A stretch of DNA of 38,018 nucleotides from Pseudobutyrivibrio sp. (GTDB lineage: Bacteria > Bacillota > Clostridia > Lachnospirales > Lachnospiraceae), in contig JAILAV010000111.1 in assembly GCA_024681435.1 (NCBI GenBank), forward strand, positions 1 through 38,018. Direction: 5' to 3'. Within the stretch, counting starts at the first letter, position 1. The number at the start of each line of letters is the position of its first letter. Position numbers and translations under genes: made by a program. A model generated the notes under the pieces. It was not told where the DNA came from, did not search any database, and saw only the letters and a program-made list of their open reading frames with translations. Positions 1 through 38,018 of this stretch are shown here, one piece after another.

Positions 1-848
1 GAACCGTAGGCTCCTATGAGTTTTCTGAGGGAATAAAAAGATTCTGCTTTGGTCTTGGCAAAAAGGTTATTATCGCAAATACGTTAGCTGCTACAGCAGA
101 TAAAATTTGGGCCACTGATATAACCCAATTGGATGCCACAGTGGCATGGCTTGGAAGTATATGCTACACCTTTCAGATTTATTATGACTTCAGTGGTTAT
201 TCTGATATGGCCATAGGCCTTGGTAAGATGTTTGGGTTTGACTTTAAAGAAAACTTCAATCATCCATACAGAGCAGATTCCGTCAGAGAATTCTGGAGAA
301 GATGGCATATATCACTTTCAACCTGGTTTAGAGATTACGTATACATTCCTTTAGGAGGAAGTCGCTGCACATTAAAGAAAACCTGTGCAAATATTTTTAT
401 AGTATTTCTTTTAACAGGTATTTGGCATGGCGCCAACTGGACATTCCTTGTGTGGGGATTAGTTTACGGCCTTCTACTAATCAATGAGAGAGTTTGGTTT
501 GGAAAGATATTAGAGAAGAATCCAATAAAGTTTGTAAACAGGGTTGGTACATTTATAATTGTCAATTTCCTTTGGGTAGTGTTTAGAGCAGATAACATTA
601 TGGTTGCCTTTACATATTTATCCAGAATGTTTGTAGGTGGCATAAGAGTTTTAAATCTATTGTCTTATCTTTCAGGAATGACATTGATAGCACTAATATG
701 CGGCGGACTTTTTGGAGGCTTTGTTCAATCTCATATCAGCGTAAAAGCTGTAAAGGGAAATAAGCTAGTGTGCTTATTGATTTTGTTACTTAGCCTATTA
801 TTCCTTGTAAACGGAACTTACAATCCATTTATTTACTACCAGTTTTAG
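1..848 (+). CDS. MBOAT family O-acyltransferase, AlgI-like (5' end missing)
   Basis: The reading frame is open from base 3, so the gene begins upstream of the window; about 282 residues remain. AlgI-type MBOAT proteins are multi-pass membrane proteins that pass acetyl groups across the membrane for O-acetylation of exopolysaccharide or wall polymers. The signature is clear: a conserved HPYRADSVREFWRRWHISL stretch, then WFRDYVYIPLGGSR, then GIWHGANWTF, which holds the histidine conserved in the family, followed by hydrophobic helices to the C-terminus. The next gene starts 9 bases downstream and encodes a DHHW (AlgX/AlgJ-like) protein, the usual partner, so this is one operon. The polysaccharide substrate cannot be told from here. 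The family call is safe; AlgI versus DltB-like is decided by the DHHW neighbour and the motif set. Confidence 0.93.
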   Translation, partial: TVGSYEFSEGIKRFCFGLGKKVIIANTLAATADKIWATDITQLDATVAWLGSICYTFQIYYDFSGYSDMAIGLGKMFGFDFKENFNHPYRADSVREFWRRWHISLSTWFRDYVYIPLGGSRCTLKKTCANIFIVFLLTGIWHGANWTFLVWGLVYGLLLINERVWFGKILEKNPIKFVNRVGTFIIVNFLWVVFRADNIMVAFTYLSRMFVGGIRVLNLLSYLSGMTLIALICGGLFGGFVQSHISVKAVKGNKLVCLLILLLSLLFLVNGTYNPFIYYQF

Positions 849-857
849 GAAAAGAAA

Positions 858-2141
858 ATGAGTTTAACGAATATCAAAAATAAGATTTTCATAATGATAT
901 TTTTAGGCATCCTTGTATTTCCATGGCTGTTTGGTGGATTTTTGCGCTTAATTAGCCCTTCCACCTATGAAATAGTCTCAGTGGTGGAAACTGAAAAGAG
1001 AGAGATGGCAAAGATTGAGTGGAGCAACCTTTTGAATACCGGAGAGAGCATATCAAACTTTGTGGATGACAGGATTCCTTTTAGATATTCTCTAATATCA
1101 ATGTATAAGAGTTTAAATGATGGCATTGAAGAAAAATATCAGATATTGGAAACCTATGTTGGCTCCTTATTTTATACGCCACCAGAAGAAACAGAGGTGG
1201 ATAGAGGTGAGACAAACAAGCCAATAGTTCCAGGGGAAGAAGTAATTAATGAGATTCAGCAGGAAGCAGGAGAGGTCACTGACAATTACTTCCCACTTCA
1301 TGTTTATCAAGACGTTATTATAGGCCGTGAAGGCTGGCTGTTCCTATACGGAGAGAATGAAATCGAGTGCTATCAAGGTACTAATGTATTATCTCAGGAG
1401 CAGATGCTAGAATATGCAAATAAGGTTAATGAGCTACAAAGAATTTGCAATGCAAAGGGAAAAGAGCTATATATCTATATAGCGCCTAATAAGTCCCAGA
1501 TTTATTACAAGTACATGCCTACAGTAGAGATTGTTAATTCCTACCGCAGGATACAGCAGTTATATCAGTATATTTCTGATAACTGTGAGACCCCGTTCTT
1601 ATATCCAATAGAGGATGAATTGGTTGCATCAGGTCGTTATCAGGTGTACTACAAATACGACAGTCACTGGAATCATTTAGGGGCCCTCTTCGGAGTCAAT
1701 GCTTTGTATGATGCCATGGGGCTTGAGCACGTTGACCCGGGTACATGGGTTACAGATACCCAGGATGCTGACAAATACGAGCTGTACACATACATGGGAA
1801 TACCTGATGACATGGTGACCCATGATGATGTGGAATGGTCTGTGGACTATAAGCCAGAAATTACAGTTAACGGCTTAAACACAGAAGCCATGGTTAATCA
1901 CACCACCTCTGATGGAATGGTAGATAAGAAGCTTTGCTTAATTGGCGATAGCTTTAGAATCAATATGTTGCCATATTTGTCAAAGGATTTTACAAATTGC
2001 ACTTTCGCACATCGAGATTATCTTACAGAGGTAAAGCCAGATATAAAAAATGCTGATGTGATAGTGATAGAAGCCGTTGAAAGATATGATTATGAGGCGT
2101 TTTCATGTATTCAGCGAGTTATAAACACTCTAAATGAGTAA
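858..2141 (+). CDS. DHHW family protein (AlgX/AlgJ-like acetylation partner)
   Basis: 427-residue protein with one N-terminal hydrophobic anchor (about residues 10-32) and a large extracytoplasmic part. The DxHW motif (D268-S-H270-W271) followed by NHLGA is the hallmark of DHHW/AlgX-type SGNH-like domains. Near the C-terminus, IGDSFRINMLPYL looks like the GDS nucleophile block. Such proteins work with AlgI-type MBOAT proteins, taking acetyl groups delivered across the membrane and placing them on polysaccharide. It starts at ATG 858 behind AGGAAAAG, directly after the MBOAT gene, and is followed 17 bases later by an SH3-SGNH protein, so all three are probably co-transcribed. An acidic stretch at residues 110-140 likely forms a linker. 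The family is well supported; the polymer modified is unknown. Confidence 0.88.
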   Translation: MSLTNIKNKIFIMIFLGILVFPWLFGGFLRLISPSTYEIVSVVETEKREMAKIEWSNLLNTGESISNFVDDRIPFRYSLISMYKSLNDGIEEKYQILETYVGSLFYTPPEETEVDRGETNKPIVPGEEVINEIQQEAGEVTDNYFPLHVYQDVIIGREGWLFLYGENEIECYQGTNVLSQEQMLEYANKVNELQRICNAKGKELYIYIAPNKSQIYYKYMPTVEIVNSYRRIQQLYQYISDNCETPFLYPIEDELVASGRYQVYYKYDSHWNHLGALFGVNALYDAMGLEHVDPGTWVTDTQDADKYELYTYMGIPDDMVTHDDVEWSVDYKPEITVNGLNTEAMVNHTTSDGMVDKKLCLIGDSFRINMLPYLSKDFTNCTFAHRDYLTEVKPDIKNADVIVIEAVERYDYEAFSCIQRVINTLNE

Positions 2142-2158
2142 TAGATAGGAGTTGTATT

Positions 2159-3220
2159 TTGAGAAAAAAATTATTAGTTTTTTTATGGATTTCACTTGTG
2201 CTATTAGTGATAGCTTTTGGTTCACTTGTGGTATATCAGAACAAGCAGAAAGCCGCTCGTGAAGCTGAGGAAGCAAGGATTGAGGCGGCTAAGGAATTAG
2301 AGGCAAAGAAAGCTTTAGAAGAACCGGAGCAGGATGAAGTTGAGGAATCCCCAGAGGAAGAAGAGTACACCTTTGAAGATTTCGAGGAAACATATTTTGC
2401 TTATGCTAACGCTACTATTCGTGAGGAGCCATATGACACAGCAGAAATAATTGGAACCCTTACATTAGACCAAAGAGTTTCAATCGTGGCAAAGTGTAAC
2501 GAGACAGATTACTACAAGATTAAGATAAATGGTGATTTTGGATATGTTTCTTTTGAGGATGTATCAGAAGAATACGTTGATATTCCACTACCAACGTCTA
2601 GCACAAAATCTGTTCCTAGCGCATCAAAGGACATTTTGTTCATCGGTAACTCTATCACACTTTACCCTGCAACAAGCGATTGGTGGGGTTCAGGCTGGGG
2701 ATGCGGAGCCACTGCACCAGAAAACGATTATGTTCATTTAACAGTTGCTGCAAAGGGATATGGTTCTTATGATTATATGTCACTTAGAGCATGGGAATAC
2801 TCTAGCACACGTAATTACGAACTAGATGATTTGGATCCATATATTACAAATTATCAGTATGGCACTATTGTTATAGAGCTTGGCGAAAATGTTAAGGGCC
2901 ATGAGACTCACTTTAAAGAAGATTTATCAGATATGATTACTTACATTAGAACATATAATCCTAATTCCAGAATAGTAATTATGGATAACTTCTGGAAGTA
3001 TGATAGCATCATTAGCACAAAGAAAGCAGTTGCTTCAGAGATGGGCTGTACATTTGTTAGCTTGTCAGATATCCAAGGGGTATCAGATTATCAGTTGCAT
3101 GAAGGGGATACCTTCACAACTTTAGATGGAAGAGTATATAATATCGGTTCATTTTTATCCGGCCATCCAAACGATGCAGGTTTCGCAGCGATTGCACAAC
3201 ATTTAATAGCTGTATTGTAA
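2159..3220 (+). CDS. Membrane-anchored SH3-domain SGNH hydrolase
   Basis: 353 residues. Starts at TTG 2159, supported by AGGAG at 2147-2151 with 7-base spacing. Residues 4-27 form a membrane anchor or uncleaved signal. Residues 30-75 are a charged Ala/Glu/Lys-rich linker. Residues about 78-140 resemble a bacterial SH3 domain (ATIREEPYDTAEIIGTL, then YYKIKINGDFGYV). Residues 157-353 form an SGNH/GDSL domain: GNS block with nucleophile S165, a glycine block (AAKGYG), a GEN block (ELGENV) and a C-terminal GHPND with H336. SGNH enzymes cleave or transfer ester-linked acyl groups. Placed after AlgI-like and DHHW genes, it is probably an O-acetyl esterase or transferase acting on the same surface polymer, with SH3 as the wall-binding part. 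The exact reaction is inferred. Confidence 0.82.
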   Translation: MRKKLLVFLWISLVLLVIAFGSLVVYQNKQKAAREAEEARIEAAKELEAKKALEEPEQDEVEESPEEEEYTFEDFEETYFAYANATIREEPYDTAEIIGTLTLDQRVSIVAKCNETDYYKIKINGDFGYVSFEDVSEEYVDIPLPTSSTKSVPSASKDILFIGNSITLYPATSDWWGSGWGCGATAPENDYVHLTVAAKGYGSYDYMSLRAWEYSSTRNYELDDLDPYITNYQYGTIVIELGENVKGHETHFKEDLSDMITYIRTYNPNSRIVIMDNFWKYDSIISTKKAVASEMGCTFVSLSDIQGVSDYQLHEGDTFTTLDGRVYNIGSFLSGHPNDAGFAAIAQHLIAVL

Positions 3221-3229
3221 TTTTTGATG

Positions 3230-3258
3230 TTGACAAAATACAGTCAGAGTATTATTCT
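3230..3258 (+). promoter_or_regulatory. Promoter of the Nudix regulator-nadE operon with palindrome in the spacer
   Basis: TTGACA (3230-3235), 17-bp spacer, TATTCT (3253-3258). The spacer contains an inverted repeat AATAC-7-GTATT (3237-3241 and 3249-3253). A palindrome between -35 and -10 is a typical repressor position, so it is a candidate operator for the NrtR-like protein encoded just downstream; that link is inferred. Confidence 0.65.
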
Positions 3259-3288
3259 ACTACTAAGAACGTTGGATAGGAGGGGAAA

Positions 3289-4101
3289 ATGGAATATAAG
3301 GATCAAGACGGATTAACAGAAAAAGAATTTTTAGCCCAGTATAACCCAGGAGATTATGCTAGACCATCAGTTACAGTTGATATGATGGTTCTTGGCCCAA
3401 AGAAAGATTATTCAGGTTTAAAAATTCTTCTCATCAAGAGAGGTGGTCACCCATTTATCAATTGTTGGGCGCTTCCAGGAGGATTTGTACACGAAGATGA
3501 ATCTTGTTATCAGGCAGCAGGCAGAGAGCTTAATGAGGAAACAGGTCTTAAGAATGTTTTCTTGGAGCAGGTTTACACATTCTCTAAGCCAGACAGAGAC
3601 CCTAGAACACGTGTTATGAGCGTAGCGTATATGGCTCTTTCTCCAGTGGCACCTCCAGTTAGAGGTGGAGATGATGCTGTTGCAGCAGCTTGGTTTGATT
3701 TTGAGTTCTCTGAAAATATGATAAGAATTCACAATGATGATATAGGTGTAGAGATTAATTATCAGCTCTCTACAAAGCGTTTCAAGAATGGAAATGTTAA
3801 GTATGCAAATCTCGTGCCAGTATTAAAGAGTAAGGCACAGTTAGCATTTGATCATGTTGAAATTATTCTTGAATCAATGATTAAGTTGAGGAGAGAAATA
3901 GAATACACTGATTTGCCTTTCAGTATGGCAAACGAAGAATTTACATTACCTGATTTGCAGGTTATTTACGAGCTTTTGCTTGGCCACAGCCTCTATAAGG
4001 CAAACTTCAGAATAATGGTTTCTGACAGAATCGAGGCCACTGGCAAAAAGGCGAAATCTGTAGTTGGACGTAGAATGTCTGAACTATATCGCTTGAAATA
4101 G
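3289..4101 (+). CDS. Nudix hydrolase with C-terminal winged helix, NrtR-like NAD regulator
   Basis: 270 residues. A complete Nudix box spans residues 65-87 (G-x5-E-x7-R-E-L-N-E-E-T-G-L), so catalytic residues are intact. The C-terminal 70 residues (from about LPFSMANEEFTLPDLQ to the end) match the winged-helix domain that follows the Nudix domain in NrtR regulators. NrtR proteins bind ADP-ribose or related NAD-derived ligands and repress NAD genes. Here the next gene, 8 bases downstream, is nadE, which supports this role. Start ATG 3289 follows AGGAGGGG. Many NrtR proteins have lost the Nudix catalytic box; the intact box suggests it may still hydrolyse ADP-ribose, or may be a bifunctional enzyme and regulator. 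A plain ADP-ribose pyrophosphatase is the alternative. Confidence 0.82.
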   Translation: MEYKDQDGLTEKEFLAQYNPGDYARPSVTVDMMVLGPKKDYSGLKILLIKRGGHPFINCWALPGGFVHEDESCYQAAGRELNEETGLKNVFLEQVYTFSKPDRDPRTRVMSVAYMALSPVAPPVRGGDDAVAAAWFDFEFSENMIRIHNDDIGVEINYQLSTKRFKNGNVKYANLVPVLKSKAQLAFDHVEIILESMIKLRREIEYTDLPFSMANEEFTLPDLQVIYELLLGHSLYKANFRIMVSDRIEATGKKAKSVVGRRMSELYRLK

Positions 4102-4109
4102 GAGATTAC

Positions 4110-4856
4110 ATGAGAGACTTTAACGTTGAAGAACAAACAAAGAAGTTAATTGAGTATACAAGAGAATGGTTCAATAAGTTTGGTGACAATACAAGAGCTA
4201 TTGTTGGTATTTCTGGAGGAAAGGATTCATCAGTTACTGCAGCAGTCCTTAAAGAGGCTCTTGGCAAAGAGAGAGTGCTTGGAATCATCATGCCAAATGG
4301 TGTAATGAGTGATTTAGATGACGCAAAGCTTCTTGTGGATTTCTTAGGAATACCAAATGAGATTGTTCCTATCACTGATTACTATGATGCAGCGATTGCC
4401 ACATTTGAAAAGGCTAAATCTTTTGATGTTACAAAGGATTTGAAAATCAATTTAGCTCCACGTCTTAGAATGGCAACACTTTATGCTGTAGCCCAGGGGC
4501 AGGGTGTTACATCTTTTGTAGTAAATACATGTAATGCATCAGAGGATTATGTTGGTTATTCAACAAAGTTCGGCGATGCAGCAGGTGATGTTTCTTTACT
4601 TCAGGATTTCACAGTTACAGAGGTTCTTCAAATTGGAGAATATCTTGGACTTCCAGAGCAGTTAGTTCACAAGGTACCATCTGATGGACTTTCAGGAATG
4701 TCTGATGAAGACAAGCTAGGCTTTAAATATGCTCAGCTTGATGAATATATCTCAGATAAGAATGCAGATATACCTGCAGATGTGAAAGAATCAATTGACC
4801 GTAAGCATGTAGCAAACCTTCACAAGCTACAGCTTATGCCTGCATATAAAAGATAA
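4110..4856 (+). CDS. nadE: NAD+ synthetase, NH3-dependent
   Basis: 248 residues, the usual size of the short ammonia-dependent NadE; there is no N-terminal glutaminase domain. It adenylates nicotinic acid adenine dinucleotide and amidates it with ammonia, the last step of NAD synthesis. The PP-loop motif ISGGKDSS lies at residues 34-41, and the typical substrate-binding region follows (APRLRMATLYAVAQ, NTCNASEDYVGYSTKFGDAAGD, KVPSDGLSGMSDEDKLGF). It is co-transcribed with the Nudix/NrtR-like gene (8-base gap, AGGAG before ATG) and ends at a long hairpin shared with ylmH. De novo genes nadABC lie about 10 kb downstream. Confidence 0.96.
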   Translation: MRDFNVEEQTKKLIEYTREWFNKFGDNTRAIVGISGGKDSSVTAAVLKEALGKERVLGIIMPNGVMSDLDDAKLLVDFLGIPNEIVPITDYYDAAIATFEKAKSFDVTKDLKINLAPRLRMATLYAVAQGQGVTSFVVNTCNASEDYVGYSTKFGDAAGDVSLLQDFTVTEVLQIGEYLGLPEQLVHKVPSDGLSGMSDEDKLGFKYAQLDEYISDKNADIPADVKESIDRKHVANLHKLQLMPAYKR

Positions 4857-4857
4857 T

Positions 4858-4952
4858 AAAAAAAGCCCAGTTACTTTAACAGGCTCTGTTTCATTTCGTC
4901 GCGAGATTGGCTCCTTAAATGAAACAAATCTTGTTAAAGACTGGACTTTTTT
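4858..4952. terminator. Long imperfect hairpin between convergent nadE and ylmH
   Basis: The left arm (4858-4896, A-rich start then GCCCAGTTACTTTAACA and GTTTCATTT) pairs with the right arm (4917-4952, AAATGAAAC ... TGTTAAAG ACTGGACTTTTTT) around a 20-nt loop. A-run and T-run flanks let it work as an intrinsic terminator on either strand. The arm of about 38 nt, with one small internal bulge and a few mismatches, is much longer than the other terminators in this window. Confidence 0.8.
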
Positions 4953-5718
4953 ATTTACCAAAGATTTCTACTACCAGGTTGAGCTTTCCCTTACGGGATA
5001 AGCCGCCTTCTTCTACAATGTTAAACTTTCCGAAGCCTCTAACGGAGACAGAATCTCCAGCACCCAGAGTTTTATCATTGTTTTCGACAATGTGTCCGTT
5101 TACAGAAACTTTCTTTTCAGTGAAGTATGGAATAGTATCTTTGCGGCTTAGGTTATAAACTTTAGAAATAACAGCGTCAGCTCTAGGGGATGCGACTTGG
5201 ATAGTTGTTTCTTTAAGGGCTGCTTTTTTATAGGATTCAGGTAACTCTGAAATAGAACATTTAACAGAATTGCGACCTACGGATACAAAGTTTTCAAGAA
5301 GATAATCTGCTGTAGATTCGTCTGCATATATATAAGCATCCATACCATCCACAAAAATATCTCCAAATTTCTTTCTGTCTATACCTAAACTCATCAATGA
5401 GCCGAGATAGTCACGGTGAGTGTATTCCTTAGCGAATTTCTTAGCAAGAGGTTCCACCTTAATACACTTGATGGGGTATTCTACCTGATATCCAAAATCA
5501 GCTTCGCTTCCAAAGCGGACCATTTTTCTTTCGCAGTTTTCATATCCGCCAAATAAATCAAATTTGATAGGTGAAAAATCCTTATCTCTAGAGGCTTGGT
5601 ACATTACGTCCTGTTGACTCAGACTTAGGAAATCACTAAAGGTATATATGTTGTTTTGATAGGCTCTATTTGCAAGCTCTAAAAGCCTTTTGTATAAAAG
5701 CTGTTCATCATCTGTCAT
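4951..5718 (-). CDS. ylmH: YlmH-like S4 domain RNA-binding protein
   Basis: 255 residues. The C-terminal S4 domain (about residues 175-250) carries the VSVNGHIVENNDKTLGAGDS pattern typical of S4 RNA-binding folds, and the N-terminal two thirds match the YlmH family. YlmH proteins bind the large ribosomal subunit and the peptidyl-tRNA region and have been linked to ribosome rescue or quality control and, by gene context in other Firmicutes, to the division/DivIVA cluster. Here it stands alone, not in a ylm-divIVA cluster. Start ATG 5718 has AAGGAG at good spacing on the minus strand. The family is secure; the exact cellular role follows the family. Confidence 0.88.
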   Translation of the reverse strand: MTDDEQLLYKRLLELANRAYQNNIYTFSDFLSLSQQDVMYQASRDKDFSPIKFDLFGGYENCERKMVRFGSEADFGYQVEYPIKCIKVEPLAKKFAKEYTHRDYLGSLMSLGIDRKKFGDIFVDGMDAYIYADESTADYLLENFVSVGRNSVKCSISELPESYKKAALKETTIQVASPRADAVISKVYNLSRKDTIPYFTEKKVSVNGHIVENNDKTLGAGDSVSVRGFGKFNIVEEGGLSRKGKLNLVVEIFGK

Positions 5719-5806
5719 GGCAAGTCTCCTTGGATAATATCTCTGTTAATTATACTGAAAATAGGTTAAAATAGCACCTAGTTAGAAATAGAAAGATAGG
5801 TAAGAA

Positions 5807-6445
5807 ATGAATAAGATTAGTACTGACGGAATTATTTTCGACATGGATGGAACCATTTGGGACAACACTCCTGTATTTGCAGCCAGCTGGGAAAGAGCGT
5901 GCAAAGATATGGGGTATGATGTGAAATTTAGCACTGATAAATTAAAGGGATTATTTGGAAAGACAATGACTGATATCGCGGATGCCTGCATTCCAGATGA
6001 GGATCCAGAAAAGAGATATGCCACTTTAAAGCTTTGTGAAGAGTATGAGATGGAGGATTTGGAAAAGACTGATATAGATACCACATATCCTGGCTTGGTA
6101 GAGACATTAGAGAAGCTCAGCAAAAGAACAAAGCTTTATATTGTAAGCAATTGTCAGGCAGGATATATCGAGACCTTCATCAGAAGAAGTGGATTGGGAT
6201 ATCTATTTACAGATTTTATTTGCTACGGTGATAATGGACTTGGAAAGGCTGATAATATCAAAGGTTTAGTGGAAAAGAATAATATCAAATCGCCTGTATA
6301 CCTAGGGGATATCCAAAGCGACAAGGATGCATGCAAGCAGGCTGGAGTTGACTTTATTTGGGCGGCTTATGGTTATGGTAAGTCAATAGATAGCTATGTG
6401 GCAAAGATTGATGACATCAAAGAATTAGATCAAGTTATAGCATAA
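5807..6445 (+). CDS. HAD superfamily phosphatase, phosphoglycolate phosphatase-like
   Basis: 212 residues. HAD motif I is FDMDGT with nucleophile D12 and acid D14; motif II is VSN; the GDIQSDKDAC stretch is motif IV. A four-helix cap follows motif I (residues about 18-85), typical of subclass I HAD phosphatases such as Gph or PgmB. The substrate cannot be deduced. It starts at ATG 5807 with a weak GATAGG ribosome site and heads a tight group with an unknown gene and an AlaX-like gene. The upstream 88 bases contain TAAAAT (5767-5772) as a possible -10, without a convincing -35. Confidence 0.87.
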   Translation: MNKISTDGIIFDMDGTIWDNTPVFAASWERACKDMGYDVKFSTDKLKGLFGKTMTDIADACIPDEDPEKRYATLKLCEEYEMEDLEKTDIDTTYPGLVETLEKLSKRTKLYIVSNCQAGYIETFIRRSGLGYLFTDFICYGDNGLGKADNIKGLVEKNNIKSPVYLGDIQSDKDACKQAGVDFIWAAYGYGKSIDSYVAKIDDIKELDQVIA

Positions 6446-6457
6446 AGGAGAATGACT

Positions 6458-6877
6458 ATGGGATATAATGTGGAAAAAATATTTGAGGATGTTGCTTATT
6501 TAAGTAAGGTTCATACTAAAAAGGATTATGAAATTCAGATGAATCTTTTTAAAGAGCAACGTTATGAATTATTAAATGGATTGGTGGAGGCTGATGATGT
6601 TCAGGCAGAAGCCGATGTATTTTGCGATGATGTTACAAACGCATTTAAAAAGTTTGGAAAAGTTAGAGGTTCGGATTTGATGAATCTTAATTACTTTATG
6701 ATTTACTACGTATTTCCATCAATTCTTTCAGACAAAGAAGATGGAAATCGTATATGCGATATCATAAAGGATACATGGAATAATCATTTTAAAAGCAACA
6801 TAAACTATACAGATTATGAAACTTTAAGAGATGGATTTCAAATGAAAATTTTTGGAATCCCAATTGGAAAGAATTAG
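6458..6877 (+). CDS. Conserved hypothetical protein, 139 aa
   Basis: I do not recognise this family. An upstream in-frame ATG exists at 6452, but AAAGGAG (6444-6450) sits one base before it and 7 bases before ATG 6458, so 6458 is the likely start. The protein is soluble, charged and probably all-helical, with no signal peptide, membrane segment or Cys cluster. The C-terminus MKIFGIPIGKN is unremarkable. It lies between the HAD phosphatase (12-base gap) and the AlaX-like gene (3-base gap), so it is translated as part of that operon. It could be a small accessory protein of that unit; no function is offered. Confidence 0.75.
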   Translation: MGYNVEKIFEDVAYLSKVHTKKDYEIQMNLFKEQRYELLNGLVEADDVQAEADVFCDDVTNAFKKFGKVRGSDLMNLNYFMIYYVFPSILSDKEDGNRICDIIKDTWNNHFKSNINYTDYETLRDGFQMKIFGIPIGKN

Positions 6878-6880
6878 AAT

Positions 6881-8038
6881 ATGAAAACAATTGCTTTATA
6901 TGATAATGATGCATTTGCAAAGGATTTCACTGCCAGAGTAATTTCTTGCGAAGAAATCCTGAAAGATGAGAAAAAACTTTATATAGTGGTGCTTGATAAG
7001 ACTCTATTTTTCCCAGAGCAGGGTGGCCAGACAAGTGATATTGGTACCCTTGATAATATATCTGTATATGATGTGCAAATTGAAAGCGATGTTATATATC
7101 ATTTCTGCCAGTCGGGATTTCTTATTGGTGAAGAGGTTCATGGCGTAATTGATTGGGAACATAGATTTAACAATATGCAGCAGCACACTGGAGAGCACAT
7201 ATTTACAGGCCTTGCTCACAATATATATGGCGCTGACAATGTAGGCTTTCATCTAAGTGATAACACAGTTACCTTGGATTTAAATGTGGAGCTTGATAAA
7301 GACCAGATTGAATTGCTGGAGCGAAAAGCCAATGAAATTATAGCCAAGGATGTGGCAGTGAAGGCTTACTATCCAAATCAGGATTTAATTGGAGCTATCA
7401 GCTATAGAAGCAAGAAAGCTATTGAGGGACCTGTCAGATTGGTAGAAATCGAAGGCGTAGACCTTTGCGCTTGCTGTGCGCCTCATGTGAAATCCACAGG
7501 TCAGGTAGGTTTGCTTAAGGTTGTTTCCTTTGGAAAATATAAGGGCGGCACAAGAGTTTATATTTTGTGCGGCATGAGAGCTTTAGAGGATTACAATCGA
7601 AGAATGAGACTATTAGAATCCTCATATCAGACTCTTAACTGTAAAGAAGATGAAGTTCCTGATAAGATATCAGGACTTTTAGAGGATAATAAACAGCTTA
7701 AATATCGTATATCCGAAATAAAAGCTGGCATGCTAAAAAATCAGCTTGAGACTATTTCGCCAGATATAGCTGATGTAACTATATTCTCAGAGGATTTAGA
7801 TGCAAAGACCATGAGAGATGGTGTTAATGCGCTGGTTGAAAAGCACAGCGGATTATGTGCTATTTTCTCAGGGGATGATGAAGCAGGCTATAACTTTGTA
7901 ATAGGAAGCTCAACAAGAGATTGTGCTGCCATTGCAACTGGCCTTAGAGAACTGCTAGGAGCCAAAGGTGGCGGAAGCAAACAAATGGCGCAGGGCAGTA
8001 TTTTAGCCACCCGCACACAAATAGAAGGTGTTTTGTAA
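6881..8038 (+). CDS. Alanyl-tRNA editing protein, AlaX type with DHHA1 domain
   Basis: 385 residues, the long AlaX form. Trans-editing proteins of this type hydrolyse mischarged Ser-tRNA(Ala). The N-terminal part (residues 1-95) resembles the AlaRS beta-barrel (VLDKTLFFPEQGGQTSD). The zinc and editing motif HTGEH is at H102-H106, and the second half C-x3-H is at C198-H202 (LCACCAPHVKSTGQVGLLK). The C-terminal 130 residues form a DHHA1-like domain ending in GAKGGGSKQMAQG, which normally contacts the tRNA elbow. All four metal ligands are present, so it should be active. Start ATG 6881 comes 3 bases after the previous stop; its ribosome site is weak (GGAAAG), which suggests coupling to upstream translation. 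Confidence 0.9.
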   Translation: MKTIALYDNDAFAKDFTARVISCEEILKDEKKLYIVVLDKTLFFPEQGGQTSDIGTLDNISVYDVQIESDVIYHFCQSGFLIGEEVHGVIDWEHRFNNMQQHTGEHIFTGLAHNIYGADNVGFHLSDNTVTLDLNVELDKDQIELLERKANEIIAKDVAVKAYYPNQDLIGAISYRSKKAIEGPVRLVEIEGVDLCACCAPHVKSTGQVGLLKVVSFGKYKGGTRVYILCGMRALEDYNRRMRLLESSYQTLNCKEDEVPDKISGLLEDNKQLKYRISEIKAGMLKNQLETISPDIADVTIFSEDLDAKTMRDGVNALVEKHSGLCAIFSGDDEAGYNFVIGSSTRDCAAIATGLRELLGAKGGGSKQMAQGSILATRTQIEGVL

Positions 8039-8121
8039 TAAAATTGTAACATTTCTTTGGATATATGATAGAATATGTGTCGAAGGGATAATTTTATACA
8101 AAAAAATGAAAGGGTGGAATA

Positions 8122-8838
8122 ATGGGAGCTTTTTTAGAAATACTGGACAATGTGAAATGTGCAGTAAAGGATTTAGTTAAGAATCCAAATTTTAAAAGAT
8201 GGGTTATTGAATTATCGGTAGCACTTGTGGTTGGTATTTTGGCTGGTTCAATCACATTTAATGTTATGAGCAAAGGCGATAAGAGCCTTAAGATTAGCAG
8301 TAAAAGTGAAGAGACTATAGAAGACGAGCAAGTGGCAAGCACAGGGGAAGCTAGTACTGAAGAAGAGCAGACAGGTGATACTGAGGAAGACTATTCAAAT
8401 GTAGTAATCACAGTTACAGATCCTACCAGCTATGCAGCCGGTGTTTCTGATTGGTCGGCTGAGGAAATTGATGCAGCAATTTCTGAGAGAAAAGGATATC
8501 TTGAAAATAATAAATATTGGCCAGCAGTATCTTCATATTGGGAGAGTTCAAGAGGTGTTACTGATAACTCCTGCTATTGCTCTTACCTTTTTGATACAGC
8601 AGGTAAGGTATACACAGCAGATGAATTTAATGGTGTCCCTGCAGAAGTAATTCACGTTGCTAAGAATGAAATTTATGCAAGACATGGATATTCATTCAAG
8701 GACGCAGAAATCTATAATTACTTCATGGGACAGATTTGGTATACACCATCTGTTATGCCAGCAGATTTTAGTGAAGAAATATTTACAGAGACAGAAGTAA
8801 AGAATTTGGATTTACTGAATTCAATAGATACAATGTAA
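8122..8838 (+). CDS. YARHG domain membrane protein
   Basis: 238 residues. One transmembrane segment at about residues 29-50 (ELSVALVVGILAGSITFNVM) is preceded by a basic cytoplasmic head, so the C-terminal part is outside. An acidic Ser/Glu/Thr linker (about 55-100) leads to a C-terminal YARHG domain with EIYARHGYSF around Y185 and the usual W-Y-x-P continuation. YARHG domains are extracellular and of unknown function, common in Firmicutes envelope proteins. Ribosome site AAAGGGTGG precedes ATG 8122. A TTGTAA/TATGATAGAAT region at 8044-8074 could be its promoter, but the spacing is poor. The TSCPD and tyrosine phosphatase genes follow closely. Confidence 0.85.
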   Translation: MGAFLEILDNVKCAVKDLVKNPNFKRWVIELSVALVVGILAGSITFNVMSKGDKSLKISSKSEETIEDEQVASTGEASTEEEQTGDTEEDYSNVVITVTDPTSYAAGVSDWSAEEIDAAISERKGYLENNKYWPAVSSYWESSRGVTDNSCYCSYLFDTAGKVYTADEFNGVPAEVIHVAKNEIYARHGYSFKDAEIYNYFMGQIWYTPSVMPADFSEEIFTETEVKNLDLLNSIDTM

Positions 8839-8850
8839 TAAGGAGTTAAA

Positions 8851-9105
8851 ATGGAAAAGTACAGTTATATTCCAAAGGGCGTATGCGCTCGTAAGATTGA
8901 CTTTGAGATGGAGGATGGCAAGCTTTACAACGTGAAGTTTACAGGCGGATGCGCTGGCAACACAGCAGCAATTAGCAAACTTCTCGAAGGAGCCGATGCA
9001 GCTCACACAGTTGAGGTTCTCAAAGGAAACCTTTGTGGATTTAAGGGAACAAGTTGCGCAGACCAGTTGGCTCTTGGAATAGAGCAGGCAATAGGGGCTA
9101 AATAA
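8851..9105 (+). CDS. TSCPD domain protein (TIGR03905 family)
   Basis: 84 residues. TSCPD proteins are short versions of the domain at the C-terminus of vitamin B12-dependent ribonucleotide reductases. Visible hallmarks are a conserved GVC, FTGGCAGNT, LCGFKGTSCADQLA and a helical end. The four cysteines fit metal binding. The stand-alone form has no established function. AAGGAG lies at proper spacing before ATG 8851, and the stop codon overlaps the start of the tyrosine phosphatase gene by one base (TAATG), so the two are translationally coupled. Confidence 0.9.
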   Translation: MEKYSYIPKGVCARKIDFEMEDGKLYNVKFTGGCAGNTAAISKLLEGADAAHTVEVLKGNLCGFKGTSCADQLALGIEQAIGAK

Positions 9106-9557
9106 TGAAGAAAATATTATTTGTTTGCCATGGTTCAATATGCCGCTCGCCTATGGCTAAATATGTATTACAGGATATAGTTGATAAAAGAGGGATTTCT
9201 AAGGATTTCTATATTGATTGTGCAGCTATGACTTATGAGGAGATAGGCAATCCTGTTTATCCACCAGTAAGAGAGCTTTTAAACAGTAAAGGTATTGATT
9301 GTAGCGGGTATGGAGCTAGACATATCAAAAAAGATGAATATAGAGATTTCGACTATATTATTGGAATGGATGCTGAGAACATGAGGGACTTGGCATACGA
9401 GTTTGGAAAAGACAAAGATGATAAGATTTACAGACTTTTAGATTTTACCGATAGACCTCGAGATATTGATGACCCATGGTATACAAGAAAGTTTGATGTA
9501 TGCTACGAGGATGTGTTAAGAGGATGCGAGGGATTATTGAAGCATCTTGGATATTAA
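9105..9557 (+). CDS. Low-molecular-weight protein-tyrosine phosphatase
   Basis: 150 residues, the standard LMW-PTP size. The N-terminal phosphate loop C8-H-G-S-I-C-R14-S is the C-x5-R-S signature, and the DDPWY stretch near residue 122 supplies the general-acid aspartate followed by Pro. In bacteria these enzymes dephosphorylate tyrosine kinases of exopolysaccharide synthesis or, in some cases, arginine phosphate. The tyrosine after the DPW motif is typical of the tyrosine-phosphatase branch. No BY-kinase is in the window, so the target is unknown. The start overlaps the previous stop by one base, and a strong terminator follows. Confidence 0.93.
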   Translation: MKKILFVCHGSICRSPMAKYVLQDIVDKRGISKDFYIDCAAMTYEEIGNPVYPPVRELLNSKGIDCSGYGARHIKKDEYRDFDYIIGMDAENMRDLAYEFGKDKDDKIYRLLDFTDRPRDIDDPWYTRKFDVCYEDVLRGCEGLLKHLGY

Positions 9558-9561
9558 AAAG

Positions 9562-9598
9562 AAAGGAACTGAAGCCGACTGGCGACAGTTCCTTTAAT
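9562..9598. terminator. Terminator between the tyrosine phosphatase and GH25 genes
   Basis: A perfect 10-bp stem AAAGGAACTG / CAGTTCCTTT (9562-9571, 9586-9595) has a small GCC/GGC helix inside the loop and A/T flanks on both sides. It separates convergent genes and can serve both. Confidence 0.88.
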
Positions 9599-11194
9599 TT
9601 ATTCCACAACTTTTATATAACTACTTACACAATATAATATTTGTCCATTGTATTCAACACGAGACCAGCCGTATTCGTTGTTAACTCCGGTTCTGATTGC
9701 ATTTTGACCAGCCGAAAGAGTTGCAACAACAGTTGAATCTGCATCAGTAACACTTGGCTTAGAACGTAGATTTACCAACTCTTTTGCGGTAACAGTTTCA
9801 TTTACATCGATGAATTTAGTCTTAAATCCAGCAGGTACTTCTGGTTGGTGAGGCTCCTCAGCTACAGGGGCTTGTGCCTGAGTCTGAGCAGGAGCACTTA
9901 GGTCTGTTGTTAAGTAGCTAGAAACAGCATAGTATGTAGCACCATTATAGGAAACCCTTGACCATCCGCTGGAACTTGTACCTGTTCTTGTGGCTGTTTG
10001 ACCATTTTCAAGAGTAGCCTTTACAGTACTGTCAGCACCCTGACTTGGCTTATCTCTGAGATTTGTCTTACTTTTTGCAGTGACGGTCTCATTTGTATCA
10101 GTGAATTTCATTAATGCTTCCACATCTGCAGATGCTGTTTCACGAGCTGATGTGTCTTTTGCTGATTCTGTGCCATTATATCCAAAGTATGCCACATCAA
10201 CATCTACCTTTTTGCTGATTCCAGCAACAGTACCCTGATTTGTATATTGCCACATTGCACACTGGCCATCATAAGCAGGCCCATTTGCAATATTTGAAGT
10301 ATCTTGATTATACCAAGCCATCCAAATCTTATATTTCTTTTCGATTGAGGATGTATTCCACTTTGTATCACTGACAAGCTCATTTCTTGAGGCATAGAAA
10401 ATAGGAGTGTAGCCTGAATTATAAATCTGATTCAAGAAGGCCATTGCAATATTGCTTCTATCATCCTTTGAAAGACCGAACTGACGGCTTGTGTTATTTT
10501 CAAAGCCCTCACAGTTATATCCTACAGGATATGTTATTGGGTACTTAGCTATATAGTTTGTAACCCAGTTTGCTTCCTCCACTGCTTCTTCATTTGTAAC
10601 GGCAGTTGAAAAGAAATATGCCCCTATTTTAATTCCGTACTTCTCGGCCTCTTGCATGTTGAATTTTGCATTGGTGTCGGCTTTGATTTCTCCTGTGGTA
10701 GAATCACGATAACCTACACGTACCATTACAAAGTTAATACCTGCATTGGCAACCTGTGACCAATCAATTGTTCCCTGAAATTTAGAAACATCAATACCAT
10801 ATGTTATGGATGAGTTCTCACCAACATTGCTGGCTGATACTAAATCTGCAACATCAATAGCAGCACCACTTTCAACAGTGACTGTTGCTTGTGGGTCCGT
10901 AGATGATGATTCGCCGTCTTCAGATTCAACATCTATATTTGCCTCTGGATTATCATTTGCGGTCGTATCTTCTAAATTAGCCCCTACTTCTTCGGATACT
11001 TCTACTTCGGAAGCAACAGCACCGTCATCATCTTTTGTAAAATGCTTAACAATCAAAACCGCACCAGTAATTATAAGCACTAGGCATAAAGCCGATGATG
11101 CCAGTATTATTCTTCTTTTTATTATCATTCTTCTACGCCTGCGGGCTCTGCTGCTGGCTCGCTTGCGTCGAATTTCATCATATTCATTATTCAT
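9599..11194 (-). CDS. GH25 family lysozyme with membrane anchor and two SH3 domains
   Basis: 531 residues from ATG 11194, chosen because AAGGAG sits 8 bases before it; an in-frame TTG at 11218 lies upstream of that site. A very basic head (RRKRASSRARRRRR) precedes a transmembrane helix, followed by an acidic Ser/Thr linker to about residue 128. The GH25 muramidase domain (about 131-325) begins with YGIDVSKFQG (D135) and contains PVGYNCEGFEN with E229. Two C-terminal SH3b repeats follow, each starting with the ETVTAK motif. The enzyme should cleave the glycan strands of peptidoglycan at the cell surface. The usual acidic pair D-x-E reads N227-C-E229, so one acidic residue is replaced by Asn. 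The gene stands alone, facing away from the chemoreceptor gene. Confidence 0.92.
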   Translation of the reverse strand: MNNEYDEIRRKRASSRARRRRRMIIKRRIILASSALCLVLIITGAVLIVKHFTKDDDGAVASEVEVSEEVGANLEDTTANDNPEANIDVESEDGESSSTDPQATVTVESGAAIDVADLVSASNVGENSSITYGIDVSKFQGTIDWSQVANAGINFVMVRVGYRDSTTGEIKADTNAKFNMQEAEKYGIKIGAYFFSTAVTNEEAVEEANWVTNYIAKYPITYPVGYNCEGFENNTSRQFGLSKDDRSNIAMAFLNQIYNSGYTPIFYASRNELVSDTKWNTSSIEKKYKIWMAWYNQDTSNIANGPAYDGQCAMWQYTNQGTVAGISKKVDVDVAYFGYNGTESAKDTSARETASADVEALMKFTDTNETVTAKSKTNLRDKPSQGADSTVKATLENGQTATRTGTSSSGWSRVSYNGATYYAVSSYLTTDLSAPAQTQAQAPVAEEPHQPEVPAGFKTKFIDVNETVTAKELVNLRSKPSVTDADSTVVATLSAGQNAIRTGVNNEYGWSRVEYNGQILYCVSSYIKVVE

Positions 11195-11236
11195 ATCATC
11201 TTCTCCTTGTGACCTCAAAATTCAAAGCACAGAAGT

Positions 11237-11265
11237 ATTGTAGTATTATTTACACAATATAACAA
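11237..11265 (-). promoter_or_regulatory. Promoter of the GH25 gene
   Basis: On the minus strand, TTGTTA (11265-11260), 17-bp spacer, TACAAT (11242-11237), about 40 bases before the start codon. The GTATTGT sequence occurs twice around it (near 11235 and 11266), a possible regulator site. Confidence 0.5.
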
Positions 11266-11375
11266 GTATTGTCACTTTTCTTAAAATCAAAAGAAAAAAG
11301 GGGTTTTATCATGGCTTTAATAATAGTAAAATAAAGAAAAACTTAATATAGTCTTACTTACAAAGGAGTACGCGA

Positions 11376-13148
11376 ATGAAAAGGAGAAGTAGAAAAAAAT
11401 GTAATCTCAACGCTTTGCTTCTTGCGATTGTCGTTCCACTTATTGTTGCTATAATTGCCACCAATAGTTTTAACGCTTTCAGGCAAGACAAAATTATGAG
11501 AAACGATGAGGAAGTGTACTACAACATGCTTTACAAAATTAGTACTACTCTCATCAATGCAGACAGGGATTTTTACCAGGCACAACTTGCAGCAACTCAG
11601 TACACATCTTATTCCGCATACTTGAGTGCACAATCAATGTCAGACTATCTTGATGATGTTGAGACAAATTCACAGCAAGTTATCGAGGAACTTAATGAAG
11701 CAGCTTCTATGGCGCAGAAGGATGCTTATTTATGGGGGCAGCTCACTGGGGAAAGCGGCAAAACATTTTCACAGCTATATGACGATTTCATGGTTTGTTA
11801 TACCGAATGGCAGGGTGATTATGATGTAAAAGACGATGCCGGAAATTTCATTAAATGGATTAATGATTTTACAACAGCTCGTTCAATCTTGGCAGAGATG
11901 AATCAGATAGTTGAAAAATGGGCCGATGAACAAAGCACAGCAAACTTTAATAGTGTTAAATCATCTATTATGGTTTCTAGCACAGTGATTTTGGCAGTAG
12001 CTTTATTGCTTTTGGCATTTGCAATTTTCATCATCAAAAATATAAATAAAGACCTTAAGCAAATTAAAGAGTCTATTTACAAAATTACTGATGGTGATTT
12101 CGTAACTAAGATAAAACCAAACACATTCATTTCTGATTTTGAGGCAATTGGTACATCTCTTGAGACAATGCGTCACAACCTTCGAAATGCTTTAGTGCAG
12201 GTTATTGACCATGCAAATGATGTAAATAATAAAGCGGAAATTGCAAAAGATAGCTTATCTGCATCACACCATACTACAAACGATATTAGTTCTGCAGTTT
12301 ATGAAATTGCAGAAGGTGCAACGGCTATGGCACAGGATGTTTCAACCACATCTTCTATTACTGCAACAATCGGAGATGCTGTTGATAATGTTTTAGAGTC
12401 AGCTAATAAGAACTTGGACAATGGCCAGGCTGTCTATAAAGAATCGGCTAAGCTTAAAGAACAGCTTGAGCAGATTAAGATTCAGGATCAGAATACAGAT
12501 TCAATTGCTGGTGAGGTGGCAAATTCAGTTGGCGAAACAGCTAATGTTGTATCTCAGATTTCTGCGGCTGCTGAAGGAATTATTAATATTTCTAGCCAGA
12601 CTAACTTGCTTGCCCTTAACGCTTCTATCGAAGCTGCGCGCGCAGGAGAAGCAGGAAAGGGATTTGCAGTAGTTGCTGATAATATCAAAAACCTTGCTGA
12701 AGAAACAAATAATCTTGCTGGAGAAATTACTGGTATGCTTGCAACTATCACCCAGTACTCTGACAAGAATAAAAAGCTTGCAGAAGAAATCAAAACTGCA
12801 ACTGCAAATGAGGCTACAGCTTTAGAAGATATGAGCGATACATTTGATGAGATGCTCAAGCTTCTTCAGGATTCAGAATCAGGGAATAAGCAGATTGTTG
12901 AACTGGTTAATAATGTTAATACTGGAAAGAATAATATTCTTCGTTCAGTTGATTCATTGTCAGCTATCTCTCAGCAGAATGCAGCTTCTACACAGGAGAC
13001 AAGCGCATCATTAACACAGCTTGATACCAACATGAACACAGTTGTTGAACAAGCAAATGAATTACAGCAGATTGCTGGAGCGCTTACAGAAAATGTTCGA
13101 TTCTTTAGAGTTGAATTACCAGAGACAGAAAACGAAATTGTTGAATAA
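11376..13148 (+). CDS. Methyl-accepting chemotaxis protein
   Basis: 590 residues with classic transmembrane chemoreceptor topology: basic N-terminus, TM1 at about 11-30, extracytoplasmic helical ligand domain 35-194 (probably four-helix bundle), TM2 at about 195-218, HAMP 219-275, then a long coiled coil. The highly conserved hairpin tip lies near residues 395-445 ([20 protein letters not shown], then [18 protein letters not shown]). It should pass ligand signals to CheA/CheW. The ligand is unknown, and no che or flagellar genes are in the window, so it is an orphan receptor. Ribosome site AAAGGAG precedes ATG 11376. A motility sigma factor (GCCGATAA type) promoter was not found upstream. It is followed by a strong terminator. 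Confidence 0.96.
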
Positions 13149-13152
13149 AATT

Positions 13153-13190
13153 AAAGGGACTAAAGTCAATTGGCTTTAGTCCCTTTTCTA
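13153..13190. terminator. Terminator between the chemoreceptor and FIST-GGDEF genes
   Basis: A perfect 13-bp stem AAAGGGACTAAAG / CTTTAGTCCCTTT (13153-13165, 13174-13186) with an 8-nt loop and flanking A and T runs lies between convergent genes. Confidence 0.92.
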
Positions 13191-13197
13191 AATTCTC

Positions 13198-14958
13198 TTA
13201 TTTCAAAACTACTTTATTTCGTCCGGTTTCTTTAGCTGTGTAGAGATTATCATCAGCTCGTTTTACTAAAGATTCTAATGTATCTTCAGGTCTTGCCATT
13301 GTGGCACCTATACTGATTGTAAGGTGTTTTACTGTGAGAAAACAAACTTCGTCAACTGTTTTTCTAATGGATTCAGCAAATTCAAAAAGCTCATTTTCAT
13401 TGTCTGCTGGAGCAAGATAGATGAATTCTTCGCCGCCCCATCTACCGAAGACATGTCCTGGTTTGAGTTTTTCGCGAATAAGATTAACCACAGCAAGTAG
13501 CACATTATCTCCAATATCATGACCATAAGTATCATTAACATTTTTGAAATGATCTATATCAATAAACAGCAAACCAAAAGGTTTCTCTTGATCTTGAAAA
13601 TCAATGTGTTCTTCAAGTTTTCGCTCCAACTCCCAACGATTATATATTTTGGTGAGCTGATCCGTAAATGCGATATTCTCCAGTTCATGATTTAATTTAT
13701 CAAGCTCCTGAGAAGTGCTTTCCAAAAATGCCAATATTCGTTCGACAAACGGTATAGGCTTATTTTCATCATATGATGAATCTTCTTCGGTTGGCTCAAA
13801 AGTTCTGCATTCAATAATTCTATCATCTGCATCACTGTCTTCAGTTAAACCTATAGTAACAAGGGAACTATTTAAATCTGCACCTTTTCCTTCAGGCGTA
13901 ATAAAGATTTCTGCATAGCCTGTAACGGATGAAAGGTTTGGATATATATCTGAAAATAGAGCAAGTTCCTTTAGAAAGTCATGCATTAAAAAACGCATTC
14001 TGTTTCCACACTCAAAAACATAAACGGCCTGTGGGTTGAAAGTGGATAAATCTGACGCAGATTGTTTAGATAACGAACAAAGAACGTCTTTATCTCCAAA
14101 TGAAAGTTTAAACCTATCTCCCTTTTTTATACCAGAAGTAAAAACTATACTGCCGTCTTCTCTGTAAGAGGCAGGAACTCTGGCTATCTTGAGACAATCC
14201 CTTTCAATGATAATTGGGAATTCGCAAACATTTTCAAAGAAATATTTATCAGGTTTTACCTTTAAATATTTTGAATATATATCAGTGGCAGGTCTGCCGT
14301 CTATTTTCGAAAGGATGTAATCACCGTGAGTTTCTGTTGCAACCATTTCGACTCCTATTGGTTGCCAGCCTAGATTGTTATCCATGTATATTCTTAATGA
14401 TTTGCTAGCAAATGCTACAACAACGAATGCGTTAGTGTACACCTTTTTTCCATATACGTGGGCTGTATTATTTTTATCAACGCTTCTGCCGGCTTTGGCA
14501 CCAAATTTAGCGACGCTGTGATGATTAAATTCAAACATAAAGTTATCTACAGCAATAGATGTGGTGGCATAGAAAATCTGCATACATTTAAGATTCTCTA
14601 TTCCATCAAGGGCCTCATTCATAACTCGACCTGCTACAAAGGCTGTAGTTGTATCCATATCAAATTCATATTGATAGAGTTTTGTATCTTTGAAGAAAGA
14701 TATAGAAAGCAAAACAGGATACTGGCTTATATCAAGAGCATTGCCTGCAAGGTTTGCGGATGTTAGTCCAGTTAAGCAAGCTTCAGGACATGCCTTATTT
14801 ATTGTTTTTACCATCAAATCCTCATCTATATCTATTCGAGGATTATATAATTGCATCAAAATGCCAGAGGCAGATTTGTATATAGTCTCTCCTTTGATAT
14901 CTCTAAGGAGAGTTTCTAATTCATTTTGATTATTAAAGTAGAAAGTTTTTTGAACCAT
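13198..14958 (-). CDS. FIST-GGDEF diguanylate cyclase
   Basis: 586 residues, no signal peptide or membrane segment. The first ~380 residues match the FIST sensor module (FIST_N followed by FIST_C), thought to bind small ligands such as amino acids. A short helical linker (about 395-425, LAFLESTSQELDKLNHELEN) leads to a GGDEF domain with FTDQLTKIYNRWELERKLEEH, DIDHFKNVNDTYGHDIGD and the catalytic GGEEF at 508-512. It should make cyclic di-GMP from GTP. The inhibitory I-site (RxxD before the active motif) reads KPGH and is probably absent, so product inhibition may be lost. Start ATG 14958 follows GGAGG. The ligand is not known. Confidence 0.93.
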   Translation of the reverse strand: MVQKTFYFNNQNELETLLRDIKGETIYKSASGILMQLYNPRIDIDEDLMVKTINKACPEACLTGLTSANLAGNALDISQYPVLLSISFFKDTKLYQYEFDMDTTTAFVAGRVMNEALDGIENLKCMQIFYATTSIAVDNFMFEFNHHSVAKFGAKAGRSVDKNNTAHVYGKKVYTNAFVVVAFASKSLRIYMDNNLGWQPIGVEMVATETHGDYILSKIDGRPATDIYSKYLKVKPDKYFFENVCEFPIIIERDCLKIARVPASYREDGSIVFTSGIKKGDRFKLSFGDKDVLCSLSKQSASDLSTFNPQAVYVFECGNRMRFLMHDFLKELALFSDIYPNLSSVTGYAEIFITPEGKGADLNSSLVTIGLTEDSDADDRIIECRTFEPTEEDSSYDENKPIPFVERILAFLESTSQELDKLNHELENIAFTDQLTKIYNRWELERKLEEHIDFQDQEKPFGLLFIDIDHFKNVNDTYGHDIGDNVLLAVVNLIREKLKPGHVFGRWGGEEFIYLAPADNENELFEFAESIRKTVDEVCFLTVKHLTISIGATMARPEDTLESLVKRADDNLYTAKETGRNKVVLK

Positions 14959-15060
14959 AAAACCTCCATATTAATGAGTTGTGCACTATTAATTTTATTA
15001 AAACACATAGAAGGCGGATTGTGTACATTTTCACAGAAAAATCAAAATAAGTAATATTAC

Positions 15061-15080
15061 AGACAGGTGTACAACTGTCT
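15061..15080. promoter_or_regulatory. Candidate NiaR operator upstream of nadA
   Basis: AGACAGGTGTACAACTGTCT is a 20-bp palindrome with a single mismatched pair. It abuts and overlaps the first base of the -35 box. NiaR, the niacin-responsive repressor, is encoded as the fourth gene of this operon, so autoregulated repression is the natural reading. Assignment to NiaR is inferred from context. Confidence 0.72.
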
Positions 15081-15108
15081 TGTCAGTAGAAAAGACATAT
15101 GATATACT
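15080..15108 (+). promoter_or_regulatory. Promoter of nadABC-niaR
   Basis: TTGTCA (15080-15085), 17-bp spacer, TATACT (15103-15108), with the palindromic operator immediately upstream. The remaining upstream bases back to 14959 are AT-rich and show no further feature that I can support. Confidence 0.75.
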
Positions 15109-15153
15109 TTCTGTCAACCAATTGTGGTTTGCTAAAAGGAGAATAGTAATTTT

Positions 15154-16062
15154 ATGAATGAAATTGTAGAGGAAATACTCAGGTTAAAGAAGGAAAAGAA
15201 TGCTGTAATTCTTGCCCACTATTATGTTAACGATGAGGTTCAGGCAATAGCTGATTATATTGGTGACAGTTACTATCTGGCAAAGGTAGCTGTTGATTTG
15301 AAGGAAAGCACTATTGTATTTGCCGGAGTTAAATTCATGGGAGAATCTGCAAAGATTCTTAATCCTGAAAAGACAGTTCTTATGCCCGATGAAAAGGCAG
15401 ACTGCCCAATGGCTCACATGGCGGAAGTTGAGAGAATTCAGCAAGTAAGAGAAGAGTACGAAGACCTTGCTGTGGTGTGCTATATCAACTCCACAGCAGA
15501 GTTGAAGATGCATTCCGATGTGTGTGTAACATCTTCCAATGCCATGAAGATAGTCAAGTCATTGCCTAATAAAAACATTTTCTTTATACCAGATGAAAAT
15601 CTAGGACGATACATTGCAAGTAAAGTGCCTGAGAAGAATTTCATATTTAACGATGGATATTGTCACGTTCATAAGGCGGTAACAGCAGATATGATAAAGC
15701 GTGCAAAGGAATCACATCCTGATGCGGAGGTTTTAATTCACCCAGAATGTACACTAGAAGTTTTGGAACTGGCAGATTATATCGGAAGCACATCTGGAAT
15801 TATCGATTATGCAACAGCATCTGATAAAAAGGAGTTCATTATTTCTACTGAGCTTGGAGTTTTATATCAGCTGAAGCAGAATAATCCGGAGAAAACATTT
15901 TATTCTGCCGGATCAGTACAGATTTGCCCTAACATGAAAAAGGTTACTTTAGAAAAGGTTCGCAATTGTCTTCGTGATGGTAGCGGTGTAGTAGAAGTAA
16001 GTGATGAAAAACGACAGAAGTCTCTCATTCCATTAAAGAGAATGTTGGAGCTTGCAAAATAG
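15154..16062 (+). CDS. nadA: Quinolinate synthase
   Basis: 302 residues. NadA condenses iminoaspartate with dihydroxyacetone phosphate to quinolinate on a [4Fe-4S] cluster. Family marks are AHYYVNDEVQAIADYIGDSYYLAK near the start, INSTAELK, FIPDENLG, HPEC and STSGI, plus three well-spaced cysteines that can bind the cluster (in VVCYINSTA, HPECT and QICPNM). It is the first gene of the de novo NAD operon nadA-nadB-nadC-niaR. Start ATG 15154 has AAAGGAG about 12 bases upstream, a longer spacing than usual. The operon is preceded by a strong promoter and palindromic operator. Confidence 0.97.
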   Translation: MNEIVEEILRLKKEKNAVILAHYYVNDEVQAIADYIGDSYYLAKVAVDLKESTIVFAGVKFMGESAKILNPEKTVLMPDEKADCPMAHMAEVERIQQVREEYEDLAVVCYINSTAELKMHSDVCVTSSNAMKIVKSLPNKNIFFIPDENLGRYIASKVPEKNFIFNDGYCHVHKAVTADMIKRAKESHPDAEVLIHPECTLEVLELADYIGSTSGIIDYATASDKKEFIISTELGVLYQLKQNNPEKTFYSAGSVQICPNMKKVTLEKVRNCLRDGSGVVEVSDEKRQKSLIPLKRMLELAK

Positions 16063-16072
16063 AGGTTCGGTC

Positions 16073-17377
16073 ATGGATAGGAAATATGATGTAGTAATAG
16101 TTGGCACAGGCGTTGCAGGTTTGTTTTGCGCCTTAAGCCTTCCAAAGGATAAAAAGATATTATGTATTTCAAAAGATGCCCTAGACGGCTGTGATAGCTT
16201 TTTGGCCCAGGGTGGAATATGCATGCTTAGAGATGAAGCAGATTACGAGGCATATTTTAATGATACAATGCGAGCAGGTCATTATGAGAACAGAAAAGAA
16301 TCTGTGGAAATAATGATTCGCAGTTCTCAGGAAATCATAGCAGACCTTGAAGGCTATGGAGTGGAGTTTGAAAAGAAGAATGGGGAATTCGTATTTACGA
16401 AGGAAGGTGCCCATTCAAATAATAGAATTCTTTTCCATGCAGATATTACAGGGCGAGAGATCACAAGCAAGCTATTAGCCAGAGCCAAAGAACGAGACAA
16501 CATCACGCTAATGGCCCATACCACAATGGTAGATTGGGTATGTCACAACAATGTGTGTTATGGAATAGTTGTAGCAGATATGGATGGAAGGACAACAGCA
16601 ATTGAGGCAGGTGTAACAGTGCTTGCCTGCGGAGGCCTGGGTGGTGTTTATCCTCATTCAACAAACTATCGCCACATATCAGGAGATGCTTTAGCTCTTG
16701 CCATGTATCACAATGTGAAGCTAGAAAATTGTGATTATGTCCAGATTCATCCAACTACACTTTATACAAATATGGGTGGTAGAAGCTTTTTGATTTCAGA
16801 GTCTGTTCGCGGCGAAGGAGCATTGCTTAGAGACAAAAATGGCGAGAGATTTACAGATGAATTGCAGCCGCGAGATGTGGTTAGCAAAGCAATTTTTGAG
16901 AAGATGAAGGAACAGGGAACTGACCATGTATGGTTGGATTTTTCGCCTATTCCAGAAGAAGAAATACTAAATCATTTTCCAAATATTTATAACAAGTGCA
17001 AAGAAGCAGGCTATGATCCTCTAAAACAGTGGGTTCCTGTTGTGCCAGCGCAGCATTATTTCATGGGGGGAATATATGTTGATAAGGACAGCAAGACCAC
17101 TATGGAGCAGCTATATGCTGTAGGTGAAACTAGTTGCAACGGAGTTCATGGAAGAAATAGATTAGCTAGTAATTCACTGTTGGAGAGCCTGGTATTTGCT
17201 AAACGTGCTGCCGCCGACATTGCAGCAAAAAATCACTATAAAACAGCGGCAGATTTTGATAATCTATTAAACATGGATGGTTATGAGGATTTGCCAAGTA
17301 TCATGGAAAATTATCATGCCATGGTAGTAGGAGAAATAGAAAAAGAAGCAAGCATGCGTTCAAGGGAGGCTATATAA
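16073..17377 (+). CDS. nadB: L-aspartate oxidase
   Basis: 434 residues from ATG 16073, chosen because AGAGG precedes it by 7 bases; an earlier in-frame TTG overlaps nadA. NadB is a flavoprotein that oxidises L-aspartate to iminoaspartate for NadA. The FAD-binding VVIVGTGVAGLFCAL starts at about residue 6, FLAQGGICML is the second flavin contact, and the GVHGRNRLASNSLLESLVF stretch is the C-terminal FAD signature. At 434 residues it lacks the long C-terminal helical domain of the E. coli enzyme (about 540), as in other Clostridia. It starts 10 bases after nadA, and nadC begins 1 base after its stop. Confidence 0.96.
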   Translation: MDRKYDVVIVGTGVAGLFCALSLPKDKKILCISKDALDGCDSFLAQGGICMLRDEADYEAYFNDTMRAGHYENRKESVEIMIRSSQEIIADLEGYGVEFEKKNGEFVFTKEGAHSNNRILFHADITGREITSKLLARAKERDNITLMAHTTMVDWVCHNNVCYGIVVADMDGRTTAIEAGVTVLACGGLGGVYPHSTNYRHISGDALALAMYHNVKLENCDYVQIHPTTLYTNMGGRSFLISESVRGEGALLRDKNGERFTDELQPRDVVSKAIFEKMKEQGTDHVWLDFSPIPEEEILNHFPNIYNKCKEAGYDPLKQWVPVVPAQHYFMGGIYVDKDSKTTMEQLYAVGETSCNGVHGRNRLASNSLLESLVFAKRAAADIAAKNHYKTAADFDNLLNMDGYEDLPSIMENYHAMVVGEIEKEASMRSREAI

Positions 17378-17378
17378 A

Positions 17379-18230
17379 ATGAATGATATTACAATGAAGT
17401 TAAATGCTGATGAGCTAATTAAAATGGCTCTTAGAGAAGATATATCAAGCGAGGATGTTACTACAAATTCTGTAATGCCAACTGCTCAAGCAGGAGAGGT
17501 AGAGCTTATCTGTAAGCAGGATGGTGTAATCTGTGGAATGGAAGTTTACGAGCGAGTATTCAAGCTTCTTGATGAGAACACAGAGGTTGAAAAGTTCGTG
17601 GCAGATGGAGATAAGGTTAAAAAGGGACAGCTTATGGCTAAAGTAAAGGGCGATATTAGAGTCCTTCTTTCTGGCGAGCGCGTAGCTCTTAACTATCTTC
17701 AGCGAATGAGTGGAATTGCCACATATACAAATGAAGTGGCTGGACTTTTAAAAGGTAGCAAGACTGTTTTATTAGATACTAGAAAAACCACACCAAACAT
17801 GAGAATTTTTGAGAAATATGCGGTAAAATGTGGTGGTGGTCAAAATCATAGATATAATCTTTCTGATGGAATATTATTAAAGGATAATCACATCGGTGCA
17901 GCAGGCTCTATTACAAAAGCCATCGAAATGGCAAAGGCATATGCACCATTCGTTAGAAAAATAGAAATTGAGACAGAGACACTTGAGCAGGTAAAAGAGG
18001 CTGTTGAGGCAGGGGCTGATATCATTATGCTAGACAACATGGATGTGGCAACAATGAAGGAAGCTGTTAAAATAATTGATGGACGAGCTAAGACAGAGTG
18101 CTCAGGAAATGTTACAAAGGAAAATATCAATAATATTATTGATAGCGGCGTAGATTATGTTTCAAGTGGTGCCCTTACACATTCAGCACCAATCCTTGAT
18201 ATATCAATGAAAAATCTTCACGCAATATAA
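17379..18230 (+). CDS. nadC: Nicotinate-nucleotide pyrophosphorylase (quinolinate phosphoribosyltransferase)
   Basis: 283 residues. It decarboxylates and phosphoribosylates quinolinate to nicotinic acid mononucleotide, the third step of de novo NAD synthesis. Recognisable parts are LREDISSEDVTTNSV at the N-terminus, GERVALNYLQRMSGIAT, LLDTRKTTPNMR (phosphoribosyl binding), the KCGGGQNHRYNLSDGILLKD region with its conserved basic residues, and the IEIETETLEQ and SSGALTHS ends of the barrel. GGGAGG precedes ATG 17379. It is tightly packed with nadB upstream and niaR 19 bases downstream. Confidence 0.97.
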   Translation: MNDITMKLNADELIKMALREDISSEDVTTNSVMPTAQAGEVELICKQDGVICGMEVYERVFKLLDENTEVEKFVADGDKVKKGQLMAKVKGDIRVLLSGERVALNYLQRMSGIATYTNEVAGLLKGSKTVLLDTRKTTPNMRIFEKYAVKCGGGQNHRYNLSDGILLKDNHIGAAGSITKAIEMAKAYAPFVRKIEIETETLEQVKEAVEAGADIIMLDNMDVATMKEAVKIIDGRAKTECSGNVTKENINNIIDSGVDYVSSGALTHSAPILDISMKNLHAI

Positions 18231-18249
18231 TTATTCTGGAGGATAGCAA

Positions 18250-18777
18250 ATGGACGGACAGGCAAGACGAAAAAAATTAATAGAGATATTACAGAAATCA
18301 GCCAAGCCCGTATCTGGCACAGCGTTGGCAGGAGCCCTTGACGTTAGCCGCCAGGTTGTTGTCACAGATATAGCCCTAATTAGAGCAAATGGCGTTGATA
18401 TTATATCTACCAATCGAGGATATGTGATTTCCTCTGACAGTAAATGCAAACGAATCATTAAGAGTCATCATAATGACGAGCAGATACTAGACGAATTGTT
18501 TACAATCGTAGATAATGGAGGATGTGCTGAAAACATTATAATTAATCACAGATTTTATAATCGCTTAGAGGCACCATTGAAGGTTAGTTCCAGACGAGAA
18601 GCCAAAGAATTTATGGAGGCTATTTTATCTGGAAAATCAAGGTCACTTAGTTCAGCCACAAGTGGATATCATTACCACACCATCAGCGCCGACAGCGAAG
18701 ATACTCTCGATTTAATTGAAGAGGAGCTAAAGGCTAAGGGGTATTGGTTACCACTAGACAGCTGGATTTTAGAATAA
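18250..18777 (+). CDS. niaR: NAD biosynthesis transcriptional repressor (HTH-3H)
   Basis: 175 residues. The N-terminal HTH (residues 5-60, SGTALAGALDVSRQVVVTDIALIRANG) is joined to a 3H domain rich in conserved His residues (SHHNDEQ, NHRFYNRL, YHYHTISA) that binds metal and niacin. NiaR represses NAD synthesis or niacin uptake genes when nicotinic acid is present. Its position as the last gene of nadABC, and the 20-bp palindrome at the operon promoter, fit autoregulation. GGAGG precedes ATG 18250. No transporter (niaP/niaX) gene is in the window. Confidence 0.95.
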   Translation: MDGQARRKKLIEILQKSAKPVSGTALAGALDVSRQVVVTDIALIRANGVDIISTNRGYVISSDSKCKRIIKSHHNDEQILDELFTIVDNGGCAENIIINHRFYNRLEAPLKVSSRREAKEFMEAILSGKSRSLSSATSGYHYHTISADSEDTLDLIEEELKAKGYWLPLDSWILE

Positions 18778-18795
18778 ACCAGAAAGGTTATTAAC

Positions 18796-19470
18796 ATGTC
18801 AGCAATTTCCAATGATTGGTTGGAGCCATTAACTCCAGAATTTAAAAAGCCTTATTATAAAAGTTTATATGAAACAGTAAAGAAGGAGTATCATGAGCAT
18901 CCAGTGTATCCACCAGCAGATGATATATTTAATGCTTTTGATTTTACTCCTCTTTCTGAGGTTAAAGTTGTAATTATTGGGCAGGATCCATATCATGAGC
19001 CAGGTCAGGCTCATGGACTTTGCTTTTCAGTTAAGCCAGGAGTTAAAACTCCACCATCTCTTGTAAATATCTACAAAGAACTTCACGAGGATTTGGGCTG
19101 TGAAATCCCAAACAATGGCTATTTGGAAAAATGGGCCAGACAGGGAGTGCTTATGTTAAACAATGTTTTGACAGTGCGCGCTCATCAGGCAGCCAGCCAT
19201 GCCGGCATTGGTTGGGAGAAGTTTACAGATGCAGTAATAGACATTTTAAATCAGCAGGACAGACCAATTGTATTTTTACTTTGGGGCTCACCAGCTGCTA
19301 AAAAATGCGCAAAACTCAACAATCCAAATCATTTAATTTTAAAAGCACCACATCCATCGCCTCTTTCTGCATACAGAGGCTTCTTTGGTTGCAAGCATTT
19401 CAGTCAGACCAACTCATTCTTAAAAGAACATGGATTAGAGCCTATAGATTGGCAAATTGAAGACATCTAG
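18796..19470 (+). CDS. ung: Uracil-DNA glycosylase, family 1
   Basis: 224 residues, the usual size. It removes uracil from DNA to start base excision repair. Active-site motif GQDPYH has D64, the catalytic aspartate; GLCFSV and [10 protein letters not shown] follow; the leucine loop [13 protein letters not shown] gives the catalytic histidine. All key residues are present. ATG 18796 follows AAAGG, 18 bases after niaR, so it may be transcribed with the NAD operon. No terminator is visible between niaR and ung or directly after ung. Confidence 0.97.
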
Positions 19471-19502
19471 AATAAAATTCATTAATTGTTCACAGAAGCG
19501 CC

Positions 19503-19531
19503 TTGTTTATGGGAAAATATTCAATTATATT
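19503..19531 (+). promoter_or_regulatory. Promoter of the hybrid histidine kinase operon
   Basis: TTGTTT (19503-19508), 17-bp spacer, TATATT (19526-19531), leaving a leader of about 75 bases before TTG 19614. Three of six -35 bases match consensus, so this is moderate evidence. Confidence 0.5.
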
Positions 19532-19613
19532 TAAGTTAGGGAATTTCTGCACATTCAGTGAGAAATCGAGTATTTATTGATTGACTATATCTAGGACTTG
19601 GAGCAAGTAGATT

Positions 19614-22055
19614 TTGGAAAGAATTAAAGCTTTTAGAAAATGTTTTTTCGGCCAAGATTTGCCTATAGATTTGGTGTTATTCAACATAATTACAATAGTA
19701 GGTGTTTTGGGCGGAGTTATAACGATACCATTTAACATTCTTAACGGTATGTCTGGTATTTTGACAGCCGTTATTATTGTCTCAATTGTTATTGATGTTA
19801 TTTGTATCTATATGGCTAATTTCAGGAACCGCTTAAAAAATAGCACTATTGCTGTTTGTTTCGTGGTTGCTATTGCATTATTTCCAGTTATGTTTTTTGT
19901 GACAGGTGGTATCAGCAGTGGAATGGTTTGCTGGTTTTCCATGGGAATAATCTTTATTTTCATGCTATTGGATGGCTTGGATTTCTTGTTTATGCTACTG
20001 ACCGATGTGGCCATTATTATTGGATGCTATGTTGTGTCCTATTATCACCCTGAGTATGTAGTTGATTTAGGCTCAAGGGAAAACGTATTTTTTGATGTTA
20101 TACAATCTTTGATGGTCAGTGCCTTTGCGATTGGATTAATCATAAAGTTCCAGAGAAATATTTATGATAATTTATATAAGCAGGCGGCAATAAATAATGA
20201 TGATTTAATGGAGAAAACCCTTCAAGCTAAGAAGGCTCAAAAGCAAGCACAGACAGCCACAGAGGCTAAGAGTAATTTCCTTGCAAATATGTCTCATGAA
20301 ATCAGAACACCTATCAATACCATTATGGGTATGGATGAAATGATTTTGAGGGAGACTTCTGAAAAGATTGTAGAAGAATATGCGCTAGATATAAAAACTG
20401 CATCTCAAAACCTGTTATCTCTTATAAATGACATACTTGATATCACCAAAATCGAGTCAGGTAAAATGGGGATAGTAAAAGGCGAGTATGCATTTATGAG
20501 CCTTATGCATGATGTCTTAAATAACGTAACTATAAGAGCTAAAGAAAAGAATCTTGAGGTGAAGCTGGATATTGCAGGAGACATTCCTTGTAATATGATT
20601 GGCGATGATATTCGAATTAAGCAGATTCTTACAAATATCATTACCAACGCAGTAAAGTACACTCAGGAAGGCTATATTGAAATCGCAGTTAGCTGCAATA
20701 GAGGCTTTGGCAAATTCGTTGATTTGACCTTTGCTGTAAGAGATACAGGAATTGGTATTAAGACAGAGGACATTAAGCGTATGTTTGAGTCCTTTGAAAG
20801 ATTAGAGGTTAATAGAAACAGAAATATCGAGGGTGCTGGCCTTGGTATGACAATCACCCAAAATCTCTTAAAGATGATGGGAAGCTCCCTTCATGTAGAA
20901 AGTGTTTACGGAGAAGGTTCTACTTTTTCGTTTACAATAGCTCAAGAGGTGGTTAATGGAGAGCCAATAGGTGACTTTAATCAAAAGCTAAAGCAGCTCA
21001 CATCTAATTATGAATACAGTACTAGCTTTGAAGCACCTAATGCAGAGTTTTTGGTAGTGGATGATAATTCAATGAACCGTAAGGTTTTCGTGGCATTGTT
21101 AAAGGATTCAAAGGTAAAGATTTCTGAGGCCGAAAGTGGTGCGGAATGCTTACAGCTTATAAAGAATAAGCACTTTGACATGATATTTTTAGATCATATG
21201 ATGCCTGGAATGGATGGTGTAGAGACCTTTAAAGCCATGGCTACTTTGGAGGGAAATAAGTGCTTGGGTACACCAGTTATTGCTCTTACAGCCAATGCTA
21301 TAGCAGGTGCTAAGGATAGATATATGACAATGGGCTTCCATGGATTCTTGTCTAAGCCTATTGTTCCAGCGCAGCTTGAGAAGATGATAAGAGATTTTCT
21401 ACCAGAGAATTTGTTGGAATATCATGAACCAGATGCTAAGGACGAGGCTAGAAAGAGCAGAGTTAAAAAGATAGAATTGCCTGAAGTTGAAGGCGTTGAT
21501 TGGGATTATGCTCTACTACATTTCCCTGATTCAAATATGGTATTTCAAACTGCGGTGGATTTCTATGAATCCGTTGGATTTGAAAGGGACGAAATCCTTA
21601 GATACTATGACAACATCGATGAATCCACATTGGAAGACTATCGTATAAAGGTTCACGGAGTTAAGAGTATGTCAAATACTATTGGTGCTACAAGCCTTGG
21701 TGGCTTAGCCAAGCTTTGTGAATATGCCGCAAGAGATGGTGATATAGATAGGATTAAAGTCCTTACTCCGATTTTATTAGAGGAATTGGATACAATGAAG
21801 GAGCGACTTTCCGTTCTATCATCTGAGGTTGAAAAGCCAAAGATGGAAGATATGGACGATTTGTTCGGATTGTTAGAGATGCTAAAAATGGCTATAATGA
21901 CTCGCGATTCAGAACAGGCTGACAATAACATGAAACAAATCATGTCTTTTAGATATGATGATGATATACAAGCAAAGATAGAGCATCTAAACTTACTAAT
22001 TCTCAATTTTGAAGTAGAAGAAGCTCTTGCTGAAATTGAAGAATTACAAAGCTAA
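19614..22055 (+). CDS. Hybrid sensor histidine kinase (HK-REC-HPt)
   Basis: 813 residues. TTG start at 19614 with GGAG 10 bases upstream. The N-terminal ~180 residues form about six transmembrane helices with no large extracytoplasmic loop, so the signal is probably sensed in or near the membrane. Then come a helical stalk, the dimerisation box NMSHEIRTP with H228, and the ATPase domain (ITNAVKY, RDTGIGI, GAGLGMTI). A receiver domain starts at FLVVDDNS with phospho-acceptor D527 (FLDHMMPGMDG). A C-terminal HPt domain has KVHGVKSMS with H681. All three phosphorelay stations are intact. The next gene, 10 bases downstream, encodes a two-receiver protein that is the likely final acceptor. The signal and output are unknown. 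Confidence 0.95.
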   Translation: MERIKAFRKCFFGQDLPIDLVLFNIITIVGVLGGVITIPFNILNGMSGILTAVIIVSIVIDVICIYMANFRNRLKNSTIAVCFVVAIALFPVMFFVTGGISSGMVCWFSMGIIFIFMLLDGLDFLFMLLTDVAIIIGCYVVSYYHPEYVVDLGSRENVFFDVIQSLMVSAFAIGLIIKFQRNIYDNLYKQAAINNDDLMEKTLQAKKAQKQAQTATEAKSNFLANMSHEIRTPINTIMGMDEMILRETSEKIVEEYALDIKTASQNLLSLINDILDITKIESGKMGIVKGEYAFMSLMHDVLNNVTIRAKEKNLEVKLDIAGDIPCNMIGDDIRIKQILTNIITNAVKYTQEGYIEIAVSCNRGFGKFVDLTFAVRDTGIGIKTEDIKRMFESFERLEVNRNRNIEGAGLGMTITQNLLKMMGSSLHVESVYGEGSTFSFTIAQEVVNGEPIGDFNQKLKQLTSNYEYSTSFEAPNAEFLVVDDNSMNRKVFVALLKDSKVKISEAESGAECLQLIKNKHFDMIFLDHMMPGMDGVETFKAMATLEGNKCLGTPVIALTANAIAGAKDRYMTMGFHGFLSKPIVPAQLEKMIRDFLPENLLEYHEPDAKDEARKSRVKKIELPEVEGVDWDYALLHFPDSNMVFQTAVDFYESVGFERDEILRYYDNIDESTLEDYRIKVHGVKSMSNTIGATSLGGLAKLCEYAARDGDIDRIKVLTPILLEELDTMKERLSVLSSEVEKPKMEDMDDLFGLLEMLKMAIMTRDSEQADNNMKQIMSFRYDDDIQAKIEHLNLLILNFEVEEALAEIEELQS

Positions 22056-22065
22056 GGAGAACAGA

Positions 22066-22836
22066 ATGCGTAAAATACTTATAGTTGGTGATTTTAGTAA
22101 CGATTCACCAGCAGATGTAATTTCATTTTTAGCCCAGCATTTTCACACTCAGTTGTGTACTAGCAGTGCTAAAATCGTCAAGAGTATGCTGAAATTGTAT
22201 ACTCCTGATTTGGTATTGATGGACATAGATGATTTTGAAACAATCCATGCAGATATATTTGAGGCTATTCAGGATTTTAATGACGAGCTGCCTGTTATAA
22301 CTTATGGAAAAGAGTTAAAAAAGCAGATGTTTATTTCGTATTATTATTCAGGTCAATGCAAACATATTCCTCAGCCAAGTCGAGAAGTTATCATTAGAGA
22401 AATATGTAAAGCATTTAGCATGAATGCAGATGCGATTTTAAACGCAGTGGTTGAAACTGACAAGCGCCATATTATTGTGGTTGATGATAATCCTGTATTG
22501 CTTAGAAACATGAGAAATATGTTGCAGGATAAATACAGAGTAACTCTTGCAACTTCTGCAGCTCAGTGTATGAAGGTTATGGGCCAGGATAGACCTGATT
22601 TGATAATTCTTGATTATGAAATGCCAGTTGTGGATGGCCGCCAGACTCTAGAGATGATTAGAGCAGAGGAAGACTACAAGGGGGTTCCAGTTATCTTCCT
22701 TACCGGTATAGCAGATAAGGAACATGTTGATGCGGTTCTTGATTTGAAGCCTGCTGGTTATTTTGTAAAACCTCCTATGCAGACTAAAATCATTAATGCT
22801 ATTGAAAATATATTCCTAAAACAGGAAGAACAATAG
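22066..22836 (+). CDS. Two-receiver response regulator without output domain
   Basis: 256 residues from ATG 22066, behind AAGGAG; an earlier in-frame TTG lies inside the kinase gene. Residues 1-120 look like a degenerate receiver: the phospho-acceptor D53 (LMDIDD) is present, but the acidic pair near the start reads GDFSND and the conserved Lys loop reads HIPQP. Residues 130-256 form a full receiver (VVDDNP, D183 in ILDYEMPVVDG, Lys in YFVKPP). There is no DNA-binding or enzymatic domain, so it must act through protein contacts or as a phosphate sink. It is co-transcribed with the hybrid kinase and probably receives phosphate from its HPt domain. Confidence 0.9.
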   Translation: MRKILIVGDFSNDSPADVISFLAQHFHTQLCTSSAKIVKSMLKLYTPDLVLMDIDDFETIHADIFEAIQDFNDELPVITYGKELKKQMFISYYYSGQCKHIPQPSREVIIREICKAFSMNADAILNAVVETDKRHIIVVDDNPVLLRNMRNMLQDKYRVTLATSAAQCMKVMGQDRPDLIILDYEMPVVDGRQTLEMIRAEEDYKGVPVIFLTGIADKEHVDAVLDLKPAGYFVKPPMQTKIINAIENIFLKQEEQ

Positions 22837-22858
22837 ATGTCAAAAAAAGCTTAATAAT

Positions 22859-22933
22859 CTTAATATGTAGGTCCATATTAAGGTTTGAAGGTGGGATTAT
22901 TTATGTGTATCATAGGTAGTCCCACTTTAATTT
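22859..22933 (+). terminator. Double hairpin terminator after the two-receiver gene
   Basis: The first hairpin is a perfect 9-bp stem CTTAATATG / CATATTAAG (22859-22867, 22874-22882) with a 6-nt loop. The second is a 15-bp stem (22891-22905 with 22911-22925) starting GTGGGATTA and closing TAGTCCCAC, with three G-U pairs on the + strand and a 5-nt loop, followed by TTTAATTTTT. The G-U pairs only suit + strand RNA, which agrees with termination of the kinase operon. Confidence 0.82.
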
Positions 22934-22970
22934 TTGTGGTAAGATATACATAAAATTGGGAGACTATTTT

Positions 22971-24053
22971 ATGAGAATAATTCACTGTGCAGACCTGCAC
23001 TTAGATTCCAAAATGGAAAGCAATTTAGATAAAGATCAAGCCAATCTTAGACGTTTGGAGTTAATTGAAACTTACGAACGTATGGTGAAGTATGCCCATG
23101 ACAATGATGTCAGGGCTATTCTTATTGCGGGAGATTTGTTTGATAAGACTCACATTCGCAAGGAAGTTAAAAAGCGAGTTATTGAGCAAATTGTTAATAG
23201 TCCGGATATAGATTTTTATTACCTTAAGGGTAATCATGATAGATGTGATTTTATTGATGAAGGGTTCGATGATATTCCTTCTAATTTTCACATGTTTACA
23301 GATGATGGTTGGACCAGCTATAAGCTAGAGGACATAGTGATTACAGGCATGGAATTGAATTCTACAAATGTATCAACTATGGCTCAGCGTTTGGTGTTGG
23401 ATTCTGCCAGCACTAATATTGTCATGCTACACGGTCAGCAGGCAGATTACGATGGCAAGGATGGTGCTGAAATCATCAATACCACAGCTTTAAAAGGTAA
23501 ATTTATTGATTATTTAGCTCTTGGTCATGTTCATAAGTATATCTTCGAGCAACTGGATGAACGAGGCGTATATTGCTATCCAGGTTGCCTGGAAGGAAGA
23601 GGCTTTGATGAGACTGGTGATAAGGGCTTTGTTTTAATGGAAATAGAAGATGGTGTAATAACCTCTGAATTCATTCCATTTGCATATCGGAGACTGCATG
23701 AAATTACTGTTTCAGTTACTCCGGAAATGGATTTACAGGCAGCAGTTACAGCGGCCAAAGAGCAGCTTTTAGACGTTGATAAGCAGGATATGATTAAGTT
23801 CATTTTAGTAGGCGAACGTGAGCTTGATGACGAGTTGGATACTATCCGATTTGTTAGATTGTTTGAGAATAATTATTTCTTCGTAAAATGCTATGACAGA
23901 ACAAAGACCTTAGTTGATTATGACAGCTACAAATATGACAAGAGTCTAAAAGGTGAGTTTGTCAGATTAGTTCAGTCGCAGGATATGGACGAGGACGAGA
24001 AAGCAAAGATTATCGAAATAGGAATTAGAGCCATTATGGGGGAGGATATATAG
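22971..24053 (+). CDS. SbcD/YhaO-like DNA repair metallophosphoesterase
   Basis: 360 residues from ATG 22971 (GGGAG 8 bases upstream; an earlier TTG at 22956 overlaps that site). The Mre11/SbcD nuclease family motifs are complete: D8-L-H10, GDLFD, GNHD, HGQ and GHVH, which build the two-metal site. The C-terminal ~130 residues form the cap and partner-binding part. It ends directly at the start of a large SMC-like ATPase gene, the arrangement of Bacillus yhaO-yhaN and of SbcD-SbcC. Such complexes cut DNA hairpins and protein-blocked ends. The size and partner type fit YhaO better than SbcD, whose partner lacks a membrane hairpin. Confidence 0.9.
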   Translation: MRIIHCADLHLDSKMESNLDKDQANLRRLELIETYERMVKYAHDNDVRAILIAGDLFDKTHIRKEVKKRVIEQIVNSPDIDFYYLKGNHDRCDFIDEGFDDIPSNFHMFTDDGWTSYKLEDIVITGMELNSTNVSTMAQRLVLDSASTNIVMLHGQQADYDGKDGAEIINTTALKGKFIDYLALGHVHKYIFEQLDERGVYCYPGCLEGRGFDETGDKGFVLMEIEDGVITSEFIPFAYRRLHEITVSVTPEMDLQAAVTAAKEQLLDVDKQDMIKFILVGERELDDELDTIRFVRLFENNYFFVKCYDRTKTLVDYDSYKYDKSLKGEFVRLVQSQDMDEDEKAKIIEIGIRAIMGEDI

Positions 24054-26726
24054 TTGAGACTGATTTCATGTTATATTGCCCATTTTGGCAAGATAAAAGA
24101 ATTTTCATATGATTTTAATGAGGGATATAATTCTATCCTTCAGGAAAACGGATGGGGAAAGACTACCTTTTCTGTATTCATTAAGGCTATGTTTTATGGC
24201 CTTGAATATTCCCCAAATACAAAGAAAAAGCTGTTAGAGCGCAATCACTATCTTCCATGGGACGGAAGTCTTTGTGGAGGAAATATTGTGTTTGCCACAA
24301 AGAATAGACAATACAGAATTGAGCGTACTTTTGGTAAGACTGATAAGGACGATACTTTTACACTTTATGATGCTGTCACAGGCTTATTATCCACAGATTA
24401 TTCTGAGGATATTGGTGAAGAGCTTTTTAGAGTGGATAGAGATTCTTTTGAAAAAAGTGTCTATATTCCACAGTTGTCTCTTGGAACAGCCATGACAGAT
24501 TCCATCAATGCAAAGATGGGTAATCTCACCGCAGCAAGAGATGACATTAGCAATTTTGACTCAGCTCTTAAGAGTGTTAAGGAAGCCAGAGTAGATTACA
24601 CTCGAAATAGTAAAATCAATCCTGGAAAGCTTTACGGTATCAAGACTGAAATTAATAAATTAAAAGAAGAGCACGAGAGACTTCCTGCTATTGAAGAAAG
24701 TGTTGAGGCTATGAGCTGCCTTGTGGAGGAAAAGCAGGACGCTCTTGAGGCGTTAAACTCTGAAAAAGCAAAGCTGGCTGAGACTATTCAGCTTCAAAGT
24801 AAGAAAGAGCAGGAGCTTGGCGCTTACAAGATTCACATGGAAAATCTTGCCAGCGAAGAGCAAAAGAGTCAGGAACTTCAGCAGTTCTTTTTGGCAGGAG
24901 TGCCTTCTGATGATGAAGTAGTTATGTTGGAGCAGACTGAAAGAGATTTGGCTGTTCATGAAAGAGCTCTTCATGGAATAAAAGAGGATTTATCAAAGGA
25001 GCCTCCAATTTTTGCAAAGCCATTTGAGGAACACATTCCTGATGAAAGCGAATTTGCAATATGGAATAAGATGGCCTCTAACTTGTCTGAACTTAGAGCT
25101 AAGGCTGAGCATTCAAAGCTTTCTGAAGAATCATCAAAACAGCTTACTGAGCTTAAGTTTTTCTTTGACAAGTTGGTACCTAGTGATGAGCAGCTTTCCA
25201 ACATCGAAAAGCAGACTACACTTATTACAGGTCTTGAAGCAAAAATAGAGCAAAGTAATGAGAGACTTATTTCTCTTAGGGCTGAAAAAGAATTTAATGA
25301 AAAACTAAATAAGAGAAATACCATTACTGTTTGGCATGTTTTAGGTGCAAGCTTACTTGTTATTTTGATTTTGACAGGAGTAATATTTAGCAACTATTTG
25401 ACAGATGAAGTTGGTCGAATCGTTGAGATTGCCAGCTTTGTGGCAATAGTTCTTGATGTTATATTACTGATAGTCGGTGGAATTAGAGCTCATGCAATTA
25501 AAGTTAAGCGAAACACTGACATGGATGACAGACTTTCTGAGGAAGAAGATGCCCTTGAAATGAGTAAGCTGGAGCTTAGGGAGATTCAGGAGGAATGTAA
25601 TGAATTCTTGTCAAACTTCCTACTGACTAGAGCTGATAGCATGCAGGAAAATGTCTATGAAATCAGAAGAAAGCTCGATCAGTTTAGACATCTTCAAGAG
25701 GAAGAGGCTTCCCGTCATCAGGAATCTGAGGGCACACTAGATGAGTTGGCAGATTTGCAGTTGGAGCTATATACCAAGATTCAACCATTTGCCAGCTGTT
25801 ATGGTATTAATCTATATGATATGGGTGGGGAATATGAATTCCTTGCTCAACTTAAAAAGGATTCTGAGCGCTATTCAAAGTATCTTGAGACTCAAGAAGA
25901 GATTGCTCGTCATGAGAACTCAATTAAGACTATGACAGCCGATATCCAGAATATTCTACAGAGATATCCCGTGGATAAAAGCCTTGAACGCTTGGAACAG
26001 ATTCAAAGCATTAGCATCAAAAAACGTGAGTATCAAGATATTCAGGAACGTATTGCTGGTCTTAAGGCTGAAATCACTAAATTCGAGGCAGAATATGATG
26101 TAAATGAGCAGGTACAGTCTGTAGATGATTTACAACAAAAACAAAGTGCGCTGGATGAACAGATAATGGAAATCAATAAGCAGATTATCCAGGAAAAGGA
26201 TAATTTGTCTCAAGCACTTGAAGAGGTCGAACGACTTAGCGATATTGCTGAGCAGCTTGAGCGACTGGATATCAAAGAAAAGGAATACAGAAAGCAGGCA
26301 GATATTCTTGCCAAGACTGAGGACTTTTTGCAGCGAGCGAGAGAGAGCTTCCAATCGAAATACATGCAGCCACTACAGGATGGCTTACACAAATATCTCA
26401 GCCTCATAGATGGACCAGAAGGAACAAACTCTGGCTATTCTATCAATGATTTTGAGCTTGATATGGACTTGAATATTAAGCTTTCTTACTCCGGCAGCAC
26501 AAAGTCTGCAGATTATTTATCACAGGGATATCAGGACTTAGTGGCATTATGCTCTCGTCTAGCCCTGGTAGATGTTTTATATTCAGAGGAGAAGCCAATT
26601 TTAATATTGGATGATCCATTCACAAACCTTGATGACAAAAAAATAAAGGAGTCATTAAAACTCCTTCATTCAATAGCGGATGAACGCCAAACCGTATATT
26701 TCACATGTCATGATAGCCGCCTTTAA
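24054..26726 (+). CDS. YhaN-like SMC/Rad50-type ATPase with transmembrane hairpin
   Basis: 890 residues. TTG start at 24054, one base after the nuclease stop, with GGGGGAGG upstream. Walker A is G33-W-G-K-T-T38, preceded by the usual N-terminal RLISCYIAHFGKIKEF. Residues ~190-410 and ~490-770 are two coiled-coil arms. Between them, about 425-480, lie two hydrophobic helices (VLGASLLVILILTGVIF and IASFVAIVLDVILLIVGG) in place of a zinc hook, a feature of YhaN proteins that would tether the complex to the membrane. The signature LSQGYQDLVALCSRLAL and Walker B LILDDPF (D853/D854) close the ATPase. It acts with the preceding nuclease. The stop codon overlaps the stop of the facing zinc-ribbon gene. 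Confidence 0.92.
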   Translation: MRLISCYIAHFGKIKEFSYDFNEGYNSILQENGWGKTTFSVFIKAMFYGLEYSPNTKKKLLERNHYLPWDGSLCGGNIVFATKNRQYRIERTFGKTDKDDTFTLYDAVTGLLSTDYSEDIGEELFRVDRDSFEKSVYIPQLSLGTAMTDSINAKMGNLTAARDDISNFDSALKSVKEARVDYTRNSKINPGKLYGIKTEINKLKEEHERLPAIEESVEAMSCLVEEKQDALEALNSEKAKLAETIQLQSKKEQELGAYKIHMENLASEEQKSQELQQFFLAGVPSDDEVVMLEQTERDLAVHERALHGIKEDLSKEPPIFAKPFEEHIPDESEFAIWNKMASNLSELRAKAEHSKLSEESSKQLTELKFFFDKLVPSDEQLSNIEKQTTLITGLEAKIEQSNERLISLRAEKEFNEKLNKRNTITVWHVLGASLLVILILTGVIFSNYLTDEVGRIVEIASFVAIVLDVILLIVGGIRAHAIKVKRNTDMDDRLSEEEDALEMSKLELREIQEECNEFLSNFLLTRADSMQENVYEIRRKLDQFRHLQEEEASRHQESEGTLDELADLQLELYTKIQPFASCYGINLYDMGGEYEFLAQLKKDSERYSKYLETQEEIARHENSIKTMTADIQNILQRYPVDKSLERLEQIQSISIKKREYQDIQERIAGLKAEITKFEAEYDVNEQVQSVDDLQQKQSALDEQIMEINKQIIQEKDNLSQALEEVERLSDIAEQLERLDIKEKEYRKQADILAKTEDFLQRARESFQSKYMQPLQDGLHKYLSLIDGPEGTNSGYSINDFELDMDLNIKLSYSGSTKSADYLSQGYQDLVALCSRLALVDVLYSEEKPILILDDPFTNLDDKKIKESLKLLHSIADERQTVYFTCHDSRL

Positions 26727-26995
26727 AACTTAGGCAGCATTTTATATTCAAGATGGCCTTCACGTACCCATTCATGTATGATACTACGGTCGATGCCAAA
26801 TTCTTGGGCAACAATCATTTCGTTAACATCATAGTTTTCATTTATGAACTCTTTCACTTTTGGAAAGAGTTCTTTTTTCATACATTCTTTGCATTGATCA
26901 TAATGTGAGCTTACAGGTATTCTGCAGCCACACTTAGAACAATGCTTTACTACTGGACCATCTTCATTTAAAAAGGTTAAATGTGAATAACTCAT
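26723..26995 (-). CDS. Small zinc-ribbon protein with HTH-like C-terminus
   Basis: 90 residues. The cysteines C19, C22/C24, C35 and C38 (HCSKCGCR ... QCKECMKK) can form a zinc ribbon. The C-terminal half (VNEMIVAQEFGIDRSIIHEWVREGHLEYK) looks like a helix-turn-helix with a small wing, as in the flagellar-operon protein YvyF/TIGR03826, to which it may be distantly related. It is the third gene of the minus-strand murL-murD group (13-base gap after murD) and overlaps the facing ATPase gene by 4 bases (shared TTAA). The start ATG 26995 has GAGG. Its role is unknown; a small regulator is a reasonable guess. Confidence 0.72.
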   Translation of the reverse strand: MSYSHLTFLNEDGPVVKHCSKCGCRIPVSSHYDQCKECMKKELFPKVKEFINENYDVNEMIVAQEFGIDRSIIHEWVREGHLEYKMLPKF

Positions 26996-27008
26996 ATAAA
27001 TACCTCTA

Positions 27009-28298
27009 TCACAGACCTATTTGTTCCTTAAAGAAGTCTCCTCGCTGCTCAAAATTCTTAAAGTGACCATAACTTGCAGCAGCTGGAGAAAGAATAACTG
27101 CAGTGCCTTTTGTTGCATTTTCTTTGGCAAAAGCGCATGCATCTGCCAATTCTTCAATGTAATGCACTTTATTCATAAAATCCCCAGTTGTAGTAGTTTT
27201 TAATTTATCTAAAATCACCTTACCACTATCATACATTAAAATAATATGCTCTAATCTAGTAGTTGGTAAATATTCTACCAATGGATCGTAATCAATACCT
27301 CTATCCATTCCGCCTAAAAGAATAGTTCCTGCATTTGGAATAGCCTTAATGGCGCTGATAGCAGATTCTACAGTTGTTGAAATTGAATCGTCATAGTAGT
27401 CGATGTCATCTTTCTTTCCGATGAACTGTAATCTGTGGGCTAAAGTTTTAAAAGAAGCTAAAGCCTCAATAAATTCTTCATCAGTGATATCGTATCTTCT
27501 ACAAACATCATATACAAATGCACAATTAAACAGGTTGTGAGTTCCTCTTAAAGTGACATCTTTAATCTCTTCAAAGGAGTTAAATGGCAAATCTGCAGCT
27601 TTAACCTTAATAACAGTTGCCTTGCACTCACCTGGTGTTGGCAAAAACTCTGGGTTGCAGAAAAGGAAATCACAATAACCTTGGTTACGATAAATATTCT
27701 TTTTAGCATTCCAGTATTTTTCAACTGTGCCGTAGTGGTCTAGGTGATCCTCGTATAGATTTAACAAGATAGCCTTGGATGGTGCGTATCTTGCATATTC
27801 AAGCTGATGACAAGAAAGCTCGAATACGATAATCGTACGTGGATGAATCTGATCAGTAATATCAAAAATAGGAATACCGATGTTTCCACCAAAGAGTACA
27901 TCTTTACCACACGCCTTTAGTATATGATATAAAAGTGAAGATGTTGTGGATTTGCCTTTAGTTCCTGTAATTCCTATTGTCTGTGCACCATAAACCTGTA
28001 AAAATAAATCTGCCTGACAGGTGATATAGCACTTATATTCTTTGATGTCCTTTGGAAGCACGATGCCAGGACTTTTCAAAACGACATCATAGTCTTCTAA
28101 ACAGTCCAGATAATTTGCACCAGTAATGACATTATGCATAGCTGTAAGATCTGCACTGACTGCATTGGCATCAGCAATATCAAGACAGCTATAACCACCC
28201 ACTGATGAAATCATGCGGAAGCTAGATTGGCCTTCCCTTCCAAAACCTAAAATTAATACCTTTTTATCTTTAACTAAATTTCTAATTGTCTCTTTCAT
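27009..28298 (-). CDS. murD: UDP-N-acetylmuramoyl-L-alanine--glutamate ligase, MurD/MurD2-like
   Basis: 429 residues, the usual MurD length. The Mur ligase layout is clear: N-terminal Rossmann part (VLILGFGREGQSS), P-loop GTKGKST at 113-118 (usually GxNGK in MurD), FELSCHQLE, NLYEDHLDHYG with metal-binding residues, and C-terminal LLGGMDRG. The C-terminal motif that reads NDSKATN in standard MurD is DDSISTT here (303-309), so a lysine in the amino-acid binding region is lost. It overlaps the upstream MurL-like gene by 17 bases. Together these suggest a MurD2-type enzyme adding L-glutamate, which MurL then epimerises. That specificity is inferred; the Mur ligase identity is firm. Confidence 0.88.
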   Translation of the reverse strand: MKETIRNLVKDKKVLILGFGREGQSSFRMISSVGGYSCLDIADANAVSADLTAMHNVITGANYLDCLEDYDVVLKSPGIVLPKDIKEYKCYITCQADLFLQVYGAQTIGITGTKGKSTTSSLLYHILKACGKDVLFGGNIGIPIFDITDQIHPRTIIVFELSCHQLEYARYAPSKAILLNLYEDHLDHYGTVEKYWNAKKNIYRNQGYCDFLFCNPEFLPTPGECKATVIKVKAADLPFNSFEEIKDVTLRGTHNLFNCAFVYDVCRRYDITDEEFIEALASFKTLAHRLQFIGKKDDIDYYDDSISTTVESAISAIKAIPNAGTILLGGMDRGIDYDPLVEYLPTTRLEHIILMYDSGKVILDKLKTTTTGDFMNKVHYIEELADACAFAKENATKGTAVILSPAAASYGHFKNFEQRGDFFKEQIGL

Positions 28299-29679
28299 TT
28301 TGATTTAAAGCGTCCTTTATAATATTTTCAAAGTATTCATTTAATCCGTGTTCTGTTGAATAACCCTGGCAATATTTTTCAAATGAAATGTCGGGTACGA
28401 CAGTCTGATCCTGATAATGCATAAGTAGCTTTGGAAGCATCATGTGATTAGAAGCAAACTTACGAATGGTCTCAGTAATTGAAGCATTTACCTCATCACG
28501 ACTTCCAACGCATTCAAATGGCTTTTCTGGTAAGATGCCGCAAAGCTTATCAAAGTCCTCCATTAATGTCTCATCCTCGAAAAGACGCTTGCCAAAGATG
28601 GCATCCAGCTCTTCAGGTGAAAGAAATGGAGAAAGAATAATATAAACAAATAGGCATTTTGGACAGTGTCCACACCAAATATCTTGCTTGCTTCCTACAT
28701 TACAGCTTTTGAATATGCCATGATACTGCTTGAAGTTTGAAAATAGCATGGCAATTTGAAGCTCTGATAAAGGTCTTAAGAAACTGAAGTAAAATACACC
28801 AGAGCCAATAAATGCGCGCTCGTAATGTCTGAAGTCAGCTTCAAATTCAAAGCTCTTAGAGTATTGATGATTAACGTAGCTGTCAGCCACAGTTGATTCG
28901 TTTGCGCTTGATTCGTTAGATAAAGCTACGTAGTTAATTCCATTTAGATATCCTGCAATGATGCTCGAAAAAGCAACTAAAGCAGAGAATGGTGTGTGAC
29001 CATTCAAAAAGCCTTGCTTGTTAAGGTCAAGCATATTTTTATCAAGTGTGCGGGAAGCATAAATTGTCTTATCCTCTAATCCTGCAACCTGAACGGTGGC
29101 ATCAGTGGCTCCTCTAGAATTGATTACATAACAATTAATATCTGATTTATCTTTTAGTAATTCGATAGAAACTACGGAATCTTTACCGCCGCCAACTGGC
29201 ACCATAACCTTTGGCTTGCCATTAATTCTGACAGTATTAGTAGTTTCAAATACAGGTCCTGCATATGGTTTTTGACTATTACATGTGATTTGCATGAAGT
29301 CGTCAAAATCCTCTTCGATACCATTTGTATAGTAGAACTCGCCAAGACCATTGAAATATAGTTTCTTCCACCAGCCAATCTGCTCGGCAGAAAGTAATCT
29401 GTCATTGATTACAACTGTTGGAGGGCAAGCGATTTTCCAGTAGCTGACAAGCTCAACCATACCTAGCGAGAATACCATTTCATCGATTAAGTCCTGATTC
29501 AAATCAGAAATCTCATTGATGCGTGGAATACTCCATGTAGGATGGAATTCAGAAAGACCATCAATTGAAAAATCGAAGGTAATATCTATGCCAGAATCTG
29601 TTAAATTATACGAATATCCCTGGTAAGTAAAAGTAGGATAATTCTGTCTACAGTTTTCATAAAAATCTTGTCTACTCAT
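28282..29679 (-). CDS. murL: MurL-like UDP-MurNAc-L-Ala-L-Glu epimerase
   Basis: 465 residues from ATG 29679, where AAGGA gives a ribosome site; an in-frame upstream codon at 29730 lies in the promoter region. The protein has an N-terminal domain (1-150) and a PP-loop type ATP-binding motif VGGGKDS at 162-168, followed by INSRGATDATVQVAGL, then a C-terminal cysteine cluster C336-x2-C339-x2-C342 (CGHCPKC). This layout fits the MurL family, which epimerises the terminal L-Glu of UDP-MurNAc-L-Ala-L-Glu to D-Glu using ATP, replacing glutamate racemase. The adjacent, overlapping murD-like gene is the diagnostic neighbour. The alternative is an unrelated PP-loop protein; the gene pair argues against it. 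Confidence 0.78.
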   Translation of the reverse strand: MSRQDFYENCRQNYPTFTYQGYSYNLTDSGIDITFDFSIDGLSEFHPTWSIPRINEISDLNQDLIDEMVFSLGMVELVSYWKIACPPTVVINDRLLSAEQIGWWKKLYFNGLGEFYYTNGIEEDFDDFMQITCNSQKPYAGPVFETTNTVRINGKPKVMVPVGGGKDSVVSIELLKDKSDINCYVINSRGATDATVQVAGLEDKTIYASRTLDKNMLDLNKQGFLNGHTPFSALVAFSSIIAGYLNGINYVALSNESSANESTVADSYVNHQYSKSFEFEADFRHYERAFIGSGVFYFSFLRPLSELQIAMLFSNFKQYHGIFKSCNVGSKQDIWCGHCPKCLFVYIILSPFLSPEELDAIFGKRLFEDETLMEDFDKLCGILPEKPFECVGSRDEVNASITETIRKFASNHMMLPKLLMHYQDQTVVPDISFEKYCQGYSTEHGLNEYFENIIKDALNQNERDN

Positions 29680-29732
29680 AACATTCCTTTTAAAATAAAA
29701 TATATATGTAAGGATTGAATTTACAATCATCC

Positions 29733-29752
29733 TTTCGGGTCATATTGTAACA
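29733..29752 (-). promoter_or_regulatory. murL promoter element, copy 1 of a shared 20-bp motif
   Basis: Plus-strand TTTCGGGTCATATTGTAACA. On the minus strand it gives a -10 TACAAT (29749-29744) followed by ATGACCC, 65 bases before the murL start. A near-identical copy precedes the SDR gene (31500-31519; 18 of 20 bases the same). No good -35 is seen 17 bp upstream, so an activator may be needed. Confidence 0.6.
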
Positions 29753-29785
29753 CATATTGGCAACCAAAAACAGTAAGGAGCACTT

Positions 29786-30745
29786 ATGCCACACGTTGGA
29801 GGACAAAAGTATAAAATATTAACGGAATATCAGATTTTGATGCAGGAGAGCGATGAGAATCACCAGATAAATGCGGTGGAGATGACCAGACGCCTGGAGG
29901 CAAAAGGAATTCCAGCAGAAAGAAAAACAGTCTATAAGGACATTAATACTTTAATCGATGCTGGAATAGATGTAATAAAAGGTGATAAAGGCTATTACAT
30001 AGGATCTAGAGTATTCGAGTTGGCAGAGTTGAAGCTACTTGTGGATGCTGTGGGTGCATCAAAGTTTATATCTCGCAAGAAAACAAAAGAACTTGTGGAA
30101 AAGATAACTGAGCTTGCAAGTGTAGAAGAAGCAGCACAGCTAAAAAGACAGGTGGTTGTTCCCGACAAAATCAGTTCTGGAAATGAAAAGATTTTTTACA
30201 CCATCGACGTCATTTATCAATGCTTAGATTATGATAAAAAGATGTCCTTTAAATATCAGGAATGGACTCTGGATAAAGAGATGCAACCTAAGCATGGAGG
30301 CAAGACCTACAAAGTCAGCCCGGCGTTTCTTCTAAGAAATGATGAAAATTATTATCTAGTTGCCTTTGATGAAGAAAGTGGCCAGATTAGACATTACAGA
30401 GTGGATAAGATAACATCTGCCAGTGAGCTTACGGAAGAACGAGGTGGAAAGGATATATTAAACGCCCTTAACCCGCAAGAATATGCCAAACAGCATATTT
30501 CTATGTTTGCAGGAGAAGAGCGAGTTGTTACTATTCGTTTTGCCAAAAACTTAATTGGCGTAGTAATAGATAAATTTGGAACAGACATTGATGTACGCGC
30601 TGATGGGGATGCTTATATTAAAGCTAGAATTGCTGTTGCGGTGTCACCTCAGCTTTATGGCTGGCTGGTGGGCATAGGAGCAACAATAGCTTACCCAGAG
30701 GCTGAATCAGATAAATTTAAAGAATATGTAATGGGGATATTTTAA
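29786..30745 (+). CDS. WYL domain transcriptional regulator
   Basis: 319 residues. An N-terminal winged HTH of the HTH_11 type (residues about 8-70, VEMTRRLEAKGIPAERKTVYKDINTL) is followed by a WYL ligand-binding domain (about 140-225, with SPAFLLRNDENYYLVAFDE and RHYRVDKI) and a C-terminal WCX-like extension to residue 319. Such proteins sense nucleic acid or nucleotide ligands and are often local regulators. It is transcribed away from murL and faces the SDR gene, whose promoter shares a motif with murL, so both could be its targets; this is a guess. ATG 29786 follows AAGGAG. Its stop overlaps the SDR stop by 4 bases. Confidence 0.92.
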   Translation: MPHVGGQKYKILTEYQILMQESDENHQINAVEMTRRLEAKGIPAERKTVYKDINTLIDAGIDVIKGDKGYYIGSRVFELAELKLLVDAVGASKFISRKKTKELVEKITELASVEEAAQLKRQVVVPDKISSGNEKIFYTIDVIYQCLDYDKKMSFKYQEWTLDKEMQPKHGGKTYKVSPAFLLRNDENYYLVAFDEESGQIRHYRVDKITSASELTEERGGKDILNALNPQEYAKQHISMFAGEERVVTIRFAKNLIGVVIDKFGTDIDVRADGDAYIKARIAVAVSPQLYGWLVGIGATIAYPEAESDKFKEYVMGIF

Positions 30746-31473
30746 ATATATCCACCATCTACACCAATAACCTGCCCTGTCATATATGATGGGGCATTTA
30801 TTATATTTAAAACAATTTCTGCTATTTCATCGGGAGAGCAAAACTTTCCAACTGGAATTTCCTCAGACAATTCAGCTTTCTCTTCTGTGGAAAGCATTCC
30901 GTTCATATCAGTATCTACAACGCCACAGGCAATAGCATTTACCGCTATATTATTTGGAGCTAATTCCTTGGCAAGGGCCTTTGTAAATGAATTTACTCCT
31001 CCCTTGGAAGCAGAATATGCGACCTCGCAGCTGGCACCTACAGTGCCCCACATTGAGCTGATATTAATAATGTTGCCAGATTTGCGATTAACCATAGATG
31101 GAACGATGGCTTTTGCTGTATAAAAAAGTGGTGAGAGATTTGTATTAATCATAGCATCCCACTGTTCTAATGTCATATCTGTCAACAAACCAATATGAGC
31201 TATTCCTGCGTTATTAACAAGAACATCAATCTGTCCAAGTTTTGAAAGAGCATCGTCACAGGCTGGAATGGTAAAACCGCTATCGGAAATATCTCCGCCA
31301 TAGGTATAAACTTCAACCTTGTATTCGCTTCTAAGCTCTTCAGCAAAAGCATTAAGCTTATCTATATTATTATGGCCAAACAGGGCAAGGTGATAACCGT
31401 TTTTAGCAAGAAGACTTGTAATGCTTTTTCCTATTCCACGGCTTGCGCCTGTAATTAGAGCTGTCTTTTTCAT
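30742..31473 (-). CDS. Short-chain dehydrogenase/reductase, FabG-like
   Basis: 243 residues from ATG 31473, which has GAAAGG 7 bases upstream; a TTG at 31488 is a less likely start. The NAD(P) site TGASRGIGK (residues 7-15), NNAGIAHIG, the catalytic Ser in NISSMWG, Y-x3-K in YSASKGG, and the closing PSYMTGQVIGVDGGYI are all present. The family reduces 3-oxoacyl-ACP or other ketones. It is outside any fatty-acid cluster, so a true FabG role is uncertain; a dedicated oxidoreductase is equally possible. It stands alone, with its 3' end overlapping the WYL gene and a promoter motif shared with murL. Confidence 0.88.
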   Translation of the reverse strand: MKKTALITGASRGIGKSITSLLAKNGYHLALFGHNNIDKLNAFAEELRSEYKVEVYTYGGDISDSGFTIPACDDALSKLGQIDVLVNNAGIAHIGLLTDMTLEQWDAMINTNLSPLFYTAKAIVPSMVNRKSGNIINISSMWGTVGASCEVAYSASKGGVNSFTKALAKELAPNNIAVNAIACGVVDTDMNGMLSTEEKAELSEEIPVGKFCSPDEIAEIVLNIINAPSYMTGQVIGVDGGYI

Positions 31474-31499
31474 ATATAAACCTTTCAATAAAATCCTTC

Positions 31500-31519
31500 T
31501 TTTGGGTCATATTATAACA
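31500..31519 (-). promoter_or_regulatory. SDR gene promoter element, copy 2 of the shared 20-bp motif
   Basis: Plus-strand TTTTGGGTCATATTATAACA; minus-strand -10 TATAAT (31516-31511), 38 bases before the start codon. It matches copy 1 at 29733-29752 except for two transitions. As in copy 1, the -35 position has no TTGACA-like sequence. Confidence 0.6.
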
Positions 31520-31584
31520 TAATGTTAGAGGTGTTGTTGTGTATACAATTAATAAATAATTAATAAAGATTTCTGATAAAAGCC

Positions 31585-31613
31585 TTGAGAAAAGATATTA
31601 GTATTGGTATAAT
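31585..31613 (+). promoter_or_regulatory. Promoter of hpf
   Basis: TTGAGA (31585-31590), 17-bp spacer, TATAAT (31608-31613). The predicted leader is about 90 nt and contains a small inverted repeat TTAGTA / TACTAA (31647-31652, 31658-31663). Confidence 0.82.
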
Positions 31614-31708
31614 TTTTACATGAAAAACTTCTTGGCAAATATAAAATTAGTACAAGTTACTAATCTGTTTCACAGTTTTTCAAATACTTCGCAAAGGTGG
31701 TAGACATC

Positions 31709-32242
31709 ATGAAAACAACAATTACAGGAAAGAACATCGAATTAACCGCTGGATTAAAGGACGCTGTGGAGGAGCGTTTCAAAAAATTAGACAAATATTT
31801 TAATAAGGATACAGAAGCAATCGTTACACTTGACGTTGAAAAAGGACGTCAGAAAATCGAAGTTACAATTCCAATGAAGGGCTCTTATCTTAGAGCAGAG
31901 GAAGTTACTTCTGATATGTACGCTTCAATCGAAGCCGTTACAAACACACTTGAAGCTCAATTAAAGAAACACAGAAATAAAATAATAGATAAAAAGCAGT
32001 CAGATTCTAGAACAATCTTCGCCCAGGATTTCATCGAGGAGAAGGTTGCAGATGAAGAGAAGATTCAAATCATCCGTAAAAAGACATTTGATATGAAGCC
32101 AATGTATGCAGAAGATGCTTGCTTGGAAATGGAAATGCTTGGGCATGATTTCTTCATGTTTAGAAATGCAGATACTGATGAAATCAATGTTGTATACAAG
32201 AGAAAAAATGGAGCATACGGATTGATTGAACCAGAATTTTAA
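31709..32242 (+). CDS. hpf: Ribosome hibernation promoting factor, long form
   Basis: 177 residues from ATG 31709 (AAAGGTGG 8 bases upstream); a GTG at 31697 overlaps the ribosome site. The N-terminal ~100 residues match the HPF/YfiA ribosome-binding domain (TITGKNIELTAGLKDAVEERFKKLDKYF). The C-terminal ~60 residues (KTFDMKPMYAEDACLEME to the end) form the dimerisation domain of long HPF, which joins two 70S ribosomes into a 100S dimer during rest. Transcription ends at the strong hairpin at 32281-32333, which is also the leader of the next gene. Confidence 0.96.
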   Translation: MKTTITGKNIELTAGLKDAVEERFKKLDKYFNKDTEAIVTLDVEKGRQKIEVTIPMKGSYLRAEEVTSDMYASIEAVTNTLEAQLKKHRNKIIDKKQSDSRTIFAQDFIEEKVADEEKIQIIRKKTFDMKPMYAEDACLEMEMLGHDFFMFRNADTDEINVVYKRKNGAYGLIEPEF

Positions 32243-32280
32243 AATTTTATAATTTGAAAACAGAATAGACAATGTTTTTT

Positions 32281-32333
32281 AACCTCCTGTTGATATAATC
32301 GCGAAATATTATTTTATCAACAGGAGGTTTTTT
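32281..32333 (+). terminator. 15-bp stem: hpf terminator that also covers the ribosome site of the XRE gene
   Basis: AACCTCCTGTTGATA (32281-32295) pairs perfectly with TATCAACAGGAGGTT (32315-32329) around a 19-nt loop, and T's run to 32333. In a read-through transcript from hpf this is an intrinsic terminator, and the AGGAGG (32322-32327) used by the ATG at 32336 is buried in the stem. As DNA it is also a candidate operator for the XRE protein. Confidence 0.88.
32291..32299 (+). promoter_or_regulatory. Extended -10 promoter inside the hairpin
   Basis: TGATATAAT fits the extended -10 consensus TGnTATAAT. No good -35 lies 17 bp upstream. Transcripts would start near 32305-32307, in the loop, and so would lack the left arm and leave AGGAGG free. 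Confidence 0.6.
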
Positions 32334-32335
32334 GT

Positions 32336-33262
32336 ATGGATTTGATGACATTTGGAAGCTATTTAAAGTGGGCACGTGAAGCGGTTGATATGACCCAACA
32401 GGAATTAGCGGAAATTATAGATTGCGCCTTTTCAACTATTTCACGAATTGAAACAGGAAAGAATTGTCCGAGCTTAAAGACATTCAGAAGCTTAAATGTT
32501 GTGTTTGAGGGATTTGGAGTTCAATATGATGAAGTGTTTATGGAACCAATATTCTCTATGAGGCAGGCAAGAAATGATTTGCTTTTAGCAATCAAAAATG
32601 GAAGATTAGAAGATATAGAAAAGAAGTTAGAGAAATTCAAAGAATGCGTTGAAAATGAGTATGCAGAAATGGATTTTGTTGAGAAAAGCGATAAAGAAAG
32701 ATGTTTGGAAGACAGGCAGTATTATGTATTTGCTCATCTAATATCAGTAAAGAAGCAATGTCTATCATCAAAAGAGTTTTTAGAGGAGGCAATAGCTGTA
32801 TTTGAAATCAGAAAAAAGTTTCCTAAATACGAGGATATAGAAATTATAAAGCTTTCTAATATTGAATATGAGATTTTATATTCAATTGGAAGAGCTCACT
32901 TAAGGGAAGGCGATATAGATAAAGCAGAAGCTATATTTAAAGGTTTAATGGCAAATACAACCAACAAGCATAGTGTTTTTGTTAAGGATAAATATATAGA
33001 ACTATCGGCAGCTATGGCTAAGATAGGTTTGATAAAAAATGATTACAAAACATCTACTGATTGCTTGGAGTATATATTTGGCAAATATATTTATGAAAAG
33101 GACACAAGACTGGTCTATAAATCGCTTATGCTTTTATCTGAAGTATGTGTGCAGGCTGGCGACGAAAAGGGAGCCGAGCTTATAGATTCATTTTTGATGG
33201 CCACAGATAAACTTGTACCATTCCTGTATAAGTTATATGGAATAAACAAGAATATCATATAG
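32336..33262 (+). CDS. XRE-family regulator with TPR-like C-terminal domain
   Basis: 308 residues. The N-terminal HTH (about 5-62, LKWAREAVDMTQQELAEIID then FSTISRIETGKNCPSL) is XRE type. The rest is helical and looks like repeated TPR units (IGRAHLREGDIDKAEAIFKGL, SLMLLSEVCVQAGDEKGAE), as in Rgg/PlcR-type regulators that often bind signalling peptides. No small peptide gene is visible beside it, so a peptide ligand is only possible, not shown. AGGAGG is at 32322-32327, inside a 15-bp hairpin stem, and an extended -10 sits in the same structure, which suggests strict expression control and maybe autoregulation. Confidence 0.88.
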   Translation: MDLMTFGSYLKWAREAVDMTQQELAEIIDCAFSTISRIETGKNCPSLKTFRSLNVVFEGFGVQYDEVFMEPIFSMRQARNDLLLAIKNGRLEDIEKKLEKFKECVENEYAEMDFVEKSDKERCLEDRQYYVFAHLISVKKQCLSSKEFLEEAIAVFEIRKKFPKYEDIEIIKLSNIEYEILYSIGRAHLREGDIDKAEAIFKGLMANTTNKHSVFVKDKYIELSAAMAKIGLIKNDYKTSTDCLEYIFGKYIYEKDTRLVYKSLMLLSEVCVQAGDEKGAELIDSFLMATDKLVPFLYKLYGINKNII

Positions 33263-33280
33263 GGGCTATTGTATTTTTTT

Positions 33281-33311
33281 TTGAAAAATACTATAGTACA
33301 CATGGTATAAA
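33281..33311 (+). promoter_or_regulatory. Possible ddl-murF promoter
   Basis: TTGAAA (33281-33286) and an extended TGGTATAAA (33303-33311) are separated by 19 bp, longer than ideal. An AT-only hairpin GTATTTTT / AAAAATAC (33271-33278, 33284-33291) overlaps the -35. Confidence 0.4.
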
Positions 33312-33334
33312 AGGACAAAAAGAGGGATTGTATT

Positions 33335-34378
33335 ATGAATATAGTAGTTTTGTCAGGTGGACTTAGTTCAGAAAGAGATGTTTCATTTAAATCAGGAACA
33401 ATGGTGGCTCAGGCCCTTCGTTCAAGAGGACACAAGGCTTTAGTATTGGATGTCTTTATGGGATATAAAGATAAGGAATGCGATATCGATGATATCTTCG
33501 AAAATAGTGAAGAAGCTTCTGTGAAAATTAATAATATTCCAACAGAAGCGCCAGATATCAAGGCAATTATTGCCAGCAGACCAGACCAAAGCCCAAGCTT
33601 TTTCGGGCCAAATGTAATTAAAATCTGCCAGAAGGCAGATATTGTTTTCATGGCTCTTCACGGTGGCGATGGAGAAAGCGGTAAAGTTCAGGCGGCTTTT
33701 GATTTATATGGAATTAAGTATACTGGCAATGATTATATTTCCAGTGCAGTTGCTATGGATAAGCAAATGACAAAGGACTTCTTTAACAGAGTGGGAGTTC
33801 CTACACCAGTTGGAACTTCATTGAAAAAAGCTGATAGAGAAGGCTTTAAATTCGAAAAGTATCCATGTATCGTAAAGCCAAATTGCGGCGGTTCATCTAT
33901 AGGTGTAACAATTGTTCGTTCTGACTCAGAGCTTGATGCAGCACTAGATGCAGCTTTTGAGTGGGAAGATGAAGTTGTTATTGAGCAGTTTATTGAAGGT
34001 AGAGAGTTTTCAGATGGAGTTATCGAAGGGAAGGCTCTTCCTGTAATAGAGATTGCACCTAAGCAGGGCTTCTATGATTATAAGAATAAATATGCAGCAG
34101 GTTCGGCAATTGAAACATGCCCAGCCGAGATTAGTGATTCTGCTACTAAGAAGATGCAGAAATATGCTGAGATGGCATTTAAGGCATTAGGTCTTACAAC
34201 TTATGCCCGTATGGACTTTATGATGGATGCTGGAGAAAACATTTATTGCCTTGAAGCAAACACCCTTCCAGGAATGACACCAACAAGTCTTCTTCCACAG
34301 GAAGCAGCTGTTGTCGGAATGAACTTTGAGGACTTGTGTGAGCACCTGATTCAGGTTTCAATGAAAAAGTATCAATAA
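33335..34378 (+). CDS. ddl: D-alanine--D-alanine ligase
   Basis: 347 residues. ATP-grasp enzyme making the D-Ala-D-Ala dipeptide for peptidoglycan. Family marks are VLSGGLSSERDVSFKSG at the start, MALHGGDGESGKVQ, YTGNDYISSAVAMDK, CIVKPNCGGSSIGVT (ATP binding), VVIEQFIEGREFSDGV, and the metal-binding end ARMDFMMDAGENIYCLEANTLPGMTPTSLLP. Start ATG 33335 follows GAGGG. murF is 35 bases downstream, whose substrate is the Ddl product, so the pair forms a functional unit. Whether it prefers D-Ala or D-lactate cannot be decided by eye. Confidence 0.95.
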   Translation: MNIVVLSGGLSSERDVSFKSGTMVAQALRSRGHKALVLDVFMGYKDKECDIDDIFENSEEASVKINNIPTEAPDIKAIIASRPDQSPSFFGPNVIKICQKADIVFMALHGGDGESGKVQAAFDLYGIKYTGNDYISSAVAMDKQMTKDFFNRVGVPTPVGTSLKKADREGFKFEKYPCIVKPNCGGSSIGVTIVRSDSELDAALDAAFEWEDEVVIEQFIEGREFSDGVIEGKALPVIEIAPKQGFYDYKNKYAAGSAIETCPAEISDSATKKMQKYAEMAFKALGLTTYARMDFMMDAGENIYCLEANTLPGMTPTSLLPQEAAVVGMNFEDLCEHLIQVSMKKYQ

Positions 34379-34413
34379 GATAAATAGAGTTAGAGAATTA
34401 AGAGAGAAATTAT

Positions 34414-35793
34414 ATGAAGAACATGACATTGGCAAATATTGCCAAGGTAACTTCAGGCAAGCTGTTTTTGCCAGCGGGATTTGAAGGATTTGAGAATAAA
34501 ATAATTGCAGGAGCCGTTAACGACAATCGTAAGATTGAAAAGGATTTCTTGTTCATTCCTATGGTAGGTGCCAGAGTTGACGGACATGATTTTATACAAG
34601 ATATATTTGCTAAAGGTGCATTGGCAAGTCTTTCAGAAAGAGAGCTTGATGACCCGAAGGGACCATATATTTTGGTTAAAGATACTAAGCTTGCATTAAA
34701 ACAGATTGCCACAGAGTATAGACAGCAGTTGAACATTCCGGTAGTTGGTGTTATCGGTAGTGTTGGTAAGACAAGTACAAAAGAAATGATTGCTTCTGTA
34801 TTACAGACAAAATTCAATGTTCTTAAAACAGAAGGTAATTTCAATAACGAGATTGGTTTACCACTTACCATTTGCCGTATTAAAGATGAGCATCAGGTAG
34901 CTATTGTAGAGATGGGTATTTCTGATTTTGGTGAGATGCATCGTCTAGGTGATATTGCAAAGCCTGATATTGTTGTAATGACTAATATCGGACAGTGCCA
35001 TTTGGAATTTCTAAAGAATCGTGATGGTATTCTCAAGGCTAAAACAGAGGTCTTTGAGCATATGCCATCAAATGGATTAGTTATTCTTAATGGAGATGAT
35101 GATAAATTAGTAAACGCTGATACATTAGGAAGACGCAAGATTTTCTACGGACTAAACAATCAACAGATTAGCGCAACAGATGTTATGCCAAAGGGCTTAT
35201 CTGAGACATCTGCAACAATCCATATTGCTGGAGAGGCTATTGATGTTACCATTCCTCTCCCAGGAACACATAATGTGATGAATGCCCTGGCAGCTACTGC
35301 CGTAGGTGTTGAGCTTGGCCTTACAAATGAGGAAATCGCAAAGGGACTTGGCAAAGCAGAGACCATCTCAGGAAGAAATAATCTTATTGTTATCAGAGAT
35401 GTTACTATAATCGATGATTGCTACAATGCTAACCCGGTTTCAATGAAGGCTTCTATCGAAGTTTTAGGAAAAGCAACAGGCCGTACAATTGCTGTACTAG
35501 GAGATATGGGCGAATTAGGTGCTGATGAAAGAGAACTTCACTATGAAATTGGAGAAGCCCTTGAGACAAATCATATTGGATATGTCTTTACTGTGGGAGA
35601 GCTTTCAGAGGAAATAAACAAATCATTATCTCAGAAGAATAGCTCTTGCATGGCCCACCACTATTCAACAGTGGATGAAATGTTGGAGGATTTGCTTCCA
35701 ATTGTTCGCGGAGGCGACACAATTTTGGTTAAGGCATCACACTTTATGAATTTCACAAAGGTTGTGGAGACATTAAAAACTAGATTAGGATAA
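34414..35793 (+). CDS. murF: UDP-N-acetylmuramoyl-tripeptide--D-alanyl-D-alanine ligase
   Basis: 459 residues. MurF joins D-Ala-D-Ala to the UDP-MurNAc tripeptide, completing the cytoplasmic precursor. The P-loop G-S-V-G-K-T-S is at 115-121, with TEGNFNNEIGLPLT, EMGISDFGEMHRLGDIAKPDI, the DDCYNANPVSMKASIEVL motif typical of MurF, and AVLGDMGELG in the C-terminal domain. Start ATG 34414 has only a weak AGAGAG ribosome site, so translation may depend on ddl. The operon ends at a strong terminator shared with plsC. Confidence 0.96.
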   Translation: MKNMTLANIAKVTSGKLFLPAGFEGFENKIIAGAVNDNRKIEKDFLFIPMVGARVDGHDFIQDIFAKGALASLSERELDDPKGPYILVKDTKLALKQIATEYRQQLNIPVVGVIGSVGKTSTKEMIASVLQTKFNVLKTEGNFNNEIGLPLTICRIKDEHQVAIVEMGISDFGEMHRLGDIAKPDIVVMTNIGQCHLEFLKNRDGILKAKTEVFEHMPSNGLVILNGDDDKLVNADTLGRRKIFYGLNNQQISATDVMPKGLSETSATIHIAGEAIDVTIPLPGTHNVMNALAATAVGVELGLTNEEIAKGLGKAETISGRNNLIVIRDVTIIDDCYNANPVSMKASIEVLGKATGRTIAVLGDMGELGADERELHYEIGEALETNHIGYVFTVGELSEEINKSLSQKNSSCMAHHYSTVDEMLEDLLPIVRGGDTILVKASHFMNFTKVVETLKTRLG

Positions 35794-35799
35794 AAGAAG

Positions 35800-35834
35800 A
35801 GCCAGTGTGTAACTAAGTTACATACTGGCTTTTG
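35800..35834. terminator. Terminator between murF and plsC
   Basis: AGCCAGTGTGTAACT pairs with AGTTACATACTGGCT (35800-35814 and 35816-35830) with one G-U/mismatch position and a tight loop. An A-rich left flank and TTTT right flank suit both directions. Confidence 0.9.
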
Positions 35835-35837
35835 TAA

Positions 35838-36569
35838 TTAGATTAATTTTGCATCATCTTCAAGCTGCGTTGTAATAATTGATCTTACATAAGCTCCGAT
35901 GCGTTTTTTGTTTTCGCCCTCTAATTCTGTAGGATTAACAGGAGGACAGAAGGTAACGACTACTTTTGTCTTTTTCAAGAAAGGTAGATGTGTCTCAAAA
36001 ACCTCTCTTGTATTTGTGAAGCAAACTGGAATAATAGGACAACCTGTTTTTGTGGCAATTTTAAATGAAGCCTCGTGAAATTCAGCAACCTCACCTGTTT
36101 TTGAACGAGTACCTTCAGGAAAGATAAACATTGAAATACCTGATTTAATAAATTCCTGAGCTTTGATAATAAGTTTTAAATCCTTTCTGGGATCAGTTCT
36201 TGTAAGGAATAAACAGTAATTCATGTACATCCAAACATTAAGAAGAGGTACTTTTGCAAATGTCTGCTTTGACATAAAACCTGTAACGGCTGGGCAAAGA
36301 TGATAAGCAAGAACAACATCGAAAAAGCTTTGATGATTTCCAATAAAGAGAACTGCTTTATCCTTAGGGATGTTTTCATATCCCTGGACTTCGTATTTTG
36401 CACCTGCAATAAAAGCAACAACACCAAGTGCCCAAGCTACGATATTATAAGCAAGTTTATCCCTTAGATTCTTGTTTAATAAACCTATTAAAAGAAGAAT
36501 TAGCCAAATAGGGATACTTACAATTAAAAATACAAATACAAAAGTGAAAGCTAATATGGATCTAATCAT
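35838..36569 (-). CDS. plsC: 1-acyl-sn-glycerol-3-phosphate acyltransferase
   Basis: 243 residues. Membrane enzyme that acylates lysophosphatidic acid to phosphatidic acid. Two hydrophobic N-terminal segments (about 5-30 and 42-56) anchor it. The catalytic H79-x4-D84 lies in GNHQSFFD, and the glycerophosphate-binding EGTRS is at 152-156; a third block PVCFTNT follows. All motifs are intact. Start ATG 36569 follows GGAGG. It is a single gene, with a palindrome in its promoter region and murF facing it across a terminator. Confidence 0.94.
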   Translation of the reverse strand: MIRSILAFTFVFVFLIVSIPIWLILLLIGLLNKNLRDKLAYNIVAWALGVVAFIAGAKYEVQGYENIPKDKAVLFIGNHQSFFDVVLAYHLCPAVTGFMSKQTFAKVPLLNVWMYMNYCLFLTRTDPRKDLKLIIKAQEFIKSGISMFIFPEGTRSKTGEVAEFHEASFKIATKTGCPIIPVCFTNTREVFETHLPFLKKTKVVVTFCPPVNPTELEGENKKRIGAYVRSIITTQLEDDAKLI

Positions 36570-36588
36570 ATGTTCCTCCGAATGAATT

Positions 36589-36615
36589 ATTATAACTATT
36601 CAGAATATTTCTGAA
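36589..36615 (-). promoter_or_regulatory. plsC promoter region with 17-bp palindrome
   Basis: Minus-strand TATAAT (36594-36589) lies directly beside TTCAGAA-TAT-TTCTGAA (36599-36615), a perfect 7-bp inverted repeat in the place of the -10/-35 spacer. This suggests repression by a dimeric regulator. The -35 is weak. The sequence does not resemble the FapR site known from Bacillus. Bases 36616-36801 hold only a 10-bp palindrome CGCAATTGCG (36647-36656) and AT-rich DNA. Confidence 0.5.
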
Positions 36616-36801
36616 CACAACCATTATAAATTAGCAGGATATATTTCGCAATTGCGCCAGAGCTGAATAAATAATCATAGAAATTGAATGTTCTTAATAA
36701 TGATACAGTTATATTTAAATTTAACTTAAGTAATAAAGGCTGATATAGTAACAACTATGGTGAGTTATTATTATAAATATTCAAAAATTGGAAGTTAAAT
36801 T

Positions 36802-36830
36802 TTGACAAAATACACAAAAAGTGATAAAAT
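36802..36830 (+). promoter_or_regulatory. Strong promoter of veg
   Basis: TTGACA (36802-36807), 17-bp spacer, TAAAAT (36825-36830) with an upstream TG. This is the best sigma-A match in the window, as expected for veg, which is strongly transcribed in Bacillus. Just after the start site, GAATACT-cata-AGTATTC (36847-36864) forms a small hairpin in the leader. Confidence 0.88.
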
Positions 36831-36889
36831 GCCTGCAACGACATAAGAATACTCATAAGTATTCAAATGCTAGAAAAGGGGGAGACATC

Positions 36890-37129
36890 ATGGAGCGCGA
36901 AGATTTTGACAAAGTACGTGAATCAGTTAGATCACAGTGCGGTAGTAGAGTTGTTATTCAGTTAGACAGAGGCCGTAACAAGGTTGACATCCAACAAGGT
37001 GTTATCCAGGAGGCTTACCCTAGTGTCTTCACTATCTTAGTTGACGACACAGAGACTAGCCCTTCACAGTTACTTTCTTTTAGCTATACAGACATCATTA
37101 CAAAAGAAATACGCATGAAACTTTGCTAA
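36890..37129 (+). CDS. veg: Veg family protein
   Basis: 79 residues from ATG 36890, chosen for the AAGGGGGAG ribosome site; a reading frame extending upstream would run through the promoter. The Veg family is recognisable by VRSQCGSRVVIQLDRGRNK near the N-terminus and VFTILVDD and SFSYTDIIT later. Veg is a small Firmicutes protein that promotes biofilm matrix expression in Bacillus subtilis; the mechanism is poorly known. It has its own strong promoter and terminator and so is transcribed alone. Confidence 0.94.
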   Translation: MEREDFDKVRESVRSQCGSRVVIQLDRGRNKVDIQQGVIQEAYPSVFTILVDDTETSPSQLLSFSYTDIITKEIRMKLC

Positions 37130-37178
37130 TCAAGCAGACTAGTTATGACAAATAAAATTGAATATTGAGAATTTAGAG

Positions 37179-37207
37179 CCATCGGATATCCCGATGGTTT
37201 CTTTATT
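37179..37207 (+). terminator. Terminator of veg
   Basis: CCATCGG-ATATC-CCGATGG (37179-37197) is a perfect 7-bp GC-rich stem followed by TTTCTTTATT. The T-tract includes the left copy of a 9-bp direct repeat that flanks the giant inverted repeat. Confidence 0.9.
37199..37207. repeat. Left copy of flanking 9-bp direct repeat TTCTTTATT
   Basis: TTCTTTATT occurs at 37199-37207 and again at 37839-37847, 4 and 6 bases outside the two ends of the giant inverted repeat. It could be a target-site duplication made on insertion into the T-tract of the veg terminator; chance is possible in AT-rich DNA. Confidence 0.45.
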
Positions 37208-37211
37208 TTCT

Positions 37212-37832
37212 GTTACTATTCACGGTGTCCCCTATAATACATGGCGCCCGCCCTCATGGGCCTCCCGCTGGCTGCCGGGATAACAATCTCGCGAATATTA
37301 TAGTTTTTCAATATGCAAGTAGTGAGCATCTTACAAGTGTCTTTTGTTGGATGAACCATTTTGTATGAATGTTAGTTGTCATACGGACATTTTATGGGTC
37401 CAATATTATGGATTTTCAATCTCAAGGATACTTGGTTTCATACTTCATTTGCTAAGAAAAATAAATAAAAGTAGATTTTGTATATATAAATACCGTCCTT
37501 AAACTCAGTCCGTTTCGTTGTCGGGCTCTCGGCGCCGTCCTTGGCGCCTCGTATTTATATATTTCAAAATCTACTTTTTATTTTTCTAAGCGCATTCCAA
37601 AATCAACCAAGTATTCCTTGAGTTGAAAATCCATATTAATACAAATTATGTGTGTCCGCATGACAATAACATTCAACAAAATTGTACAGACATTCAAAAG
37701 ACACTTGTTAATAAAAGATGCGCTACTTTGCATATATGAAAAACATAATATTCTTGCGAAGTTATCCCGGCAGCTAGTGGGAGGCCCATGAGGGCGGGCG
37801 CCATTTAAATTACATACACTGTGAATAGTAAC
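37212..37832. repeat. Giant imperfect inverted repeat, 621 bp, no coding capacity
   Basis: Each arm is about 280 bp (37212-37493 and 37551-37832), joined by a 57-nt loop. Perfect or near-perfect pairing blocks are: GTTACTATTCAC with GTGAATAGTAAC at the very ends; 37241-37284 with 37761-37804 (44 bp, very GC-rich, only two differences, both G-U in + strand RNA); ACAAGTGTCTTTTG (37333-37346) with 37695-37708; a TGGATTTTCAA block; and AGTAGATTTT plus ATATATAAATAC next to the loop. Differences and short insertions are scattered between blocks; pairing covers most of the length. No open frame of useful size exists. It may be a foldback/MITE-like element or the gene of a very long hairpin RNA. Confidence 0.88.
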
Positions 37833-37838
37833 TTAGTA

Positions 37839-37847
37839 TTCTTTATT
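37839..37847. repeat. Right copy of flanking 9-bp direct repeat TTCTTTATT
   Basis: Matches 37199-37207 exactly. The stretch from here to 37941 is AT-rich and shows no clear promoter or terminator. Confidence 0.45.
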
Positions 37848-37941
37848 GAAAATGGGAGCCATAACTTGTATCATAATATTGAGAGATTATGAGAATTTGC
37901 ACTAGATATTGGGTTTTACCTGAAGTTTGGAGATAGTGTTT

Positions 37942-38018
37942 ATGAAATACAAGAAATTACTTAAGCCCGTGATATGCATTGCAGTAGCATGTTGCGTTTT
38001 TGCATCAGATTCAACTGT
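37942..38018 (+). CDS. Start of a secreted or lipid-anchored protein (3' end missing)
   Basis: ATG 37942 has GGAG at 37929-37932. The first 25 residues read as a signal peptide: a basic head (MKYKKLLK), a hydrophobic core (VICIAVACCVFA) and then SDST. Two adjacent cysteines in the core could allow a lipoprotein, but no clear lipobox is seen. The gene runs out of the window, so its function cannot be judged. Confidence 0.7.
   Translation, partial: MKYKKLLKPVICIAVACCVFASDST

Follow-up and report, generated by a model that had tools for sequence, protein, structure and literature searches.

A giant hairpin behind veg in Pseudobutyrivibrio is one copy of a transposable foldback family with a TwoAYGGAY RNA at its tip

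Just behind veg and its own terminator-like stem (37176-37200), the window (the whole stretch of 38,018 nucleotides of Pseudobutyrivibrio DNA analysed here) contains a single giant imperfect hairpin at 37212-37832, a complete unit of 621 bases bounded by terminal repeats. A repeat search of the window resolved its two arms into inverted blocks, the outermost being the terminal repeats and the GC-rich stem listed below, with more blocks further inward; the innermost, 37482-37493 and 37551-37562, are 100% complementary and flank a 57-nt loop. The + strand RNA folds at -330.3 kcal/mol, compared with a mean of -134.2 (sd 7.6) for 20 shuffled sequences (z -26), and the - strand RNA at -316.8 kcal/mol (z -28 against shuffles). 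No ORF of 60 or more amino acids in the ORF list of the window overlaps 37212-37832. A preliminary description made from the sequence had claimed a hairpin with arms of about 280 bp and no protein gene, and had noted that two differences in the outer GC-rich block would be tolerated as G-U in + strand RNA; the repeat search, the folds of both strands and the ORF list confirm the first two points, and by eye both differences are indeed G-T on the + strand. The parts of the element are as follows.

37212..37832, - strand (the strand of the tip RNA): whole giant foldback element, defined by inverted repeat, fold and alignment with 38 relatives.
37212..37228, + strand: left terminal inverted repeat GTTACTATTCACGGTGT, a 17-nt block with 94% complementarity to its partner at the right end; 26 of 29 Pseudobutyrivibrio genomes contain its motif GTTACYATTCACNG.
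37816..37832, - strand: right terminal inverted repeat, defined by complementarity to the left end and by recurring ends; 3 of 8 flank bases match.
37238..37284, no strand: outer GC-rich stem, left arm, a 47-nt block whose complementarity to the right arm is 94%; both arms have changed together relative to the copy on contig C81.
37761..37807, no strand: outer GC-rich stem, right arm, pairing with the left arm and changed together with it relative to the C81 copy.
37293..37440, no strand: middle stem, left arm, with internal loops common to both copies of the window genome (repeat search, copy comparison, alignment).
37602..37753, no strand: middle stem, right arm (same evidence).
37441..37601, - strand: TwoAYGGAY RNA (RF01731), the hairpin tip; 55.5 bits, gathering cut-off 43, E 1.2e-06 over the window.
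37531..37548, - strand: hairpin GGCGCC-AAGGAC-GGCGCC with a CsrA-site-like A-N-GGA loop (model alignment, fold); the A and the GGA are invariant across 39 aligned copies.
37508..37513, - strand: second motif ACGGAC, outside any stable hairpin in the window copy (model alignment; the fold leaves the motif weakly structured).

TwoAYGGAY is the sole Rfam match above its cut-off in the window. The lesser Rfam hits around it, MIR8562, sroD, 2dG-I and Yar_1, score far under their cut-offs and were rejected. The preliminary description was therefore wrong in stating that the locus matches no structured RNA that can be named, and its 57-nt loop, present where it was placed, is not featureless, being part of this known motif on the - strand. 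The Rfam model has 168 positions, and the tip accounts for 161 of the 621 bases; to the motif the window element adds the giant stem, the terminal repeats and mobility. Hairpin 1 has the A-N-GGA loop of the family, in the form AAGGAC instead of AYGGAY, while the second motif, ACGGAC, is present in a region for which the fold gives no stable hairpin. We liken the loop of the hairpin at 37531-37548 to a CsrA site on the basis of the consensus of such sites. RF01731 shares Rfam clan CL00106 with E. coli csrB, which was fetched as a yardstick.

TwoAYGGAY has been known since 2010, when the discovery table of Weinberg et al. listed it as probably an RNA, with 'n' under cis-regulation (PMC2864571); passages of the papers covered here still call its function unknown. 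In a 2014 paper it was proposed as a CsrA-binding RNA of Clostridia, and its external stem in Rfam 11 was described as 'not well conserved' (PMC4333381). The main-text passages that name TwoAYGGAY in the papers covered here mention no giant stem, terminal repeats, target duplications or mobility.

Large inverted arms around the motif are the rule. A first set comprised 30 RF01731 loci from 20 genomes: the window genome and, of the 20 other family carriers, 19 (L022 was excluded). Of these loci, 29 form the tip of a hairpin with inverted arms of its own, with spans of 213-702 bp; at the sole exception, L019, the best pairing partner is a neighbouring copy. In a wider set, the arms close over the core in 67 of 73 loci, the others being L019, L039, L044, L047, L057 and L066, of which L039 and L044 score under the family cut-off. 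In Pseudobutyrivibrio, the genus to which named relatives of the neighbouring gene point, and in the genus of genome G066, most spans measure 500-800 bp; elsewhere 200-350 bp is the usual range, and each group has exceptions. Of 130 cores found by a model that itself contains these loops, 122 have at least one GGA hairpin loop on the sense strand, compared to 5 on the antisense strand and 32 after shuffling. Two or more such loops are found in 44 of the 130 cores. The second loop is lost in the main subfamily of genome G157 (39-copy alignment) and weak in the window copy by folding, and the first is intact even where the terminal repeats of a copy have changed.

The element is present at many unrelated places. 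A second copy in the window genome, on contig C81, lies between a potassium-channel-like gene and another ORF and is 92% identical inside. We observe RF01731 matches in 27 of 29 Pseudobutyrivibrio genomes, with 1 to 49 matches each; the 49 of G157 are a lower bound, with 66 of 91 candidates scored. In a Lachnospiraceae sample of 150 genomes, one per genus, 21 genomes carry RF01731, including one (G086) with 31 matches, and a class-wide sample of 391 genomes yields 36 carriers from 12 families, with 27 scoring over the cut-off; carrier counts from these large searches are lower bounds, as filters were strict and few candidates per genome were scored. A blastn search of the element against phage and plasmid collections yielded no match.

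The site behind veg can be read in 28 genomes. It is empty in 13 of them, with a gap of 62-131 bp, and holds a longer insert in 9; in the other 6 its distal flank could not be located. Three of the nine inserts contain a TwoAYGGAY hairpin: those of the window genome, of G157 (in the opposite orientation) and of G155. The insert of G163 is the G155 hairpin minus its apical part, and by eye the remaining five are two elements of about 190 bp with the same terminal repeats, one partial hairpin and two unrelated sequences. At this locus the outer hairpin is the same in G163 (L089) and G155 (L093), and the junction where L089 lacks the apical TwoAYGGAY part is asymmetric and lies at a short homology; by eye it looks like a deletion between the arms.

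The terminal repeat GTTACYATTCACNG often occurs as convergent pairs in the genus. Among 46 regions of G157 (45 found by RF01731 match and one, L139, by its terminal repeats), 17 have end pairs with no more than two mismatches each to GTTACCATTCAC, and 4 of these 17 copies are flanked by perfect 8-bp target duplications, plus one by a 7/8 match. With permuted flanks, 0 of 272 comparisons were perfect over 8 bp and 2 of 272 reached 7 or more. Besides 8 bp, no duplication length from 4 to 12 stands out in the G157 set. Nine other terminal-repeat units, including the window copy, show one perfect 8-bp duplication (L125), two 7/8 matches (L128 and L135) and six matches of 5 or less; the window copy itself has no target duplication. 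L125 (contig C197 of G163) is a 2345-bp unit inside GTTAC terminal repeats that contains an IS110-family transposase gene, has no RF01731 match and is flanked by the perfect 8-bp duplication TGGTTTTT. In a further 46 RF01731 hairpins, with small boundary shifts allowed, perfect direct repeats were found in 3 and none in 43, the three being L061 (8 bp) and, both in other families, L234 and L236 (10 bp).

Taken together, the scatter of copies over unrelated loci, the empty sites, the terminal repeats and the 8-bp duplications identify a non-autonomous foldback, MITE-like element, and they support the foldback alternative of the preliminary description. We consider it very probable that the window hairpin is a mobile foldback element with a TwoAYGGAY tip, and conclude that it is one copy of a transposable foldback family with many copies in rumen and gut bacteria. 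Bacterial MITEs and foldback elements share with it the lack of coding sequence, the terminal inverted repeats, the duplications (seen in the family), the many copies and the empty sites. It differs from them in being almost all stem, in its shared internal loops and conserved RNA tip, and in that an autonomous partner was not found.

The sole candidate partner that was examined is L126, a 1710-bp insertion sequence (IS) with a DDE_Tnp_1 transposase, located in GTTACTATTCAC repeats. It was rejected because its relatives have other ends, CAATGTCATTAAGTTAA, and make duplications of 9-11 bp, so that the GTTAC palindrome is the target of this IS. A comparison of the L126 transposase with solved structures gave no match, and the terminal-repeat string CTGTGAATAGTAAC was absent from the searched literature.

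Several other element types were observed as well. In Pseudobutyrivibrio, the DDE_Tnp_1 IS family with ends like CAATGTCATTAAGTTAA is present at L251-L255, L257, L262, L264, L270 and L273; 9 of the 10 copies are flanked by exact duplications of 9-11 bp, and L262 has none. This IS targets hairpins, among them several stems that look like terminators and, in two cases in G177 (L270 and L273), the AYGGAY loop of a TwoAYGGAY hairpin; the two interrupted tips have lost their Rfam match. Elements of about 192 bp (L281-L300, L098 and L099) have the same ends, GTTACTATTCACAG...CTGTGAATAGTAAC, but enclose a different interior that is conserved and rich in hairpins, and they occur in both orientations; none of 20 has a perfect 8-bp duplication and one has a 7/8 match, which gives no support for mobility. 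Outside the family of the window genome, L234 (G202, family f29) and L236 (G214, family f40) are TwoAYGGAY hairpins of 275 and 285 bp whose perfect 10-bp direct repeats suggest mobility with another duplication length. Giant TwoAYGGAY hairpins with other ends, TAGGGACGGATACC, are found at L036, L042, L053 and L056 of G066, which belongs to another genus.

How do arms of this length stay paired? We aligned 39 giant hairpins, namely both copies of the window genome and 37 regions of G157; the other nine of the 46 G157 regions, L139, L147, L149, L150, L152, L187, L188, L192 and L196, were excluded for short, cut or odd arms. Both-side changes are observed in 113 of the 155 pairs counted, and 95.2% of cells are paired, compared with 81.0% in shuffles and 33-46% with partners slid, although taking the structure from this very alignment biases the result in its favour. 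G-U makes up just 2.2-2.6% of standard pairs. In the outer stem, copies that are 6-9% divergent elsewhere show 661 two-sided and 148 one-sided changes, about half of them transversions, and nearest neighbours show 184 two-sided against 111 one-sided changes; between L154 and L148 the whole outer stems differ in both arms. The middle stem behaves differently below 6% divergence, with 149 one-sided versus 9 two-sided changes and no preference for G-U (47 G-U, 62 A-C). Older comparisons of the middle stem keep more G-U (989 versus 466), in sequence pairs that are not independent.

Mismatches were also counted per strand in 108 elements. This count left out the six loci named above whose arms do not close over the core, the duplicates L058 and L084 (of L143 and L144), and L139, L187, L188, L022-L024, L026 and L079-L083; as the core end was set at position 1665 for all search loci, core/stem borders can be a few bases off. 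Isolated stem mismatches on the TwoAYGGAY strand are G-U in 111 cases and A-C in 66 (p 0.0009), with 51 elements leaning to G-U, 22 the other way and 35 ties. All stem mismatches together show no G-U lean (345:328; 190:190 in an earlier count). Mismatches in the core lean to G-U (63:41, p 0.039; earlier 48:23), in cores picked by a model that scores pairs. The alternative of selection for an RNA duplex, raised in the preliminary description, is thus favoured by the curated RNA tip and the isolated mismatches and disfavoured by the total of mismatches and by the young changes of the middle stem. Two-sided outer-stem changes, scarce G-U and the lean of isolated mismatches point to rewriting of the outer arms at the DNA level with weak selection on the RNA strand. 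Arms that change in concert, the outer ones as blocks, fit either templating of one arm on the other or selection on the structure. A paper on RNA genes proposes template switching as a source of multibase compensatory changes without wobble intermediates, as seen here (PMC8794818); the present stem lies in a 0.6-kb mobile DNA. Most likely, the outer arms are rewritten together by template switching or by insertion into older palindromes. The preliminary description had further set many copies with empty sites, as marks of a mobile element, against compensatory changes, as marks of a structured RNA; the outcome was mixed, with many copies and empty sites on one side and compensatory changes on the other.

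The presence of TwoAYGGAY is associated with that of CsrA. In the family sample of 150 genomes, CsrA is found in 81 (79 over the cut-off): in 20 of 20 RF01731 carriers other than the window genome and in 61 of 129 non-carriers (Fisher 2.4e-06, or 2.2e-05 including the window genome, kinship ignored). In the class sample of 391 genomes, which shares a few genomes with the family sample, the corresponding values are 30 of 36 and 94 of 355 (Fisher 2.5e-11, kinship again ignored). Within the genus, all 28 other genomes have CsrA, RF01731 carriers or not; the search of the window genome, which is 81% complete, gave 0 matches. The class carriers without a CsrA match are G000, G355, G396 and G435 (80-88% complete), G453 (95%) and G496 (98%). 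CsrA in such bacteria accompanies flagella, and the link observed here includes any flagellar effect. The co-occurrence fits a CsrA-decoy role without proving one. The CsrB/RsmZ decoy RNAs (RF00018, CL00106) resemble the tip in clan membership, in GGA within hairpin loops and, for the RF01731 carriers in general, in occurrence with CsrA. They differ in that the window family is mobile and multi-copy, with one or two sites per copy, whereas CsrB combines many sites in a gene present once. The TwoAYGGAY tip is a tentative candidate for a CsrA decoy, at somewhat less than even odds. We regard as doubtful, though worth stating, the larger idea of a transposable CsrA sponge, with a CsrB-like tip, up to 49 copies per genome, an almost exclusive distribution in CsrA-bearing Clostridia and arms that are re-copied continually. 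The searched literature held nothing linking CsrA with non-autonomous transposable elements and a small RNA.

Our preferred account, to which we assign a probability of roughly 0.72, is a mobile, MITE-like foldback family of Lachnospiraceae with a TwoAYGGAY tip, a putative CsrA decoy, and arms that are rewritten jointly. In this account the unit of about 0.6 kb moves as DNA and makes 8-bp target duplications, as the family shows (four perfect ones in one genome and one more in a second). By the covariance model, the tip encodes a TwoAYGGAY RNA on the strand opposite to veg. If transcribed, the long stem would present one or two A-N-GGA hairpin loops that could bind and titrate CsrA, and many copies would act jointly as a decoy; the family may thus be a sponge gene spread by transposition. 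Both outer arms would be rewritten together, either when replication switches template between the arms or when the element inserts into palindromes already present, and selection on the RNA might add a weak contribution to arm pairing.

Other explanations account for parts of the same data. The element could be purely selfish foldback DNA, its hairpin and tip serving as a cruciform or single-strand recognition structure for a transposase and its CsrA link reflecting a shared lineage of motile Clostridia. Terminal repeats with duplications, the excess of double over single changes in the outer stem with so little G-U, the even balance of stem mismatches overall, and the negative result of a search for sigma-70-like promoters on the - strand of 37100-38018 all agree with this. 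We nonetheless hold it to be rather unlikely in view of the strand lean of isolated mismatches, of a first GGA loop that is kept where the terminal repeats have changed and of a CsrA link extending over 12 families. A somewhat stronger competitor, still short of an even chance, concerns the arms: these could be older palindromes (terminators or other elements) with the hairpin inserted in their loops, so that 'concerted' arms would simply be different targets. In its favour, 10 of 38 G157 copies have flanking sequence that pairs outside the element at more than the 99% control level, 3 of the 4 G066 copies with ends TAGGGACGGATACC lie by eye between further paired flanks, and the IS of the same genus described above inserts into hairpin loops. 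However, the outer stem ACGCCCTC... is recognisable in all the young duplication-bearing copies and carries local block changes on both sides, and changes of this kind within a shared stem need rewriting, not a new target. Insertion into older palindromes may account for part of the concert of the outer arms.

We find two further readings highly improbable. A cis-regulatory leader, or an attenuator or terminator of neighbouring genes, is suggested by the Rfam type label 'Cis-reg', by the position of the window copy directly behind the terminator-like stem of veg and by the tip hairpin 37531-37548, which read on the + strand is itself scored as terminator-like. However, veg already has its own stem, and the 2010 table gives 'n' for cis-regulation (PMC2864571). 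Relative to the RNA, the neighbours of the 59 of 64 loci with ORFs on both sides are oriented -,- in 21, +,- in 18, +,+ in 13 and -,+ in 7; 39 of these 59 loci thus have a 3′ gene that runs against the RNA, an arrangement that does not suit a cis-regulator and argues against the Rfam label. At slightly lower odds still, a fixed chromosomal small-RNA gene, selected at conserved loci and with copies that are old gene duplications, would explain compensatory changes along the entire structure and a core present in many genera; it is largely refuted by the empty sites (13 of 28), the 8-bp duplications and a range of 0 to 49 matches among the species of one genus. An assembly artefact, one of the conditions under which the preliminary description would have been refuted, has a negligible chance and is refuted for the family: matches recur across many assemblies, the tip motif is in nearly all genomes of the genus, and in the 3-contig genome G177, which has 8 RF01731 matches, L070 lies within inverted arms spanning 736 bp.

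Finding TwoAYGGAY as the tip of a mobile giant hairpin that occurs mostly with CsrA shifts the focus from a cis-acting switch to CsrA binding and an effect of copy number. If the sponge reading were true, transposition would set the copy number and hence the buffering of CsrA. With dozens of long hairpins per genome, the family is also a natural set for telling arm-to-arm copying from selection on RNA, and a warning that massive covariation need not imply RNA function.

In three genomes, matches to TwoAYGGAY are often paired in -,+ order a few hundred bp apart. The 31 matches of G086 (L163-L173) include nine pairs of this kind, the 7 of G008 two and the 4 of G116 one, which raises the question of a BIME-like composite unit.
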